Positions 1-64,000 of a DNA stretch of 64,000 nucleotides are shown here, one piece after another (position 1 is the stretch's first letter; each line of letters opens with the position of its first letter). A program made the translations under genes and the position numbers. The notes under the pieces were generated by a model, which worked only from the letters and a program-made list of their open reading frames with translations, had not been told where the DNA came from and did no database searches. Source of the DNA: Dermabacter sp. (GTDB lineage: Bacteria; Actinomycetota; Actinomycetes; Actinomycetales; Dermabacteraceae); NCBI GenBank assembly GCA_030538475.1, contig JAUNTX010000003.1, forward strand, positions 1 to 64,000, read 5' to 3'.

Positions 1-420
1 GACATCGACCTCGAGCGTCGCCGCATCTCGCTGTCGCTCAAGCAGGCCAACGACGGCGTGGATCCCGAGGGCGATGACTCGACCTTCGATCCCGCGCTCT
101 ACGGCATGGCCGCCGAGTACGACGACAACGGCGAGTACAAGTACCCCGAGGGCTTCGACCCGGAGACCAACGAGTGGCTCGAGGGCTTCGACACGCAGCG
201 TGAGGCCTGGGAGGCCGACTACGCCCGCGCGTACGAGCGCTGGACCCAGCACAAGGCCCAGGTGGCCGAGGCGATCAAGGCCGACTCCGAGGCCGCGACC
301 TCCTCGTCGTCCGATTCCGACGCTGGTGCGACCTCGTACCAGTCGGCGTCGAGCGACGAAGGCACCCTTGCTTCCGATGAGGCGCTCGCCGCGCTTCGTG
401 AGAAGCTCACCGGCAACTGA
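1..420 (+). CDS. rpsA: 30S ribosomal protein S1, C-terminal part
   Basis: The open frame enters from the left edge and stops with TGA at 418-420, so only the last 139 codons are present. The first residues (DIDLERRRISLSLKQA) are the end of an S1 RNA-binding repeat as found in bacterial ribosomal protein S1. The rest is an acidic, low-complexity tail rich in Asp, Glu, Ser and Ala, typical of actinobacterial S1 proteins. S1 sits on the 30S subunit and helps load mRNAs. The actinobacterial neighbour coaE follows at 4363, but here the shikimate genes aroC-aroKB and a TRIC gene lie between. I am confident in the family; the N-terminal part is outside the window. Confidence 0.85.
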   Translation, partial: DIDLERRRISLSLKQANDGVDPEGDDSTFDPALYGMAAEYDDNGEYKYPEGFDPETNEWLEGFDTQREAWEADYARAYERWTQHKAQVAEAIKADSEAATSSSSDSDAGATSYQSASSDEGTLASDEALAALREKLTGN

Positions 421-459
421 TGCGGTGATCGGGGCCCCTGGCCCCGGCCGTCTCATGGG

Positions 460-494
460 GGCGCTCCTCTTTGCGAGGGGCGCCTCCCGCCTTT
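460..494 (+). terminator. Possible terminator after rpsA
   Basis: A 10-bp stem (460-469 with 475-484, one G-T pair) with a 5-base loop lies 40 bases after the rpsA stop. It is followed by a short pyrimidine stretch ending in TTT. The U-tract is weak, so termination is plausible rather than certain. Confidence 0.4.
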
Positions 495-529
495 AACGTG
501 AATACACCGACTTAGCTGAAAGGCTCCAC

Positions 530-1783
530 GTGCTGAACTGGCTGACCGCGGGCGAATCCCACGGCCCTTCCCTCCTTGCCACGCTTGACGGTTTCCCCGC
601 GGGGGTCCGCCTCACCTCCGAGGATCTTCGTCAGGTCCTCGCCCGTCGCCGACTGGGCTACGGGCGGGGCACGCGCCAGAAGTTCGAGCAGGACGAGGTG
701 CGGGTGCTCGCGGGCCTTCGCCACGGCGTGAGCCTCGGCTCGCCCATCGCGGTCGAGATCGGGAACTCGGAGTGGCCGAAGTGGGAGAAGGTCATGAGCC
801 CCGATCCCGTGGATCCCTCCGATCTGCTCGTGGACGCCGGGACGGGCGATGAGCGCGAAATCGCGCGGAACCGCCCGCTCACGAGGCCCCGCCCCGGGCA
901 CGCCGACCTGGCGGGGATGACGAAGTACCGCACGGGCGATGCCCGGCAGATTCTGGAGCGCGCGAGCGCGCGCGAGACGGCCGCGCGCGTCGTGGTGGGG
1001 CGCGCCTGCGCGGCGCTGCTCGAGCAGGCGGCGGGCATCCGGCTCGTCTCCCACGTGATCCAGGTGGGCACCGTACGGGTTCCGGACAACGCGCCGCTGC
1101 CGACGCCCGAGTGCGAGGACCGCCTGAACGGGGACCCGTTGCGCTGCGCGGATCCCGCGACATCGGAGCGCATGGTGGCCGAGGTCGATGCGGCGAAGAA
1201 GGACGGCGACACCCTCGGCGGCATCGTCGAGGTCCTCGCCTACGGCGTTCCCGTGGGCCTCGGCGATCACACGCAGTGGGATCGGAAGCTCGATGGTCGC
1301 CTCGCGCAAGCGCTCATGAGTATCCAGGCGTTCAAGGGCGTGGAGATCGGCGAGGGCTTCGCCAATGCCGCGCGCCGGGGCAGCGAGGCGCATGACGAGA
1401 TCCTGCTCGGCGGCGATGGCCCCGCGGGCACCCACCGCGCCTCCAACCGGGCCGGGGGGCTCGAAGGCGGCATCACGAACGGGGAAGTGCTCGCCGTGCG
1501 GGGCGCGCTCAAGCCGATTTCGACCGTGCCGCGGGCCCTGCGCACGATCGACGTGGCCTCCGGCGAGGAGGCGACCGCGAATCATCAGCGCTCCGACGTG
1601 TGCGCGGCCGCGCCCGCGGCGGTCATCGCCGAGGCGATGGTGGCGATCACCCTCACCGATGCCCTCCTGGAGAAGGTGGGCGGGGATAGCGTGGAGGAGA
1701 TCCGCGAGCGCGTCGATCAGCTGCGACACGCGTGTGGTGGCGATGGTGCGGCGCCGAGCGAGTCGAACGGACAGGCGGCGTGA
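530..1783 (+). CDS. aroC: Chorismate synthase
   Basis: A 417-aa protein that converts 5-enolpyruvylshikimate-3-phosphate to chorismate, the last step of the shikimate pathway, using reduced FMN. Family motifs are in order: the N-terminal LTAGESHGPSL, GRGTRQKFEQDEV, RPRPGHADLAGMTKY, ASARETAARV and the late NRAGGLEGGITNG segment. The GTG start at 530 has an AAAGG ribosome-binding site 6 bases upstream and gives the conserved MLNWLTAGESHG N-terminus. The stop codon overlaps the GTG start of aroKB (GTGA), so the two are translationally coupled and act in one pathway. Confidence 0.95.
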   Translation: MLNWLTAGESHGPSLLATLDGFPAGVRLTSEDLRQVLARRRLGYGRGTRQKFEQDEVRVLAGLRHGVSLGSPIAVEIGNSEWPKWEKVMSPDPVDPSDLLVDAGTGDEREIARNRPLTRPRPGHADLAGMTKYRTGDARQILERASARETAARVVVGRACAALLEQAAGIRLVSHVIQVGTVRVPDNAPLPTPECEDRLNGDPLRCADPATSERMVAEVDAAKKDGDTLGGIVEVLAYGVPVGLGDHTQWDRKLDGRLAQALMSIQAFKGVEIGEGFANAARRGSEAHDEILLGGDGPAGTHRASNRAGGLEGGITNGEVLAVRGALKPISTVPRALRTIDVASGEEATANHQRSDVCAAAPAAVIAEAMVAITLTDALLEKVGGDSVEEIRERVDQLRHACGGDGAAPSESNGQAA

Positions 1784-3474
1784 GCGCCGCAGCTTCCCTG
1801 GCGGGAGCGGCCGAGGTCCACGAGGTGCGTCCCGTGACTCATGATTCGGGACCGCTGGTGATCCTCGTCGGCCCCATGGGGGCGGGCAAGACCACGGTGG
1901 GCCGGGCCCTCGCCACCGCGCTCGGCGTGCCGTTCGTGGACGCCGACGCCTTCATCGAAGACCTCACCCAGACGCCCATTCCCGTCCTCTTCGAGACCCG
2001 CGGCGAGGAGCACTTTCGCGCGGTCGAGGAGCGGGCGATTGCGCACCTGTTGGATCTCAGCGGCGGCGTGCTCGCGCTCGGCGGGGGCGCCCTGACGTGC
2101 GCGGCCACGCGGGAGCGCCTCGGCGGGCGCCGCGTCATCCACCTCGACGTGGATGCCGAATCGGCCCTGGACCGGATCGGGGACGGCGCAGGCCGGCCGG
2201 TCCTTGACGGGGGCGACGTGGCAAAGCGGTGGGCCGAAGTGGCATCCTCGCGGGCCGATGGCTACGCCGAGGCGGCCTCGCATCGAGTCCAGACCACTGG
2301 CGCGAGCGCCGACGCGGTGGCGAGCGCCATCGCGGAGGCGCTGCGGCAGCGGGCGGATGCCCGCGCGCGGGCGAGCGAGCCCGGAGAGATCGCCCGGATC
2401 GCCGTGGGCGGCGGGGCGGGCGCCTACGACGTGCTCGTCGGGCGCGGCCTCACGGACGCGGTGGTGCAGGCGGTGCCGGAGCGCGCCCAGAAGATCCTCA
2501 TCGTGCACCAGGGCGTCATGAGCGAGCGGGCCGAAGTGCTGCGCGGCAGGCTCATCGCGTCTGGCCGCGAGGCGTATCTCGCGGAGATTCCCGACGGCGA
2601 GGAAGCGAAAACCGCGCAGGTCCTCGCGTTTGTGTGGCAAGTGCTGGGCCAGGCCGATCTCACGCGCTCCGACCTCGTGATCGGGCTCGGCGGCGGCGCC
2701 GCGACGGACCTCGCGGGCTTCGCCGCCGCGACCTGGCTGCGCGGGATCGACCTGATTCAGGTGCCGACCACGGTGGCGGGCATGGTCGATGCCGCCGTGG
2801 GCGGCAAGACCGGCATCAACACGGCCGAGGGCAAGAACCTCGTGGGCGCGTTCTATCCGCCGCTCGCGGTGATCGCCGACCTGGATACGCTCGCGAGCCT
2901 CGGCGCGCACGACGTGGCCGCGGGCCTCGCCGAAGTGGTCAAGGCCGGCTTCATCGCCGATCCGGCGATCCTCGACGTGATCGAACGGGACCCCGCGCGC
3001 GTGCTCGACGTGGATTCCGAGGAGTTCACGGAGGTCATGATTCGGGCTATCGAGGTCAAGGCCCGCGTGGTGAGCGCCGACTTCACGGAGCAGGGCCAGC
3101 GCGAGATCCTCAACTACGGGCACACGCTCGGCCACGCCATCGAGCGCTCGGAGCGCTACCTGTGGCGCCACGGCTCGGCCGTCGCCGTCGGCATGGTCTT
3201 CGCCGCGGAGCTCGGGCACCTCGCGGGGACGCTGAGCGAGGAGGTCGTGGAGCGCCACCGGCGCATCCTCACCTCCCTCGGGCTGCCCACCACCTACCGC
3301 GCGGGCGCGTGGGAGCCGCTCATGGAGGCCATGCGGCGCGACAAGAAGGCCCGCGGGTCGATGCTCCGCTTCGTGGTGCTGAGCGACGTGGCGCGGCCCG
3401 TGCGGCTCGAGGGCCCGGACCCGGCGCTGCTCACGGCCGCGTACGCGGCGATCAGCGAGCCCGAGGCCCGCTAG
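1780..3474 (+). CDS. aroKB: Fused shikimate kinase / 3-dehydroquinate synthase
   Basis: One 564-aa frame carries two shikimate-pathway enzymes. Residues about 25-190 are shikimate kinase (AroK), with Walker A GPMGAGKTT at 31-39 and the D-A-D segment that binds shikimate. Residues about 205-560 are 3-dehydroquinate synthase (AroB), with the NAD-binding GLGGGAATDLAGF, the QVPTT loop, VGGKTGIN and the metal-ligand segments EVVKAGF and NYGHTLGHAIE. These enzymes catalyse steps 5 and 2 of the pathway and are separate genes in most bacteria. The GTG start at 1780 overlaps the aroC stop. A GTG at 1834 with a better-spaced GAGG site is an alternative. No frameshift is needed between the domains, so the fusion looks real. 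Confidence 0.93.
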   Translation: MSAAASLAGAAEVHEVRPVTHDSGPLVILVGPMGAGKTTVGRALATALGVPFVDADAFIEDLTQTPIPVLFETRGEEHFRAVEERAIAHLLDLSGGVLALGGGALTCAATRERLGGRRVIHLDVDAESALDRIGDGAGRPVLDGGDVAKRWAEVASSRADGYAEAASHRVQTTGASADAVASAIAEALRQRADARARASEPGEIARIAVGGGAGAYDVLVGRGLTDAVVQAVPERAQKILIVHQGVMSERAEVLRGRLIASGREAYLAEIPDGEEAKTAQVLAFVWQVLGQADLTRSDLVIGLGGGAATDLAGFAAATWLRGIDLIQVPTTVAGMVDAAVGGKTGINTAEGKNLVGAFYPPLAVIADLDTLASLGAHDVAAGLAEVVKAGFIADPAILDVIERDPARVLDVDSEEFTEVMIRAIEVKARVVSADFTEQGQREILNYGHTLGHAIERSERYLWRHGSAVAVGMVFAAELGHLAGTLSEEVVERHRRILTSLGLPTTYRAGAWEPLMEAMRRDKKARGSMLRFVVLSDVARPVRLEGPDPALLTAAYAAISEPEAR

Positions 3475-3490
3475 CGCGCGGGAGCTGCTT

Positions 3491-4294
3491 CTACGGCTGG
3501 TGATCCGGGGGATGGGCAGCGGCATCGGCCGCGAGGTCATCGTTGTCGAAGTTCACCACGGGGATCGCGCCGGTCTCCATCGCGACCCGGCGCCGCTCGG
3601 CTTTCCGCACGCGCCGCACGAGCGCCCGCATCTGCGAGGGGCTCAGCGTGGTCGCCAGATCGGGGGCCGACGGCAGGCGCCACATCCGCCACTGCGAAAT
3701 GATCGCGACGGTCGTGCCCACGAGGGCCGCGACGAGGACGGTGGGTCCCGGCACCTGGAAGAGGTAGACGAACCAGGTCAACACGGCCGTGATGAGCGCG
3801 GCCGTCGCATACAGGGGCCCGCCGCCGAAGACGATGGGGATACGGCCCACCACCACGTCGCGGATGACGCCCCCGCCGACTGCGGTGGTCACGCCGAGCA
3901 TGATCGCGGGCAGGGGATCCAGGCCGTTCGCGATGGACTTCGCGGTGCCGATGGCCGCCCAGAGTCCGAGGGCGAGGCAATCGAGCACGATCGTGGTGTG
4001 CCGCCACACGGCCGCTTCCGAATGCACGAGGAAGGCGATGAGGGCGCCCGTGAGGGACGCGGTGAGGTACCACGGGGAGGCGAAAGCGGCGGGCGGTCCC
4101 GCGTCGAGGACGAGGTCGCGGATGATGCCGCCGCCGAGGCCCGAGATGATGCCGAGCACCGCGAAGCCCACCGGATCGAACTGCATGCGCCGCGCGAGCG
4201 CGCCGCCGACGATGCCCATGACGAACACGCCCACGAGGTCGAACGCGAGGAGGAACTCGTTGGTGAGGAGAAGATGATCCGCAGTGGTACCCAC
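3491..4294 (-). CDS. Trimeric intracellular cation channel (TRIC/UPF0126) family membrane protein
   Basis: A 267-aa integral membrane protein with about six or seven hydrophobic segments in residues 1-205, then a charged cytoplasmic tail. It has two internally repeated halves, each with a glycine-rich GGGIIRD/GGGVIRD motif (GLGGGIIRDLVL and AVGGGVIRDVVV), the hallmark of the UPF0126/TRIC family (YadS, YicG). Relatives act as cation channels or small amino-acid transporters; the substrate cannot be told here. The GTG start at 4294 is preceded by TAGGTT ending 7 bases upstream, implying a leaderless mRNA. It converges on aroKB, 16 bases away. Confidence 0.85.
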   Translation of the reverse strand: MGTTADHLLLTNEFLLAFDLVGVFVMGIVGGALARRMQFDPVGFAVLGIISGLGGGIIRDLVLDAGPPAAFASPWYLTASLTGALIAFLVHSEAAVWRHTTIVLDCLALGLWAAIGTAKSIANGLDPLPAIMLGVTTAVGGGVIRDVVVGRIPIVFGGGPLYATAALITAVLTWFVYLFQVPGPTVLVAALVGTTVAIISQWRMWRLPSAPDLATTLSPSQMRALVRRVRKAERRRVAMETGAIPVVNFDNDDLAADAAAHPPDHQP

Positions 4295-4301
4295 GCACGT
4301 T

Positions 4302-4307
4302 AACCTA
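4302..4307 (-). promoter_or_regulatory. -10 element for a leaderless TRIC gene transcript
   Basis: TAGGTT on the minus strand ends 7 bases before the GTG at 4294, which puts the expected transcription start on the start codon. There is no Shine-Dalgarno sequence between them. Confidence 0.5.
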
Positions 4308-4362
4308 GGTCAAAGGCCCCCGTTCGTGAAAGGGCGCGGGGCGTGAGCGAGAAGGAGATCCC

Positions 4363-5031
4363 ATGAGCGAAGGCGAAGGCTCACCGGGCGCGGGGCGCGC
4401 GCGCATCCGCCGAATCGGTCTCACGGGCGGGATCGGCTCGGGAAAGTCGAGCGTGGCCGAGCTGTGGCGCGGCAGCGGCGTCCGAGTGATCGATCTGGAC
4501 GCGCTCTCGCGCGCGGTGCTCGATACCCCGGGCCCGGCGGTGGCCGGGGTGGCCGACGCCTTCGGGCCCGCGTACGTGGATGCCGCGACGGGGACGGCGA
4601 ACCGGGCGCGGCTCGCCGACCTCGTCTTCGCCGATCCCGAGGCCCGCGCGCGGCTGGAAAAAATCGTGCACACGCGGCTGTGGCGCGAGGTGGCGCGTAT
4701 GGAGGAGGAGTGGGCCGGCTCGGGCGAGGACCCGCTCGTCGTGGTCCACGATTCCCCGCTCCTGTTCGAGGGCGGCCACGATGCGCGCTACGCCGTGATC
4801 GTCGCGGTGCTCGCGAGCGAGGCCGAGCGGACGCGCCGGGTCATGGAGAACCGGGGCAAGAGCGCGGACTACGTGACCTCGATCATGGCCGCGCAGGTGA
4901 GCGACGACGAACGCCGCCGCCGCGCCCACCTGATCCTCGACAACGATGCCTCTCCCGAGGACCTCGAGAGCGCGGCCGCGCGCGTGTTGTCCGAGGCACG
5001 TACGCGCGCCGCGGCGGCCGGTAGCGAGTAG
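4363..5031 (+). CDS. coaE: Dephospho-CoA kinase
   Basis: A 222-aa cytosolic kinase that phosphorylates the 3' hydroxyl of dephospho-CoA, the last step of CoA synthesis. After a short variable lead it shows the family start RIGLTGGIGSGKSSVAELW (P-loop GGIGSGKS near residue 21), then VIDLDALSRAVL, VHDSPLLFEGG and the arginine-rich lid segment. An AAGGAG ribosome-binding site lies just upstream of the ATG. Many actinobacteria carry longer CoaE proteins with a C-terminal UPF0157/GrpB domain; this one lacks it. uvrB starts 9 bases after the stop, the usual coaE-uvrB arrangement. Confidence 0.93.
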   Translation: MSEGEGSPGAGRARIRRIGLTGGIGSGKSSVAELWRGSGVRVIDLDALSRAVLDTPGPAVAGVADAFGPAYVDAATGTANRARLADLVFADPEARARLEKIVHTRLWREVARMEEEWAGSGEDPLVVVHDSPLLFEGGHDARYAVIVAVLASEAERTRRVMENRGKSADYVTSIMAAQVSDDERRRRAHLILDNDASPEDLESAAARVLSEARTRAAAAGSE

Positions 5032-5034
5032 CCT
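5029..5034 (+). promoter_or_regulatory. -10 element overlapping the coaE stop, for leaderless uvrB
   Basis: TAGCCT ends 6 bases before the uvrB ATG at 5041 and shares its first three bases with the coaE TAG stop. The purine stretch GGAGGG touches the ATG directly, too close to act as a normal ribosome-binding site, so a leaderless uvrB transcript is the better reading. Confidence 0.4.
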
Positions 5035-5040
5035 GGAGGG

Positions 5041-7134
5041 ATGCGCCCCGTCACCGATCTCGTTCGTTCCGTCCACCCCTTCGAGGTCGTCTCCGAGTAC
5101 ACGCCCTCGGGCGATCAGCCGAAGGCGATTGAGGATCTGGCCCGCCGCATCAACGAAGGTGAGCAGGACGTGGTGCTGCTTGGGGCCACGGGCACGGGCA
5201 AGAGCGCCACGACCGCGTGGCTCATCGAAAAGCTTCAGCGCCCCACCCTCGTCATGGCGCACAACAAGACCCTCGCGGCGCAGCTCGCGAGCGAGTTTCG
5301 GGACCTGCTGCCGAACAACGCCGTCGAATACTTCGTGAGCTACTACGACTACTACCAGCCGGAAGCGTACGTCCCGCAGTCCGACACCTATATCGAGAAG
5401 GACTCCTCGATCAACGCCGAGGTGGAGCGGCTGCGTCACAGCGCCACGAACTCGCTGCTCACGCGCCGCGACGTGGTGGTGGTCAGCTCCGTGAGCTGCA
5501 TCTACGGCCTCGGCACCCCGCAGGAGTACGTGGACCGCATGGTGCAGCTGCGCGTGGGCCAGAGCCTGGATCGCGACAAGCTCCTGCGTCGCTTCGTGGA
5601 CATGCAGTACGACCGCAACGACGTGTCGTTCGTGCGCGGCACCTTCCGCGTGCGCGGCGATACGGTCGAGATCATCCCGATGTACGAAGAGCTCGCGCTG
5701 AGGATCGAGTTCTTCGGCGACGAGATCGACGCGCTCTACACCCTGCACCCCGTCACGGGTGAGGTGATCCGTGAGGAGCAGCAGATCCACATCTTCCCCG
5801 CCTCGCACTACGTCGCCGGTCCCGAGCGTCTGCACCGCGCGATCGGCGATATCGAGAAGGAGCTGGGGGAGCGGCTGAGCGAACTCGAGGGGCAGAACAA
5901 GCTGCTCGAGGCCCAGCGCTTGCGGATGCGCACCACGCACGACCTCGAGATGCTGCGCCAGACTGGCAGCACGAACGGGGTCGAGAACTACTCGCGGCAC
6001 TTCGACGGTCGCGGTCCCGGCACCGCCCCGAACACGCTGCTCGACTATTTCCCCGAGGACTTCCTCCTCGTGATCGACGAATCGCACGTGACCGTTCCGC
6101 AGATCGGCGCGATGTTCGAGGGGGATCGCTCCCGCAAGCGCACGCTCGTGGACTTCGGGTTCCGGCTGCCGTCGGCCCTGGATAACCGGCCCCTCACCTT
6201 CGGTGAGTTCACCGAGCGCACGGGCCAGACCGTGTACCTGTCGGCCACCCCCGCCGCGTACGAGCTCGAGCGCGCGAACGGCGTGGTCGAGCAGATTATT
6301 CGGCCGACGGGGCTCGTGGATCCCGAGGTCATCGTCAAGCCCGTCGCGGGGCAGATCGACGATCTGCGGGCGGAAATCGAGGCGCGGGTCGAGCGCGACG
6401 AACGCGTGCTCGTCACGACGCTGACCAAGCGCATGGCCGAAGACCTCACCGACTACCTGCTCGAGAACGGTGTGCGAGTCCAGTACCTGCACTCGGACGT
6501 GGATACGCTGCGCCGCGTCGAGCTCCTGCGCTCGCTCCGCCAGGGCGAGTTCGATGTGCTCGTCGGCATCAACCTGCTGCGCGAGGGACTCGACCTGCCC
6601 GAGGTGTCGCTCGTCGCGATTCTCGATGCGGACAAGGAGGGATTCTTGCGCTCGCGCACCTCCCTCATTCAGACGATTGGCCGCGCCGCCCGAAACGTGT
6701 CCGGCCAGGTCCACATGTACGCGGACCGGGTCACGGACTCGATGCGCCAGGCCATCGACGAAACGAATCGCCGCCGCGAGATACAGATCGCCTACAACCG
6801 CGAGCACGGGATCGACCCGACGCCGCTGCGCAAAAAGATCGCCGACGTGACCGACATGCTCGCGCGCGAGGATCTCGATACGCAGTCGCTCCTGGCCACC
6901 GACTACCGCAAGGGCAAGGACGCGGGCTCGATTACCGCTCAGCGCACGATGTCGACCGGTACTCGGGAGATCGATCTGGGCAGCGATCCTGAGAAGGCGC
7001 TGCGGGAGATGATCGAGGAACTCACTCAGAACATGCACGCGGCCGCGGAGTCGCTGCAGTTCGAGGTGGCGGCCCGGTTGCGCGACGAGGTGACGGAGCT
7101 GAAGAAGGAACTGCGCCAGTTCACCGGGGCGTAA
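5041..7134 (+). CDS. uvrB: Excinuclease ABC subunit B
   Basis: A 697-aa DNA damage-recognition helicase of nucleotide excision repair, loaded by UvrA and partnering UvrC. It shows an [16 protein letters not shown]-terminus, Walker A GATGTGKS, the damage-probing beta-hairpin [12 protein letters not shown], a DESH box ([11 protein letters not shown]), helicase motifs V/VI ([24 protein letters not shown]) and a C-terminal UVR domain that binds UvrC. The ATG at 5041 is the only start that keeps the conserved N-terminus. The usual motif I of the family is GVTGSGKT; here it reads GATGTGKS, a conservative change. Confidence 0.96.
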
Positions 7135-7161
7135 GGCCGGGTTCAGGGACCTTCACCCGCT

Positions 7162-7167
7162 AGGGTG
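7162..7167 (+). promoter_or_regulatory. Putative -10 box upstream of the YbhB/YbcL gene
   Basis: TAGGGT lies about 37 bases before the ATG at 7205, leaving a short leader that contains the GGAGG ribosome-binding site. No convincing -35 box is visible. Confidence 0.35.
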
Positions 7168-7204
7168 GAAGGGACCCGCCCGTTACCGACTCCCGGAGGA
7201 TCCC

Positions 7205-7675
7205 ATGCTCCTTGCCAGCACCGCCATCGAGGATGGCGAAGAAATCCCCCTCGCCTACGCCGAACCGGCCGCGGGTGGCTCGAATGTTTCGCCCGCGCTC
7301 GCGTGGTCCGAGGTGCCCGACGGCACCGAGTCCTTCGCGATCACCGTCTACGATCCCGATGCGCCCACGGGCTCGGGCTTTTGGCACTGGGTGGCGCTCG
7401 ACATTCCCGCGTCCGTGACCTCGCTCGCCGATGGCGAAGCGCTGCCGGACGGCGCGCGCGAGTGGGAGAACGACTACGGTTACGAGGGCTATGGCGGCCC
7501 GTGCCCGCCCGAGGGTCGCATCCACCGCTACATTCACACGATCCACGCCCTGCCCGTCGCGCACCTCGATATTCCCGAGGGCGCCACGCACGCGCAGGCC
7601 CGCGCGGCGGTCCTCGCGCATCAGCTCGATTCGGTGAGCATCACCGGGAAGTTCAAGCGCCCCGCCGCCTCGTGA
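7205..7675 (+). CDS. YbhB/YbcL family Raf kinase inhibitor-like (PEBP) protein
   Basis: A 156-aa protein of the bacterial phosphatidylethanolamine-binding-protein family. Family motifs are present: NVSPALAWSEVPDGTESFAI, the ligand-pocket sequence YDPDAPTGSGFWHW, and the YGGPCPPEGRIHRY segment with HTIHAL. The ATG at 7205 has a GGAGG site at good spacing. There is no signal peptide, so it is cytosolic. The bacterial family has no settled biochemical role. It stands alone between uvrB and a convergent MBL-fold gene. Confidence 0.88.
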   Translation: MLLASTAIEDGEEIPLAYAEPAAGGSNVSPALAWSEVPDGTESFAITVYDPDAPTGSGFWHWVALDIPASVTSLADGEALPDGAREWENDYGYEGYGGPCPPEGRIHRYIHTIHALPVAHLDIPEGATHAQARAAVLAHQLDSVSITGKFKRPAAS

Positions 7676-7693
7676 TCGGCGTGCTCTGAGGCC

Positions 7694-8377
7694 CTACCAG
7701 CCGCGCTGCTCCCACTGATCCAGGTGGGGGCGCTCGGCGCCGAGCGTCGTGTCCTCGCCGTGTCCCGGATACACCCACGTCTCGTCGTCCAGGACATCGA
7801 ACACGCGCTCCTTGACGTCGGTGAAGAGCTGACGGAACTTGGCGCTGTCGCCGCGCGTGGCGCCGAGCCCGCCCGGGAACAGCGAATCGCCCGTGAACAG
7901 GTGCGTGCCGTCGGCGCCCCCGCGATACAGCACAGCGATGGAGCCGGGCGTGTGACCCCGCAGCGCGACGATCTCGAGGTCGTTGACCCCCACACGAATC
8001 ATGTCCCCGTGGCGCAGCGGCGTCGCCGTGGGTGTCGCGATGTCGGGCGCGTCCTTGGCACCGGCGAGCGTGCGCGCCCCCGTCGCCGCCGCCACTTGCG
8101 CGAGCGCCCCCACGTGATCGAAGTGGCTGTGGGTGGTGAGGATCTGATCGAGTCGCGAGGTGGGCGAGCCCTCCCGAATGAGCCGCAGCAGCCGCGGCGT
8201 ATCCGCCGCCGCATCGATGAGCAGCTGCGCCCCGGAGACCCGGCATGTGAGCAGGTAGGCGTTGTTGTCCATGGGCCCCACGGCGGCCTTGCGAATCGCG
8301 AGAGCGGACAGGACGCGCAGGTCGCTCGGGCCTGAAACGGAGACGGAACCGGTGTACGGGCGGCGCTTGGTGCTCAT
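7694..8377 (-). CDS. MBL-fold metallo-hydrolase, glyoxalase II-like
   Basis: A 227-aa metallo-beta-lactamase-fold hydrolase. The metal-binding HxHxDH motif reads THSHFDHVG, followed by HTPGS, the central metal-bridging aspartate in TGDSLFPGG and the final histidine in YPGHGE. The arrangement resembles small glyoxalase II-like thioester hydrolases (YcbL type), but the substrate cannot be deduced. I place the start at the ATG at 8377 because TAGCAT ends exactly 7 bases before it; an upstream in-frame ATG at 8386 has no ribosome-binding site. It diverges from uvrA with only 58 bases between the starts. Confidence 0.85.
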   Translation of the reverse strand: MSTKRRPYTGSVSVSGPSDLRVLSALAIRKAAVGPMDNNAYLLTCRVSGAQLLIDAAADTPRLLRLIREGSPTSRLDQILTTHSHFDHVGALAQVAAATGARTLAGAKDAPDIATPTATPLRHGDMIRVGVNDLEIVALRGHTPGSIAVLYRGGADGTHLFTGDSLFPGGLGATRGDSAKFRQLFTDVKERVFDVLDDETWVYPGHGEDTTLGAERPHLDQWEQRGW

Positions 8378-8384
8378 ACTCACC

Positions 8385-8390
8385 ATGCTA
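8385..8390 (-). promoter_or_regulatory. -10 element for the leaderless MBL-fold gene
   Basis: TAGCAT on the minus strand ends 7 bases before the ATG at 8377. It faces the uvrA -10 box at 8424-8429, so the two promoters lie back to back within about 40 bases. Confidence 0.45.
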
Positions 8391-8423
8391 GAGCGAATGC
8401 GGGAGGGTCTCATCTCCGGCATC

Positions 8424-8429
8424 TAAAAT
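8424..8429 (+). promoter_or_regulatory. -10 element for leaderless uvrA
   Basis: TAAAAT ends 6 bases before the uvrA GTG at 8436, and no Shine-Dalgarno sequence is present. No LexA-type palindrome (CGAAC-N4-GTTCG form) is visible here, so I see no direct sign of SOS control. Confidence 0.5.
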
Positions 8430-8435
8430 CGTGCC

Positions 8436-11270
<2,835 letters not shown>

Positions 11271-13187
11271 GTGGCCGACCCCGCCACCTACCGGCCCGCG
11301 CCGGGATCCATCCCCACGGATCCCGGCGTCTACCGCTTCCTGGACCCCGATGGCCGGGTGATCTACGTGGGCAAGGCGAAGAACCTGCGCGCGCGGCTCG
11401 GCAACTACTTCCAGGACCTCACCGCGCTGCACCCGCGCACGCAGAAGATGGTGACGACCGCGGCCGAAGTGCAGTGGACCGTCGTCGGCAGCGATGTCGA
11501 GGCGCTCACCCTCGAGTACACGTGGATCAAGGAGTTCGATCCGCGCTTCAACGTCAAGTTCCGCGACGACAAGTCCTACCCGTTCCTCGTGGTGACGATG
11601 GGGCAGAAGGTGCCGCGCGCCCTCATCACCCGCAAGGAACGGCACAAGAGCGACCGCTCATTCGGGCCCTACGCGCACGTGTGGGCGATCCGCGAGACCC
11701 TCGACCTGCTGCTGCGCGTCTTTCCGATCCGCACGTGCAGCCAGGGTGTCTTCAACCGCGCCGAGCGCTCGGGACGGCCGTGCCTCCTGGGCTTCATCGA
11801 CAAGTGCGCGGCCCCGTGCGTGGGCCGCATCAGCCTCGAGGACCACTGCGCCCTCGCCGAGGACTTCGTGGACTTCATGGAGGGCAACACGGGGGCGTGG
11901 GTGCGCGAGCGCCAGGCGAAGATGAAGGAGGCGGCGGCCGCGCAGGACTACGAGGCCGCGGCGCGCTACCGGGATGATCTGGCCGCCCTCGAGAAGGTCA
12001 TGGAGAAGAACTCCGTGGTGCTGTCGGATGCGACCGACGCGGACCTCGTGGCGATGGAGCTCGATGACCTCGAGGCGAGCGTCCAGGTGTTCCACGTGCG
12101 CGGCGGGCGCATCCGCGGCCAGCGCGGCTGGGTGGCCGAACTGCTCGACGCGTCCGACGAAGCCGACCTCATGGAGCGCGCCCTCAGCCAGCTGTATCAG
12201 GACACGGGTGCGAGCATCCCGCACGAAGTGCTCGTGACCCACATGCCGAAGCGGCCCGAGCAGATCAGGGCGCTGTTGGGCCGTTCGAGCATCGATATTC
12301 GAGTCCCGGCCCGCGGGGAAAAGAAGGACCTGCTCGAGACGGTGCGGGCCAACGCGAAGGAGACGCTGCGGCTCGGCAAGCTGCGCCGCACGGGTGATCT
12401 CACGTCCCGCTCGAAGGCCCTCGAGGATCTGGGCAGCGCGCTCGACATGAGCGAGGCGCCCCTGAGGATCGAGTGCTTCGACATCTCCCACTCCCAGGGC
12501 ACGAACGTCGTGGGCTCGATGGTGGTGTTCGAGGACGGCCTGCCCCGCAAGAGCGAGTACCGGCGCTTTTCGATTGCGGGCGAGGCCGCGCGGGACGACA
12601 CGGCGAGCATGTACGACGTCATGACCCGCCGCCTCAAGCACCACCTGGCCGAACGTGAGGCGCGGGCGGCGGGGGAGCGACCCGACCCGTCGGCCACCCG
12701 CTTTGCCTACCCGCCGAACCTCATCATCGTGGACGGTGGCGCGCCCCAGGTGGCCGCCGCCCAGCGCGCGATGGACGATCTGGGGATCACGGACATCCAG
12801 CTCATCGGGATCGCCAAGCGGCTCGAGGAGGTGTGGCTGCCCGGCGATGACTACCCGCTGATCCTCCCGCGGGCCTCCGAGGCGCTGTTCCTCATTCAGC
12901 GATTGCGGGATGAGGCGCACCGTTTCGCGATCTCGTTTCACCGCTCGAAGCGGGGCCGGTCCATGCAGGAGAGCGCCCTGGATGAGATTCCGGGGCTCGG
13001 GCCGCAGCGCCGCAAGGCCCTGCTCGACCGCTTCGTCACGGTGAAGGCGATCCGCGCGGCGCGCGTCGAGGACCTCGTGACGGTCCCCGGCATCGGGCCC
13101 GCGCTCGCCGAGACGATCAGCGCGGCACTACAATCCGAAGAACGAGTCCCCGCCGTCAACATGAGCACGGGAGAGATCCTTGACTGA
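11271..13187 (+). CDS. uvrC: Excinuclease ABC subunit C
   Basis: A 638-aa nuclease that makes both incisions of nucleotide excision repair. The N-terminal GIY-YIG domain shows [24 protein letters not shown] domain around residues 205-240 contacts UvrB. The RNase H-like nuclease half carries [19 protein letters not shown] and [12 protein letters not shown], and a C-terminal helix-hairpin-helix pair reads [13 protein letters not shown] and [12 protein letters not shown]. The GTG start follows the uvrA stop directly. Its 3' end overlaps the next gene by 8 bases, so uvrA-uvrC-rapZ-yvcK-whiA is probably one operon. Confidence 0.96.
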
Positions 13188-14097
13188 ACACCCCACCGCG
13201 CCGGAGCAGACGAGCGAGACGGCGCAGCAGGCCAGCACCCAGCCCGAAATCGTCATCATCACGGGGCTCGCGGGCGCCGGGCGCGAAACCGCCGCGCACG
13301 CGCTCGAAGACATGGGCTGGTACGTCGTCTACAACATCGCCCCGCAGCTCATTCGCACCCTGTACGACCTCCAGGCGTCCGCCGTGGGCCGCGCCAACCG
13401 CTTCGCCGTGGTCACCGATCCGCGCAGCGGCCCCTTCTTCAGCGATCTGCCCGAAGTGATCGCCGATCTTCGCCAATCGGAGATCCGGCCCCGCCTCGTG
13501 TTCCTTGACGCGGACCAGGACACGCTCGTGCGCCGCTTCGACTCGGTGCGCCGCCCCCACCCCCTCCAGGGCGAGGAGGGTGTGCTCGAGGGGATTCGGC
13601 GCGAGCGCGAGCAGCTGGCCCCGCTGCGCCGTATGGCGGACATCGTCATCGATACCTCCCCGCTCAACGTCCACCAGCTCTCGATGCGGATGCGCAAGGA
13701 GTTCGGGCAGGGATCGGATCACACGGTCACCGTCAACATCATGAGCTTCGGCTTCAAGTACGGCATCCCCATCGAGTCCGACTACGTGGCCGACGTGCGC
13801 TTCATCCCGAACCCGTACTGGATCCCCGAACTGCGCGAGAAGCGCGGCGTGGACGCGGAGGTGGCGGAGTTCGTGCTCGGGCAGGCCAACGCCGCCGAGT
13901 TCATCGATCGCTACGTGGACATGCTCGTGCCCGTTCTGCGCGGCTACAAGGAAGAGAACAAGCAGTTCGCGTCCGTCGCGATTGGCTGCACGGGCGGCAA
14001 GCACCGCTCGGTCGCGGTCTCCGAACGCATCGGCGACGAGCTGCGGCGCCTCGGCTACCCCGTCCGGGTGCGCCACCGCGACCTGGGGAGGGAGTGA
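13180..14097 (+). CDS. rapZ: RapZ family RNase adapter / nucleotide-binding protein with a degenerate P-loop
   Basis: A 305-aa member of the RapZ/YvcJ family. The C-terminal half, which binds RNA and metabolites in relatives, is well kept: [29 protein letters not shown] and [14 protein letters not shown]. The N-terminal kinase-like domain is not. At residues 29-37 the P-loop reads GLAGAGRET where relatives have GMSGAGRST or GKST, so the phosphate-binding Ser/Thr is Glu, and the following VVDNLP motif reads VVYNIAP. The TTG start at 13180 has a GGGAGAG site and overlaps uvrC by 8 bases. Nucleotide binding by this copy is doubtful; the placement before yvcK-whiA is the standard actinobacterial one. 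Confidence 0.9.
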
Positions 14098-15116
14098 TGA
14101 GCGAGGGCTTCACGCCCCGCGCGGTCCCGGCGCCCCGCTACGGCTGGGGGCGGCCCGCGGCTACGTCGCGCAAGGTCATCGCGTTCGGCGGCGGTCACGG
14201 CCTCGCGGCGAACCTGCGGGCGCTGCGCCACCTCACCTCCCAGCTCACGGCCGTGGTGACCGTGGCCGACAACGGCGGCTCCTCGGGCCGGCTGCGCGAA
14301 GAAATGCCGATCCTGCCGCCGGGGGACCTGAGGATGGCGCTGTCCGCCCTGTGCGAGGACTCCGAATGGGGCACGACGTGGCGAGACGTGGTGCAGCATC
14401 GCTTTAGCTCGGGCGGCCCCATGGATGGGCACGCGCTCGGCAACCTCCTCATCGTCGCGCTGTGGCAGCTGCTGGATGATCCCATCGCCGCCCTCGATCA
14501 CGTGGGCGCGCTGCTCGGCGCGCGCGGGCGGGTGCTGCCCATGGCCCTCGAACCTCTCGACATTGAGGCCGAGGTGCAGGGGGCCGACGGCAGCGTGCGC
14601 CTCGTGCGCGGCCAGGCCGAGGTTGCCACGGCGCGCGGGATAGTGCGCGGGGTACGTCTGCTTCCCGAGCGGCCGCAGATCCCCGCCGAAGTGCTCGAGG
14701 CGATCCGCGAGGCCGACTGGCTCATCATCGGCCCGGGCAGCTGGTACACGTCCGTGCTGCCGCACCTGCTGATTCCGGAGCTGCGCGAGGCGATTGCGAC
14801 CTCAAAGGCGCGGCGCTGCCTCACGATGAATCTGGCCCCCGGCTTCGATGAGACCGAAGGCATGACGAGCGTGGACCTGCTGCGCGTGGTCGCCGAGGTT
14901 GCCCCCGATGTCCGCTTCGACGCCCTCATCGCCGACCCCACCTCGATTGACGACGGCGGCATCCAGATGACCTCCGTGGCGCGGGAGCTCGGGATCCACA
15001 CGCTCCTGCGGCAGGTGTCCGTCGGCACCGGCGATCCCGTCCACGACCCCCTGCGGCTCGCCGCCGCCTACCGCGATGTTTTCGACGGCGTGTTCGCCGA
15101 CGTAAGGAAGGACTGA
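14097..15116 (+). CDS. yvcK: YvcK/CofD-like gluconeogenesis factor
   Basis: A 339-aa cytosolic protein of the CofD/YvcK fold that in Bacillus and mycobacteria binds UDP-N-acetylglucosamine and links carbon metabolism with cell-wall synthesis and shape. Family signatures are [47 protein letters not shown] and [14 protein letters not shown]. The ATG at 14097 overlaps the rapZ stop by one base and is preceded by a strong GGGAGGGAG site; a GTG one codon earlier is possible. It sits between rapZ and whiA as in most actinobacteria. Confidence 0.93.
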
Positions 15117-15117
15117 C

Positions 15118-16101
15118 GTGGCGCTCACCGCCGAAGTCAAGGAAGAACTCTCGCACCTGGATATCTCCCGCGTGAGCGCGTGCAAGGCCGAAGTGGCGGC
15201 CGTGCTGCGGTTCGCGGGCGGGCTGCACCTCGTGGGCGGCAAGGTCTCGATCGAGGCGGAGCTCGACCACGCCGCGAGTGCGCGCCGGCTCAAGACCTAC
15301 ATCGCGGAGCTCTACGGTCACCAGAGCGAGGTCACCGTGCTCGCGCCCTCGGGCATTCGCCGCTCGACCCGCTACATCGTGCGCGTGCTGTGTGACGGCA
15401 CGGTCTTCGCCCGGCAGACGGGCCTCCTGGATGCCCGCGGCCGCCCGGTGCGCGGCCTTCCCCCGCACGTGGTCGGCGGCTCGGTCGCCGACGCAGAAGC
15501 GGCCTGGCGCGGAGCCTTCCTGGCCCACGGCAGCCTCACCGAGCCCGGCAGGAGCGGCGCCCTCGAACTCACGTGTCCCGGATCGGAAGTGGCGCTCGCG
15601 ATGGTCGGGGCCGCGCGCCGGCTCGGGATCGTCGCGAAGTCCAAGGAGGTGCGCGGCAGCATCCGCGTGGTCATCCGCGACGGCGAGGCCATCGGGCAGT
15701 TGCTGGCTCGCATGGGGGCGCGCGAGACGGCGAGCACGTGGTCCCAGCGCCGCACGAAGCGCGAAGTGCGCGCCACGGCGAACCGGCTCGCGAACTTCGA
15801 TGACGCGAACCTGCGGCGCAGCGCCCGCGCGGCCGTCGCGGCGGGCGCGCGCGTCCAGCGGGCCCTCGACATTCTGGGACCCGACATCCCCGAGCACTTG
15901 CGCGTGGCCGGGCAGTTGCGGCTCGAGCACCGCCAGGCGAGCCTCGAAGAACTCGGACAGCTGGCCGATCCGCCCATGACCAAGGACGCGGTGGCCGGGC
16001 GCATCCGTCGGCTCCTCGCCCTCGCCGACAAGCGGGCCGAAGAGCGCGGCATCGACGGCACCGAGGCTCACCTTGGTCCCGAAATGTTAGATAGCGAATA
16101 G
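15118..16101 (+). CDS. whiA: Sporulation/cell-division regulator WhiA
   Basis: A 327-aa DNA-binding protein with an N-terminal LAGLIDADG-homing-endonuclease-like domain without the nuclease function and a C-terminal helix-turn-helix. Visible landmarks are the start [20 protein letters not shown], the central [16 protein letters not shown], and the C-terminal [22 protein letters not shown] followed by [16 protein letters not shown]. In Streptomyces WhiA works with WhiB on septation genes; in non-sporulating actinobacteria it is kept as a division and chromosome factor. The GTG start lies one base after the yvcK stop. It is the last gene of the run. Confidence 0.94.
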
Positions 16102-16181
16102 CGCCCCTGACGCCCTCGTGAGAGGAGCCCGGGAACGGGCCCAGAATCCTCAAAGATTCCCCGTGCGCCTTGATAGAGTAA

Positions 16182-17279
<1,098 letters not shown>

Positions 17280-17304
17280 TTCTCCCTCCCACGTGAGAAC
17301 GACA

Positions 17305-17353
17305 ACGGGGTCCGTGCTCCCGGCCAGCGGCCGCGGGTGCGGGCCCCGTTTTT
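17305..17353 (+). terminator. Rho-independent terminator after gap
   Basis: CGGGGTCCG at 17306-17314 pairs with CGGGCCCCG at 17340-17348 (one G-T pair), with a long GC-rich loop, followed at once by TTTTT. Good stem plus U-tract, 26 bases after the gap stop. Confidence 0.75.
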
Positions 17354-17425
17354 CACGCGGCGAGTGCGCCGCAGCGGGGTAGCGATACCCCGCCTCACCT
17401 TCGTGAACGATTGAGGACTTTTCCC

Positions 17426-18622
<1,197 letters not shown>

Positions 18623-18624
18623 TC

Positions 18625-19401
18625 ATGACCCGTACCCCTCTCATCGCCGGTAACTGGAAGATGAACCTGGACTACAAGCAGTGCCAGGCACTCATCGAGG
18701 ACCTCTCCGACAACCTCAAGGACGCGAAGCATGACTTCGCCGAGGTCGAGGTGGCCGTGCTGCCCCCGTTCGTGGACATCCGCACCGTGCAGGTGGTGCT
18801 CGATGGAAACAAGTCCGGCATCGTCTACGGCGGCCAGGACATTTCCGAGCACGAGTCCGGCGCCTACACCGGTGAAACCTCGGGCGCGATGCTCAAGGCC
18901 CTCGGCTCGACCTACGTGGCCGTCGGTCACTCGGAGCGCCGCCAGTACCACGGCGAGACCGAGGCCGTCACGAACGCCAAGGTGAAGGCGGCGCTCGCGA
19001 GCGAGCTGTCGCCGATCCTGTGCGTGGGCGAGCCGCTCGAGGAGCGCAAGGCTGGCAAGCACGTCGAGTACACGCTCGCGCAGGTCGAGGGCGGGCTCGA
19101 AGGCCTCAGCGCCGACGAGGTCTCCAAGGTCGTCATCGCGTACGAGCCCGTGTGGGCGATTGGCACGGGCGAGGTCGCGACCTCGGCCGATGCTCAGGAA
19201 GTGTGCGCCGCGATCCGCGACCTCGTGCGTACCGCGTACGGCGACGAGGTGGCCGACGGTCTGCGCGTCCTGTACGGCGGCTCCGTGAAGTCTTCGTCGA
19301 TTGCGGAGCTCATGGAGCAGCCCGACGTGGACGGCGCCCTCGTGGGCGGCGCGTCGCTCAAGGCCGACGAGTTCGCGAAGATCGCGGGCTACAAGGGCTG
19401 A
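18625..19401 (+). CDS. tpiA: Triosephosphate isomerase
   Basis: A 258-aa TIM-barrel enzyme interconverting dihydroxyacetone phosphate and glyceraldehyde 3-phosphate. Signatures are [14 protein letters not shown] (catalytic Asn and Lys), the histidine region [10 protein letters not shown], the catalytic glutamate in [12 protein letters not shown] (flexible loop follows) and [10 protein letters not shown] with GALVGGASL. The ATG lies 2 bases after pgk and uses the GAGGAGAAG at the pgk end as ribosome-binding site, so pgk-tpiA are coupled. Confidence 0.96.
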
Positions 19402-19459
19402 TCATGCCCGGGCCCACGATCCGCCACCGGCGGTGAGTGGGCTGTGACTCGTGAGTCGC

Positions 19460-19494
19460 GCCATGGGGCGTCGCCGTTGGCGGCGCCCCATGGC
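19460..19494 (+). terminator. Strong hairpin between tpiA and secG
   Basis: A near-perfect 15-16 bp stem (19460-19475 with 19479-19494, one mismatch) with a very short loop, centred on the GCCATGGGGCG / CGCCCCATGGC arms. There is no U-tract after it, so it may be a terminator of the U-less actinobacterial type or an attenuating hairpin ahead of secG. Confidence 0.5.
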
Positions 19495-19543
19495 GTAGGC
19501 TTAGAGCCGTTGTTTGTTCTCTGAACCAAAGGTGCCTGCCCCC

Positions 19544-19786
19544 ATGGAAACCCTGAAGATCACCCTGTTCGTCGTGTTGGCCGTGACGAGCGTGCTCTTC
19601 ATCATGTTCATCCTCATGCACAAGGGGCGCGGCGGCGGCCTGTCCGACATGTTCGGTGGCGGCATTTCCACCGGCGCCGGATCCTCGGGCGTGGCCGAGC
19701 GCAACCTCAACATCATTACCGTGATCGTGGGCCTCGTGTGGATCGCGAGCGCGATTGGCATCGGCGTGCTCGAACGCTTCCTGTAG
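19544..19786 (+). CDS. secG: Preprotein translocase subunit SecG
   Basis: An 80-aa membrane protein with two transmembrane helices (about residues 3-24 and 56-76) separated by a glycine-rich cytoplasmic loop, HKGRGGGLSDMFGGG, which is the SecG signature. It stabilises the SecYEG export channel. The ATG at 19544 starts a normal SecG N-terminus; an in-frame TTG at 19514 would add ten uncharacteristic residues. The position after tpiA is conserved in actinobacteria. Confidence 0.92.
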   Translation: METLKITLFVVLAVTSVLFIMFILMHKGRGGGLSDMFGGGISTGAGSSGVAERNLNIITVIVGLVWIASAIGIGVLERFL

Positions 19787-19872
19787 GCGCGAAGACGGTA
19801 CCCGAGGGCGCACATCAGTGAGCGCTCGTGAGGCATCGCCGCAGCCCTGCCGCGAAAGCCCTCTGTCGGGCG

Positions 19873-20673
19873 CTAGGTGCGCAGGGCCTCGTGGATGAGG
19901 CCCGTGATGCCGGCAAGGACGCCCGCATCGATCTGGCCGGGCGCCGAAGCCTCGCCGACGGCCCCGAAGGTCGCGGCTGATCCGTAGGCCTCGCCACCGA
20001 GGCGCGTGATCAGCCCCGGCCCACCCATGGACATCGTGATGAGCGGCGTGCGTGCATGCGTGCTCGCCATCTGCCACGTCGCCGCCATGAGGGCGAGCAC
20101 GTCGCCCGCGTCCCGCGGCATGACCGCGATCTTCTGCACGTCTGCCCCCACCTCGTCCTGCATGAAACGCAGGCGCCGCACGATCTCCTCTGCCGGGGGA
20201 GTGGCCGCGAAGTCGTGGTTCGAGGCAATGACGGGGCAGCCCGCCTCCCGTGCGGCCGCAACGATCCGCTCCACGATCACGCGCGGGCGATACGCCTCGA
20301 CATCGATCGCGTCGCCCGCGCCTGAGCGGGCGAGGGCCACGAGCAGGCCGGCGTAGTCGGCGTCCCCGATAGCGCGTTTGCCGCCCTCGGCGGCGGTGCG
20401 GAACGTGAGCAGCAGCCCGGCGCTGCCGAGCGCGCCCCGAAGCTGCGGCGCGAGGCTCGCAATCCGTGCAGCGAGCGCTAGCGGCGACTCGCCGCAAACG
20501 GGCTCGAGGTGATCGAGGCGCCACTCCACGATGTCCGGCGCCCGCTCTGCCGCGCGCGCGGCCTCCTCGAGCAGGGCGCCCGGCGTGGGGGAGGTGAGCG
20601 GGACGATCAGCGCCGCCGGTCCCTCACCGAGGGTGGCGGCGCCGATCTGCACGGTCCTCATGGGAGTGCCCAT
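19873..20673 (-). CDS. aroD: 3-Dehydroquinate dehydratase, type I
   Basis: A 266-aa class I dehydroquinase, step 3 of the shikimate pathway. It has EWRLDHLEPV near residue 50, the catalytic histidine in IASNHDFAATP, the Schiff-base lysine in DVQKIAVMP, and the closing segments MSMGGPGLITRLGGEAYGSA and SAPGQI. Most actinobacteria use the unrelated type II enzyme (AroQ), so a type I enzyme is worth noting. An ATG at 20661 is an alternative start; neither has a clear ribosome-binding site. It lies apart from aroC-aroKB, next to the pentose-phosphate genes on the same strand. Confidence 0.9.
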   Translation of the reverse strand: MGTPMRTVQIGAATLGEGPAALIVPLTSPTPGALLEEAARAAERAPDIVEWRLDHLEPVCGESPLALAARIASLAPQLRGALGSAGLLLTFRTAAEGGKRAIGDADYAGLLVALARSGAGDAIDVEAYRPRVIVERIVAAAREAGCPVIASNHDFAATPPAEEIVRRLRFMQDEVGADVQKIAVMPRDAGDVLALMAATWQMASTHARTPLITMSMGGPGLITRLGGEAYGSAATFGAVGEASAPGQIDAGVLAGITGLIHEALRT

Positions 20674-20692
20674 CGCGAAGGTCGGGCGGCAC

Positions 20693-22387
20693 CTACAGGA
20701 GGGCCGCAGAGCCTTCGTCGAGGAACCACGTGGTGCTCACGAGGCCCCGCACCGCGGAGGCCGGGGTGTGCTCGGCGTCGATGTCGCCGTGGCCCGCCTT
20801 GACCGCTTCCGCCTTGTCGTCGCCCGAGACGATGAACCCGACGTGGCGCGCGCTGTTGAGCGTGGGCCAGGACAGCGACACGCGCTCGGGCGGCGGCTTC
20901 GGGGAGTTGCGCACCGGCACCGCGTGCGCGGAGGTGGTGCGCGCGTCCGGGTGCTCGGGGAACAGCGAGGCTACGTGGGCATCGGGGCCCACGCCGAGCA
21001 AGAGCACGTCGAAGAACGCCTCACCGTCGGTCGCGAATGCGCCGTCGCCGCCCTGAATGGCGAGCTGCTGGCCGTACCACGCCGCGGCCTCATCGAGGCT
21101 CATCCCGGCGTCGCTCGCCGGAATGGTGTGGACGTTGTAGACGGGAATCCCGGCGCCCGTGGTGAGCGCCGAAATGACCGGGCGGTCGTTACGATCCGAG
21201 GACTTCGAGGAGACGAACCGTTCGTCGCCCCACCACACGTGAATCTTCGACGTGTCCACGTCGGCCGCTTCGAGCGAGATCGCGATCCGTTCGGCCGCGG
21301 CCGTCCCCGCGCGCCCGCCGGTGAGCACCAGGTGGGCCACGCCGCGCTCCTCGATGGCCTCCACGAGCCGCGCCACGGAGAACGCCGCGACCTTCTTGAC
21401 GAGCTCGTCCACGCCGGAGGACACCACGTCGGTGGCTTCGGGCTTCGTGGCCGCGAAACTCGATGGGTCCTCGGACGTGGGGAAGGCCTGCGCGAGCACC
21501 TCGCCGTACACCTCGTCGGGATCCAGGCGCCGCAGCTCCTCACTCAGCAGCTCGTACATCGTGCGCTTCGGCATCGTCACGAGTTGGTCGCCGCCCTGGC
21601 CCGGGACAGACATCGAGACGCCCTCCGTGCTCTCGCGGTGCAGGCGAATATCGCCGTCGGCCCTGTGCAGCGTCACGGTCATGAGCCCGTGCTCGCCGTC
21701 CACGGGCGTCACCTGGACGTCCGCCTCCGGCAGGGAGTTCTCGAGCCAGGCCTTCATGAGGATCACCGACGGGTTGCCCGGGCGGCCCTCAATCGTGGCC
21801 GCGGTGGGCAGCGTGACGGGCGGGTGGTCAAAGGCCGTCGCCACCAGGCCGCGCCAGTTCGTGATCCGCGACCACGAGAGGTCGGAATCGCCGGGGTAAT
21901 AGCCGCGAGCGAGCCGCAGCATCGTCACCTCGGGAGCGGAGCACTGGAGCACGTCGGTGATGCGGCGCTGGGCGATAGCGCCGAGGGCGTCGCGCGCGGG
22001 CGAGGACGGCACCTCGTTCGGCCACCACGTGACAATCGGGGCGTCCGGCAGCAGCAACGGCGTGATGAGGGTGTCGAGGCCCGCGGTGACGCGGCCGTGG
22101 GCCACGAGCACGATAACCTCGCCCGCGCCCGCCTCGGCGCCCACGCGCACCTCCGCATCGAGCGCATCGCGGGAGCTGTCCGGGTCGGCGAGGATCACGA
22201 TGATGCGCGCGGGGTGCTCCTGGCTGGCGCGCACCGCCGCGTGGATCGGATCATCGAGCGCGCCCGGGTTCGTGACGATGACGAGGGTCGCGACCCGGCT
22301 CAGGGTGAGCAGGCCTTCCTCTTCGCGCATCGACTGCAGCTGCTTGTCGATCTGCGAGGCCGTGGTGTCGGTGAGCGTAACAATCAT
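20693..22387 (-). CDS. opcA-pgl: Fused OpcA (G6PDH assembly protein) / 6-phosphogluconolactonase
   Basis: One 564-aa frame joins two normally separate genes. Residues 1 to about 300 are OpcA, which activates or assembles glucose-6-phosphate dehydrogenase in actinobacteria and cyanobacteria (TDTTASQIDKQL, DAPIVTWWPNEVPSSPARD, SWSRITNWR, KRTMYELLSEELRRLDPDE). Residues about 318-564 are 6-phosphogluconolactonase (VLTGGRAGTAAAERIA, VWWGDERFV, LLLGVGPDAHVASLFPEH, then the C-terminal VSGDDKAEAV region). No stop or frameshift separates them. The ATG at 22387 has a GGAGG site and overlaps the zwf stop (ATGA). It thus follows zwf, whose product it assists and whose lactone product it hydrolyses. Confidence 0.93.
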   Translation of the reverse strand: MIVTLTDTTASQIDKQLQSMREEEGLLTLSRVATLVIVTNPGALDDPIHAAVRASQEHPARIIVILADPDSSRDALDAEVRVGAEAGAGEVIVLVAHGRVTAGLDTLITPLLLPDAPIVTWWPNEVPSSPARDALGAIAQRRITDVLQCSAPEVTMLRLARGYYPGDSDLSWSRITNWRGLVATAFDHPPVTLPTAATIEGRPGNPSVILMKAWLENSLPEADVQVTPVDGEHGLMTVTLHRADGDIRLHRESTEGVSMSVPGQGGDQLVTMPKRTMYELLSEELRRLDPDEVYGEVLAQAFPTSEDPSSFAATKPEATDVVSSGVDELVKKVAAFSVARLVEAIEERGVAHLVLTGGRAGTAAAERIAISLEAADVDTSKIHVWWGDERFVSSKSSDRNDRPVISALTTGAGIPVYNVHTIPASDAGMSLDEAAAWYGQQLAIQGGDGAFATDGEAFFDVLLLGVGPDAHVASLFPEHPDARTTSAHAVPVRNSPKPPPERVSLSWPTLNSARHVGFIVSGDDKAEAVKAGHGDIDAEHTPASAVRGLVSTTWFLDEGSAALL

Positions 22388-23922
22388 GGGCGCCTCCAAG
22401 CGCGGCCGTCGCGGGCCATCATGTCGTGCGAAGTCTTCGGTCCCCACGTGCCCGCGCGGTACGGGGTGGGCGCCAGGTCCTTCTCCCAGAAGTCCAGGAT
22501 CGGATCGAGGATCTGCCACGAAAGCTCCACCTCGCGCTGGCGGGGGAACAGGGGCGGATCGCCGCGCAGCACATCGAGGATGAGCCGCTCGTAGGCTTCG
22601 GGGGACTGTTCGGTGAACGTCGAGCCGTACGCGAAGTCCATGTTCACATCGCGCACCTCCATCTGGGTGCCGGGCACCTTGGAGCCGAAGCGCATGGTCA
22701 CGCCCTCGTCGGGCTGGACGCGGATAACGATCGCGTTCTGGCCGAGCGCCGCCGTGTCGGTATCGCGGAACGGCAGGAATGGCGCCCGCTTGAAGACGAC
22801 CGCGATTTCGGTGACGCGTCGGCCCAGGCGCTTGCCCGCGCGCAGGTAGAACGGGACGCCCGCCCACCTGCGCGTGTTGATGCCGAGCTTGATCGCGGCG
22901 AAGGTCTCGGTACGGGAGTTTGGCGCGATGCCGTCCTCTTCCAGGTAGCCGCGCACCTCCTCGCCGCCCTGCCAGCCGCCCGTGTACTGCCCGCGGGCCG
23001 TCTCGAGCGAGAGGTCGTCCGGGAGGTCGACGGCGGCGAGCACCTTCTCCTTCTCGCTGCGCAGTTCCGCGGCGTCGAACGAGATGGGCTCCTCCATTGC
23101 CGTGAGGGCGAGCAACTGTAGGAGGTGGTTCTGGATCACGTCGCGGGCGGTGCCGATCCCGTCGTAGTAGCCCGCGCGGGTCCCGATCCCGATGTCTTCG
23201 GCCATGGTGATCTGCACGTGGTCCACGTAGCGGGCGTTCCACACGGGCTCGAACATCTGGTTCGCGAAGCGGAAGGCGAGGAGGTTCTGCACCGTTTCCT
23301 TGCCCAGGTAGTGATCGATCCGGAAGATGTCCTCCGGGCGGAACACCTGCTCCACGATCTCGTTGAGCTCCTTCGCGCTCTCCAGATCGTGCCCGAACGG
23401 CTTCTCGATGACGACCCGGCGCCAGCTGCCCGCCTTCGCGTCGTTGAGGCCGGAGTTCGCGATCTGCTCGGCCACCTGCGGGAACGCGCTCGGCGGGATG
23501 GAGAGGTAGAAGGCGTGGTTGCCGCCCGTCGCCCTCGCCTCGTCCAGTTCCTCCACCACGTCGGTCAGGTGCGCGAACGCTTCGGGGTCATCGAACGCGC
23601 CCGTCACGAACCGCAGGCCTCCGCGGAGCTGTTCGAAGACGCTCTCGCGGTAGCCCGTGCGCGAGTGCTTCTTGACGTTTTCGCGCACGTACTCGGCGAA
23701 GTCGTCGTCGCTCCAGTCGCGGCGGCCGAAGCCGACGAGCCCGAAGTTCGGCGGGAGCAGGCCGCGATTGTTGAGGTCGTAGATCGCGGGCAGGAGCTTC
23801 TTGCGCGCGAGGTCGCCGGTCACCCCGAACATCACCATCGAGCACGGCCCCGCAATGAGCGGGAGCCGACGGTCGCGAGGGTCGCGCAGGGGATTGGCGG
23901 GCGGCGTGTGAGGGTCGTTCAC
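22384..23922 (-). CDS. zwf: Glucose-6-phosphate 1-dehydrogenase
   Basis: A 512-aa enzyme that starts the oxidative pentose-phosphate pathway. It shows the NADP-binding FGVTGDLARKKLLPAIYDL, the catalytic motif RIDHYLGKETVQNLLAFRF and YVDHVQITMAED. The ATG at 23922 gives a normal-length protein. Its last codons overlap the opcA-pgl start by 4 bases. It follows tal with a 30-base gap, so the minus-strand order tkt-tal-zwf-opcA/pgl matches the conserved actinobacterial cluster. Confidence 0.96.
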   Translation of the reverse strand: MNDPHTPPANPLRDPRDRRLPLIAGPCSMVMFGVTGDLARKKLLPAIYDLNNRGLLPPNFGLVGFGRRDWSDDDFAEYVRENVKKHSRTGYRESVFEQLRGGLRFVTGAFDDPEAFAHLTDVVEELDEARATGGNHAFYLSIPPSAFPQVAEQIANSGLNDAKAGSWRRVVIEKPFGHDLESAKELNEIVEQVFRPEDIFRIDHYLGKETVQNLLAFRFANQMFEPVWNARYVDHVQITMAEDIGIGTRAGYYDGIGTARDVIQNHLLQLLALTAMEEPISFDAAELRSEKEKVLAAVDLPDDLSLETARGQYTGGWQGGEEVRGYLEEDGIAPNSRTETFAAIKLGINTRRWAGVPFYLRAGKRLGRRVTEIAVVFKRAPFLPFRDTDTAALGQNAIVIRVQPDEGVTMRFGSKVPGTQMEVRDVNMDFAYGSTFTEQSPEAYERLILDVLRGDPPLFPRQREVELSWQILDPILDFWEKDLAPTPYRAGTWGPKTSHDMMARDGRAWRRP

Positions 23923-23952
23923 GGGGATCCTTTGATCGGGGAGGCTGGGGCC

Positions 23953-25059
23953 TCAGGAGCGAGAGGCGAGGGAGGTGCCCACCGTGTCCAGAAGCTCGTT
24001 CCACGCGGTCTCGAACTTACTGACACCTTCGGCTTCGAGCACGGCGAACACGTCGTCGAGGTCCACCCCGGCGGCGGCCACCTGGTCGAGCACGGCCGCG
24101 ACGGCGGAACCATCGCCGTCCATGCGTTCGTCGAGGCGGGCGTGGTCCGCGACGGCCTCGAGGGTCTTCTCGGGGACGGTGTTGACCACGGGGGAGCCGA
24201 CGAGGCGGTCCACGTACATCGTGTCCGGGTAGTCGGGGTTCTTGACTCCGGTCGAGGCCCACAGGAGGCGCTGCACGTGCGCACCGTCGGCGATCAGGCT
24301 CGCGAGCGGCTCGGTGCTGAGCGAGCGGGTGAACTCGGCGAAGGCAAGCCGCGCGTTCGCGATCCCGGCTTTTCCGCGGAGCTCGAGGGCATCGCCGCCG
24401 ATCTCCTCGAGACGCGCGTCGATCTCGGAATCGACGCGGGAGACGAAGAAGGAGGCGACCGAATGGATGCGGGAGATGTCCCGCCCGGCGCCCCGGGCCG
24501 CGCCCAGCCCCGAAGCAAACGCGTCGATGACCTCGCGGTAGCGGGCCAGCGAGAAGATCAGCGTGACGTTGACGCTGATGCCTTCGGCGAGCACCCGCGT
24601 GATCGCGGGAAGCCCCTCGTCCGTGGCGGGAATCTTAATCATGACGTTCTCGCGACCGACGATCCGATGCAGCTCGAGCGCCTGGGCCACGGTGGCCTCG
24701 GTGTCGTGGGCGAGCCGCGGATCCACCTCGATGGAGACGCGGCCATCCACCCCGTCGGTGGACTCGTACACGGCGGTGAAGAGGTCGCACGCGGCGCGCA
24801 CGTCGTCGGTGGTCATGCGGGTGAGCGCCGCCTCCACGTCCACGCCGTCGGCGGCGAGCTCATCCAGCTGCGCGTCGTAGTCCTCGGAGCCGGCAATCGC
24901 CGCCTGGAAGATCGAGGGGTTCGTGGTGACGCCCACGATGGAGCGCTTCGCCATGAGGTCCTCGAGACCGCCGGAGGTGAGCCGGTGGCGGGACAGGTCA
25001 TCGAGCCACAGGGACACGCCCTGCTCACTCAGGGCTGTGGTCAGGGGGGATGCTTCCAC
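23953..25059 (-). CDS. tal: Transaldolase
   Basis: A 368-aa TIM-barrel enzyme of the non-oxidative pentose-phosphate branch. It has [13 protein letters not shown] near the N-terminus, the Schiff-base lysine in [16 protein letters not shown], and the downstream [18 protein letters not shown] and [13 protein letters not shown]. The frame is open further upstream, but the GTG at 25059 has an AAAGG site 7 bases away and gives a normal length, so I use it. It is the long type of transaldolase seen in actinobacteria. Confidence 0.94.
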
Positions 25060-25205
25060 GGGTGCTGCCTTTCGTTGGTCCGCCACGGGTGGCGGATGCT
25101 GCCCGCGCCCACGCGGCGCGGGGTCCTTCACGAGGTGTCACACGATGACCGGGAGGGGAGTGGGGCAGGGGCCCACCCGCGCTGCGGCGGGCCCCTGCAT
25201 CCGGG

Positions 25206-27323
25206 CTACTTCGAGGCCCCGGAGGCCTTGTCTGCCGACGCGAGAGATTCGAGGGCCTTGGCCACCACGTTGTCGGCGGTGAAGCCGTACTTCTCGAACA
25301 GGCGGGCGGCGGGGGCGCTCTCCCCGTAGTGCTCGAGGGAGACGGCGCGGCCGTGCTCGCCGAGGAAGCGGTACCACGGCATCGCGATCCCGGCCTCGAC
25401 GCTCACACGGGCCTTGACGTCGCTCGGCAGCACCGACTCGCGGTACTCCTCGTCCTGCGCGTCGAACCATTCGACCGACGGCATCGAGACGAGGCGCGTG
25501 GGAATGCCCTGGGCTTCGAGCGTCTTCTGAGCCTCGGCGGCGTACTGCACCTCCGAGCCGGTTGCGATGAGGATGACCCGCGGCTTCTTGTCCGAGGCAT
25601 CCTTCATGATGTAGCCGCCGCGGGCCAGGCCCTCGGCGCTCGCGTACTCGGTCCGGTCGAACGTGGGCACGTTCTGGCGCGTGAGAACGAGGCCGACGGG
25701 GCCGTTGTCGGCTTCGAGCGTGGCCTTCCACGCCTGGGCGGTCTCGTTCGCATCGGCGGGGCGCACGATCGCGAGGTTCGGGATCGCGCGGTAGGCCGCG
25801 AGGTGCTCGACGGGCTGATGCGTGGGACCATCCTCGCCGAGCCCGATGGAGTCGTGCGTCCACACGTAGATCGCCGGGGTCTTCGAGAGCGAGGCGAGAC
25901 GCACGGCGCCGCGCATGTAGTCCGCGAACTGGAAGAACGTGCCGCCGTAGGGGCGGGTGAGCCCGTACAGGGCGATGCCGCTCAGGATCGCGCCCATCGC
26001 GTGCTCGCGGATACCGAAGTGGAGCGTGCGGCCGTACTTGTTGCCGGGGAACTCCTCGGTCGCGTACTCCTCGGGGATGAAGGAGGGCTGGCCCGCCATC
26101 GTCGTGTTGTTCGAGCCCGCGAGGTCGGCGGAGCCGCCCCAGAGTTCCGGCATGACGTCGGCGAGCGCGCCGAGCACCTTGCCGGAAGCGGCGCGCGTGG
26201 CGACGCCCTTCGGATCGGCCTCGAACACCGGCAGCGCCTCGGCGAGACCTTCGGGAAGTTCGCGAGCGCTCAGGCGCGCGTAGAGGGCGGCCTCCTCGGG
26301 GTGGGCGGCGCTCCACTTCTCGAACTCCTCCTGCCACACGCGGTGCGCCTCGGCGCCGCGCTCGACGAGGGTGCGGGCGTGCGCGAAGGCCTCCGGGTCC
26401 ACCTCGAAGGTCTGCTCCGGATCGAAGCCGAGGATGTCCTTGAGGCCCGCGATGGGGCTGTCGCCGAGCGCGGAGCCGTGCGCGGCGTGATCGCCGGACT
26501 TGCCGGGGGTGGGCCACGCGATGACGGTGCGCAGCTGGATGAAGGTGGGCTTATCGGTCACCTGCTGGCCCGCGAGAATCGCGTCCTTGAGCGCCTTAAC
26601 GTCCTCGATGTACTCGGTGCCGCCGTTCGTCCAATCGACCGTGCGCACGTCCCAGCCGAGCGCCTGATAGCGGGCGGCGGTGTCTTCGGTGAACGCGATG
26701 GAGGTATCACCCTCGATCGAGATCTCGTTGTCGTCCCAGATCACGATGAGGTTGCCGAGCTTCTGGGTCCCGGCAATCGAGCTGGCCTCGTTCGTCACGC
26801 CCTCTTCGAGGTCGCCGTCGGAGGCGATCACGTAGACGAAGTTGTCGAACGGGCTTTCGCCCGGCGCGGCGGTCGGATCCAGGAGGCCGCGCACGCGGCG
26901 CTCGGCCATCGCCATGCCGACGGCCGAGGCGAGGCCCTGGCCGAGCGGGCCGGTCGTCATCTCGACGCCCGCCGTGTGGAAGTTCTCGGGGTGCCCGGGG
27001 GTCTTCGAGCCCTCCGTGCGCAGCGCCTCGATGTCCTCGAGCTCGAGGCCGAAGCCGCCGAGGAACAGCTGGAGGTACTGGGTGAGGGAGGAGTGACCGG
27101 CCGACAGCACAAAGCGGTCGCGGCCGAACCAGGCGGGATCCTTCGGATCGTGGTTCATGATGTCGTGGTAGAGCAGGTAGGCCGCGGGGGCGAGGCTGAT
27201 TGCCGTGCCCGGGTGACCGTTGCCCACCTTCTGAACGGCGTCGGCCGCGAGGATGCGGGTGTTGTCGATCGCGCGCTTGTCCAGCTCGGTCCAGCCTTCG
27301 GGGGCTACGAATGTGGTGGTCAC
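25206..27323 (-). CDS. tkt: Transketolase
   Basis: A 705-aa thiamine-diphosphate enzyme that moves two-carbon units between sugar phosphates. It contains the N-terminal RILAADAVQKVGNGHPGTAI, the ThDP-binding motif starting IASDGDLEEGVTNE, and the pyrimidine-domain GIREHAMGAILSGIALYG and HDSIGLGEDGPTHQP. I chose the GTG at 27323, which has a GAAAGGA site 9 bases upstream; the longer open frame to 27488 adds residues unlike the family. It heads the minus-strand pentose-phosphate cluster and is divergent from ctaB, as in most actinobacteria. Confidence 0.95.
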   Translation of the reverse strand: MTTTFVAPEGWTELDKRAIDNTRILAADAVQKVGNGHPGTAISLAPAAYLLYHDIMNHDPKDPAWFGRDRFVLSAGHSSLTQYLQLFLGGFGLELEDIEALRTEGSKTPGHPENFHTAGVEMTTGPLGQGLASAVGMAMAERRVRGLLDPTAAPGESPFDNFVYVIASDGDLEEGVTNEASSIAGTQKLGNLIVIWDDNEISIEGDTSIAFTEDTAARYQALGWDVRTVDWTNGGTEYIEDVKALKDAILAGQQVTDKPTFIQLRTVIAWPTPGKSGDHAAHGSALGDSPIAGLKDILGFDPEQTFEVDPEAFAHARTLVERGAEAHRVWQEEFEKWSAAHPEEAALYARLSARELPEGLAEALPVFEADPKGVATRAASGKVLGALADVMPELWGGSADLAGSNNTTMAGQPSFIPEEYATEEFPGNKYGRTLHFGIREHAMGAILSGIALYGLTRPYGGTFFQFADYMRGAVRLASLSKTPAIYVWTHDSIGLGEDGPTHQPVEHLAAYRAIPNLAIVRPADANETAQAWKATLEADNGPVGLVLTRQNVPTFDRTEYASAEGLARGGYIMKDASDKKPRVILIATGSEVQYAAEAQKTLEAQGIPTRLVSMPSVEWFDAQDEEYRESVLPSDVKARVSVEAGIAMPWYRFLGEHGRAVSLEHYGESAPAARLFEKYGFTADNVVAKALESLASADKASGASK

Positions 27324-27364
27324 GTACGGCGTCCTTTCGTTTGACACTCTCATGAGACTCACCG

Positions 27365-27370
27365 ATTTTA
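27365..27370 (-). promoter_or_regulatory. Putative -10 box of tkt
   Basis: TAAAAT on the minus strand, 41 bases upstream of the tkt GTG, would give a short leader containing the GAAAGGA site and the TCTCATGAGA palindrome. No good -35 box is visible. Confidence 0.4.
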
Positions 27371-27437
27371 TCGTGCCGCTCGAGCCCCACATGAAAGGCG
27401 TCTCACAATGCTCTCGTCTCCGCCGCAATGCCTGAGC

Positions 27438-27501
27438 GGGCACCCGCGTCGGCCCCTCGCCCTGCACCCGTCGGTCCACTCCCTGCACCCGTCGGCCCCC
27501 G
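27438..27501 (+). repeat. Three tandem ~21-bp repeats upstream of ctaB
   Basis: Units begin at about 27438, 27460 and 27481. The last two share CCCTGCACCCGTCGG exactly, and the first is a diverged copy. The 21-base period is two DNA turns, which would suit a repeated protein site, though simple slippage would also explain it. Confidence 0.5.
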
Positions 27502-27636
27502 TGCCGCGCCGGGCGTGGCTGAGTGGCCGGGCGCGGGGCGGGCCGATACAGTGGGAGGACCTTCGGCCCACTGCTTGGCCGCTGGTATGTCGCGTCTCGT
27601 CCCCGCGCGCTTTCTTACGGTCCCCAAGGAATCTTT

Positions 27637-28659
27637 GTGACTCACAGTGTTGATGGCCCTCCCGCTGCCCTGCCGGTTGCTGCCCGCGCCGAGGCGCCCG
27701 AGGCCCGCTCCGCCCAGCAGTCCCCGCTGCTCGCCGGACCCGTGGCCCCCGCCGCCGACCCTTCGGCCAGCTCCTGGAAGCGCACCGTCGGCGCCTACGT
27801 GGCCCTCACGAAGCCGCGCATCATCGAACTCCTGCTCATCACGACCATTCCCACGATGTTCCTCGCCCAGGGCGGCTTCCCGTCGTGGCTGCTGATCCTC
27901 AACACGATCATCGGCGGCTACCTCGCTGCCGGCGGCGCCAACGCGCTGAACATGTACCTGGATCGCGACATCGACGCGAAGATGAAGCGCACGCGCAACC
28001 GCCCCCTCGTCACGGGCGAGGTGAGCCCGCGCGCCGCGGTGATCTTCGGCATCACCCTCTCGGTGATCTCGGGGCTGTACCTGTGGCTAACCGTCAACGC
28101 CGTATCCGCGCTGCTCGCGCTCGCCGCGATCCTCCTGTACGTGGTCTTCTACACGATGCTCCTCAAGCGCCGCACGAGCCAGAACATCGTGTGGGGCGGG
28201 ATCGCGGGCTGCATGCCCGTGCTCATCGGCTGGTCGGCCGTCACGGGCGGGGTCTCGTGGAGCGCACTGTTCCTCTTCCTCGTCATCTTCTTCTGGACGC
28301 CGCCCCACTACTGGCCGCTCGCCGAAAAGTTCACGAAGGACTACGAGCGCGCCGGGGTGCCGATGCTGCCGGTCGTCTCCTCGCGCATCAACGTGGCCTA
28401 TCAGATGATCGGGCACACGCTCGCGATGGTGGCGTGCTCGCTCGCCATCGTGCCGCTGGCCCCCACCGGCATCGTGTACGCGAGCGCCGCCGTGGCCCTC
28501 GGTGCGTGGTTCACGTTCCTCATCGTGCGCTACACGGTGCGCGTGCGCCGCGGGCTCACGGGCAAGGCCCTCAACCCGATGGGCGTGTTCCACGCCTCCA
28601 TCACCTACCTGACGCTCCTGTTCGTGGCCCTCGCGATCGATCCGTTCGTCAGCTTCTAG
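27637..28659 (+). CDS. ctaB: Protoheme IX farnesyltransferase (heme O synthase)
   Basis: A 340-aa polytopic membrane prenyltransferase that adds a farnesyl group to heme B for cytochrome oxidase. After an N-terminal extension of about 45 residues it has [20 protein letters not shown], the prenyl-diphosphate site [19 protein letters not shown] (N-x3-D-x2-D) and the second acidic loop [12 protein letters not shown]. About eight hydrophobic segments follow. The GTG at 27637 has an AAGGA site; the upstream open frame to 27523 was rejected as non-family. Divergence from tkt is the conserved actinobacterial layout. Confidence 0.94.
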
Positions 28660-28670
28660 GCGAGGCACGC

Positions 28671-29651
28671 ATGGAGGCCGCACCGGGAGGCCGCGATCAC
28701 GCACGGCTCGCCCAAAGCTTCCTCGCTCACCTGCGCGTGGAGCGCGGCCTCAGCCCGCACACGCTCGAGGCCTACGCGCGGGACCTGCGGCGCTACCTCG
28801 CGCACCTCGAGTCCGCGGGGCTCGAGGCCCGCAGCGTCCACGCCACCGACATCTCCGCCTTCGTGGCCGCGCTGCGCGACGGGGACGGCGGCCGCGCGCC
28901 GCTCGCCGCCTCGTCGGCCTCCCGGGCGCTCGCCACCGTGCGGGCCTTTCACCGCTTCCTCGACGACGAATCGCTCAGCTCGACGGGGGATCCGTCGGCC
29001 CTCGTGCGGGCGCCCGAGGCGGGCACGCGCCTTCCCGGCGCGCTCAGCATCGCGGAGACCTCCCGCCTGATCGACGCCGCGGCCGGGCCGTTCACGGGGG
29101 CGCTCGCCGCCGAACGCGCGCTGCGGAACACGGCGCTCGTGGAGCTGCTGTACGGCACCGGGGCCCGCATCAGCGAGGCCATCGGCGTGGACCTCGACGA
29201 CCTCGACCTCGAGGCCGCTTCGGTGCTCGTGCGCGGAAAGGGCAACAAGGAGCGCGTGCTGCCGCTCGGCCGCTACGCCCTGGACGCGCTGAGCGCCTAC
29301 CTCGTGCGCGCCCGCCCCACCCTCGTGACGCGAGGAGCGGGGAGCCCCGCGGTGCTGCTCGGCCACCGGGGAGGCCGACTCACGCGCCAGGCGGCGTTCG
29401 AGATCGTACGCCGCGCCGCCGCCGATGCGGAGGTGAGCACGAGGGTGAGCCCCCACACGCTGCGCCACTCCTACGCGACGCACCTCATGGAGGGCGGCGC
29501 CGACGTGCGCACGGTGCAGGAACTGCTCGGCCACGCCTCCGTCACGACCACCGAGCGCTACACCCACGTGAGCGCCGACGCCCTGCGCGAGGCCCACGCA
29601 CTCGCCCACCCGCGCGCCCTTTCCCGTGGCCCGTCGAGCAACGGGCGCTAA
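28671..29651 (+). CDS. xerD: Site-specific tyrosine recombinase XerD
   Basis: A 326-aa recombinase resolving chromosome dimers at dif. The N-terminal core-binding domain (FLAHLRVERGLSPHTLEAYARD) is followed by the catalytic domain with all active residues: Arg in YGTGARISEA, Lys in RGKGNKERVLPLG, His-x-x-Arg in SPHTLRHSYATH, His in LLGHASVTTT and the nucleophilic Tyr in TERYTHV. The ATG at 28671 lies 11 bases after ctaB. The context before parA and rluB identifies it as the housekeeping XerD rather than a phage integrase. Confidence 0.93.
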   Translation: MEAAPGGRDHARLAQSFLAHLRVERGLSPHTLEAYARDLRRYLAHLESAGLEARSVHATDISAFVAALRDGDGGRAPLAASSASRALATVRAFHRFLDDESLSSTGDPSALVRAPEAGTRLPGALSIAETSRLIDAAAGPFTGALAAERALRNTALVELLYGTGARISEAIGVDLDDLDLEAASVLVRGKGNKERVLPLGRYALDALSAYLVRARPTLVTRGAGSPAVLLGHRGGRLTRQAAFEIVRRAAADAEVSTRVSPHTLRHSYATHLMEGGADVRTVQELLGHASVTTTERYTHVSADALREAHALAHPRALSRGPSSNGR

Positions 29652-29674
29652 GATCATAGGCGTACCTGGGCGGC

Positions 29675-30595
29675 ATGCTTGATCGCCCGAACACGGCGCC
29701 TGCCAACAGTTGGGAACACCTCTGCATGACGAAGAACGAGCTCGACCTCGAGTTGAACTACGGGCCCACGGGGCGGCCGCTGCCCGATTTTCCGGAGCCC
29801 GCGCCGCTGACCTCGCACGGCCCCGCGCGCATCATCTCGATGGTCAATCAGAAGGGTGGGGTGGGTAAGACCACCTCCGTCATCAACCTCGGCGCGGCGC
29901 TCGCCGAATACGGCCGCAAGGTGCTGCTCGTGGACCTCGATCCGCAGGGCGCGCTCAGCGCGGGCACGGGCGTGCGCAGTTTCGATCTGGACGTGACCGT
30001 CTACAACCTCCTCATGGAGCGCGAGCACGACATTCACGAGGTCATCCAGCCCACTACGACGGAGAACATGGATGTTCTTCCCGCCAACATCGACCTCTCG
30101 GCCGCCGAGGTGCAGCTGGTGAACGAGGTGGCGCGCGAGATGGCGCTCGCGCGGGTGCTGCGGGGCGTCGTGGATGAGTACGACGTCATCATCATCGATT
30201 GCCAGCCGTCGCTGGGCCTGCTGACCGTGAACGCGCTCGCCGCGAGCCACGGCGTCATCATCCCGCTCGAGGCGGAGTACTTCGCGCTGCGCGGCGTGGC
30301 GCTGCTCGTGGAGACCATCGAGAAGGTGCAGGACCGGATCAATCCGCGCCTCGAGATCGACGGCATCCTCACGACCATGTTCGACGCCCGCACCCTGCAC
30401 GCGCGCGAGGTCGTGGCCCGCGTGCTCGAAGCGTTCCCGGACAAGGTGTTTCACACGGCGATCAACCGCACGGTGAAGTTCCCGGACGCGTCCGTGGCCG
30501 CCGAACCGATCACCACGTTCGCCTCGACGAACAAGGGCGCGGAGGCGTATCGCCAGCTCGCCCGGGAACTCGTGGCGCGCGGAGCAGCCGCCTAA
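29675..30595 (+). CDS. ParA/Soj-family ATPase of the xerD-parA-scp locus
   Basis: A 306-aa deviant-Walker-A ATPase: SMVNQKGGVGKTTSVINLG is the P-loop, VLLVDLDPQGAL the Walker A' region and VIIIDCQPSLGLLTVNAL the Walker B part. The N-terminal GPTGRPLPDFPEPAPLTSHGP is typical of the ParA copy that precedes scpA-scpB in actinobacteria and differs from the oriC-linked ParA. The start is either ATG 29675 or ATG 29726; neither has a strong ribosome-binding site. Its TAA overlaps the rluB ATG, so scpA and scpB are missing from their usual place. Confidence 0.88.
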   Translation: MLDRPNTAPANSWEHLCMTKNELDLELNYGPTGRPLPDFPEPAPLTSHGPARIISMVNQKGGVGKTTSVINLGAALAEYGRKVLLVDLDPQGALSAGTGVRSFDLDVTVYNLLMEREHDIHEVIQPTTTENMDVLPANIDLSAAEVQLVNEVAREMALARVLRGVVDEYDVIIIDCQPSLGLLTVNALAASHGVIIPLEAEYFALRGVALLVETIEKVQDRINPRLEIDGILTTMFDARTLHAREVVARVLEAFPDKVFHTAINRTVKFPDASVAAEPITTFASTNKGAEAYRQLARELVARGAAA

Positions 30596-31488
30596 TGGCC
30601 TCGGGCAGGGCGAGGGGCCACCGGGGCAGGCGGGGGCCTCAGGCGGCCGCGGCGCAGGGCGCCCCGAAGCGACGCAAGAGCGATTTCACCGCGCCGAAGA
30701 CCGTGACGCTCAAGGAGTCCGACGGCACCGTACGCCAGGTTGCCGACGCGGACGCGCCCGAAGGCCAGCGCCTGCAGAAGGTGCTCGCCCAGGCCGGGTT
30801 CGGCTCCAGGCGCGCGTGCGAGGCACTCATCGAGCACGGCCGCGTCGCGGTGGACGGCCAGATCGTCACCGCCCAGGGCACTCGCGTGGATCCGTCCGTG
30901 CAGGTGATCCACGTGGACGGGCGCCGCGTGCAGCTGGATTCGAGCAAGCTCACGGTGGTGCTCAACAAGCCCCGCAAGGTCATGAGTGCGATGGAGGATC
31001 CGGAGGGGCGGCGCACACTTGCCGAGTTCACCGAGCCCTATTCGCAGCGGCTCTACCACGTGGGCCGGCTCGACTACGAGACCGAGGGTCTGCTGCTGCT
31101 CAGCAACGACGGCGAACTCACCCACCGCCTCACGCACCCGAGCTTCGAGGTCTCCAAGACCTACGTGTGCCGCTTCGACTGCCCGGGCACCTTCCCGCGC
31201 TCGATCCTGCGCTCTTTGCGCGACGGCATCGAGCTCGAGGATGGCCCGGCACGCGCGGACCGGGCGAGCCTCGTCGCGCACGACGGGCGCGAGGCCATCG
31301 TCGAGCTCACGATTCACGAGGGTCGCAACCGGATCGTGCGGCGCATGTTTTCCGCCCTCGGCTACGAGCTCACGCACCTCATGCGCACCCGGATCGGCCC
31401 CGTCCTGCTGGGCGATTTGCCATCCGGCCAGACCCGGGCGCTCACGGATCGCGAGCTGGGCACGCTCATGGCCGAGGTGGGCCTGTGA
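30595..31488 (+). CDS. rluB: 23S rRNA pseudouridine synthase, RluB type
   Basis: A 297-aa protein with a basic N-terminal extension, an S4 RNA-binding domain (RLQKVLAQAGFGSRRACEAL) and an RsuA-type catalytic domain with the active aspartate in YHVGRLDYETEGLLLLSNDG, then HPSFEVSKTY and IHEGRNRIVRRMF. RluB acts on helix 80 of 23S rRNA. The ATG overlaps the parA stop by one base (TAATG) and the stop overlaps the tyrA start (GTGA), so parA-rluB-tyrA are tightly coupled. Confidence 0.92.
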   Translation: MASGRARGHRGRRGPQAAAAQGAPKRRKSDFTAPKTVTLKESDGTVRQVADADAPEGQRLQKVLAQAGFGSRRACEALIEHGRVAVDGQIVTAQGTRVDPSVQVIHVDGRRVQLDSSKLTVVLNKPRKVMSAMEDPEGRRTLAEFTEPYSQRLYHVGRLDYETEGLLLLSNDGELTHRLTHPSFEVSKTYVCRFDCPGTFPRSILRSLRDGIELEDGPARADRASLVAHDGREAIVELTIHEGRNRIVRRMFSALGYELTHLMRTRIGPVLLGDLPSGQTRALTDRELGTLMAEVGL

Positions 31489-32660
31489 GCGAGGCCGCCG
31501 CCTCGGCCGCCGTGCTCGATGGGCAGGTGCTCATCATCGGCGCCGGGCTCATCGGCGGCTCGATTGGCCTCGGGCTGAGCGCCGCGCGCGGCGACGGGGG
31601 AGCGAGCGGTGACGTGATCGTGCGCGATGCCTCCCCGGGCACCGCGCGGCTCGCCGAGGAACTGGGCGTGGGCCGGGTTCAGCCGCAACGGGCCGCGGAG
31701 ACGGGGCGGGGCCAGGGGTTTGACCCGCAGCTCGTCGTCGTGGCGACGCCGCCGGATGTGGCCGCTCCCGTGATCCTCGGCGCGCTCGAGGAGTTCCCGC
31801 GCGCCACGGTGGTGGACGTGGCGAGCGTCAAGGAGCCCATCGCCCGGCAGGTGCTCGCCGAGGGCGCCGAGCGGGGGATCGACACGAGCCGGTACGTGGG
31901 CACGCACCCGATGGCGGGGCGGGAAACCTCCGGCGTGGTCGGGGCCCGCAGCGATCTTTTCCGGGGACGCCCGTTCGTGATCGTGCCGCACGCTCACTCC
32001 GCTCCGGCGTCGGTCCGGTTGGCCCGGAACCTCGGGATCGACCTCGGCGCCGTCGTCGTGGACGTCGATGCCGCAACGCACGACGAAGCGGTCGCGTACG
32101 TCTCGCACGTGCCGCAGCTGGTCGCGAGCCTGCTCGCGAGCCGCCTCCCGCAGGCGAGCGACGAGGCCCTGAGCCTCAGCGGGCAGGGCCTTCGGGACAC
32201 CACCCGGATTGCCGCGAGCGATCCTCGCCTCTGGGTGGAGATTCTCAGCGCGAACGCCGGGGCGATTCTGCCCGTGCTCCACGGGCTGCGCGAGGACCTC
32301 GGCGCCGTGGTCGACGCGTTTGACAGGCTCGTCACGCCCGATGCCGCCCCGGGCTCGCGCGCGGTCATCGCCCGCGCCATCGCGCGCGGTAACGACGGGG
32401 TGCGGCGGATTCCCGGCAAGCACGGTAGCGGCCCCGACGCCTTCGTCACCATCACCGTGCTCGTTCCCGACACGCCCGGCGCGCTCGCCCGCCTGCTCAC
32501 CGACATGGGCGAGGAGGGCATCAACCTCGAGGATCTGCGGCTCGAGCATTCGCTCGGGCAGCCCGTCGGCCTCGCGCACGTGAGCGTGGGGCGGGCCGAC
32601 GAATCCGCGGTGCTCGGCATGCTTGAGGCGAGAGGTTGGGCACGCGCGAGCGAGGAGTAG
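31485..32660 (+). CDS. tyrA: Prephenate dehydrogenase with C-terminal ACT domain
   Basis: A 391-aa NAD-dependent enzyme of tyrosine synthesis. It begins with the Rossmann motif VLIIGAGLIGGSIGLGL, then VVVATPPDVAAPV, DVASVKEPI, GTHPMAGRETSGV with the catalytic histidine, and HDEAVAYVSHVPQLVASLLA. Residues about 310-385 form an ACT domain (VTITVLVPDTPGALARLL, EGINLEDLRLEHS), suggesting allosteric feedback by an aromatic amino acid. The start overlaps the rluB stop. It uses chorismate-derived prephenate and so depends on the aro genes in this window. Confidence 0.9.
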   Translation: MSEAAASAAVLDGQVLIIGAGLIGGSIGLGLSAARGDGGASGDVIVRDASPGTARLAEELGVGRVQPQRAAETGRGQGFDPQLVVVATPPDVAAPVILGALEEFPRATVVDVASVKEPIARQVLAEGAERGIDTSRYVGTHPMAGRETSGVVGARSDLFRGRPFVIVPHAHSAPASVRLARNLGIDLGAVVVDVDAATHDEAVAYVSHVPQLVASLLASRLPQASDEALSLSGQGLRDTTRIAASDPRLWVEILSANAGAILPVLHGLREDLGAVVDAFDRLVTPDAAPGSRAVIARAIARGNDGVRRIPGKHGSGPDAFVTITVLVPDTPGALARLLTDMGEEGINLEDLRLEHSLGQPVGLAHVSVGRADESAVLGMLEARGWARASEE

Positions 32661-32734
32661 CCGCATGAGCACCCCGGGTGGGGGCGGGCTCGGTACTCTG
32701 GTGGGCATCTGTGTTGTGAGGTGAAGGAGAGCGC

Positions 32735-34885
32735 GTGAACGGCGTGAGCATTGCAATTGACGGCCCCGCGGGCTCCGGGAAGTCGACGGTCTCGAAGGAG
32801 GTCGCGCTCGCGCTCCAGGGCGGCTACCTGGACACCGGCGCGATGTACCGCGCCGTGACGCTCGCGTGCCTCGAGGCGGGCATTGACCTGGCCGATCAGG
32901 ACGCCGTGACCGCGTACGTGTCCGGCATGGACCTGGTCATGGTGACCGATCCGGAGGATCCGCGCGTGCTCGTGGACGGCCGCGATGTGACCGATGAGCT
33001 GCGCACCGAATACGTGACCGAGCGCGTGAGCGCCGTGGCCACGAACCTGGCGGTGCGGGCGATCCTCCAGGAGCGCCAGCGTGAGGTGCTGTTCACGACA
33101 GCGAACCGGCTCGGTTTCTGCGTGGCCGAGGGCCGCGACATCACGACCGTGGTGGCGCCCGATGCCGACGCCCGCATCCTTCTGACCGCTTCCGAAGAGA
33201 CGCGGATGGCGCGCCGCTCCGGGCAGCTGGGGCTCGAGGATTCCGACGAGGTGCGCGAGCGGATGCGCGACCAGGTGGTGCGACGCGACCAGGACGATTC
33301 CTCGGTCTCGCAGTTCCTGAGCGCCGCCGATGGCGTGACGACGATCGACACGACCCACCTGGATATCGACGAGGTCATCAATCTGGTGCTGGGCCTCGTG
33401 CCCGGGGTTGACCTCGTAGAGGATGAGGACTGGAGCGAAGAGGACGAGGCCGACGAGCGTGCGCGCGCCGAAGCCCTGCGCGCGGGTCTCGAGGACTACG
33501 AGCTGGCCGACGATGATGCGGCGCTGCTGGACGACGAGTTCCTTCCGTACGCGAGCGAGGGCGATGAGCGCCTACTGCCCGTGCTCGCAGTGGTGGGGCG
33601 CCCGAACGTCGGCAAGTCCACCCTCGTCAACCGCATCCTCGGCCGCCGCGAGGCGGTTGTTGAGGACACTCCCGGGGTGACCCGCGACCGCGTGTTCTAC
33701 GAGGCGGAGTGGACGGGCCGCGACTTCCTGCTCGTCGACACAGGCGGCTGGGAAGACAAGGTGCAGGGCATGGCCTACCGCGTCGCGGAGCAGGCCGAAC
33801 TCGCGATCTCGCTTGCCGATGCCGTGATGTTCGTCGTGGATGTCACGGTGGGCATCACGCAGACCGACGAGCAGCTCGTGAAGGTGCTCCGGCGCGCGAA
33901 GAAGCCCGTGATCCTCGTGGCGAACAAGGTGGACGACGAGCGCGGCGAGCTCGAGGCCGCGGCCCTATGGAACCTGGGGCTCGGCGAACCGTACCCCGTC
34001 TCCGCCCTGCACGGGCGCGGCTCGGGCGACGTTCTGGATCGCGTGCTCGAGGTGCTGCCCGAAGAGGGGCAGACTCGCGCGAAGCCGTCGGGCCCCCGCC
34101 GCGTGGCGCTCATCGGGCGCCCGAACGTGGGCAAGAGCTCGCTGCTCAACAAGCTCGCGCGCGAGAACCGCGTGGTCGTGGATCCGACCGCGGGCACGAC
34201 GCGCGATCCTGTCGATGAGGTCATCGAACTGGGCGGGCGCGAGTGGACGTTCGTGGATACCGCGGGGATTCGCCGCCGCGTCAACCAGACGCAGGGCGCG
34301 GACTTCTTCGCGTCGATCCGGACCAGGGCCGCGCTGGATCGCGCCGAGGTGGCGGTGGTACTGCTTGAGGCGAGCGAGACCATCTCGACGCAGGATCTCA
34401 AGATCATCGACATGGTGCTCGAATCGGGCCGCGCGCTCGTACTCGCCTTCAACAAGTGGGACCTCATCGATGAGGAGCGGCGCAAGGCGCTCGATTGGGA
34501 GATCGAGAAGGACCTCAACCATGTGCGCTGGGCGCCGCGCGTGAATATTTCCGCGACCACGGGCCGCCACACGGACAAGCTCGTTCCCGCGCTTGAGCGG
34601 GCGCTCGAGTCGTGGGATACGCGCATTCCCACCTCGCGCCTCAACGCGTTCCTCGGCACGCTCGTGGCCGCGCACCCGCACCCGCTGCGGGGCGGCAAGC
34701 AGCCGCGCATCCTTTTCGCCACGCAGGCGCGCACGAGGCCGCCGCGGTTCGTCATCTTCGCTTCGGGCTTCCTCGAGCACGGCTACCGGCGCTTCATCGA
34801 ACGCCGCCTGCGCGAGGACTTCGACTTCGAGGGCACGCCGATTGACATCAGCGTGCGGGTGCGGGAGAAGCGGAAGCGCCGCTAG
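32735..34885 (+). CDS. cmk-der: Fused cytidylate kinase / GTPase Der
   Basis: One 716-aa frame. Residues 1 to about 225 are cytidylate kinase (Walker [44 protein letters not shown]), which makes CDP/dCDP. An acidic linker of about 50 residues follows. The rest is the double-GTPase Der (EngA) for 50S assembly: G1 [34 protein letters not shown], then the second set [27 protein letters not shown], and a KH-like C-terminal domain. Adjacent cmk and der are common in actinobacteria; the fusion needs no stop or shift. The GTG at 32735 has an AAGGAGA site. Confidence 0.95.
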
Positions 34886-34887
34886 GG

Positions 34888-35370
34888 ATGGCGACGCCCG
34901 AGTTCATCCTGCGGTTGCGCGAGCACGTGGGCACGGCGCACCTGTGGCTGTCCGGGGTGAGCGTGTACGTGCTGAGCCCCGAGCGTGACCGCGCGCTGTT
35001 TGTGCGGCGCTCTGATAACGCCCAGTGGACCCCAGTGACCGGCATCATCGATCCGGGGGAGGAGCCCGCCGTTGCCGCGCGGCGCGAAGTGCGCGAGGAG
35101 ACGGGCTGCGAGGTGCGGGTCATTCACCTCGCGGGCGTCGGCGCCGTCGGCCCCATGACCTACCCGAACGGGGACGAGGCGAGCTACCTGGACCTCGCGT
35201 TCAGCGCCGAGTGGGTCAGTGGTGAGCCGCACCCGGCCGACGGGGAGAACAGCGAGGCCCGCTGGTTTCCCGCGAGCGAGCCTCCTCCGCTGAACGCCCG
35301 CTTTGCTCGCGACTTCGCGCTCGTGCGCGAGCACCTGGCGACGGGGGAGCGGGCCGCGCGCTTCGCGTGA
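34888..35370 (+). CDS. Nudix hydrolase
   Basis: A 160-aa pyrophosphohydrolase-type protein. The Nudix box fits the consensus fully: a glycine in GIIDPGEE, then REVREETGC with the catalytic glutamates. The flanking beta strands (SVYVLSPERDRALFVRR, WTPVTG) are typical. The substrate cannot be predicted; such proteins commonly act on nucleotide diphosphate derivatives. It starts 2 bases after cmk-der and is probably co-transcribed. Confidence 0.88.
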   Translation: MATPEFILRLREHVGTAHLWLSGVSVYVLSPERDRALFVRRSDNAQWTPVTGIIDPGEEPAVAARREVREETGCEVRVIHLAGVGAVGPMTYPNGDEASYLDLAFSAEWVSGEPHPADGENSEARWFPASEPPPLNARFARDFALVREHLATGERAARFA

Positions 35371-35421
35371 TCTGCCCGGCGCACGGGGGCGCTGACGCCC
35401 GGGACCGGCAGCGGCGGCGCA

Positions 35422-35427
35422 TAGGAT
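35422..35427 (+). promoter_or_regulatory. -10 element for leaderless murT
   Basis: TAGGAT ends 7 bases before the ATG at 35435. The same AGGA could instead act as a ribosome-binding site for that ATG, so both readings support the same start. Confidence 0.45.
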
Positions 35428-35434
35428 GATGCCC

Positions 35435-36721
35435 ATGCGATCAGTGGTTTCTTCCGTGCTCGGCAAGAGCGTGCGCCGCCTCATCAAGATCCGTGGCGGC
35501 AGCGGCTCCGCGTATCCCGGCCTGCTCGTGGAGCGGGTCGATCCGGGCTTTTTGGCCCGCACGCTCGGCCAGTTGCCGCACGGGGTGGTGCTCGTGAGCG
35601 GCACCAACGGGAAGACCACCACGACGAAGATGGTGGTGGAGCTGTTGGAGGGGCAGGGCCTCAGCGTGTTCACGAACCGCTCCGGCTCGAACTTCACGCG
35701 CGGCGTGGTGGCGTCCCTGCTGTCCGAGGTGAGCCTCACCGGGCGGCTGAGGGCCGATATTGCGGTGCTCGAGCTGGATGAGGCGCATGCCGTGCACTTC
35801 GTCGAGGCCGTCAAGCCGCGCCACGCGCTGCTGCTCAACGTCATGCGCGATCAGCTGGATCGCTTCGGGGAAATCGACTACACCGCGCGGCTGCTCGCGA
35901 GCGTGGCGGGCCAGGTCACGGAATCCCTCACCCTGAACCGCGAGGACTCCCGGATCCGGGCGATTGCCGAGCAGGCTGGCCAGGGCGTGCGCGTGGGCTA
36001 TTTCGGGCTCGATCCCGCGCTCCTGCCCGCTTTCCCGAGCGATGAGGCGCTGCACGGGAGAGACACCGACCAGGCGGGCAAGGTGCAGCTTCCGGCGCTG
36101 GTGGAGCTTGCCGCCTTCGATGCCGCGGGCGCGACGTTCCGGATGGGGGAGCAGGAGCACACGACGGCGCTCCAGCTGTCCGGTGCCTACAACATCTTCA
36201 ACGCCGCCGCCGCGATGGCCACCGTGCTGCAGGTGCTTGGCGATCGGGTCGATGTTCCCGCGCTCCTTCGCACCGCTTCCCAGATCACCCCCGCGTTCGG
36301 GCGCGGCGAGAAGATCACCGTGGACGGCACGATCGTCGAGCTCGTGCTCGTCAAGAACCCCGCCGGGTTCCGCCTGGCCCTCTCCTCGTTCCCGCCGGAC
36401 GGTGTGGACACGATGATCGCCATCAACGATCAGTACGCCGACGGCCGCGACATGAGCTGGCTGTGGGACGTGGACTTCACGAGCCTCCGCCCGCGGGGCG
36501 TCGAGATCGTGTCCGGTCAGCGCAGCTACGACATGGTGCTGCGGCTCGATTACGACGAGGTTCCCGTCGGCGCGATTGACACCGACCTCACGCGCGCCCT
36601 CGACACCTTGTTGGCACGCGATCCCGGCACGCCCAAGCGAATCTTTACCACGTACACCGCCATGCTCGCGCTGCGCCGCCACCTGGGAAGCAAGACCACC
36701 GTGAAAGGAATCGACGAATGA
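35435..36721 (+). CDS. murT: Lipid II isoglutaminyl synthase, glutamate ligase subunit MurT (zinc ribbon absent)
   Basis: A 428-aa Mur-ligase-like protein that with GatD amidates the D-Glu of lipid II. The ATP site reads LVSGTNGKTTTTKMVVELL, followed by TNRSGSNFTRGVVASLL, AVLELDEAHAV, NVMRDQLDRFGEID and the C-terminal DUF1727 part, NDQYADGRDMSWLWDVDF. Known MurT proteins carry a four-cysteine zinc ribbon inside the central domain; this protein contains no cysteine at all and that segment is shortened. ATG 35435 is favoured over ATGs at 35426 and 35429. Its stop overlaps the gatD start (ATGA). Confidence 0.92.
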   Translation: MRSVVSSVLGKSVRRLIKIRGGSGSAYPGLLVERVDPGFLARTLGQLPHGVVLVSGTNGKTTTTKMVVELLEGQGLSVFTNRSGSNFTRGVVASLLSEVSLTGRLRADIAVLELDEAHAVHFVEAVKPRHALLLNVMRDQLDRFGEIDYTARLLASVAGQVTESLTLNREDSRIRAIAEQAGQGVRVGYFGLDPALLPAFPSDEALHGRDTDQAGKVQLPALVELAAFDAAGATFRMGEQEHTTALQLSGAYNIFNAAAAMATVLQVLGDRVDVPALLRTASQITPAFGRGEKITVDGTIVELVLVKNPAGFRLALSSFPPDGVDTMIAINDQYADGRDMSWLWDVDFTSLRPRGVEIVSGQRSYDMVLRLDYDEVPVGAIDTDLTRALDTLLARDPGTPKRIFTTYTAMLALRRHLGSKTTVKGIDE

Positions 36722-37440
36722 GCGCCCCCGAGATCGACGTGGTCCAGCTGTACCCGCGCGACATGAACATTTACGGCGACAACGGCAACGCCCTCGTGAT
36801 CCAGCGCAGGCTCGAACGCTACGGCTACACCCCGGTCATGCACGCCTACAACCCCGGTGACGACTTCCCCGAACGGGCAGACATCGTGCTCGGCGGCGGC
36901 GGCCAAGACAGCGGGCAGGGCCGCATCCAAGCGGACCTCCACGACATCGCCCCGCGCCTGCGGTCCCTCGCCGACGACGGCGTGCCCATGCTCGTCATCT
37001 GCGGCCTCTATCAACTGTTCGGCCACCACTTCGACACCGCCGACGGTAAGCGGCTCGAAGGGATCGGCCTCCTGGATGTCACGACCGTGGCCGGGCCCGA
37101 GCGGCTCATCGGCAACGTGGTCGCCACCTCCGACGAGTTCGGTGAGATCCTCGGCTACGAAAACCACAGCGGCCAGACCCGCCTTGGCCCCGGCGCCGTC
37201 CCGCTTGCCCGCGTGAGCGTGGGGGAGGGGAACAACGCCGACGATGTTCATGAGGGGGCGCGGGTGCAGAACATCATCGGCTCCTACCTCCACGGCTCCG
37301 TCCTGCCCAAAAACCCCGCCCTCGCCGACTTCCTCATCCGCACCGCCGCCACCAACCGCTACGGCGGGTTCACTACTGAGACTGTCGATGATGGTCTTGC
37401 CGCGCGCGCTCGGGAACAGGCGCGCGAGAGGCCGCGGTAG
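36718..37440 (+). CDS. gatD: Lipid II isoglutaminyl synthase, glutaminase subunit GatD
   Basis: A 240-aa class I glutamine amidotransferase that supplies ammonia to MurT. It has the N-terminal VVQLYPRDMNIYGDNGNAL, the oxyanion-hole region DIVLGGGGQDSGQ, the nucleophile cysteine in MLVICGLYQLFG, the GYENHSGQT motif of the family, and a histidine in IIGSYLHGSVLPKNP. The complex modifies peptidoglycan precursors at the inner face of the membrane. The ATG overlaps the murT stop. It is the last core gene before the accessory region. Confidence 0.94.
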   Translation: MSAPEIDVVQLYPRDMNIYGDNGNALVIQRRLERYGYTPVMHAYNPGDDFPERADIVLGGGGQDSGQGRIQADLHDIAPRLRSLADDGVPMLVICGLYQLFGHHFDTADGKRLEGIGLLDVTTVAGPERLIGNVVATSDEFGEILGYENHSGQTRLGPGAVPLARVSVGEGNNADDVHEGARVQNIIGSYLHGSVLPKNPALADFLIRTAATNRYGGFTTETVDDGLAARAREQARERPR

Positions 37441-37887
37441 GGGATAGGACCGCCGAGCGGCAAGCGTAATCGTGCCATCATCCAGTGCCTGCGGTGATAT
37501 GTCATCGGCGGAGCTTACCACCTCGCCAACGGGAGCATGCGCACTTGCGGAGTCCTGTGATAGTAACCATACGAACCTGAATAGCCGATCGAGACCATCA
37601 GCGAACTAGGCAAGCCAGAGCACATCCGTGCCACGGATATTCGTTCTGACGCTAACCGGACCCTAGCGGATGCAAGGTACGGCACAGGCGGCGTCGACCG
37701 GTATAATTTCCGACAACTTCGCAGCAGCCACGCAATGTACATACCGTAGAGTTTGATGCACGCGACTGCGACTCCCGCACCTGAGCGCCACAACCAACCA
37801 TTAAGAAGCGACACGGAACCAGAAAAGCTTAGGCCTACAGGCCTAGCAGAGTGCAGAACCATCAACTCAAAGCCGAAAGGTTAATCA
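37441..37887. other. Core/accessory junction, no gene seen
   Basis: A 447-base gap after gatD in which base composition drops from GC-rich to visibly AT-richer. It contains a consensus TATAAT at 37702-37707, about 180 bases before the ATPase gene, which may be its promoter. Short open frames on the minus strand have no recognisable family or ribosome-binding site. I see no tRNA or integrase fragment that would mark the insertion point. Confidence 0.5.
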
Positions 37888-39165
37888 ATGGCATGGATCG
37901 AAAGTTTCAAGGTGCAGGGACTTGCAGGCCGAAAAGAGCCTGTAATTCATACGCTTGATAGGCATCTGAATATTTTTTGGGGACTTAATGGGGCTGGAAA
38001 AACAACGCTTTTTCACATTCTGCACGCTGCACTTGAGGGTGATGCGTCAATCATCGAAGACCTCCCGTTCGAAAGCGCTGAAGTAGTTTTCAAAGATCGT
38101 ATTTCTAAAGGAAGAATACTGAAAGTAACCCGAACGTTTACCAGGGCACTCAAAGAAGTCTCGGAAGTGCACCAAAGCGATATATTTACTTCAACTGGCA
38201 GCTTAGCCTTTGACTCATACTTCCGTTCCGACCATGAGCCGCCTCCGGCCATCGATGAGAATCTTGCGATCGATGATGGATATCTTGACTATGACAGCTA
38301 TCAACAAAGCGGCCGATGGGTGTCCACCTACTCAGTCGACGACCATGGCTTCTTCGTCGATCTCTTCGGACATACGTTCTCCCATTCTTATCTGCCAATT
38401 TCTCGGGTCACAGATGCCGACCGACTCGCTCCCCATTTCCCTGAAGACCGAAGTAGGGTGTCGAACGAAGCGTTCGGCGAACAGATTAGGGAGGTGTGGC
38501 GTGACTATTCGTTGAAGAGCTCTACTGCTATCAGAGACATTCAGCAACAAGGTCTAGCAAAAGTTCTCTCAATCCTGTTTGGAGGTGACCCAAGTGCAAA
38601 AACGGACCAAACTGATGTCGGGGATGTTGCGCCTGACCTAGCATACAGTCTGATCGAAACCTTTCTAGTTGAACAGGACATCCAGTTGCAGATGGATAAG
38701 GCCGCATTTATACAGAGATTCGAGACTTCGACCGAGCATCGACAAGTGGTCGCTGAAATCCAGACTGTTAGACGATTAGTTGATCTTAAACTTGGACCCC
38801 AGAAGGAGTTCCAGAGAATCATCAACTTAATGTTTCGTGGAAACAAGCAGTTGATTCTAGACATCTCCAATAGGTCGCCATTGCTCGGCATGCATCTGAT
38901 CAGAATAGATATCGGCGAGAGCCCAATCCCACTGTATTCACTATCTTCTGGAGAAAAACAGCTTTTGCGGCTTCTCCTGCAGGTTCTCGGAGCGGAAGAT
39001 AGTGCCGTAATTGTCGACGAGCCGGAGCTGTCGCTCCATGTAAACTGGCAGCAGCAGCTCGTCACTTCGATGCAGACAATTAATAGTGACTGCCAGCTGC
39101 TTCTGGCTTCACATTCGCCGGAGATTATGGCCGGGGTGTCCGACGACTACATCATTGAGCTATGA
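37888..39165 (+). CDS. ABC/OLD-type AAA ATPase, PARIS AriA-like
   Basis: A 425-aa ATPase. Walker A is at residues 32-40 (GLNGAGKTT), an ABC-type signature reads LYSLSSGEKQLLRLLL, Walker B is SAVIVDEPELSLH, and a switch histidine lies in LLLASHSPEIM. The middle is a long insert with charged helices. This is the SMC/OLD-like ATPase architecture of defence systems. The next gene overlaps by 4 bases and encodes a TOPRIM-like protein of about 300 aa, as in PARIS (AriA + AriB). ATG 37888 has an AAAGG site. Codon and base use are AT-richer than the core genes, a sign of transfer. Other ATPase-effector pairs remain possible. Confidence 0.7.
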   Translation: MAWIESFKVQGLAGRKEPVIHTLDRHLNIFWGLNGAGKTTLFHILHAALEGDASIIEDLPFESAEVVFKDRISKGRILKVTRTFTRALKEVSEVHQSDIFTSTGSLAFDSYFRSDHEPPPAIDENLAIDDGYLDYDSYQQSGRWVSTYSVDDHGFFVDLFGHTFSHSYLPISRVTDADRLAPHFPEDRSRVSNEAFGEQIREVWRDYSLKSSTAIRDIQQQGLAKVLSILFGGDPSAKTDQTDVGDVAPDLAYSLIETFLVEQDIQLQMDKAAFIQRFETSTEHRQVVAEIQTVRRLVDLKLGPQKEFQRIINLMFRGNKQLILDISNRSPLLGMHLIRIDIGESPIPLYSLSSGEKQLLRLLLQVLGAEDSAVIVDEPELSLHVNWQQQLVTSMQTINSDCQLLLASHSPEIMAGVSDDYIIEL

Positions 39166-40076
39166 GCAACAAGCCCAAGTGGAGTGCTGATGGATTTGCT
39201 CGGCGTGTCAAGATGAGCGAGAGCGACCTGTGGCTGGTTGTCGAGGGAAGAAACCACGACCGCGTTCACTACGAGTTGCTCCTCAAAGCGCTCCCGTCTA
39301 CCCAAAATTTGAGCGTCGCTTTCCATCTCGCCGAGGAAATTGAGCTCGGTGGTGTCTCTGCGGGCGGCAAACCCCATGCCCTTGCTCTGCATGATCATCT
39401 TCAGAAAGGCATGAAACTGACGACAAGTAACAGCTTTTCTAGCTCCACTATTGTTTTCATGCTAGACCGAGATCGAGACGACTTTGAAGGGAAGCTCCGG
39501 AAATTCGGTCACATTGCTTATACATACGGAAACGATGTCGAAGCAGACATCCTTCTGCATGCCGACATATGGGCCGCCTTTCGTGCTACATATGGAGTTG
39601 ATACTTCAATTTCGCAGAAGATTGAGAGCTTGATTGATGACGTGCCAACCAAGCTACTGGATATATGGGAAAGTTGGCAAGTCCTAAGCTTGACCGCTTT
39701 ATACTGCGGCGTGCAAGGATGCGCGCCTTTCAAAAGTCGCTCTCTTGTGAATCCGAATGGCTTTGATGCTCCGGACGAGGCGCTAATAAATGCTGTCGTC
39801 GCTAGAATTCAAGCCGCTGTCGGCCAGGATGCATATACGGCAGGCCGGGCAGTGGCAGTACGGCACATGTCCGTCAACGGAGTCCGGCTACTCAAAGGCG
39901 ATTTCATAGCGGACTATATCGGTTACTTAGTCAAACTGCACTTGAGTGGAGAGACCATCCAGATGCCCAGGGCGACCAATATCGTCTCAACCGCCTTAGT
40001 CGCACTCAAATACCAGGGTCCATGGATAGATAATTACGAAGATAGCTTTTCAAGAATTTTGGATCATTGCATTTGA
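39162..40076 (+). CDS. DUF4435/TOPRIM-like partner, PARIS AriB-like
   Basis: A 304-aa protein translated from an ATGA overlap with the ATPase gene. Near the N-terminus LWLVVEGRNHDRVHYELL holds a conserved-type glutamate (E28), and IVFMLDRDRDDF (residues 98-108) supplies a DxD cluster. A TOPRIM nuclease site has this Glu plus DxD pattern, and DUF4435 proteins share it. YTYGNDVEADIL follows. In PARIS, AriB is held by AriA and released as a toxic nuclease when a phage inhibitor is sensed. I see no other domain. The PARIS assignment rests on pair architecture, size and these residues, not on a full alignment. Confidence 0.6.
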   Translation: MSNKPKWSADGFARRVKMSESDLWLVVEGRNHDRVHYELLLKALPSTQNLSVAFHLAEEIELGGVSAGGKPHALALHDHLQKGMKLTTSNSFSSSTIVFMLDRDRDDFEGKLRKFGHIAYTYGNDVEADILLHADIWAAFRATYGVDTSISQKIESLIDDVPTKLLDIWESWQVLSLTALYCGVQGCAPFKSRSLVNPNGFDAPDEALINAVVARIQAAVGQDAYTAGRAVAVRHMSVNGVRLLKGDFIADYIGYLVKLHLSGETIQMPRATNIVSTALVALKYQGPWIDNYEDSFSRILDHCI

Positions 40077-40192
40077 AGATGTGGTGATATCTGATGTTGC
40101 CAGTTTCGCGGAGGCCGTAGGCGAGGTAGTTGATGTGGTTGCAGCAGCCGAGCGTGGAACAACAGAGGTGATTTTGACAGATGCGCATTTGG
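40077..40192. other. Gap before the ISL3 remnant
   Basis: About 115 bases between the AriB-like stop and the presumed ISL3 left end. Nothing recognisable; a minus-strand open frame across it has no family resemblance that I can support. Confidence 0.4.
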
Positions 40193-40547
40193 GGCTCTTC
40201 GCAGTTGAGGGGGTAGGTCGTTGGTGTGCTCGGGGCGCGTTGGTTCCGGGATGAGCGTCGAGGTCCTCTGATGATGAAGGTTCCTACACGCCTCATCCAG
40301 AAGACCTCGACATGCCTACGTTACCTTTGATGCCCCTGACCTGACCATGTTCGCTCGGCTGGACGAACTCGGCCTGGTAGCGACTGGTCAGCTCATCACC
40401 CCGGACCGCGCGTTGATCGAATGCGGTCTGGCGGGTCCTGAGCCGTTGTGCCAGGGCTGTGGCGGCAAGTCCCTCTCGCGTGGCACTGTGACTCGGCGTT
40501 TGGGGTGTGGGCTTTCGGGTCCGTGCGTCGTGACCGCGACGTGGTGA
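40193..40547 (+). mobile_element. Truncated ISL3-family element (left end and transposase N-terminus)
   Basis: GGCTCTTCGCAGTTGAG at 40193 resembles ISL3-type terminal repeats. Downstream, the frame reading FARLDELGLVATGQLITPDR then CQGCGG, starting at 40347, is the zinc-binding N-terminus of an actinobacterial ISL3 transposase. It is cut off after 66 codons with a frameshifted end, just before the IS256 transposase gene. No matching right inverted repeat is found, so this is a dead remnant, probably truncated by the IS256 insertion. Confidence 0.65.
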
Positions 40548-40605
40548 GCCATCGTGCGATGGTCAGTGAGAACGACGAAGAACTCACACAGAAAGACACC
40601 GCACG

Positions 40606-41824
40606 ATGGCTCTTGACCAGTCTGCCCTCCTCGAGCTGCTCGGGGAACTGAAGCTCACCGATGCATCCGCGCCGCGACCGAGCGGCTCTACCAGGATCCG
40701 ATCCAGGCGGAGACCACCGCGTTCATCGGTGCCGCCCCCTACGAGCGCACCGCTGAGCGCTCCACGATCCGCAACGGCTCCCGGCCGCGGACCCTGTCGA
40801 CCACGGCCGGGGACCTGGAGCTGCGAATCCCGAAATTGTGGCAGGGATCGTTCTTCCCGTCGCTGCTGGAGCGGCGCCGTCGGGTCGATCAGGCACTGTT
40901 CGCGGTCGTGATGGAGGCCTACCTCCACGGGGTCTCGACCCGGAAAGTCGACGACCTCGTCAAAGCGCTCGGCGCTGACACAGGCATCTCCAAGTCCGAG
41001 GTGTCCCGAATCTGCCAAGGACTCGACGCCGAGGTCGCCTCGTTCCGCGACCGCTCCCTAGCTGATATCGACTACCCCTACGTGTTCCTCGACGTGACCT
41101 ACTGCAAGGTCCGCATCGACCACCGCGTCGTGTCCCAGGCCGTCGTCGTCGCAATCGGCGTCGCCGTCGACGGACGGGCGGGTCGTGCTCGGCTTCGACG
41201 TCGGAGACAGCGAGACCGATGAGTTCTGGAAGACGTTTCTACGCTCGTTGAAGACCCGGGGCCTGGGCGGGGTGAAGCTGGTGATCTCCGACGCCCACGC
41301 GGGGCTGAAGAAGGCCACAGCGACCGGAGCCGCGTGGCAGGCGATGCCGGGTCCACTTCATGCGCAACGTCTTGACCGCCCTGCCGAAGGGCCGGCAAGA
41401 GATGGTCTCCAGCGTGATCCGCACGATCTTCGCCCAGCCTGACCCGGAGCACATCGACGCCCAGTTCACCGAAGTGCTCCGCATGATCCAGCGCGTCCAC
41501 CCCAAGACCGCCGAACTGCTCGAAGACTCCCGCGACGATATCCTCGCGTTCAAGGCATTCCCTGCCCGGCACTGGCGGCAGATCTGGTCCACGAACCCCC
41601 TGGAACGCCTCAACCGCGAGATTAAGCGCCGCACCGATGTCGTCGGCGTGTTCCCGAACAACGCCGCCCTGCTGCGCTTGGCCGGGGCCGTTCTCGTCGA
41701 GCAGCACGACGAATGGGAAGCCGCCGACCGCCGCTACTTCTCCGAAGCGTCCATGACAGAACTCGCCACTACAGTCCCCACCCTCGACGAGGCGGTGATG
41801 CTCCCCGAGATCACCGCCGCCTAA
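40606..41824 (+). pseudogene. IS256-family transposase, three frameshifts
   Basis: The protein can be followed across three reading frames. The N-terminus (MALDQSALLELLGELKLTD) is in frame 1. From about 40670 a different frame gives AATERLYQDP-like sequence, TTAGDLELRIPKL, YLHGVSTRKVDDL and the first catalytic aspartate in FLDVTYCKVRI. After an extra G near 41175 the frame changes again (SDAHAGLKKA, second aspartate), and after another extra G near 41345 it reads to the end with the catalytic glutamate region STNPLERLNREIKRR. All DDE residues survive, but the gene cannot give one protein. Confidence 0.85.
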
Positions 41825-41870
41825 ACTGACAACAACTGATCATCGCAACGAAGCGAAAGACCACCACTCA

Positions 41871-42248
41871 AACGGACGCGGCCCCGAAGGGCGGCGGCGC
41901 CTGGCCACCACGCTTGTCGATAAGGGCTGGTCGATCCGCCGCGCCGCCGAAAGATTCCAAGTCTCACCTGCCACCGCGCAAAAATGGGCCACTTGCTACC
42001 GTGCTGGCCTCCCACTGACGGACCTCTCCTCACGCCCCCACACGAGCCCGAACCTCCTACCGAGAAAACGTGAGCACCGGATTGTTCCTTTGCGTTTCAT
42101 CCGCCGGTGGGGACCACACCGCATCAGCTACCACCTCGGTATCCCACGCGCCACCGTCGGCCGGGTTCCTCAGCGTTACCAGATGCCCTGCCTGGAAACC
42201 ACCGGCCTACCAGCTCCGCCCACCCCAGCCGGAAACACTAAGCCATGA
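41871..42248 (+). pseudogene. IS481-family transposase, N-terminal remnant
   Basis: A single open stretch with no clear start encodes LATTLVDKGWSIRRAAERF, then SPATAQKWATCYRAG, LSSRPHTSPNLLP and RRWGPHRISYHLGIPRATV. This is the double helix-turn-helix N-terminus of IS481 transposases. The DDE catalytic half is missing; the frame runs into unrelated sequence and stops at 42248, overlapping the next gene's start. It begins soon after the IS256 remnant. Confidence 0.75.
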
Positions 42249-42750
42249 CCCAATCGCACGTCATCTTCTTCGGCGGGCGGTCCGCGGTGGGGAAGTCCAC
42301 CGCGGCGGCCGCGCTCCACGAACTGCTGACGGAGCTGGACTTCCGGCACGCCTATATCGAGGGGGATGCTCTGGATATGGCGCATCCTGCGCCGTGGGAC
42401 CTCGATATGGAGGAGCGGAACTTGGCGGCGATGTGGGCGAACTACCTGGACGCCGGGTACGAGCTGCTGATTTACACCAACACGGTGTCAATTCTTGGTA
42501 CTGACCGTCTGATCGCCGCGATGGGGGAGAGGTCGATACAACCTTGGTGTTGCTGCGCGGCAGCGACACCACGGCGGCGGAGCGTCTCGGGCGCCGCGAG
42601 CACGGCGAGAGTTTTGATCGCCATCTCGAGCGCAGCACGAGCATGTCGCAGAAACTCGACCATGACGCCCCGGCCAACGTTCACCGGATCGATACGGACG
42701 GCCTCACGCCGACAGAGGTCGCCGCGAAGATCTTGGCGGTCTCGGGCTGA
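42245..42750 (+). pseudogene. P-loop NMP-kinase-like ATPase, frameshifted
   Basis: The first frame gives MTQSHVIFFGGRSAVGKST (Walker A), YIEGDALDMAHPAPW and LLIYTNTVSILGTDRLI. Near 42528 the sequence GAGAG has one AG too many; the true continuation is two bases off (TLVLLRGSDTTAAERLGRR, NVHRIDTDGLTPTEVAAKIL) and stops at 42750. Joined, it would be a protein of about 168 aa of the small broad-specificity kinase type common in actinobacteria. The base composition is GC-rich like the core. It lies just outside the left repeat of the tRNA-Pro island. A sequencing error cannot be excluded. Confidence 0.75.
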
Positions 42751-43236
42751 GTCTCGGCATCACCAGCCAACTCGTCACAACGAGATCTCCCGTAACCCTC
42801 AACAGGCACCACCGGGGCCCTCAAATAGCCCCGAAATATGACAAAGCCCAGGTCAAAAACAATCTCTGACCTGGGCTTTTGTGGTCGGGCTGACAGGATT
42901 TGAACCTGCGACCCCTTGACCCCCAATTGGCAGGAATATGGATCTCACCCCACCTGAAAAGGGGGTTTCTGTTTCGGGTGCGTGCCCTGCGCGCCACGTT
43001 TTGCAGGGTTTGCAGACTGTTGGTCACCTGATTGGTCCACTTCATCGAAGTCTCTGGGGTGCTAACTGGGGCACACTGGCAACCCTCCGAGCAGAGCCTT
43101 CGCCGTAGGCAATACAGCCAGCCGAATACATTAAACTGAACCTTAGGGCGTCACACAGTCAGCCACCCCGAGGACTGTCCGCATGGAGATCGCACGGGCA
43201 GGAGAATCAGAACTCAGGCAGCGCCTGGACGATCAG
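42751..43236. other. Intergenic stretch holding the left attachment repeat
   Basis: Contains the left 86-bp repeat (42840-42925). From 42926 to 43236 I see no gene, RNA or integrase. Short open frames on both strands have no family resemblance. Confidence 0.5.
42840..42925 (-). repeat. Left attachment-type repeat: partial tRNA-Pro 3' half plus its terminator
   Basis: This matches 50495-50580 with two mismatches in 86 bases. It includes the terminator hairpin downstream of tRNA-Pro (42843-42880) and the 3' half of the tRNA (from 42886). Similarity stops in the anticodon region at 42925, after TTGACCCCCA. The remainder of the tRNA is absent, so it is not a functional tRNA gene. This is the pattern left by integration into a tRNA 3' end. 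Confidence 0.85.
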
Positions 43237-44475
43237 CTAAGTTGCCACTGTTGCGACAGCAGATGCCGATTTCGGAGTGTGAGGTACCGAGAGCACATCT
43301 CGACGTTCTGGTCGATGACTTTCCAGCACCGAAATAATCGCTGTGCGTGGCTCGAAAAGAAGAACTGCTTCTTTCAGAGCTCGCCGCCCTCCTCTTCCTC
43401 CTTCACCTGAACTCCCGCCCAGCGTGCTATGAGTCGAATCAACGTAGTGTTCACGGATATGCCATGAATCTCCCGCCAGCGCCACAATGTCACTACTACT
43501 GAGACCGTTGCTTGCGTCAGCGTCAGGGAATGTCACTAACACCCTGCATGACCTTCCCCGAAGAGCTCTGAGGAGTTCTGACATAGCACCAGAGGCCTGA
43601 CTCTTCATGCTGAAATCGGAGGATTTCCGGAGGGCCCGCGCCGGCGATCTACCCGCGCCAGCTACAGCATTCCATCCACCTTGAGCAATTCCTTCTAGCA
43701 CATGGTAGAAGCGACTGTACTGAACGGCGGAATAAGGCGGGTCGCAGAACACAAGATCATCTTCTCCGAGACTAGATACGACTTCCAGAGCGTCACCCAC
43801 ACGACCTTCGCCCTTCATCCTTGCGTGTCGTGCTGCGAGCATAGTAACTTGGCGCTGACATTCACGGACGACGTCTCTGCTCCAGGCTGACTTTATGTAT
43901 GGCAGTAGCTTGGGGGTGGGCTGAAAAGGCTGCGCCGTGTGCCCAGGGGCGGCCGCACAAATGCTAGCCGCATGGAGTAGAGCAGCGAGACCTAGAGTTC
44001 GATCGGGCTCCACATTCGGAAGCCCCTCATACAACCGATCTAGTGTATACGCTTGCTGCGGCGAGAAGTAGTGCCCTCCATAATGCTGAGTGACGAACCC
44101 GACGCCAACAGTGCTTTCAGAATTTCGTCGGGCCCGTAGGACAGTCGCCTTTCCAAGATGCGCAATTGGCTCGCGCAGAGTCTCATAGATCGGATCGTCG
44201 AGTAGGCCCCTACTCACGCCTGCCGTCCACTTGTTAAGAATCGGACCGTCAGTCTGAGGGCGATCCCGGCCCGTAATGCTCTCGGCAAGAACCTTCGAAT
44301 AGTGCTGTAAGTCAACACTCAACACAGGGATATCGATGTTCTCCGCAACATAGTGGCTGACAGAACCAGATCCGGAGAACAGATCCACAAACCGCGACGC
44401 ATCCGTGCTAGACGCGACGAGGATCTCACCCAGCTCTCCTCGGAGTAGGGCGCTCTTGCTTCCCATATACTTCAC
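43237..44475 (-). CDS. Adenine-specific DNA methyltransferase (Dam/D12-like)
   Basis: A 412-aa methyltransferase. It opens with KYMGSK, typical of Dam-like N6-adenine methyltransferases. The AdoMet motif I is VDLFSGSGSVSHYV (residues 30-43) and the catalytic motif IV is CDPPYSAVQY (DPPY at 245-248). It presumably modifies adenines in a short target. The GTG at 44475 has a GGAAGG site. It is the third gene of a minus-strand operon after a DGQHR protein and an unrecognised protein, 40 bases downstream of the latter. No restriction endonuclease is apparent. Base composition is AT-richer than the core. Confidence 0.85.
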   Translation of the reverse strand: MKYMGSKSALLRGELGEILVASSTDASRFVDLFSGSGSVSHYVAENIDIPVLSVDLQHYSKVLAESITGRDRPQTDGPILNKWTAGVSRGLLDDPIYETLREPIAHLGKATVLRARRNSESTVGVGFVTQHYGGHYFSPQQAYTLDRLYEGLPNVEPDRTLGLAALLHAASICAAAPGHTAQPFQPTPKLLPYIKSAWSRDVVRECQRQVTMLAARHARMKGEGRVGDALEVVSSLGEDDLVFCDPPYSAVQYSRFYHVLEGIAQGGWNAVAGAGRSPARALRKSSDFSMKSQASGAMSELLRALRGRSCRVLVTFPDADASNGLSSSDIVALAGDSWHIREHYVDSTHSTLGGSSGEGGRGGRRALKEAVLLFEPRTAIISVLESHRPERRDVLSVPHTPKSASAVATVAT

Positions 44476-44515
44476 GCGAGCGCACCTTCCTTCAGTAGAA
44501 TGCTCGCCCCAAGTC

Positions 44516-45853
44516 TCAAGCGAAGCTCCATGCGACTACACGCTCTGCTTGCCCAAGGGTAAGGAGCTGGGTGCCGACGGCGTGAAGCAGAGCATGCGGG
44601 CTCGCGTGAGTCGCCGAGTCAAGCGTCACTCGGGCATCTTCGACATCTGACCAGAGATCCAACATGTCCTCGGGGAGGTCATCAGCTTCCCAAAGTCCAC
44701 GAACGAAGCTGAGCGACCGAACCCACGGCGCGATGCTCGCGTTCGTCAGCGCCGAGTCCTCAAGGAGGTGCGCGCACGATCCGGTAGCGATCCGCAATAA
44801 CACCGATGTTCGAGAAAGCATCGCTTCCATAAACTCAACTGGTGAAACAGAGCTGTTATCCGCATCAAAGAGGGCCGACAGGATCGGCTGGTTAGGCATC
44901 GACATCAGCTCTTCGAAAAGAGCAGTACCGTGCGTCGATGCAGGAGCGACCTGCCGTAGCCAGCCTTCCCACTCGGACCAATCAGTCTCGCCGGTGAGCT
45001 CGCCACTATCGTCTTCTTCTTGGTGCGTAGGAACATACGATGCCTTGAGGATATCCTTAAGTAGAAGCTGATCCAAAATAGGGAAAGTGCCGCGAGAATT
45101 CGGCTCAAGCACCTGCCAGAACTTTGAGACCGTACTCGCAGTCGCCTCAACGCTAAGATCCTCGATGACAAGCCGGGTAGGCGTATAGCTCGCCGTGTTT
45201 CTCCGCGAACGATCATTTGCGAATGACTGCAGATCGAACGCCATACGGGTGAGAAGTTCAGATACCGCCGAACTTACGCCGCCAGCAGGCATGTTCTGTG
45301 CCCAAACACCAAGCGCCGTTCCGCCTGGCCGAAGAATCTTTGCGATCAGCGACTTCGAACGCGCCTGATCATTCCATGCCGACAAGAACTTCCAAGCCGC
45401 AATATGGGTAGAATCGTTCGTCACGAGCTCGAATGCGCCGCCAGCCGTTAACGCGAAATTTACGCCGTTACCGATGTAGATACCTTCCGAGGCAAGAAGA
45501 GAGATGGCCCCCCTTAACTCGGCATAATAAGTGAGATGCACAGCTCCGTGGATGTCACCGCGCATCAATGCATCAACTGCGCGGCCAAGATATCCCCAGG
45601 CATCGCCACAATGAACAAAAGAGCTGGCCGCCAGATACTTTGCAAATTCTGCTTGAGTCGCAGCAGGTACAACGCTTCCGTCGGTTTTGATACGGTCTTG
45701 CGCCATCTTGCTGTACACGTTGCCGGGATCTAACCATTCAGCAGTTTCCGGAATTGAGATGCCGCTCAGGGCATTGACGACTTCTTGGCGCGAGGCCCGC
45801 CCAAGAATCGTCCGTTTTGCAGCGCCGAGCGGTTGCTGGATACGAGCCGCCAC
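44516..45853 (-). CDS. Unrecognised protein between DGQHR and methyltransferase genes
   Basis: A 445-aa protein of no family I can name. It looks largely alpha-helical and soluble, with no signal peptide, membrane segment, P-loop, zinc motif or clear nuclease motif. The region GDIHGAVHLTYYAELRGAIS and a following GIYIGNGVNFAL stretch stand out as possibly conserved. The GTG at 45853 lies one base after the DGQHR stop and shares a GGGA site, so coupling is likely; an upstream GTG at 45907 would overlap that gene by 53 bases. Its place between a DGQHR protein and a DNA methyltransferase suggests a role in DNA modification or defence. Confidence 0.75.
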   Translation of the reverse strand: MAARIQQPLGAAKRTILGRASRQEVVNALSGISIPETAEWLDPGNVYSKMAQDRIKTDGSVVPAATQAEFAKYLAASSFVHCGDAWGYLGRAVDALMRGDIHGAVHLTYYAELRGAISLLASEGIYIGNGVNFALTAGGAFELVTNDSTHIAAWKFLSAWNDQARSKSLIAKILRPGGTALGVWAQNMPAGGVSSAVSELLTRMAFDLQSFANDRSRRNTASYTPTRLVIEDLSVEATASTVSKFWQVLEPNSRGTFPILDQLLLKDILKASYVPTHQEEDDSGELTGETDWSEWEGWLRQVAPASTHGTALFEELMSMPNQPILSALFDADNSSVSPVEFMEAMLSRTSVLLRIATGSCAHLLEDSALTNASIAPWVRSLSFVRGLWEADDLPEDMLDLWSDVEDARVTLDSATHASPHALLHAVGTQLLTLGQAERVVAWSFA

Positions 45854-45854
45854 T

Positions 45855-47387
45855 TCAAGATCCCAGGTGGTTAGCTGCGCGTGCAATGTCAGAGAAACTT
45901 GAAGCACGCAAATGACTTGCTAGCTGTGAGCGAAGTTCCTTGTACCCTCCGCTTCCGCGCAATGCTGCTTTCGCTAGCCGCGCCTGTTCGTTAAGATCGG
46001 GGGCCCCACTCGTCCTCCAGTCAAACGTCGTCAGCGCCTCGCAAAGATGATTCAAGAACTCGAATACAGGTTGGTCTTTCAGCGTTTCCGCAGTCGCTGC
46101 AACGTTCTCGGGAGTAACATCGGCAAAATCAGAAAAATCTTGCCAGGCAGCGAGGCTCAGTTCTTTTTGCCGGATGAAGCAGAGGTCATTCACGACGTAC
46201 TGGAAGCCTCGAACACCCTGGTCGGTCGCGAGCAAGGTGTTCGCACCAGTGAAGGCAGGATCGTGGTAGGTCGTACGAACCCCACTCAACTCATCAAATT
46301 CGGCGGCCTGCTGTCGCAAGATCTCCGCCCACTCTGGCTTAGCTCGCTTAGTCTTCTCAGCAAGCAGCTTCCAGGCGGTCAGCAGAAATGCCGACTGCTG
46401 CAACCTAGACCAGGAAAGCCCGTCGCTGCTGTCAGGCGTTCCACCGAAGATGCCTCCAGGCCCCTTGTATGAACGCCATGATTTGACCATGCTCGCTATC
46501 AGGCTGCGAATAAATGCCGCCTGAGTCACCGGCCCGTTCTCTTTGCGTGTCCCGCCAAGCATGTTGATCCGGCGATACCAAGGGCTATCGGGGCTAGACC
46601 AAAGTACCTCGGTTAGCTCCTGCGCACGACTCTCACGATAGACGTGCACCACTTCGCCGCTCTCTAGCCAGTCCTGCTCGCGCAGCAGAGGGTATAGATC
46701 GAACGCTAGCGAAGGATTAATCTTCTTGGGCTTGATGTTAATCGTCCAGAAGAGATAGGCCTGCCAAGATATATCCAACCCGTGAAATGCGACTACTGGC
46801 AGATAGTAGTCTTCAACATCTGCATCGTCATCGTCGAATGCAAAGAGCCGGTGCTGACCATCAATGACCTCAATGGGTGGGATTCGATCTGCATCATCTT
46901 CCGTCGGAGAAGGCAAGTACAACGACGCGGAGGTCGACTCCGCATCGTCAGCGACGCGAATTACGTTATCAGCGGTCGCAGTTTTGCCAGATCGGACATC
47001 GCCCTCTGTGAGAATATTTACTACAACCGCGGTGGGCAGCCACCCTGGCTTCTTAAGGCTGTCATTCTCTGTGTTACGGCGCTTCGCCTCGCTGAGGCCA
47101 GACCAAGGGTATCCGCCCTCGACGTATCTCCTAATTTCTTCGCTACGTTCCGGATCATGCTTGCGCTGAATACCCAGATCGTCTTTTCGGGGTGCAATGA
47201 CCTCCGTGGAACGACGATAGATCCCCGCAAGCTTGCGTAGCTGCGACGCAGGGAGCGAGAACAAGTAGAAGTGTTCTTTGGGGCGCGCTTGCCTCTGTGA
47301 TTCATCATAGGTTAGCTCGTTCCACTGGGCTAACCACTGCCGTACGCGAAGAGCCGGGACCGGCGCCGGTGGATCCTGCTGTGCCAT
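45855..47387 (-). CDS. DGQHR-domain protein (DndB/DpdB-like)
   Basis: A 510-aa protein with the motif IEVIDGQHRLFAF (DGQHR at 176-180). This defines a ParB/sulfiredoxin-like fold family that includes DndB, the regulator of DNA phosphorothioation, and DpdB of deazaguanine DNA modification. An N-terminal segment of about 170 residues and a long helical C-terminus flank it. The ATG at 47387 has an AGGAGA site. It is the first gene of the three-gene operon. No dndA, dndC-E or dpd genes are in the window, so it is not a standard Dnd or Dpd locus. Confidence 0.8.
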   Translation of the reverse strand: MAQQDPPAPVPALRVRQWLAQWNELTYDESQRQARPKEHFYLFSLPASQLRKLAGIYRRSTEVIAPRKDDLGIQRKHDPERSEEIRRYVEGGYPWSGLSEAKRRNTENDSLKKPGWLPTAVVVNILTEGDVRSGKTATADNVIRVADDAESTSASLYLPSPTEDDADRIPPIEVIDGQHRLFAFDDDDADVEDYYLPVVAFHGLDISWQAYLFWTINIKPKKINPSLAFDLYPLLREQDWLESGEVVHVYRESRAQELTEVLWSSPDSPWYRRINMLGGTRKENGPVTQAAFIRSLIASMVKSWRSYKGPGGIFGGTPDSSDGLSWSRLQQSAFLLTAWKLLAEKTKRAKPEWAEILRQQAAEFDELSGVRTTYHDPAFTGANTLLATDQGVRGFQYVVNDLCFIRQKELSLAAWQDFSDFADVTPENVAATAETLKDQPVFEFLNHLCEALTTFDWRTSGAPDLNEQARLAKAALRGSGGYKELRSQLASHLRASSFSDIARAANHLGS

Positions 47388-47526
47388 CCTGGTTCTCCTG
47401 GTTCGAGGTCTGATCGTCCACTACACTCTAGACTATGCGCCGGTCTGACATAGACCCAGCTCAACGACTCCGTGGTGACCGGTTGGCGACGTCGAGGCGC
47501 TCCTAGGTGACTGCGGATACAGGGAC
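47388..47526. other. Upstream region of the DGQHR operon
   Basis: Contains the promoter area of the minus-strand operon, with several TA-rich hexamers near 47420-47440 but no clear -35/-10 pair. It ends at the IS3-family left inverted repeat. Confidence 0.3.
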
Positions 47527-47582
47527 TGTTGCGCCCCGGGTTTGGTGGAGGCTCTCAACCCTGGAAGGGGCGATTGAGTGTC

Positions 47583-47849
47583 ATGGCAGCACTGAGGAAG
47601 TACAGCCCTATGCTGAAGCAACGGGCAACACGGATGGCGTTGGACGCGCGCAGGGATCCAGAATCCGCGCGTGGGGCTACCACACGTGTCGCAGACCAGT
47701 TGGAGGTCCACCCAGAGGCCTGCGGACCTAGGTTCGGCAAGCCGAAGTCGACGACGGAATCCGCCCCGGCACGACAAGTGACGATGCGACCCGGCTGGCC
47801 GAGCTCGAGCGCGAGGTCCGTGAGCTTCGTCGAGCCAGCAAAATTCTGA
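47583..47849 (+). pseudogene. IS3-family OrfA, degraded
   Basis: It begins MAALRKYSPMLKQRATRMAL and continues GATTRVADQLEVHPEA, the N-terminal helix-turn-helix part of an IS3 OrfA. The frame is then lost; the coiled-coil part appears in another frame (ELEREVRELRRASKIL-like sequence around 47810-47850). Not functional. Confidence 0.7.
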
Positions 47850-48345
47850 AAACGAGCGCGGTTTTTTCGCAGCTGCGGAGCTCGAGGGCACGATCGGATA
47901 GCGGTACCAACCACGGTGATTGTCGACTACATCGATAGCCACCGCGGACGGTTCGTGGCCTGGCCGATCTGCGCCGTCGTGAAGGACGCTGGCTTGCAGA
48001 TCACCCTGAGCACGCACGACGCCACCAAGTCCAGGCCACGCTCAGCGCGCAGCGCGCGCGATGCCGAGTTGGTGGCAGACATCAAGACCGCTCACAAAGC
48101 GAACCTGGATGTCTACGGTGCCCGGAAGACCCACGCCGAACTCAACCGTGAAGGCGTCACCGTGGCACGGTGCACCGTCGAACGGCTCATGCGTGCCGAA
48201 GGCCTGCGTGAGATCGTGCGGGAAAAGACCCGCACGACCACCATCGGTGACGGTGCTGAGAGCGAGCGACCCGAAGACCAGGTGCAGCGGAAGTTCGTCG
48301 CGGCCGCGCCGAATCAGTTGTGGGTGGCCTATCTGACGTACGTAG

Positions 48346-49988
<1,643 letters not shown>

Positions 49989-50366
49989 TCAGTATCGAGC
50001 GATTCGCTACACCGAGCGGCTTGCCGAAGCTCAGGCAGTCGCATCGCTGGGATCCCGCGGCGACTCGTAAGCGTCAACGCGATGACTGAAGCGCTAAACG
50101 CGCTGTTCAAGGCCGAGTGCATCCGAAACCCAGCCATGCGGCCGAAGGGCGGCCGGGCGTCGGTGCGTGATGTCGAGATCGCCGTCGCTGAATACGTCAA
50201 CTGGTTCAACCACAGGCGTTTACACGGCCAGATCGGCCTCGTCCCACCGGCCACCTTCGAAGCAGAACGCTGAGCAGCACAAGACATCAAGCACTACCAT
50301 GAGAACCCGGTCCTCATCGAGGCCGGAACCAACTAACCGAGCCTCCACAAAACCCGGGGCGCAACA

Positions 50367-50494
50367 CCCTCCGCAAAGGCTGGGCCGGACGCTGGCACCC
50401 CTAGAACCCGCCCGACACGCCGAGCCCATACACACATTTCTGCCTATAACCCACCAGCGCTTCACCAGCGGCGCCCTCAAATGGCTCCAAGCAC
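50367..50494. other. Gap between the IS3 right end and the right repeat
   Basis: No gene seen. The last 26 bases resemble those just left of the 42840 repeat, at lower identity, so the duplicated segment may once have been longer. Confidence 0.4.
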
Positions 50495-50613
<119 letters not shown>

Positions 50614-50815
50614 CTGGCCTTGCGGCCGTTGATTACTATAGCGGAGCGTTTGAGGGTGGGGCGAATCGGTGGCGGGTGAGGCGGGCCACGTCGGCCGTGT
50701 TGGTCAAGAACTGACAAAACTTGCGCGTGGGCGGGGCTCTCTCAGGGGGATGTGACCTCTCCCATGACAGAATGGGGGTCTAGCTTTGTGCCGTAGAGGG
50801 AAGGATGGCTCGCCA

Positions 50816-51244
50816 ATGTCTGAGCAGGTCAACGAGCACGCGTTTGAGCACACGACGAAGCTCACCCCCATCACGGCTGCGGAGTTTGCGGAGGAGCAGG
50901 AGCAGGGGCTCGGCCCGCAGGATCGCGCGGCGATTGAGGCGCTGCCTGCCGGATCGGCGCTGCTCGTGGTGCGCAAGGGCCCAAACATGGGGGCGCGGTT
51001 CCTTCTTGACTCCGACAAGACGGTGGCGGGACGCCATTCGTCGAGCGAGATCTTCCTGGACGATGTGACGGTCTCTCGCAAGCACGCTGCATTCCTACGC
51101 GAAGGCGATCATTTCGTGGTCCGAGACCTGGGCTCGCTCAACGGCACGTACGTGGCGAAGGAGCGCGTGGATGAGGCGCGGCTCGAGTCCGGCCAGGAAG
51201 TGCAGATCGGGAAGTACCGCTTCACGTTCCACTTGCGCGACTGA
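50816..51244 (+). CDS. garA: FHA-domain protein, GarA/OdhI-like
   Basis: A 142-aa protein with a short N-terminal tail and one forkhead-associated domain. The tail has adjacent threonines in EHTTKLTP, like the kinase-phosphorylated TT motif of GarA/OdhI. The FHA domain shows AGRHSSSEIFLDDVTVSRKHA and RDLGSLNGTYV, the phosphothreonine-binding core. In mycobacteria and corynebacteria this protein inhibits 2-oxoglutarate dehydrogenase until phosphorylated by a Ser/Thr kinase. ftsR follows, the conserved neighbour. The ATG at 50816 has a GGAAGGA site about 10 bases upstream. Confidence 0.88.
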   Translation: MSEQVNEHAFEHTTKLTPITAAEFAEEQEQGLGPQDRAAIEALPAGSALLVVRKGPNMGARFLLDSDKTVAGRHSSSEIFLDDVTVSRKHAAFLREGDHFVVRDLGSLNGTYVAKERVDEARLESGQEVQIGKYRFTFHLRD

Positions 51245-51408
51245 GGTCCGACGGGCCTGGCGGCCGACGCAGCAGCACCGGGGGAGGGGCGCGCCGAAAA
51301 TTTCGGCGTGTCGCACGGCGTGCTTAATTCCCAAAGCCGCCCCGGTGTCGGTAGTCTGTGGGGGTAGCTTTCCCCTTCCCCAATCCGAGGGCTGCACTGG
51401 AGGCCGTA

Positions 51409-51993
51409 GTGAACCGAACTGACGCCGATGCGTTCAATGCTCAGAGCAGCGTCCCCGCACACGATGCGCAGGGCGTACTCTTCGACGACCTCGTCGACAC
51501 CCCGGGGGAGCTCGGCTACCGCGGCCCCGCCGCCTGCAAGGCCGCCGGCATCACGTACCGCCAGCTCGATTACTGGGCACGCACCGGCCTCGTTGAGCCG
51601 AGCGTCCGCTCCGCCACGGGCTCCGGCTCGCAGCGCCTCTATGGTTTCCGCGACATCCTGGTCCTCAAGGTCGTCAAGCGCCTCCTTGACACGGGCGTGT
51701 CCCTCCAGCAGATCCGCATCGCCGTCGGCGCCCTGCGTGAACGGGGCGCGGACGATCTCGCCCAGATCACCCTCATGAGCGACGGCGCCTCCGTCTACGA
51801 ATGCACGAGTGCGGAAGACGTGTTCGACCTCGTGCAGGGCGGCCAAGGCGTCTTCGGTATCGCCGTCGGCCGTGTGGCCCGCGAAGTCGAAACCGAACTC
51901 TCCATCCTCCCGAGCGTCGATCCCGCAAACGATGCAGCCGAAGCCCTCCGCGACGAACTCGCGGCCCGCCGCCGCGCCCGCAAGGCCGGCTAA
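51409..51993 (+). CDS. ftsR: MerR-family transcriptional regulator FtsR
   Basis: A 194-aa regulator. The MerR-type winged helix-turn-helix reads GPAACKAAGITYRQLDYWARTGLVEPS and YGFRDILVLKVVKRLLDTGVSLQQIRIAV. The C-terminal part is typical of the garA-linked MerR protein that activates ftsZ in Corynebacterium. The GTG at 51409 has a GGAGG site 6 bases upstream; the longer open frame from 51358 was rejected. It is followed by a strong terminator shared with the convergent parA-like gene. Confidence 0.88.
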   Translation: MNRTDADAFNAQSSVPAHDAQGVLFDDLVDTPGELGYRGPAACKAAGITYRQLDYWARTGLVEPSVRSATGSGSQRLYGFRDILVLKVVKRLLDTGVSLQQIRIAVGALRERGADDLAQITLMSDGASVYECTSAEDVFDLVQGGQGVFGIAVGRVAREVETELSILPSVDPANDAAEALRDELAARRRARKAG

Positions 51994-52039
51994 CTCCGCA
52001 CATCCGTCGGCCCCACGGCCCGCGAAGCACCCTCCATAC

Positions 52040-52070
52040 GACAAAGCCCCGCCACAAGCGGGGCTTTGTC
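52040..52070. terminator. Bidirectional terminator between ftsR and parA-like gene
   Basis: A perfect 13-bp stem (GACAAAGCCCCGC with GCGGGGCTTTGTC) around a 5-base loop, with A-rich and T-rich arms, lies between the two convergent genes. Confidence 0.8.
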
Positions 52071-52128
52071 ATTGCACCCCTCGAAAGTAGGGGAGGAGGA
52101 CGCGGCTAAGCGATAGCAGGAAGCGCCC

Positions 52129-52926
52129 TCAGGAGTTCTGGCGCGAATCCATGATCGTGCCCAGCAGCGTGTCGAAATCTTCGGTGAGCTGCCGAGCGCT
52201 TTCGCCCTCGTAGCGGTGCAGGGGCACGGCGCCACCCTGAGCCTGCTGAAGGCCCACGCGCTCCTCGAGGATCGTGTCGAGGACGGCATCGCCGAACATG
52301 CCGCGCAGCTCTTCCACGCGGAACTGATGCTCCACGCTGCGGGGGCGGTAGCGGTTGATGAGCACGCCGAGCGGCTGGAGCCGGGGCGCCACGCCATCGG
52401 AGGCGAGTTCCTCCGCGAGCTTCAGCGCGCGATCCGCCGCGGAGACGGCGAAGAACCCGGGTTCGGACACCACGATGGAGCGATCCGAGGCGGCGAGCGC
52501 CATCTGGGTGAGGCCGTTGAGCGAGGGCGGGCAGTCTATGAGCACGAGGTCGTACTGGAAGGTGCGCTTATCGAGCGCCTCGCGGAGCCTGCGTACCGCG
52601 CGCCGCACGAGGGCGGGGGAGTCGAGCCGTGAGGAGCGGTGCGTTCCGGGGATGATGTCGAGGTGGCTCGTCATGCCGTCGGCCCTGGACCACGGCGTCG
52701 CGATGATCGCGCGGTCGATGGTTTCGGTGCGGGCGGAGGCGATCACTTCCGCGATGTCGGGTTCGCCTCCGGGTTCGCCGAGGAGCCCCAGCGTGGTGTC
52801 GCCCTGCGGGTCGAGGTCCAGCACGAGGGTGTTGATTCCCTGGTGCAGGGCCGCCGACGCAAGGCCGAGCGTGACAGACGTCTTGCCGACGCCGCCCTTG
52901 AGCGAGTACACACTGACAACAAACAC
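52129..52926 (-). CDS. ParA/MinD-like ATPase
   Basis: A 265-aa deviant-Walker ATPase: SVYSLKGGVGKTSVTLGLAS at the N-terminus, TLVLDLDPQGDTTLGLLGE and DLVLIDCPPSLNGLTQMAL. No parB is adjacent and the protein differs from the ParA at 29675, so it is an orphan ParA-type protein of unknown cargo. The GTG at 52926 is preceded by TAGTCT ending 7 bases upstream, indicating a leaderless message, and it gives the P-loop at the normal distance from the N-terminus. Confidence 0.85.
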   Translation of the reverse strand: MFVVSVYSLKGGVGKTSVTLGLASAALHQGINTLVLDLDPQGDTTLGLLGEPGGEPDIAEVIASARTETIDRAIIATPWSRADGMTSHLDIIPGTHRSSRLDSPALVRRAVRRLREALDKRTFQYDLVLIDCPPSLNGLTQMALAASDRSIVVSEPGFFAVSAADRALKLAEELASDGVAPRLQPLGVLINRYRPRSVEHQFRVEELRGMFGDAVLDTILEERVGLQQAQGGAVPLHRYEGESARQLTEDFDTLLGTIMDSRQNS

Positions 52927-52933
52927 GTAGCTC

Positions 52934-52939
52934 AGACTA
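52934..52939 (-). promoter_or_regulatory. -10 element for the leaderless ParA-like gene
   Basis: TAGTCT on the minus strand ends 7 bases before the GTG at 52926, with no ribosome-binding site between. Confidence 0.45.
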
Positions 52940-52965
52940 CCTAATAGACCTGGGCCGACGGTGCC

Positions 52966-53895
52966 TCAGAGGGCGTGTCCGTCGTGTTCATCGGTTTCAC
53001 CGAGGTCTCGCAGGAACTCCTCGACCTCGTCGGAGAGCTGTTCGGCCCCGGGAATGGGCGCACCGTCGGTGGTGGACACCTTGTTGATGATGCCGTCCAT
53101 CCGCGTGTAGTTCTCCTCGAAACCGGTCACGAGCTGCTGCAACTGCTCGTTGTCGGCCGCCGCGGTATCGAGCATCGCCCGGGTCTCGAGCACGTGCGTC
53201 TCGAGTTCCTCAGTGGAGGGGATGAGCGGGCCGCCCGCGGTCTCAATCGCCGTGAGCAGGGCGGGGACGGCGGGGAAGTAGTCCATGTCGTGCGCGTAGC
53301 TCGGCACGTGGGCGCCGAGGCCGACGACGCTGTGCCCGGCTTCGGCCAGGCGAAGCGTGAGCACGGTCGTGAAGGTCGAGCGCAGTTCCATGCTGCCCGG
53401 CATGGGGGAGGAGATCACGAGGTCCTTCGGATCGCCCGCATACCGGGTGATGGGCACGGGCCGAGTGTGCGGCGTGGCCGTCGGGAAGCTGCTGGCCATG
53501 ATGGTCCGCGTCACCCCCAGCTGCTCGACGATGATCCGCACGGCGCTCGCCGCCCGCTCCCACTGGAAGTTCGGTTCGGGGCCCATGAGCACGAGGAAGC
53601 GACCGCCGCCCGGCGTGGTCACCTCGTAGAGGTCCAGCGACGGCTTCTGGTAGCCGACGAAGTGATCGGCGTCGAGCGTCACTTCGGGGCGCACGCCCGT
53701 GTAGTCGATGAGCTGATCGGCATCGAACGAGCCCACGAGGCGGCTCGTGCCCATGGCCGAGAGGTGGGCGTTGAGGTGCTTTTGCACATTGCCGGAGTCG
53801 GCGAAGGCGTCGAGGGTCACGAGCAGGGTGGAGGCGCTGACGTTACGTGAGTCAACGTCGCGCTCATAGGTGAACAGCGTGGTGGGATCGAGCAT
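52966..53895 (-). CDS. PAC2-family (proteasome assembly chaperone-like) protein
   Basis: A 309-aa cytosolic protein of the PAC2 family. Landmarks are LVTLDAFADSGNVQKHLNAHL, SFDADQLIDYTGVRP, LMGPEPNFQWERAA and GLGAHVPSYAHDMDYFPAVPALL. Actinobacterial PAC2 proteins are widespread; a proteasome link is suggested by homology to the eukaryotic chaperone but is unproven here, and no proteasome genes are in the window. A GAAGGAGG site lies just upstream of the ATG at 53895. Confidence 0.87.
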   Translation of the reverse strand: MLDPTTLFTYERDVDSRNVSASTLLVTLDAFADSGNVQKHLNAHLSAMGTSRLVGSFDADQLIDYTGVRPEVTLDADHFVGYQKPSLDLYEVTTPGGGRFLVLMGPEPNFQWERAASAVRIIVEQLGVTRTIMASSFPTATPHTRPVPITRYAGDPKDLVISSPMPGSMELRSTFTTVLTLRLAEAGHSVVGLGAHVPSYAHDMDYFPAVPALLTAIETAGGPLIPSTEELETHVLETRAMLDTAAADNEQLQQLVTGFEENYTRMDGIINKVSTTDGAPIPGAEQLSDEVEEFLRDLGETDEHDGHAL

Positions 53896-53979
53896 GGCGA
53901 GCCTCCTTCTTACATTGAGTAGGGCGCACTAGGGCGCATACTTCCTTCAACTGCCCGAGGCCGCCATCTATTCCGCCCC

Positions 53980-53985
53980 TAGGAT
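53980..53985 (+). promoter_or_regulatory. -10 element for leaderless trhO
   Basis: TAGGAT ends 7 bases before the ATG at 53993, the same geometry as at murT. Confidence 0.5.
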
Positions 53986-53992
53986 AGTGGCC

Positions 53993-54874
53993 ATGGCCAT
54001 CAGCAAGATCATCCTCTTCTACGTGTTCACACCGCTCGCGGATCCCGAGGCGGTTCGGCTGTGGCAGACGGCGCTGGCCTCCAAGCATCACCTCACGGGC
54101 CGGGTCATTATTTCGACGCACGGCATCAACGCGACGCTGGGTGGCCGCATTGAGGACCTCAAGCAGTATGCGAAGGTCACCCGCTCGTACGCACCGTTTC
54201 GCTCGGCGGACATCAAGTGGTCCGAAGGCGGGGCCAGTGATTTTCCGCGCCTCAGCGTCAAGGTGCGGCCCGAACTCGTGACCTTCACCGTTCCCGAGGA
54301 AGTGCACGTGGACGAGGCCGGTGTCCAGGGCGGGGGAGTGCACCTGAAGCCCGAGCAGGTACACGAGCTCGTGGATCAGCGCGGCAAGGACGTGGTGTTC
54401 TTCGACGGCCGCAACGCGATGGAGGCGCAGATCGGCAGGTTCAAGGACGCGATCATTCCGCCGACGGACACCACGCGGGACTTCATCAACGCGCTCGATA
54501 AGGGCACCTACGACCACCTCAAGGACCAGCCGATCATCACGTACTGCACCGGCGGGATCCGCTGCGAAGTGCTCACGGTCCTCATGAAGAACCGCGGATT
54601 CTCCGAGGTCTATCAACTGGACGGCGGCATCGTGCGCTACGGCGAAAAGTACGGCAACGACGGCCTATGGGACGGCTCGCTCTACGTGTTCGACAAGCGC
54701 ATGCACGTCGAGTTCGGCGACGGCGCCACCTCGCTCGGCCACTGCGGCAACTGCGGGCAGGCCACTGCCGAGTTCGTCAATTGCGAGCACGCCTGGTGCC
54801 GCGAGCAATACCTCCGGTGCGACGTGTGCAGCGCCGCGGGGCTCGCGCCGCTGTGCCCGACGTGCGCCGAGTGA
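53993..54874 (+). CDS. trhO: Oxygen-dependent tRNA uridine(34) hydroxylase, rhodanese-type
   Basis: A 293-aa TrhO (YceA) protein that hydroxylates uridine 34 in certain tRNAs. The N-terminal domain includes [20 protein letters not shown], the rhodanese domain has the active cysteine in [13 protein letters not shown], and the C-terminus is cysteine-rich ([28 protein letters not shown]), a probable zinc-binding tail typical of the family. I use ATG 53993; the GTG two codons earlier is less likely given the -10 box. Confidence 0.92.
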
Positions 54875-54884
54875 GCCCTGCCGT

Positions 54885-56507
54885 TCAGTCGCCCTGTTCG
54901 CCGCGGGTCATCCGCGACACGGTGGTGTGGCCCGTGGCCAGGTCCGTCACCTCGAGGACGATCACCCCGGCGTCGCTCACGCTGTAGGTTTCGCGGAAGC
55001 GGCGAGGCCTGCGCAGCGCGGTCACCGGTACCTCGGCCAGGTCGCGCCCGTCCTGCAGCGCGGGATCGTAGGGCACGAGCACGGTGGTCAGGGGAGTGAG
55101 ATCCCCGATCGGCTGCCCGTTCGCGTCAAGGGACGAGTACTCCATGAACCGCAGGTGGCCGACGGTATGCACGGCCTCGTAGGTGTGCTCGAACCGCGGG
55201 GCATCGAAGCCGAGCGTGACATCGGGATCGAAGATCGGGTGGAAGCTCGCGGCACCGCCGTGGGCCTCGCGGAACACCCCGAAGCCGCGGGAGAGGCGGT
55301 CGGTCAGGCGGTATTCGCTCGTCGGGTCCGCGGCAATGGCGAGGCCGACGGCGGTGGATCCGGACGGCTGCGAGGACCGGCGAACGCGGCGGCCAAAACG
55401 CGCGCGAAGGGCGCGGGCCACGAGGGGCAGTGAGCTGGCGCCGCCGACGACGAGAATCCCGGCGAGGGCGTCAGCACCTTGAGCGCCGCCGTCGGCCTCT
55501 TCGCCCAGGTCAACGAGCGGTTCGAGGATGTCGAGGCTGCGCTCAACGAGCGGCGTAGCGCGTTCGTAGAACTCCGCGACACTCACGTGCGCGGTCCCGT
55601 CCGCAAGCTCGATGGCCACCTGGCGGGTTTGGGGCGCGATGGCCTCTTTCGCGAGGCGGGCCGAGCGCAGCACGGCGGCGCGGGAGGCATCGTCGAGGCT
55701 CGTGCGGGGGAGTCCGGCGCTCTCGAGGGCGAGATCGGCTAGCACCGCGTCGAAATCGGCGCCGCCGAGGCTCGTGGAACCGGACGAGGCGAGAACGTCG
55801 TGGTGCAGGCCCGCCGCGTCGATGAGGGACACGTCGAACGTTCCGCCGCCGAGGTCGTACACGAGCACGCGGATGCGGCGCGACGTGATCGAGGAGGCGT
55901 GGCGGTGCGTGTACTCGAAACCTGCCGCCGACGGCTCATTGAACATGCGAATGGTGGCGAAACCTGCCGCCTCGAGGGCTGCGAGGGTGAGGACCCTCTG
56001 AGCGCTGCGCGCGTGGGCGGGGGAGCCGACGGCGATCGGCCCGAAGCCGTCCCGCGCGAGGATATCCCGCACGGAGCTCGCCGTAAGAAGTTGCTCGCGC
56101 ACGTGGGTGAAGAAGGCAGTGAGCAGGTCCGGCAGGGACACGCTCACGCTGCCAACCGTGACCGTCGACGAGAATCCCGCCTCGGGGGTGGCGAGCAGGC
56201 GCTTGAACGATTCGACGGCGGGCGCGCCGCCGTCGGCCGCTGTTGCGGCCTCGTGCCCGAAGACGAGCGCGCCATCCACCTCCGCGACGATGCTCGGGAT
56301 GAAGGTATGGGAATCGCCGTGGGCGTCCTCGAAGTTCACGAGCGGGTAGTTCCCGCGATCCGCGGCGGCCACGACGGTGCGGGTGGTGCCGAAGTCCAGG
56401 CCCAGGGCCAACCCGGCGGCTACTGGCACGGATGGCGAGGGTTCAGGGGCCGACGGCGCCGACGCCGTGCGGGCAGTGGCGGCTGGGGTGTGAGAGGCGC
56501 GGGGCAT
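54885..56507 (-). CDS. Hsp70-family protein, atypical
   Basis: A 540-aa actin/Hsp70-fold ATPase. It has the phosphate-1 motif LGLDFGTTRTVVAA, the connecting region MFNEPSAAGFEYTH, phosphate-2 VLVYDLGGGTFDVSLID and the adenosine motif ILVVGGASSLPLVARAL. The C-terminal half, from about residue 400, does not look like the canonical DnaK peptide-binding domain and there is no EEVD-type or lid signature, so it resembles the YegD-like side group. An N-terminal Ala/Pro/Ser-rich lead of about 30 residues precedes it. The function is unknown. TACCCT ends 6 bases before the ATG, suggesting a leaderless start. It converges on trhO. Confidence 0.82.
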   Translation of the reverse strand: MPRASHTPAATARTASAPSAPEPSPSVPVAAGLALGLDFGTTRTVVAAADRGNYPLVNFEDAHGDSHTFIPSIVAEVDGALVFGHEAATAADGGAPAVESFKRLLATPEAGFSSTVTVGSVSVSLPDLLTAFFTHVREQLLTASSVRDILARDGFGPIAVGSPAHARSAQRVLTLAALEAAGFATIRMFNEPSAAGFEYTHRHASSITSRRIRVLVYDLGGGTFDVSLIDAAGLHHDVLASSGSTSLGGADFDAVLADLALESAGLPRTSLDDASRAAVLRSARLAKEAIAPQTRQVAIELADGTAHVSVAEFYERATPLVERSLDILEPLVDLGEEADGGAQGADALAGILVVGGASSLPLVARALRARFGRRVRRSSQPSGSTAVGLAIAADPTSEYRLTDRLSRGFGVFREAHGGAASFHPIFDPDVTLGFDAPRFEHTYEAVHTVGHLRFMEYSSLDANGQPIGDLTPLTTVLVPYDPALQDGRDLAEVPVTALRRPRRFRETYSVSDAGVIVLEVTDLATGHTTVSRMTRGEQGD

Positions 56508-56513
56508 GGATCC

Positions 56514-56519
56514 AGGGTA
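56514..56519 (-). promoter_or_regulatory. -10-like element for leaderless hsp70
   Basis: TACCCT on the minus strand ends 6 bases before the ATG at 56507. The hexamer is a weaker match than the others. Confidence 0.35.
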
Positions 56520-56724
56520 GCGCCCGCGGGCCGCGGGGCAGCGAGACCATGGCCATAGTGGGCGGGTCCACTTCGGGCGGTGTCATCAGAGGGAGGGCGC
56601 AACGCAACGGTCGAAGAGGGCCCCTTCCATCATCTGATGGAATCCCTGCGTATCGAGATCGGTCGTATTGCTCTGAGCCGACGCTTGGGTGCTCCGGTTC
56701 CGATCCGTGGCCTTGATTGAGCAC

Positions 56725-57465
56725 TCAGGGAGTGCCGGGCTTGGCAGAGGCTTCGATCCATGCTGAGAATTCGCAGGCGAGGTGCCAGCGGTGCGCTGCG
56801 GGTGCAACCGGGCCGATGAGCCATGGAAGCTCAACTGTAAGTAGTGCTCGGGCGCCGTCTGCTTCGTCGCGGAACTGGTGGCGGATCCCGCCTATGACGG
56901 TGCCATTTGCCAGGCGAGCTACGCCGGCCATCTGGATTGGGTAGTTAGTGTCGGCGGGGGTGACGAGACCGTCAGTTGCTTCGAGCTCGAAGAAAAACCT
57001 CGAGGCCATGGGGGAGCCTCCGGTCGTCTCCCACACCTCCTGGCCTCGAGGATCCTCGATGGGGCGGAACAGGTGGTGGTCGGGGCAGGCTGCGAGGAAC
57101 GCAGACTCGTCGTCGGCCTCAGCCTTCGCGAGGTACCAGTCGGGCAACAGGCTGGCTTTCACTCCGGGCGCGAAGAGCTCGACCTGAGACACTCTGCGGT
57201 GTCTACCCGAAGCCTTCGCGATTGCGCCGGTGACACGGTCGGAGAGTTTGATCTCGCGTGCGAGGCGTTCCTCGATGCCGGTGCGGCCGAGGGCGAGCCT
57301 GGCGTCGAGGAGTGCCGTACGGAGCACCCGAATGTCGCCGGTGGGGACGGGTTGCCCTAGCTTGCGCAGGTTCTTGGTGGCGCGCTTGGTCTCCCATTCG
57401 AGGACTTCGGCTCGGGGGACCCGCTTACTGCCGAACCACGCCTGGATCTCGGTGCTGTGGCTCAT
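56725..57465 (-). CDS. Unrecognised protein
   Basis: A 246-aa soluble protein that I cannot assign. The first 100 residues are charged and helical (EWETKRATKNLRKLGQ, LLDARLALGRTG, EERLAREIKLSDRV). The second half is aromatic and beta-rich (SRFFFELEATDG, TNYPIQMAGVARLANG, VIGGIRHQFRDEADG, WHLACEFSAWIE). There is no signal peptide or membrane span. ATG 57465 has an AAGGA site 6 bases upstream. The next gene on the left, hsp70, is 217 bases away on the same strand, and an SDR remnant lies immediately upstream. Confidence 0.7.
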   Translation of the reverse strand: MSHSTEIQAWFGSKRVPRAEVLEWETKRATKNLRKLGQPVPTGDIRVLRTALLDARLALGRTGIEERLAREIKLSDRVTGAIAKASGRHRRVSQVELFAPGVKASLLPDWYLAKAEADDESAFLAACPDHHLFRPIEDPRGQEVWETTGGSPMASRFFFELEATDGLVTPADTNYPIQMAGVARLANGTVIGGIRHQFRDEADGARALLTVELPWLIGPVAPAAHRWHLACEFSAWIEASAKPGTP

Positions 57466-57494
57466 GAGGTGTCCTTCGGTTGGTTGAGCATTGG

Positions 57495-57641
57495 TCAGAT
57501 GAGGTGGGCGCCGCCGTCGACGTGGATGACTTTGCCGGTGAAGTATGCCGAGTTGATGAGCCCGACGATGGTGTTAGCGATCTCGCCCAGTTGGACCTCG
57601 GTAGCAGCCGCGAGGACGCGCTCCGCGGAAACCAGGCTCAT
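57495..57641 (-). pseudogene. C-terminal remnant of a short-chain dehydrogenase
   Basis: A 48-codon minus-strand frame encodes a segment ending INSAYFTGKVIHVDGGAHLI, the standard C-terminus of SDR oxidoreductases. The Rossmann and catalytic parts are missing. It points away from the TetR gene at 57816, so a TetR-controlled SDR gene has probably been lost by deletion. Confidence 0.7.
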
Positions 57642-57735
57642 CGCCCCGAACTAGTCGTCCGGCCCCCACTGGCCCCAGCGGCTCAGCTGCTCAATGTACT
57701 CGGTGAGGACAGAGGGCCTCAGGATCATCCCTTCG

Positions 57736-57806
57736 TTAAAGCAAGAACGGTTGCGTTTAAGCACGATACGCACCGCTAGCTGGTAACGCAAGCAGACTTG
57801 CTTTAA
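57736..57806. promoter_or_regulatory. Inverted repeat pair in the TetR/SDR divergent promoter
   Basis: TTAAAGCAAG at 57736-57745 and CTTGCTTTAA at 57797-57806 are perfect reverse complements about 51 bases apart. A similar half-site, TTGCGTTTAA, is at 57751-57760. They flank the promoter area of the TetR gene and probably include its operator. Confidence 0.45.
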
Positions 57807-57815
57807 GGTGAAGCG

Positions 57816-58406
57816 ATGAGTGGTGAGGTGAGACGTCGTCGCCCGGGCGGACGCAGCGCGCAGGTCCGTCTCGCTGTCCTCGCGGCGACGCTGGATGTAC
57901 TCTCGGACAGGGGGGCAACGAGTTTCTCCATCGCCGAGGTGGCCAAGCGATCCGGTGTGCACGAGACATCGATCTACCGTCGCTGGGGGACTCGCGAACG
58001 GCTCGTCGTTGACGCGATGTCAGAACTAAGCACCGCACTATTGCCCATACACGACACCGGCTCGCTCCGCGACGACCTCGTTGCGCTGGGGCAAGCGTTA
58101 GTCAAGTACGTGGAATCGCCACTGGGGGAGTCATTGACCCGCACGATGGCATGTAGCGATGACGATGAACCCGCCGCGGTCGCGCGGGCCCAATTCTGGA
58201 GCGCCCGGTACGCCGAGTGCGCCACGATCGTCGACCGCGCAGTCGACAGGCAAGAGGTGCACTCGGGGACCAGCGCCCGACTCTTGCTCGAGGCATTCGT
58301 CGCCCCGATTCACTTCCGCCTCCTGCTGACCCGCGAAGAGGTCTCCACTGACGCACTAGAAGTACTCGCGGACATCGCCATCAAGGGTGCTACAGACAGC
58401 AGCTGA
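57816..58406 (+). CDS. TetR/AcrR-family regulator
   Basis: A 196-aa repressor-type protein. The N-terminal TetR helix-turn-helix reads LAATLDVLSDRGATSFSIAEVAKRSGVHETSIYRRWGTRERL. The C-terminal ligand domain matches the TetR_C type often seen with YxxW-containing helices (RTMACSDDDEPAAVARAQFW). The ligand is unknown. An AAGGTGA site precedes the ATG. It diverges from the SDR remnant, which may have been its target. Confidence 0.87.
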   Translation: MSGEVRRRRPGGRSAQVRLAVLAATLDVLSDRGATSFSIAEVAKRSGVHETSIYRRWGTRERLVVDAMSELSTALLPIHDTGSLRDDLVALGQALVKYVESPLGESLTRTMACSDDDEPAAVARAQFWSARYAECATIVDRAVDRQEVHSGTSARLLLEAFVAPIHFRLLLTREEVSTDALEVLADIAIKGATDSS

Positions 58407-58460
58407 TCCGTCCCAGTACTCGCCACTCGGGCGCCTGGGGCTACGACCTATGAGTAGGCG

Positions 58461-58910
58461 TCAGAAGCTCAGCCCCACAATCCGTGCAAGGGCGCTAAGG
58501 TCCGATGTGTTCTCGATGCCGAGGTCTCGCCACTGCCATCCGGCCGTGTCGGACGAGTTCGGGACATCGGCGGGAAGCGCTTCCAGTAGACGAACATCGG
58601 CGACCATGCCGCGGTGAGAGAAGTCGATGGGCACGCCGCTGGAAGATTCGCTCACGTGGAACGCAAACGGTCGAAACTGCCCAGCCGTGAAGTCAGCAAC
58701 GCCGAGTTCCTCGGCCAACTCGCGTGCGAGGGCAGCATCCAGGGATTCTGCGGGATTCGGGCTTCCGCCGGGAAGATCCAGGAGCCCCTGGTAGGGACCT
58801 CGGGTCTTTCGGACGCACAGTAAGGCGCCGTCGTGGACGATCCGTGCATACACGCCGAAGTGACCCGAGGGTGGCGGTGCCACCGCACGACCAGCGGCTA
58901 TTTGACTCAT
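58461..58910 (-). CDS. Nudix hydrolase
   Basis: A 149-aa Nudix protein. The box reads GGSPNPAESLDAALARELAE followed by ELG, with the catalytic RE-EE pattern replaced by RELAEELG, which fits the REUxEExGU consensus. The substrate is unknown. The ATG at 58910 is preceded by TAGCCT ending 7 bases upstream. It is not similar enough to the Nudix gene at 34888 to be a recent duplicate. Confidence 0.85.
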   Translation of the reverse strand: MSQIAAGRAVAPPPSGHFGVYARIVHDGALLCVRKTRGPYQGLLDLPGGSPNPAESLDAALARELAEELGVADFTAGQFRPFAFHVSESSSGVPIDFSHRGMVADVRLLEALPADVPNSSDTAGWQWRDLGIENTSDLSALARIVGLSF

Positions 58911-58917
58911 AATGTTC

Positions 58918-58923
58918 AGGCTA
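58918..58923 (-). promoter_or_regulatory. -10 element for the leaderless Nudix gene
   Basis: TAGCCT on the minus strand ends 7 bases before the ATG at 58910. Confidence 0.45.
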
Positions 58924-59154
58924 CTCGCGCGCGCCAGGGCACGTTGGCGCGGAAGGTGCCTTGTGAGAAGGAGGCGCCAGAAGGGAGTGGCAGTGCCGCG
59001 AGAGTGTGGAAGGGGGAAGCTGTCGGCAGGGCCCTTCCACCATCCACTTTACATAACGTACATTATCGGCGCCTGGTACACTGACTTGCATCTGCACCCG
59101 CCCGACAGCTTCGCCGCACACCGCATTCTCGATCACCTCATGGGAGGTACGGAC

Positions 59155-59745
59155 ATGAGAACACCGCGCACCTGGACCGGCAGGGTCTTCATCGGCTCAA
59201 GCCTTGACGGCTACATTTCCAGGCCGGACGGCGCCATCGAATGGCTCACCGACCCCGAACCCGGCCGCAACCACGCCGAAATCGGCAGCACCACCGAGGC
59301 CGCCGGCTGGGACTTGTTCTTCCCGAGCGTCGATCACCTGGTGATGGGACGCGGCACGTACGAAAAAGTCCTCACCTTCGACCACTGGCCTTTCACAGGC
59401 AAGCGGGTCATCGTCCTCTCCACGACTCTTTCACCGGACGATGCCCGGGTCACCGTGGTGCGCAGCTTGAACGACGCCGTCCAGGAACTTGCCGCCACCG
59501 ACGCCGATCAGGTCTATGTCGATGGCGGTCAGGTCATCCAGTCTTTCCTGCGGGAAGGCCTCATTGACGAGATCACGATCGGCTGGGCGCCGGTGCTCAT
59601 CGGCTCCGGCCGCCGGTTGTTCGGTGATCTCGCCGAGGACGTCCTCCTCGAACTAGTCGCCAGTCACGCTTCCGCCGACGGAATGGTGCACGCGACGTAC
59701 CGGATTCACCGACCGGAGCGCTCCGACGCGCGCAGCGCCGCCTGA
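59155..59745 (+). CDS. Dihydrofolate reductase-like (RibD C-terminal domain) protein
   Basis: A 196-aa protein of the DHFR/RibD-C fold. Typical elements are VFIGSSLDGYISRPDGAIEWL, HLVMGRGTYEKVLTF, KRVIVLSTTLSPDD, VYVDGGQVIQSFLREGLIDE and ITIGWAPVLIGSGRRLF. Members reduce pterin- or flavin-like substrates; many are of unknown role. I use ATG 59155, which has a GGGAGG site; the frame is open upstream to 58912 but those residues are arginine-rich and non-family. Its 3' end overlaps the convergent yhhQ gene by 40 bases. Confidence 0.87.
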   Translation: MRTPRTWTGRVFIGSSLDGYISRPDGAIEWLTDPEPGRNHAEIGSTTEAAGWDLFFPSVDHLVMGRGTYEKVLTFDHWPFTGKRVIVLSTTLSPDDARVTVVRSLNDAVQELAATDADQVYVDGGQVIQSFLREGLIDEITIGWAPVLIGSGRRLFGDLAEDVLLELVASHASADGMVHATYRIHRPERSDARSAA

Positions 59746-60452
59746 TAGGACGGGTCGCTCTTCTTGATCCGGCGGATCACGGTGGCCGTGATCGGGATGG
59801 CCGCGTACTGCACGAGCACCTTGTAGAGGAATCCGAAGAACGTGTAATTGGCCCACTGTTCGATGCTGGTGATGCCGATGGCGGTCGCGGCGATCGTGCA
59901 GAAGATGATGGTGTCCACGAGTTCGCCCATGCCGCTCGAGGTGAAGAGTCGGGCGATGAGGCCGGGTTCTCCGGTGCGGCGCTTCATGCGACTCACGATG
60001 AAGGAGTTGAGCGATTGTCCGGCGAGGAAGCCGGTCACGGAGGCGAGCACGATGATCCACACGGGGCCGATGGCCAGTTCAAGGGCGCTTTGTTTGGCGA
60101 GGCCGTAGTCGTCGTTGAATCCGGGCAGCCAAATGATGATGGTGTAGCAGAGGACGGCGAAGATGTTGAGGGCGAACGCGGTGAGGATGGCGCGGCGCGC
60201 GGCGGCGGGGCCGTAGACCTCGGTGATGATGTCGCCCAGGATGTAGGCGAGCGGGAACAGAAAGAATGCGGCGTCGGTGATGACGAATCCGACCATGACG
60301 CCCTTGGCGCCACCGATGCCGGAGATGATGACCACGACGGCCATGAGGGCGGTGAGGATATCGACGTGTGAGCGACCCCGGTCGGCATAGACGGCGTTGC
60401 CGGCCGGGCGTCCAGACTGTGTGGGCTGGGAGTGCTGTTTCTGAGTAGTCAT
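59706..60452 (-). CDS. yhhQ: Queuosine precursor transporter, YhhQ family
   Basis: A 248-aa membrane protein with about six transmembrane helices. It shows the VUT/YhhQ family core: FPLAYILGDIITEVYGPAAARRAI, then SVTGFLAGQSLNSFIVSRMKRR and SSGMGELVDTIIFCTIA. In E. coli YhhQ imports 7-cyano-7-deazaguanine precursors for queuosine in tRNA. No queuosine genes are nearby. The ATG at 60452 has TAGCCT ending 6 bases upstream, a leaderless arrangement. Confidence 0.88.
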   Translation of the reverse strand: MTTQKQHSQPTQSGRPAGNAVYADRGRSHVDILTALMAVVVIISGIGGAKGVMVGFVITDAAFFLFPLAYILGDIITEVYGPAAARRAILTAFALNIFAVLCYTIIIWLPGFNDDYGLAKQSALELAIGPVWIIVLASVTGFLAGQSLNSFIVSRMKRRTGEPGLIARLFTSSGMGELVDTIIFCTIAATAIGITSIEQWANYTFFGFLYKVLVQYAAIPITATVIRRIKKSDPSYQAALRASERSGR

Positions 60453-60458
60453 CCAGGC

Positions 60459-60464
60459 AGGCTA
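60459..60464 (-). promoter_or_regulatory. -10 element for leaderless yhhQ
   Basis: TAGCCT on the minus strand ends 6 bases before the ATG at 60452. Confidence 0.4.
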
Positions 60465-60489
60465 CAAGAACGGCGCCCGGCGCCACGGC

Positions 60490-61131
60490 TCAAGCGGGCT
60501 GGGCATTCACCACAAAGGCGCCGAGGATCCCCTGCAGCACCCGGGAGGTTTCCTCGGTGCGGCTGCGCCCCTGCACCAGGTCGGAGACCATGCGGTTGAG
60601 GTAGACGCCGAGCAGGGTTTCGGCGGCGGTTCCGGCGGGCACGAGCAGCTGCACGGGATAGTTCGCCTGAAGGTTCTCAAACAGCGTGGAGATGGTGGCG
60701 ATGAGGCGGCCGCGCTGGTGATCGAGCCGCGCGCGAGCATCGGAGTCGCGCAGGGCCACGGCCACGGCTTCAGCATGCAGGAAGTACCACTGGAGGCCGA
60801 GCGGCCTGAGCGCGTCGAGGGTGCCGATGAGGTCCGGGTTGAGGTCTGAGGGCTGGAAGGTGACCGGGGCGCTGGAGGTCTCGCTGTTCTCGATCACGCT
60901 CACCGCGCTCGTGGTCGCGGCATCGAAGGCGGCCCAGAACACTTCGTCTTTCGTGGTGAAGTTGGAGTAGAACGCTCCCCTGGTAAAGCCCGCGGCGCTC
61001 GTCAGATCATCCACGGTGGCGCCCGCGATCCCCTTGTCGGCAAAGACGTCGATGGCAGCGTGCACGAGGCGGTGGCGGGTGTTCTCCTTGGAGCGCTGCT
61101 GGGTGCTCCCCTCCCCCGTGTCTATATCCAC
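60490..61131 (-). CDS. TetR-family regulator of the adjacent MMPL gene
   Basis: A 213-aa regulator. The N-terminal helix-turn-helix reads AAIDVFADKGIAGATVDDLTSAAGFTRGAFYSNFTTKDEVFWAAF, typical of TetR proteins controlling drug or lipid exporters. The GTG at 61131 has an AGGAG site 7 bases upstream; the frame is open back to 61248 but those residues overlap the operators and the divergent start. Its place opposite an MMPL gene across two palindromes implies it represses both itself and the transporter. Confidence 0.87.
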   Translation of the reverse strand: MDIDTGEGSTQQRSKENTRHRLVHAAIDVFADKGIAGATVDDLTSAAGFTRGAFYSNFTTKDEVFWAAFDAATTSAVSVIENSETSSAPVTFQPSDLNPDLIGTLDALRPLGLQWYFLHAEAVAVALRDSDARARLDHQRGRLIATISTLFENLQANYPVQLLVPAGTAAETLLGVYLNRMVSDLVQGRSRTEETSRVLQGILGAFVVNAQPA

Positions 61132-61162
61132 GTTGTGTCTCCTCACAGTCACCGTTCGGGTT

Positions 61163-61184
61163 CTCGATACACTATAGTATCGAG
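61163..61184. promoter_or_regulatory. TetR operator site 1
   Basis: Perfect palindrome with 8-base arms CTCGATAC and GTATCGAG around a 6-base spacer, in the divergent promoter region between the TetR and MMPL genes. Confidence 0.7.
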
Positions 61185-61185
61185 A

Positions 61186-61207
61186 CTGGATACACTTATG
61201 TATCGAG
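61186..61207. promoter_or_regulatory. TetR operator site 2
   Basis: Second copy with the same GATAC-N6-GTATC core and one arm mismatch. The centres of the two sites are 23 bases apart, close to two helical turns, which suits binding of two dimers on one face of the DNA. Confidence 0.7.
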
Positions 61208-61237
61208 ATCTGGCAGCGTCGTGCGCAAGGAGCCCCC

Positions 61238-63988
61238 GTGTCATCCACCCTCTATCGGCTTGGCCGCGCCGCGGCCGCCTCCCCCGTCAAGGTCATCGTG
61301 AGCTGGCTGGTCATGCTGGTCCTCACGGCGGCCCTCGCGGTGGGCGTCGGCACCCGGCTCGACGATGCCTTCTCCATCCCGGGCACGCAGTCGCAAGAGG
61401 GGCTCGACACGCTCGCCACGCGCTTTCCCGAACTCGGCGGCACCTCCGGGCAGGTCGTCTTCGTGACCCAGGACGGCTCCCCCGTCACCGACCACAAAGC
61501 CGACATCCAGGCCACCATGCGCGAAGCCGGCACGATTGACGGCATCGAGACCGCGACCGACCCCTTCGACGAGGTCATGGCCGGGGAAACAAGCGCCGAC
61601 GGCACAGCCATCATCGCCAACCTCCAGCTCGACCCCGCGCTCGAGGCCGTCCCCACCGAGACGCAAAAGGCGCTCGAGACCCTCATCGAGGACCGCTCCA
61701 CGGATGCCCTCCGGGTGTATGTGGGCGGGCAGCTCATGACCATCACGTCGGTTCCCATAAGCCTCATGGAGGTCCTCGGCGTCCTCGCCGCCCTCGTGGT
61801 CCTCTCGATCGCCTTCAAGGCGCTTCGCTCCGCGTTCATCCCCATCGTCACGGCCCTCACGGGCATCGGGATGGCGATGCTGCTCATGTTCGCGGGCACG
61901 AGCCTGTTCACGATCTCCTCGACCGCTCCCACCCTCGCCGTCATGCTCGGCCTCGCCGTCGGCATCGACTACGCCCTGTTCGTCGTCTCCCGGCACCTCG
62001 ACCAGCTGCGGGACGGCCTCGCCCCGGTCGAATCGATTGCCCGCGCCACCGCCACGAGCGGCAGCGCCGTCATCTTCGCGGGTATGACCGTCATCATCGC
62101 GCTCGTCGGCCTGTTCCTCACCCAGATCCCGTTCCTCACGGTCATGGGTATCGTCTCCGCGCTCGCCGTCGGCGTCAACGTCATCGCCGCCCTCACCCTC
62201 CTGCCCGCGATCCTGGGCCTGTTCGGCGAGCGGATCCGGCCCCGCAAGCAGCGCGAGAAGGCCCGCGCAGCCGCTTCGACCGACTCCCCCGTCGGCCGCC
62301 GCTCCTTCCGCCTCACGTGGGTCCGCGCCGTCACGAAGTTCCCGGTGCTCACCATCGTCCTCGTCATGCTGGGCCTTGGCGCCGTGGCCCTGCCCGCAAA
62401 GGACCTCGGGCTCGCCCTACCCGATCAGGGGACCGACGCCGCGGGGACCACCACGCGCGAGGCCTACGACATCATTTCGGACAAGTTTGGCCCCGGCTAT
62501 AACGCGACGATCATGCTCACGGCCGACATCATCAACACGACAGACCCACTCGGCGTGGTGGACACCCTGAAGGAGGACATCGAGGGCATCGACGGCGTGC
62601 AGAGCGTCCAGCTGGCCACGCCCAACCGGGGCGCCGACATGGCCGTCGTGGTGCTGCACCCCGAGGAAGGCCCCTCGTCCGAATCCACGAAACAGGTGGT
62701 GCAGGAACTGCGCGGCCAGGCCGGAGCGTGGGAACGCGAGCTGAAGATTTCCGACATCACCGTCACGGGCTCCACCGCCATTGCCATCGACATCACCGAC
62801 CGCCTCTCGGCCGCGCTCTTGCCCTTCGGCATCTTCGTGGTGGGCCTCAGCCTCGTGCTTCTCGCGATGGTCTTTCGCAGCATGTGGGTGCCCCTCAAGG
62901 CCGCCGCCGGATTCCTCCTCTCCATCGGCGCCGCGTTCGGCGTGACTTCGATGGTCTTCACCTACGGCTGGGGCGCCGATCTCCTGCACGTCGCGAGCAC
63001 CGGGCCGGTCATCTCGTTCCTGCCGATCATCGTCATGGGCGTCCTGTTCGGACTCGCCATGGACTACGAGGTGTTCCTCGTGACCCGCATGCGCGAGGAG
63101 TACATTCACGGGCGCGACGCCCGCGCCGCCATCGAACGCGGCTTCGTGGGATCCGCGCCGGTCGTGATCGCCGCCGCGGCCATCATGGTGTTCATCTTCG
63201 CGAGCTTCATTCCCGAATCCACCTTCATGATGCAGCCCATCGCCCTGGCGCTGGCCGTGGGCGTATTCGTGGACGCCTACATCGTCCGCATGACGCTCGT
63301 GCCCGCGATCCTCGCCCTACTGGGCGATCGCGCGTGGCGCTTCCCCGCCTGGCTCGACCGCCTGCTCCCCCACATGGACGTGGAGGGCGAGGGCCTCGCC
63401 GTGGCGCTCGAGCACCGCGACTGGAGCGAGAAGCACGGCGCCGCCGCCGTCCGCTTGAAGGACGTGAGCGCGCCGATGCTGGATGGCCACGGAACGCTCG
63501 GCCCGCTCGCGGGCGCGCTGGATCCGGGAAGCATCACCCTCGTAGCAAGCGAGGACCGAGCCGCCCGCGACACCTTCCTCGCGCTCGCCGCCGCGAGGCT
63601 CGAGCCCACCCACGGCACCGTGTTCCTCATGGACCGCCAGGTGCCCGGGGAAACCGCGGGAGCCCAGAAGCACACGGTCCTCATCAGGGACGATGTGCGG
63701 CGGCGACTGCGCGACGCCTCCACCGACACCCGCCCGGGCATCATCTACGTGCTCGACTCCCTCAATGCCGTCATGGAGGCGGGAAGCGAGGCCACAGACA
63801 CGCTCGCGAGGCGGGTGCGCCAAGGCGCCACGGTCGTCATCGGGCTCGACACCGACCCCGACCGCTTCCTCGACGCGCTCCCCGACGCGAGCGTCTGCAC
63901 CATGCTTGACCTCGACAATCTCCAGGGGATCGACTCCCCCATCCTGCCTGCACACACCACGCCCGACACCGCGGAGGCACGCTCATGA
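61238..63988 (+). CDS. MMPL/RND-family transporter with an ABC-ATPase-like C-terminal domain
   Basis: A 916-aa inner-membrane protein. Residues 1 to about 715 form an MMPL exporter with two repeats of one plus five transmembrane helices and large extracytoplasmic loops. The typical motifs LAVGIDYALFVVSRHLDQL and LFGLAMDYEVFLVTRMREEY are in the two halves. Residues about 740-900 resemble an ABC nucleotide-binding domain (VRLKDVSAPMLDGHGTLGPL, SITLVASEDRAARDTFLALA, HGTVFLMDRQVPGE, GIIYVLDSLNAVME), but the Walker A GxxGxGK is replaced by ASEDRAARDTF. The substrate is unknown, probably lipids or drugs. The GTG at 61238 has an AAGGAG site. The next gene overlaps its stop. Confidence 0.9.
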   Translation: MSSTLYRLGRAAAASPVKVIVSWLVMLVLTAALAVGVGTRLDDAFSIPGTQSQEGLDTLATRFPELGGTSGQVVFVTQDGSPVTDHKADIQATMREAGTIDGIETATDPFDEVMAGETSADGTAIIANLQLDPALEAVPTETQKALETLIEDRSTDALRVYVGGQLMTITSVPISLMEVLGVLAALVVLSIAFKALRSAFIPIVTALTGIGMAMLLMFAGTSLFTISSTAPTLAVMLGLAVGIDYALFVVSRHLDQLRDGLAPVESIARATATSGSAVIFAGMTVIIALVGLFLTQIPFLTVMGIVSALAVGVNVIAALTLLPAILGLFGERIRPRKQREKARAAASTDSPVGRRSFRLTWVRAVTKFPVLTIVLVMLGLGAVALPAKDLGLALPDQGTDAAGTTTREAYDIISDKFGPGYNATIMLTADIINTTDPLGVVDTLKEDIEGIDGVQSVQLATPNRGADMAVVVLHPEEGPSSESTKQVVQELRGQAGAWERELKISDITVTGSTAIAIDITDRLSAALLPFGIFVVGLSLVLLAMVFRSMWVPLKAAAGFLLSIGAAFGVTSMVFTYGWGADLLHVASTGPVISFLPIIVMGVLFGLAMDYEVFLVTRMREEYIHGRDARAAIERGFVGSAPVVIAAAAIMVFIFASFIPESTFMMQPIALALAVGVFVDAYIVRMTLVPAILALLGDRAWRFPAWLDRLLPHMDVEGEGLAVALEHRDWSEKHGAAAVRLKDVSAPMLDGHGTLGPLAGALDPGSITLVASEDRAARDTFLALAAARLEPTHGTVFLMDRQVPGETAGAQKHTVLIRDDVRRRLRDASTDTRPGIIYVLDSLNAVMEAGSEATDTLARRVRQGATVVIGLDTDPDRFLDALPDASVCTMLDLDNLQGIDSPILPAHTTPDTAEARS

Positions 63989-64000
63989 CCACGCATCTTT
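63985..64000 (+). CDS. Start of a gene coupled to the MMPL transporter (truncated by the window)
   Basis: An ATG at 63985 overlaps the MMPL stop (ATGA) and has a GGAGG site 7 bases upstream. Only MTTHL is visible. Genes after MMPL-NBD fusions are often YhgE/Pip or ABC-2 membrane proteins, but nothing here tests that. Confidence 0.5.

Follow-up and report, generated by a model that had tools for sequence, protein, structure and literature searches.

A DGQHR-domain protein and its co-encoded partner MID: a conserved gene pair beside exchangeable DNA-modification enzymes, possibly a mobile guard module

Genes for a DGQHR-domain protein and for a middle protein (MID) form a conserved and tightly coupled pair, beside which the DNA-modification enzyme has repeatedly been exchanged and which is under purifying selection and spread by mobile elements. 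With an adenine methyltransferase as third member, this unit (trio) is tentatively regarded as a mobile sensor-effector module coupled to DNA modification, providing a guard or abortive response that would back up the modification system. Neither the trio nor MID was found described in the literature searched, in agreement with a preliminary description of the locus, made from the sequence alone, that had suggested the layout would be new, with a DGQHR sensor or nucleotidase and a novel effector as putative functions. In the passages retrieved from the nearest general survey, which deals with ParB-CTPase folds, only DndB-like proteins are mentioned, and the DGQHR-MID pair does not appear in those retrieved from a reappraisal of Dnd systems.

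The window, a DNA stretch of 64,000 nucleotides from Dermabacter sp., harbours three intact, coupled genes on the minus strand, encoding the DGQHR-domain protein (45855..47387; 510 amino acids), MID (44516..45853; 445 amino acids) and an N6-adenine DNA methyltransferase of the D12 class (43237..44475; 412 amino acids). The gene order, coordinates and coupling given in the preliminary description thus hold. A single base separates the stop codon of the DGQHR gene from the GTG start of MID at 45853; the methyltransferase gene also starts with GTG, with GAAGGAAGG a short distance upstream. The GC content of the operon amounts to 55–56 %, versus 69 % in a core region of the host. A homologous block in Gordonia, which spans the whole operon and ends about 100 bp beyond it in either direction, shares 85.5 % nucleotide identity with the window copy over 4357 bp. 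The dN/dS ratios between the two copies (0.05, 0.13 and 0.14 across the three genes; NG86) indicate purifying selection on all three genes, and the trio therefore moves as a unit and is retained by selection.

The operon is located on an island of 7.65 kb flanked by an 86-bp direct repeat, which consists of the 3' end of tRNA-Pro and a terminator. The left copy (42840..42925), containing the partial tRNA-Pro 3' end and terminator, forms the island boundary, and the right copy (50495..50580) overlaps the intact tRNA-Pro gene (50538..50613, minus strand, anticodon ggg), as identified with ARAGORN. The copies are 98 % identical, and the whole genome contains these two full copies and no third; the tRNA-Pro gene is the likely integration site of the island. 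Apparent remnants of IS3-like and IS30-like transposases, recognized solely by inspection of ORF sequences, fill the rest of the island (47433..50494), and no integrase was seen among the ORFs inspected. By inspection of the island ORFs, no restriction enzyme (as already noted in the preliminary description), hence no cognate endonuclease of a type II restriction-modification (R-M) system, and no dnd genes were found. A PADLOC scan of the three genes for signature genes of BREX, DISARM, Dpd and MADS yielded only methyltransferase models and weak matches to mad2 and DpdB. An anti-phage-type gene pair (37888-40076; GC content 49 %) lies about 2.8 kb outside the repeat, so that the tRNA-bounded island proposed earlier stands and its direct adjacency to this pair does not. 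The pair is PARIS-like and encodes an AAA ATPase (PADLOC AriA, 3e-32) followed by a protein of 304 amino acids, which matched no family and resembles TOPRIM/DUF4435 proteins by eye (VEGRNHD, LDRDRDD).

Assignment of the methyltransferase to the D12 class is based on its match to PF02086 (56.2 bits versus a cut-off of 22) and on the motifs I (DLFSGSG) and IV (DPPY); it also matches the PADLOC model MTase_II (4e-20). The earlier designation as Dam-like needs correction in that the enzyme does not belong to the Dam family model TIGR00571 (21 bits versus a cut-off of 114.85). A sequence search against PDB retrieved no significant match.

The DGQHR-domain protein, presumably a ParB/Srx-type NTPase or sensor, exceeds the cut-off of TIGR03187 (81.2 versus 58.85 bits) and barely that of PF14072 (DndB; 31.3 versus 29.1 bits). 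An alignment of 29 homologues revealed conservation of Q74R75, D176GQHR180 (the position reported before) and F213xxxN217, i.e. of the QR, DGQHR and FxxxN motifs by which DGQHR proteins and DUF262/GmrS are grouped together under the ParB/Srx fold (PMC4619093). The protein did not match the DndB equivalog model TIGR03233, remained far under the cut-off of TIGR04172 (DNA phosphorothioation-associated DGQHR protein 1; 59.2 bits, cut-off 450) and did not match the DpdB model NF041060 at E values up to 1; the PADLOC model of DpdB matched weakly (30.7 bits). Its structure was modelled with moderate confidence (pLDDT 78.6), and a Foldseek search of PDB with this model placed SspE at ranks 2 and 9 without significance (E 0.76). 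A PDB sequence search with the DGQHR profile gave no significant match, and a scan of viral sequences with a single DGQHR protein from Acinetobacter gave no relatives.

MID is mostly helical according to a confident AlphaFold model (pLDDT 88.2, pTM 0.90). Its invariant residues, numbered in the 448-residue frame of the alignments (the predicted protein has 445 amino acids), are D87, W89, H109, YY112-113, R117, TH152-153, W157, W163, D210, R221 and Y226. MID, alone or together with its homologues, matched none of the families of Pfam, NCBIfam, PADLOC and PHROGs, as anticipated for the 445-amino-acid protein in the preliminary description, which had also suggested folding it and searching structure databases. 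Foldseek comparison of the model with PDB and BFVD accordingly assigned no function: no match was obtained, the alignments being long and of high rmsd, such that a small shared domain may remain. A PDB sequence search with the MID profile likewise produced no significant match, and a viral scan with the window MID alone no relatives. A HEPN identity, suggested by a YYA..AA..LL hairpin, TH and RN..SY, was considered and found no support beyond the hairpin: a 36-residue match scored 27.4 versus a maximum of 25.9 for shuffled sequences (reached by 0 of 150), the global alignment failed, and the RX4-6H ribonuclease motif is absent, the conserved R221-N-x2-S-Y226 lacking a histidine. YaaC (PF14175) was set aside as a candidate relative after a comparison by eye with two members. 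MID thus carries no recognisable effector signature, and the effector role proposed below is suggested by its position and by the corresponding slot in a sister branch.

Altogether, 44 DGQHR-MID loci were collected from genomes, plasmids and prophages (28 from a GTDB profile scan, 2 distinct ones from plasmids, 12 distinct ones from IMG/VR, 1 from a whole-genome search, and the window). They belong to ten phyla: Actinomycetota, Pseudomonadota, Cyanobacteriota, Chloroflexota, Planctomycetota, Nitrospinota, Verrucomicrobiota, Bacteroidota, Binatota and KSB1. At 42 of the 43 loci with both genes, MID follows the DGQHR gene immediately and in the same orientation, with a gap of at most 44 nt; the 44th locus (L021) is ended by a contig edge and was not counted here. 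The single exception (L048, 6626-11520) has an insertion element inside the pair and an intact methyltransferase gene. Another locus (L030, 588-5283) combines an MT-A70 methyltransferase, a BglII-family restriction endonuclease, a DGQHR gene broken into two ORFs and MID. Here the module is linked to a full R-M system, and its sensor has apparently decayed. Prevalence of the pair is low and scattered, like that of mobile defence genes: it was present in 3 of 297 genomes for the class of the window and, among other groups, in 1 of 292, 2 of 385 and 1 of 199 (the genome taken as centre is part of every count). Mobile carriage is evident from prophages (beside repressors or integrases), plasmids, among them one of Zymomonas mobilis ZM4 with the three-gene unit, and the tRNA island; chromosomal loci in many phyla show no evident mobile element. 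Defence genes in the neighbourhood of some loci include a DUF4433 and macro-domain pair, type I R-M, PbeA-like and DrmMI-like genes.

A gene for DNA modification is present beside the pair at 42 of the 44 loci. Most frequent, at 27 loci, is a long D12 enzyme like that encoded in the window, followed by the classic Dam-like D12 enzyme (8) and, at one locus, a D12 relative encoded upstream. N6_N4 (PF01555) and MT-A70 enzymes occur at two loci each, one of the latter with a BglII-family nuclease, and the phosphorothioation genes dnd at two, both in Pseudanabaena (L010 and L017). Of the two remaining loci, one (L015) has no adjacent modification gene and the other is ended by a contig edge. The dnd genes of Pseudanabaena are arranged in the order TIGR04062-DGQHR-MID-DndC-DndD plus a DndE-like ORF, with DndC identified by NCBIfam in both genomes and DndD in L017, and the DGQHR-MID pair occupies the position of DndB in both operons. 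Upstream of dnd, HKD/helicase-like and CxC-type ABC ATPase-like genes were noticed by inspection (L010:460-17524, L017:1281-15899).

On the tree of DGQHR and MID, the type of modification gene changed at least 11 times, and for the D12 label at least 8 changes are forced by well supported branches. For example, the long D12 locus L020 is sister to the MT-A70 and BglII-family locus L030 with 100 % support, and the Dnd loci are nested among D12 loci. DGQHR and MID are thus the constant pair and the methyltransferase is the variable part. The check proposed earlier, whether all three genes stay together near defence genes, has a qualified outcome: the trio recurs as a unit in many phyla and often lies beside defence genes, but the methyltransferase is its exchangeable member. 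The earlier statement that dnd genes are absent holds for the window locus and not across the family. Since the modification type changes so often, the common element is the presence of a DNA-modification system rather than one enzyme, and the fact that the chemistry can be exchanged suggests that DGQHR and MID recognise a feature shared by all these enzymes. A role of DGQHR-MID as methyltransferase-specific subunit is unlikely, given the unrelated enzyme types.

A sister branch provides a second view of the partner slot. Its more distant DGQHR proteins are homologous over their full length to those of the trio (hhalign E 1.8e-26). Ahead of them is encoded a small protein with 2–4 hydrophobic segments, i.e. 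a putative transmembrane (TM) protein, for which no relation to MID was detected by hhalign. DGQHR is therefore constant while its partner differs. On the DGQHR tree, which has some long branches and an unsure deeper order, the MID-partnered proteins group in a single clade (support 100). Modification genes of the sister loci comprise a D12 methylase with a BglII/BstYI nuclease in Acinetobacter, MT-A70 with BglII/BstYI on a Rhizobium pRi plasmid and a Dam-family enzyme in Roseateles. Linkage to dnd was observed in Pontibrevibacter, Aureimonas, Mesorhizobium, Rhizobium leguminosarum, Aliivibrio, Pseudoalteromonas and E. coli H240, the last with a split DGQHR gene. In Aliivibrio, the TM-DGQHR pair is located between dptH and dndE, adjoining dndBCDE. 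Both R. leguminosarum and Aliivibrio possess dndB in addition to the TM-DGQHR pair, which is therefore not a stand-in for DndB; replacement of DndB as a general rule was rejected on these grounds. The small multi-TM protein and DGQHR beside dnd genes in L136:4470-10188 and L140:4357-10427 apparently represent an undescribed accessory of Dnd systems. Two Gram-positive sister cases on plasmids of lactic acid bacteria (L141:2933-4885, L145:3024-4900) encode a protein of 260–273 amino acids with two hydrophobic segments together with DGQHR and have no adjacent methyltransferase gene, one of them being near an HsdR gene. In a prophage case from Acinetobacter, the methyltransferase is encoded upstream, and the downstream partner is devoid of hydrophobic segments. 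Nucleases of the BglII/BstYI family are repeatedly encoded next to DGQHR pairs from either branch (L131:1084-5051, L132:2261-7140, L144:1303-6182), which, together with the Dam-like enzymes, hints at a shared GATC-type site.

According to the proposed mechanism, the methyltransferase would keep the host DNA methylated at N6 of adenine, and the DGQHR protein, as a ParB/Srx-type nucleotide-binding switch, would read the modification state of the DNA. Binding of NTP is assumed by family membership, a DndB-like ParB protein being reported to bind ATP/GTP (PMC12704722). Reading of the mark is suggested by genetic association and by analogy with SspE and DndI, whose DGQQR-motif ParB/Srx domains sense the host mark, hydrolyse NTP (through the motif arginine in SspE) and govern the HNH nuclease to which they are fused (PMC13251355, PMC11662687). 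If the mark were missing or disturbed, as on unmarked invading DNA or upon blocking of methylation by a phage, DGQHR would switch its state, and MID, encoded directly behind it, may then serve as its effector and turn against the cell or the infection. We favour such a guard or abortive response over direct cleavage of DNA, seeing that a small membrane protein can fill the partner slot and that some loci have a nuclease of their own. More tentatively still, DGQHR with a co-encoded effector may represent a general, chemistry-blind guard of DNA marks that fits methylation or phosphorothioation and whose exchangeable effector, MID or a membrane protein, fires upon loss of the mark.

Direct restriction in the manner of SspE and DndI appears somewhat unlikely. 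Here, DGQHR would read the mark, its NTPase would switch and DGQHR-MID would nick or degrade unmarked invading DNA, as accomplished by SspE and DndI with the related DGQQR motif (PMC13251355, PMC11662687). Most loci do contain a methyltransferase gene and no other restriction gene, and ParB/Srx proteins are able to nick DNA (PMC12839542, PMC10853773). This explanation demands, however, that MID or the C-terminal part of DGQHR is an unrecognised nuclease, and HNH, DUF1524 and PD-(D/E)XK families had no match in either protein (Pfam; 31 MID proteins tested). The small membrane protein in the partner slot of the sister branch also argues against it, as do the BglII-family, Pbe-like or DptH nucleases already present at some loci.

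A limiting or regulatory function, in which the pair would restrain the level or timing of modification without killing, is unlikely. It has a model in the DGQHR relative DndB, which is reported to regulate dnd genes negatively (PMC4507180; see also PMC10853773) and whose position is taken by the pair at the two Pseudanabaena dnd loci. Coexistence of the TM-DGQHR pair with dndB conflicts with such a function, and the frequent spread by prophages and plasmids better suits a defensive or selfish role. A single limiter acting for unrelated methyltransferases would, moreover, be without precedent known to us. A selfish anti-restriction cassette, in which the methyltransferase would shield the element against restriction by the host while DGQHR-MID would ensure its maintenance (addiction), accords with carriage on prophages, plasmids and the tRNA island and with the decayed copies L048 and L030, in which a broken DGQHR gene accompanies an intact methyltransferase gene, but is very unlikely considering the chromosomal loci without evident element in many phyla and the loci at which the pair accompanies complete R-M or Dnd systems.

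Should the preferred guard mechanism apply, sensing of DNA marks by DGQHR/ParB-fold switches would be modular and untied from phosphorothioation. The chemistry-blind version would amount to a class of immune systems defined by monitoring of the own DNA modification instead of by a single modification or nuclease. Many proteins annotated as 'DGQHR domain-containing' or 'hypothetical' beside methyltransferases and dnd genes would thereby obtain a testable role, and the compact three-gene unit would offer an experimental handle on the role of DGQHR in DNA-modification systems.

Several known systems share features with the trio. Type II R-M systems with BglII/BstYI-family nucleases occur at some DGQHR loci of both branches (L030, L131, L132), while the window locus has no restriction enzyme. 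GmrSD/BrxU type IV restriction systems (DUF262-DUF1524) carry the same ParB/Srx-fold motifs (QR, DGQxR and FxxxN); the trio of the window differs from them by the absence of a DUF1524/HNH part and the presence of a methyltransferase. DpdB of 7-deazaguanine DNA modification is likewise a DGQHR/ParB-like protein encoded beside a DNA-modification enzyme, but the window protein has no NCBIfam match to DpdB, other Dpd genes are absent from its locus and the chemistry is different. DndB (TIGR03233) and DGQHR_dnd_1 (TIGR04172) have the DGQHR domain in common with the window protein, and some relatives of the trio reside inside dnd operons; the window protein, however, fails the equivalog matches, is co-encoded with MID and has no dnd genes at its locus. 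Closest in concept are SspE (SspABCD-SspE) and DndI (DndBCDE-DndI), in which a sensor of the ParB/Srx superfamily with a DGQ(Q/H)R motif is also coupled to a DNA-modification system. DndI is a demonstrated phosphorothioate-sensing antiphage DUF262-HNH protein encoded with dndFGH beside dndBCDE in Salmonella (PMC11662687), and the TM-DGQHR pair of Aliivibrio, like DndI, adjoins dndBCDE. SspE and DndI are fusions of the sensor with an HNH nuclease, and their mark is a phosphorothioate, whereas the trio has a separate, unrelated helical partner without nuclease motif and its usual mark is predicted to be m6A. The trio does not belong to the SspE/DndI family, because a test for the HNH part showed it to be missing; by analogy, it may work like a split, chemistry-blind counterpart of SspE and DndI.
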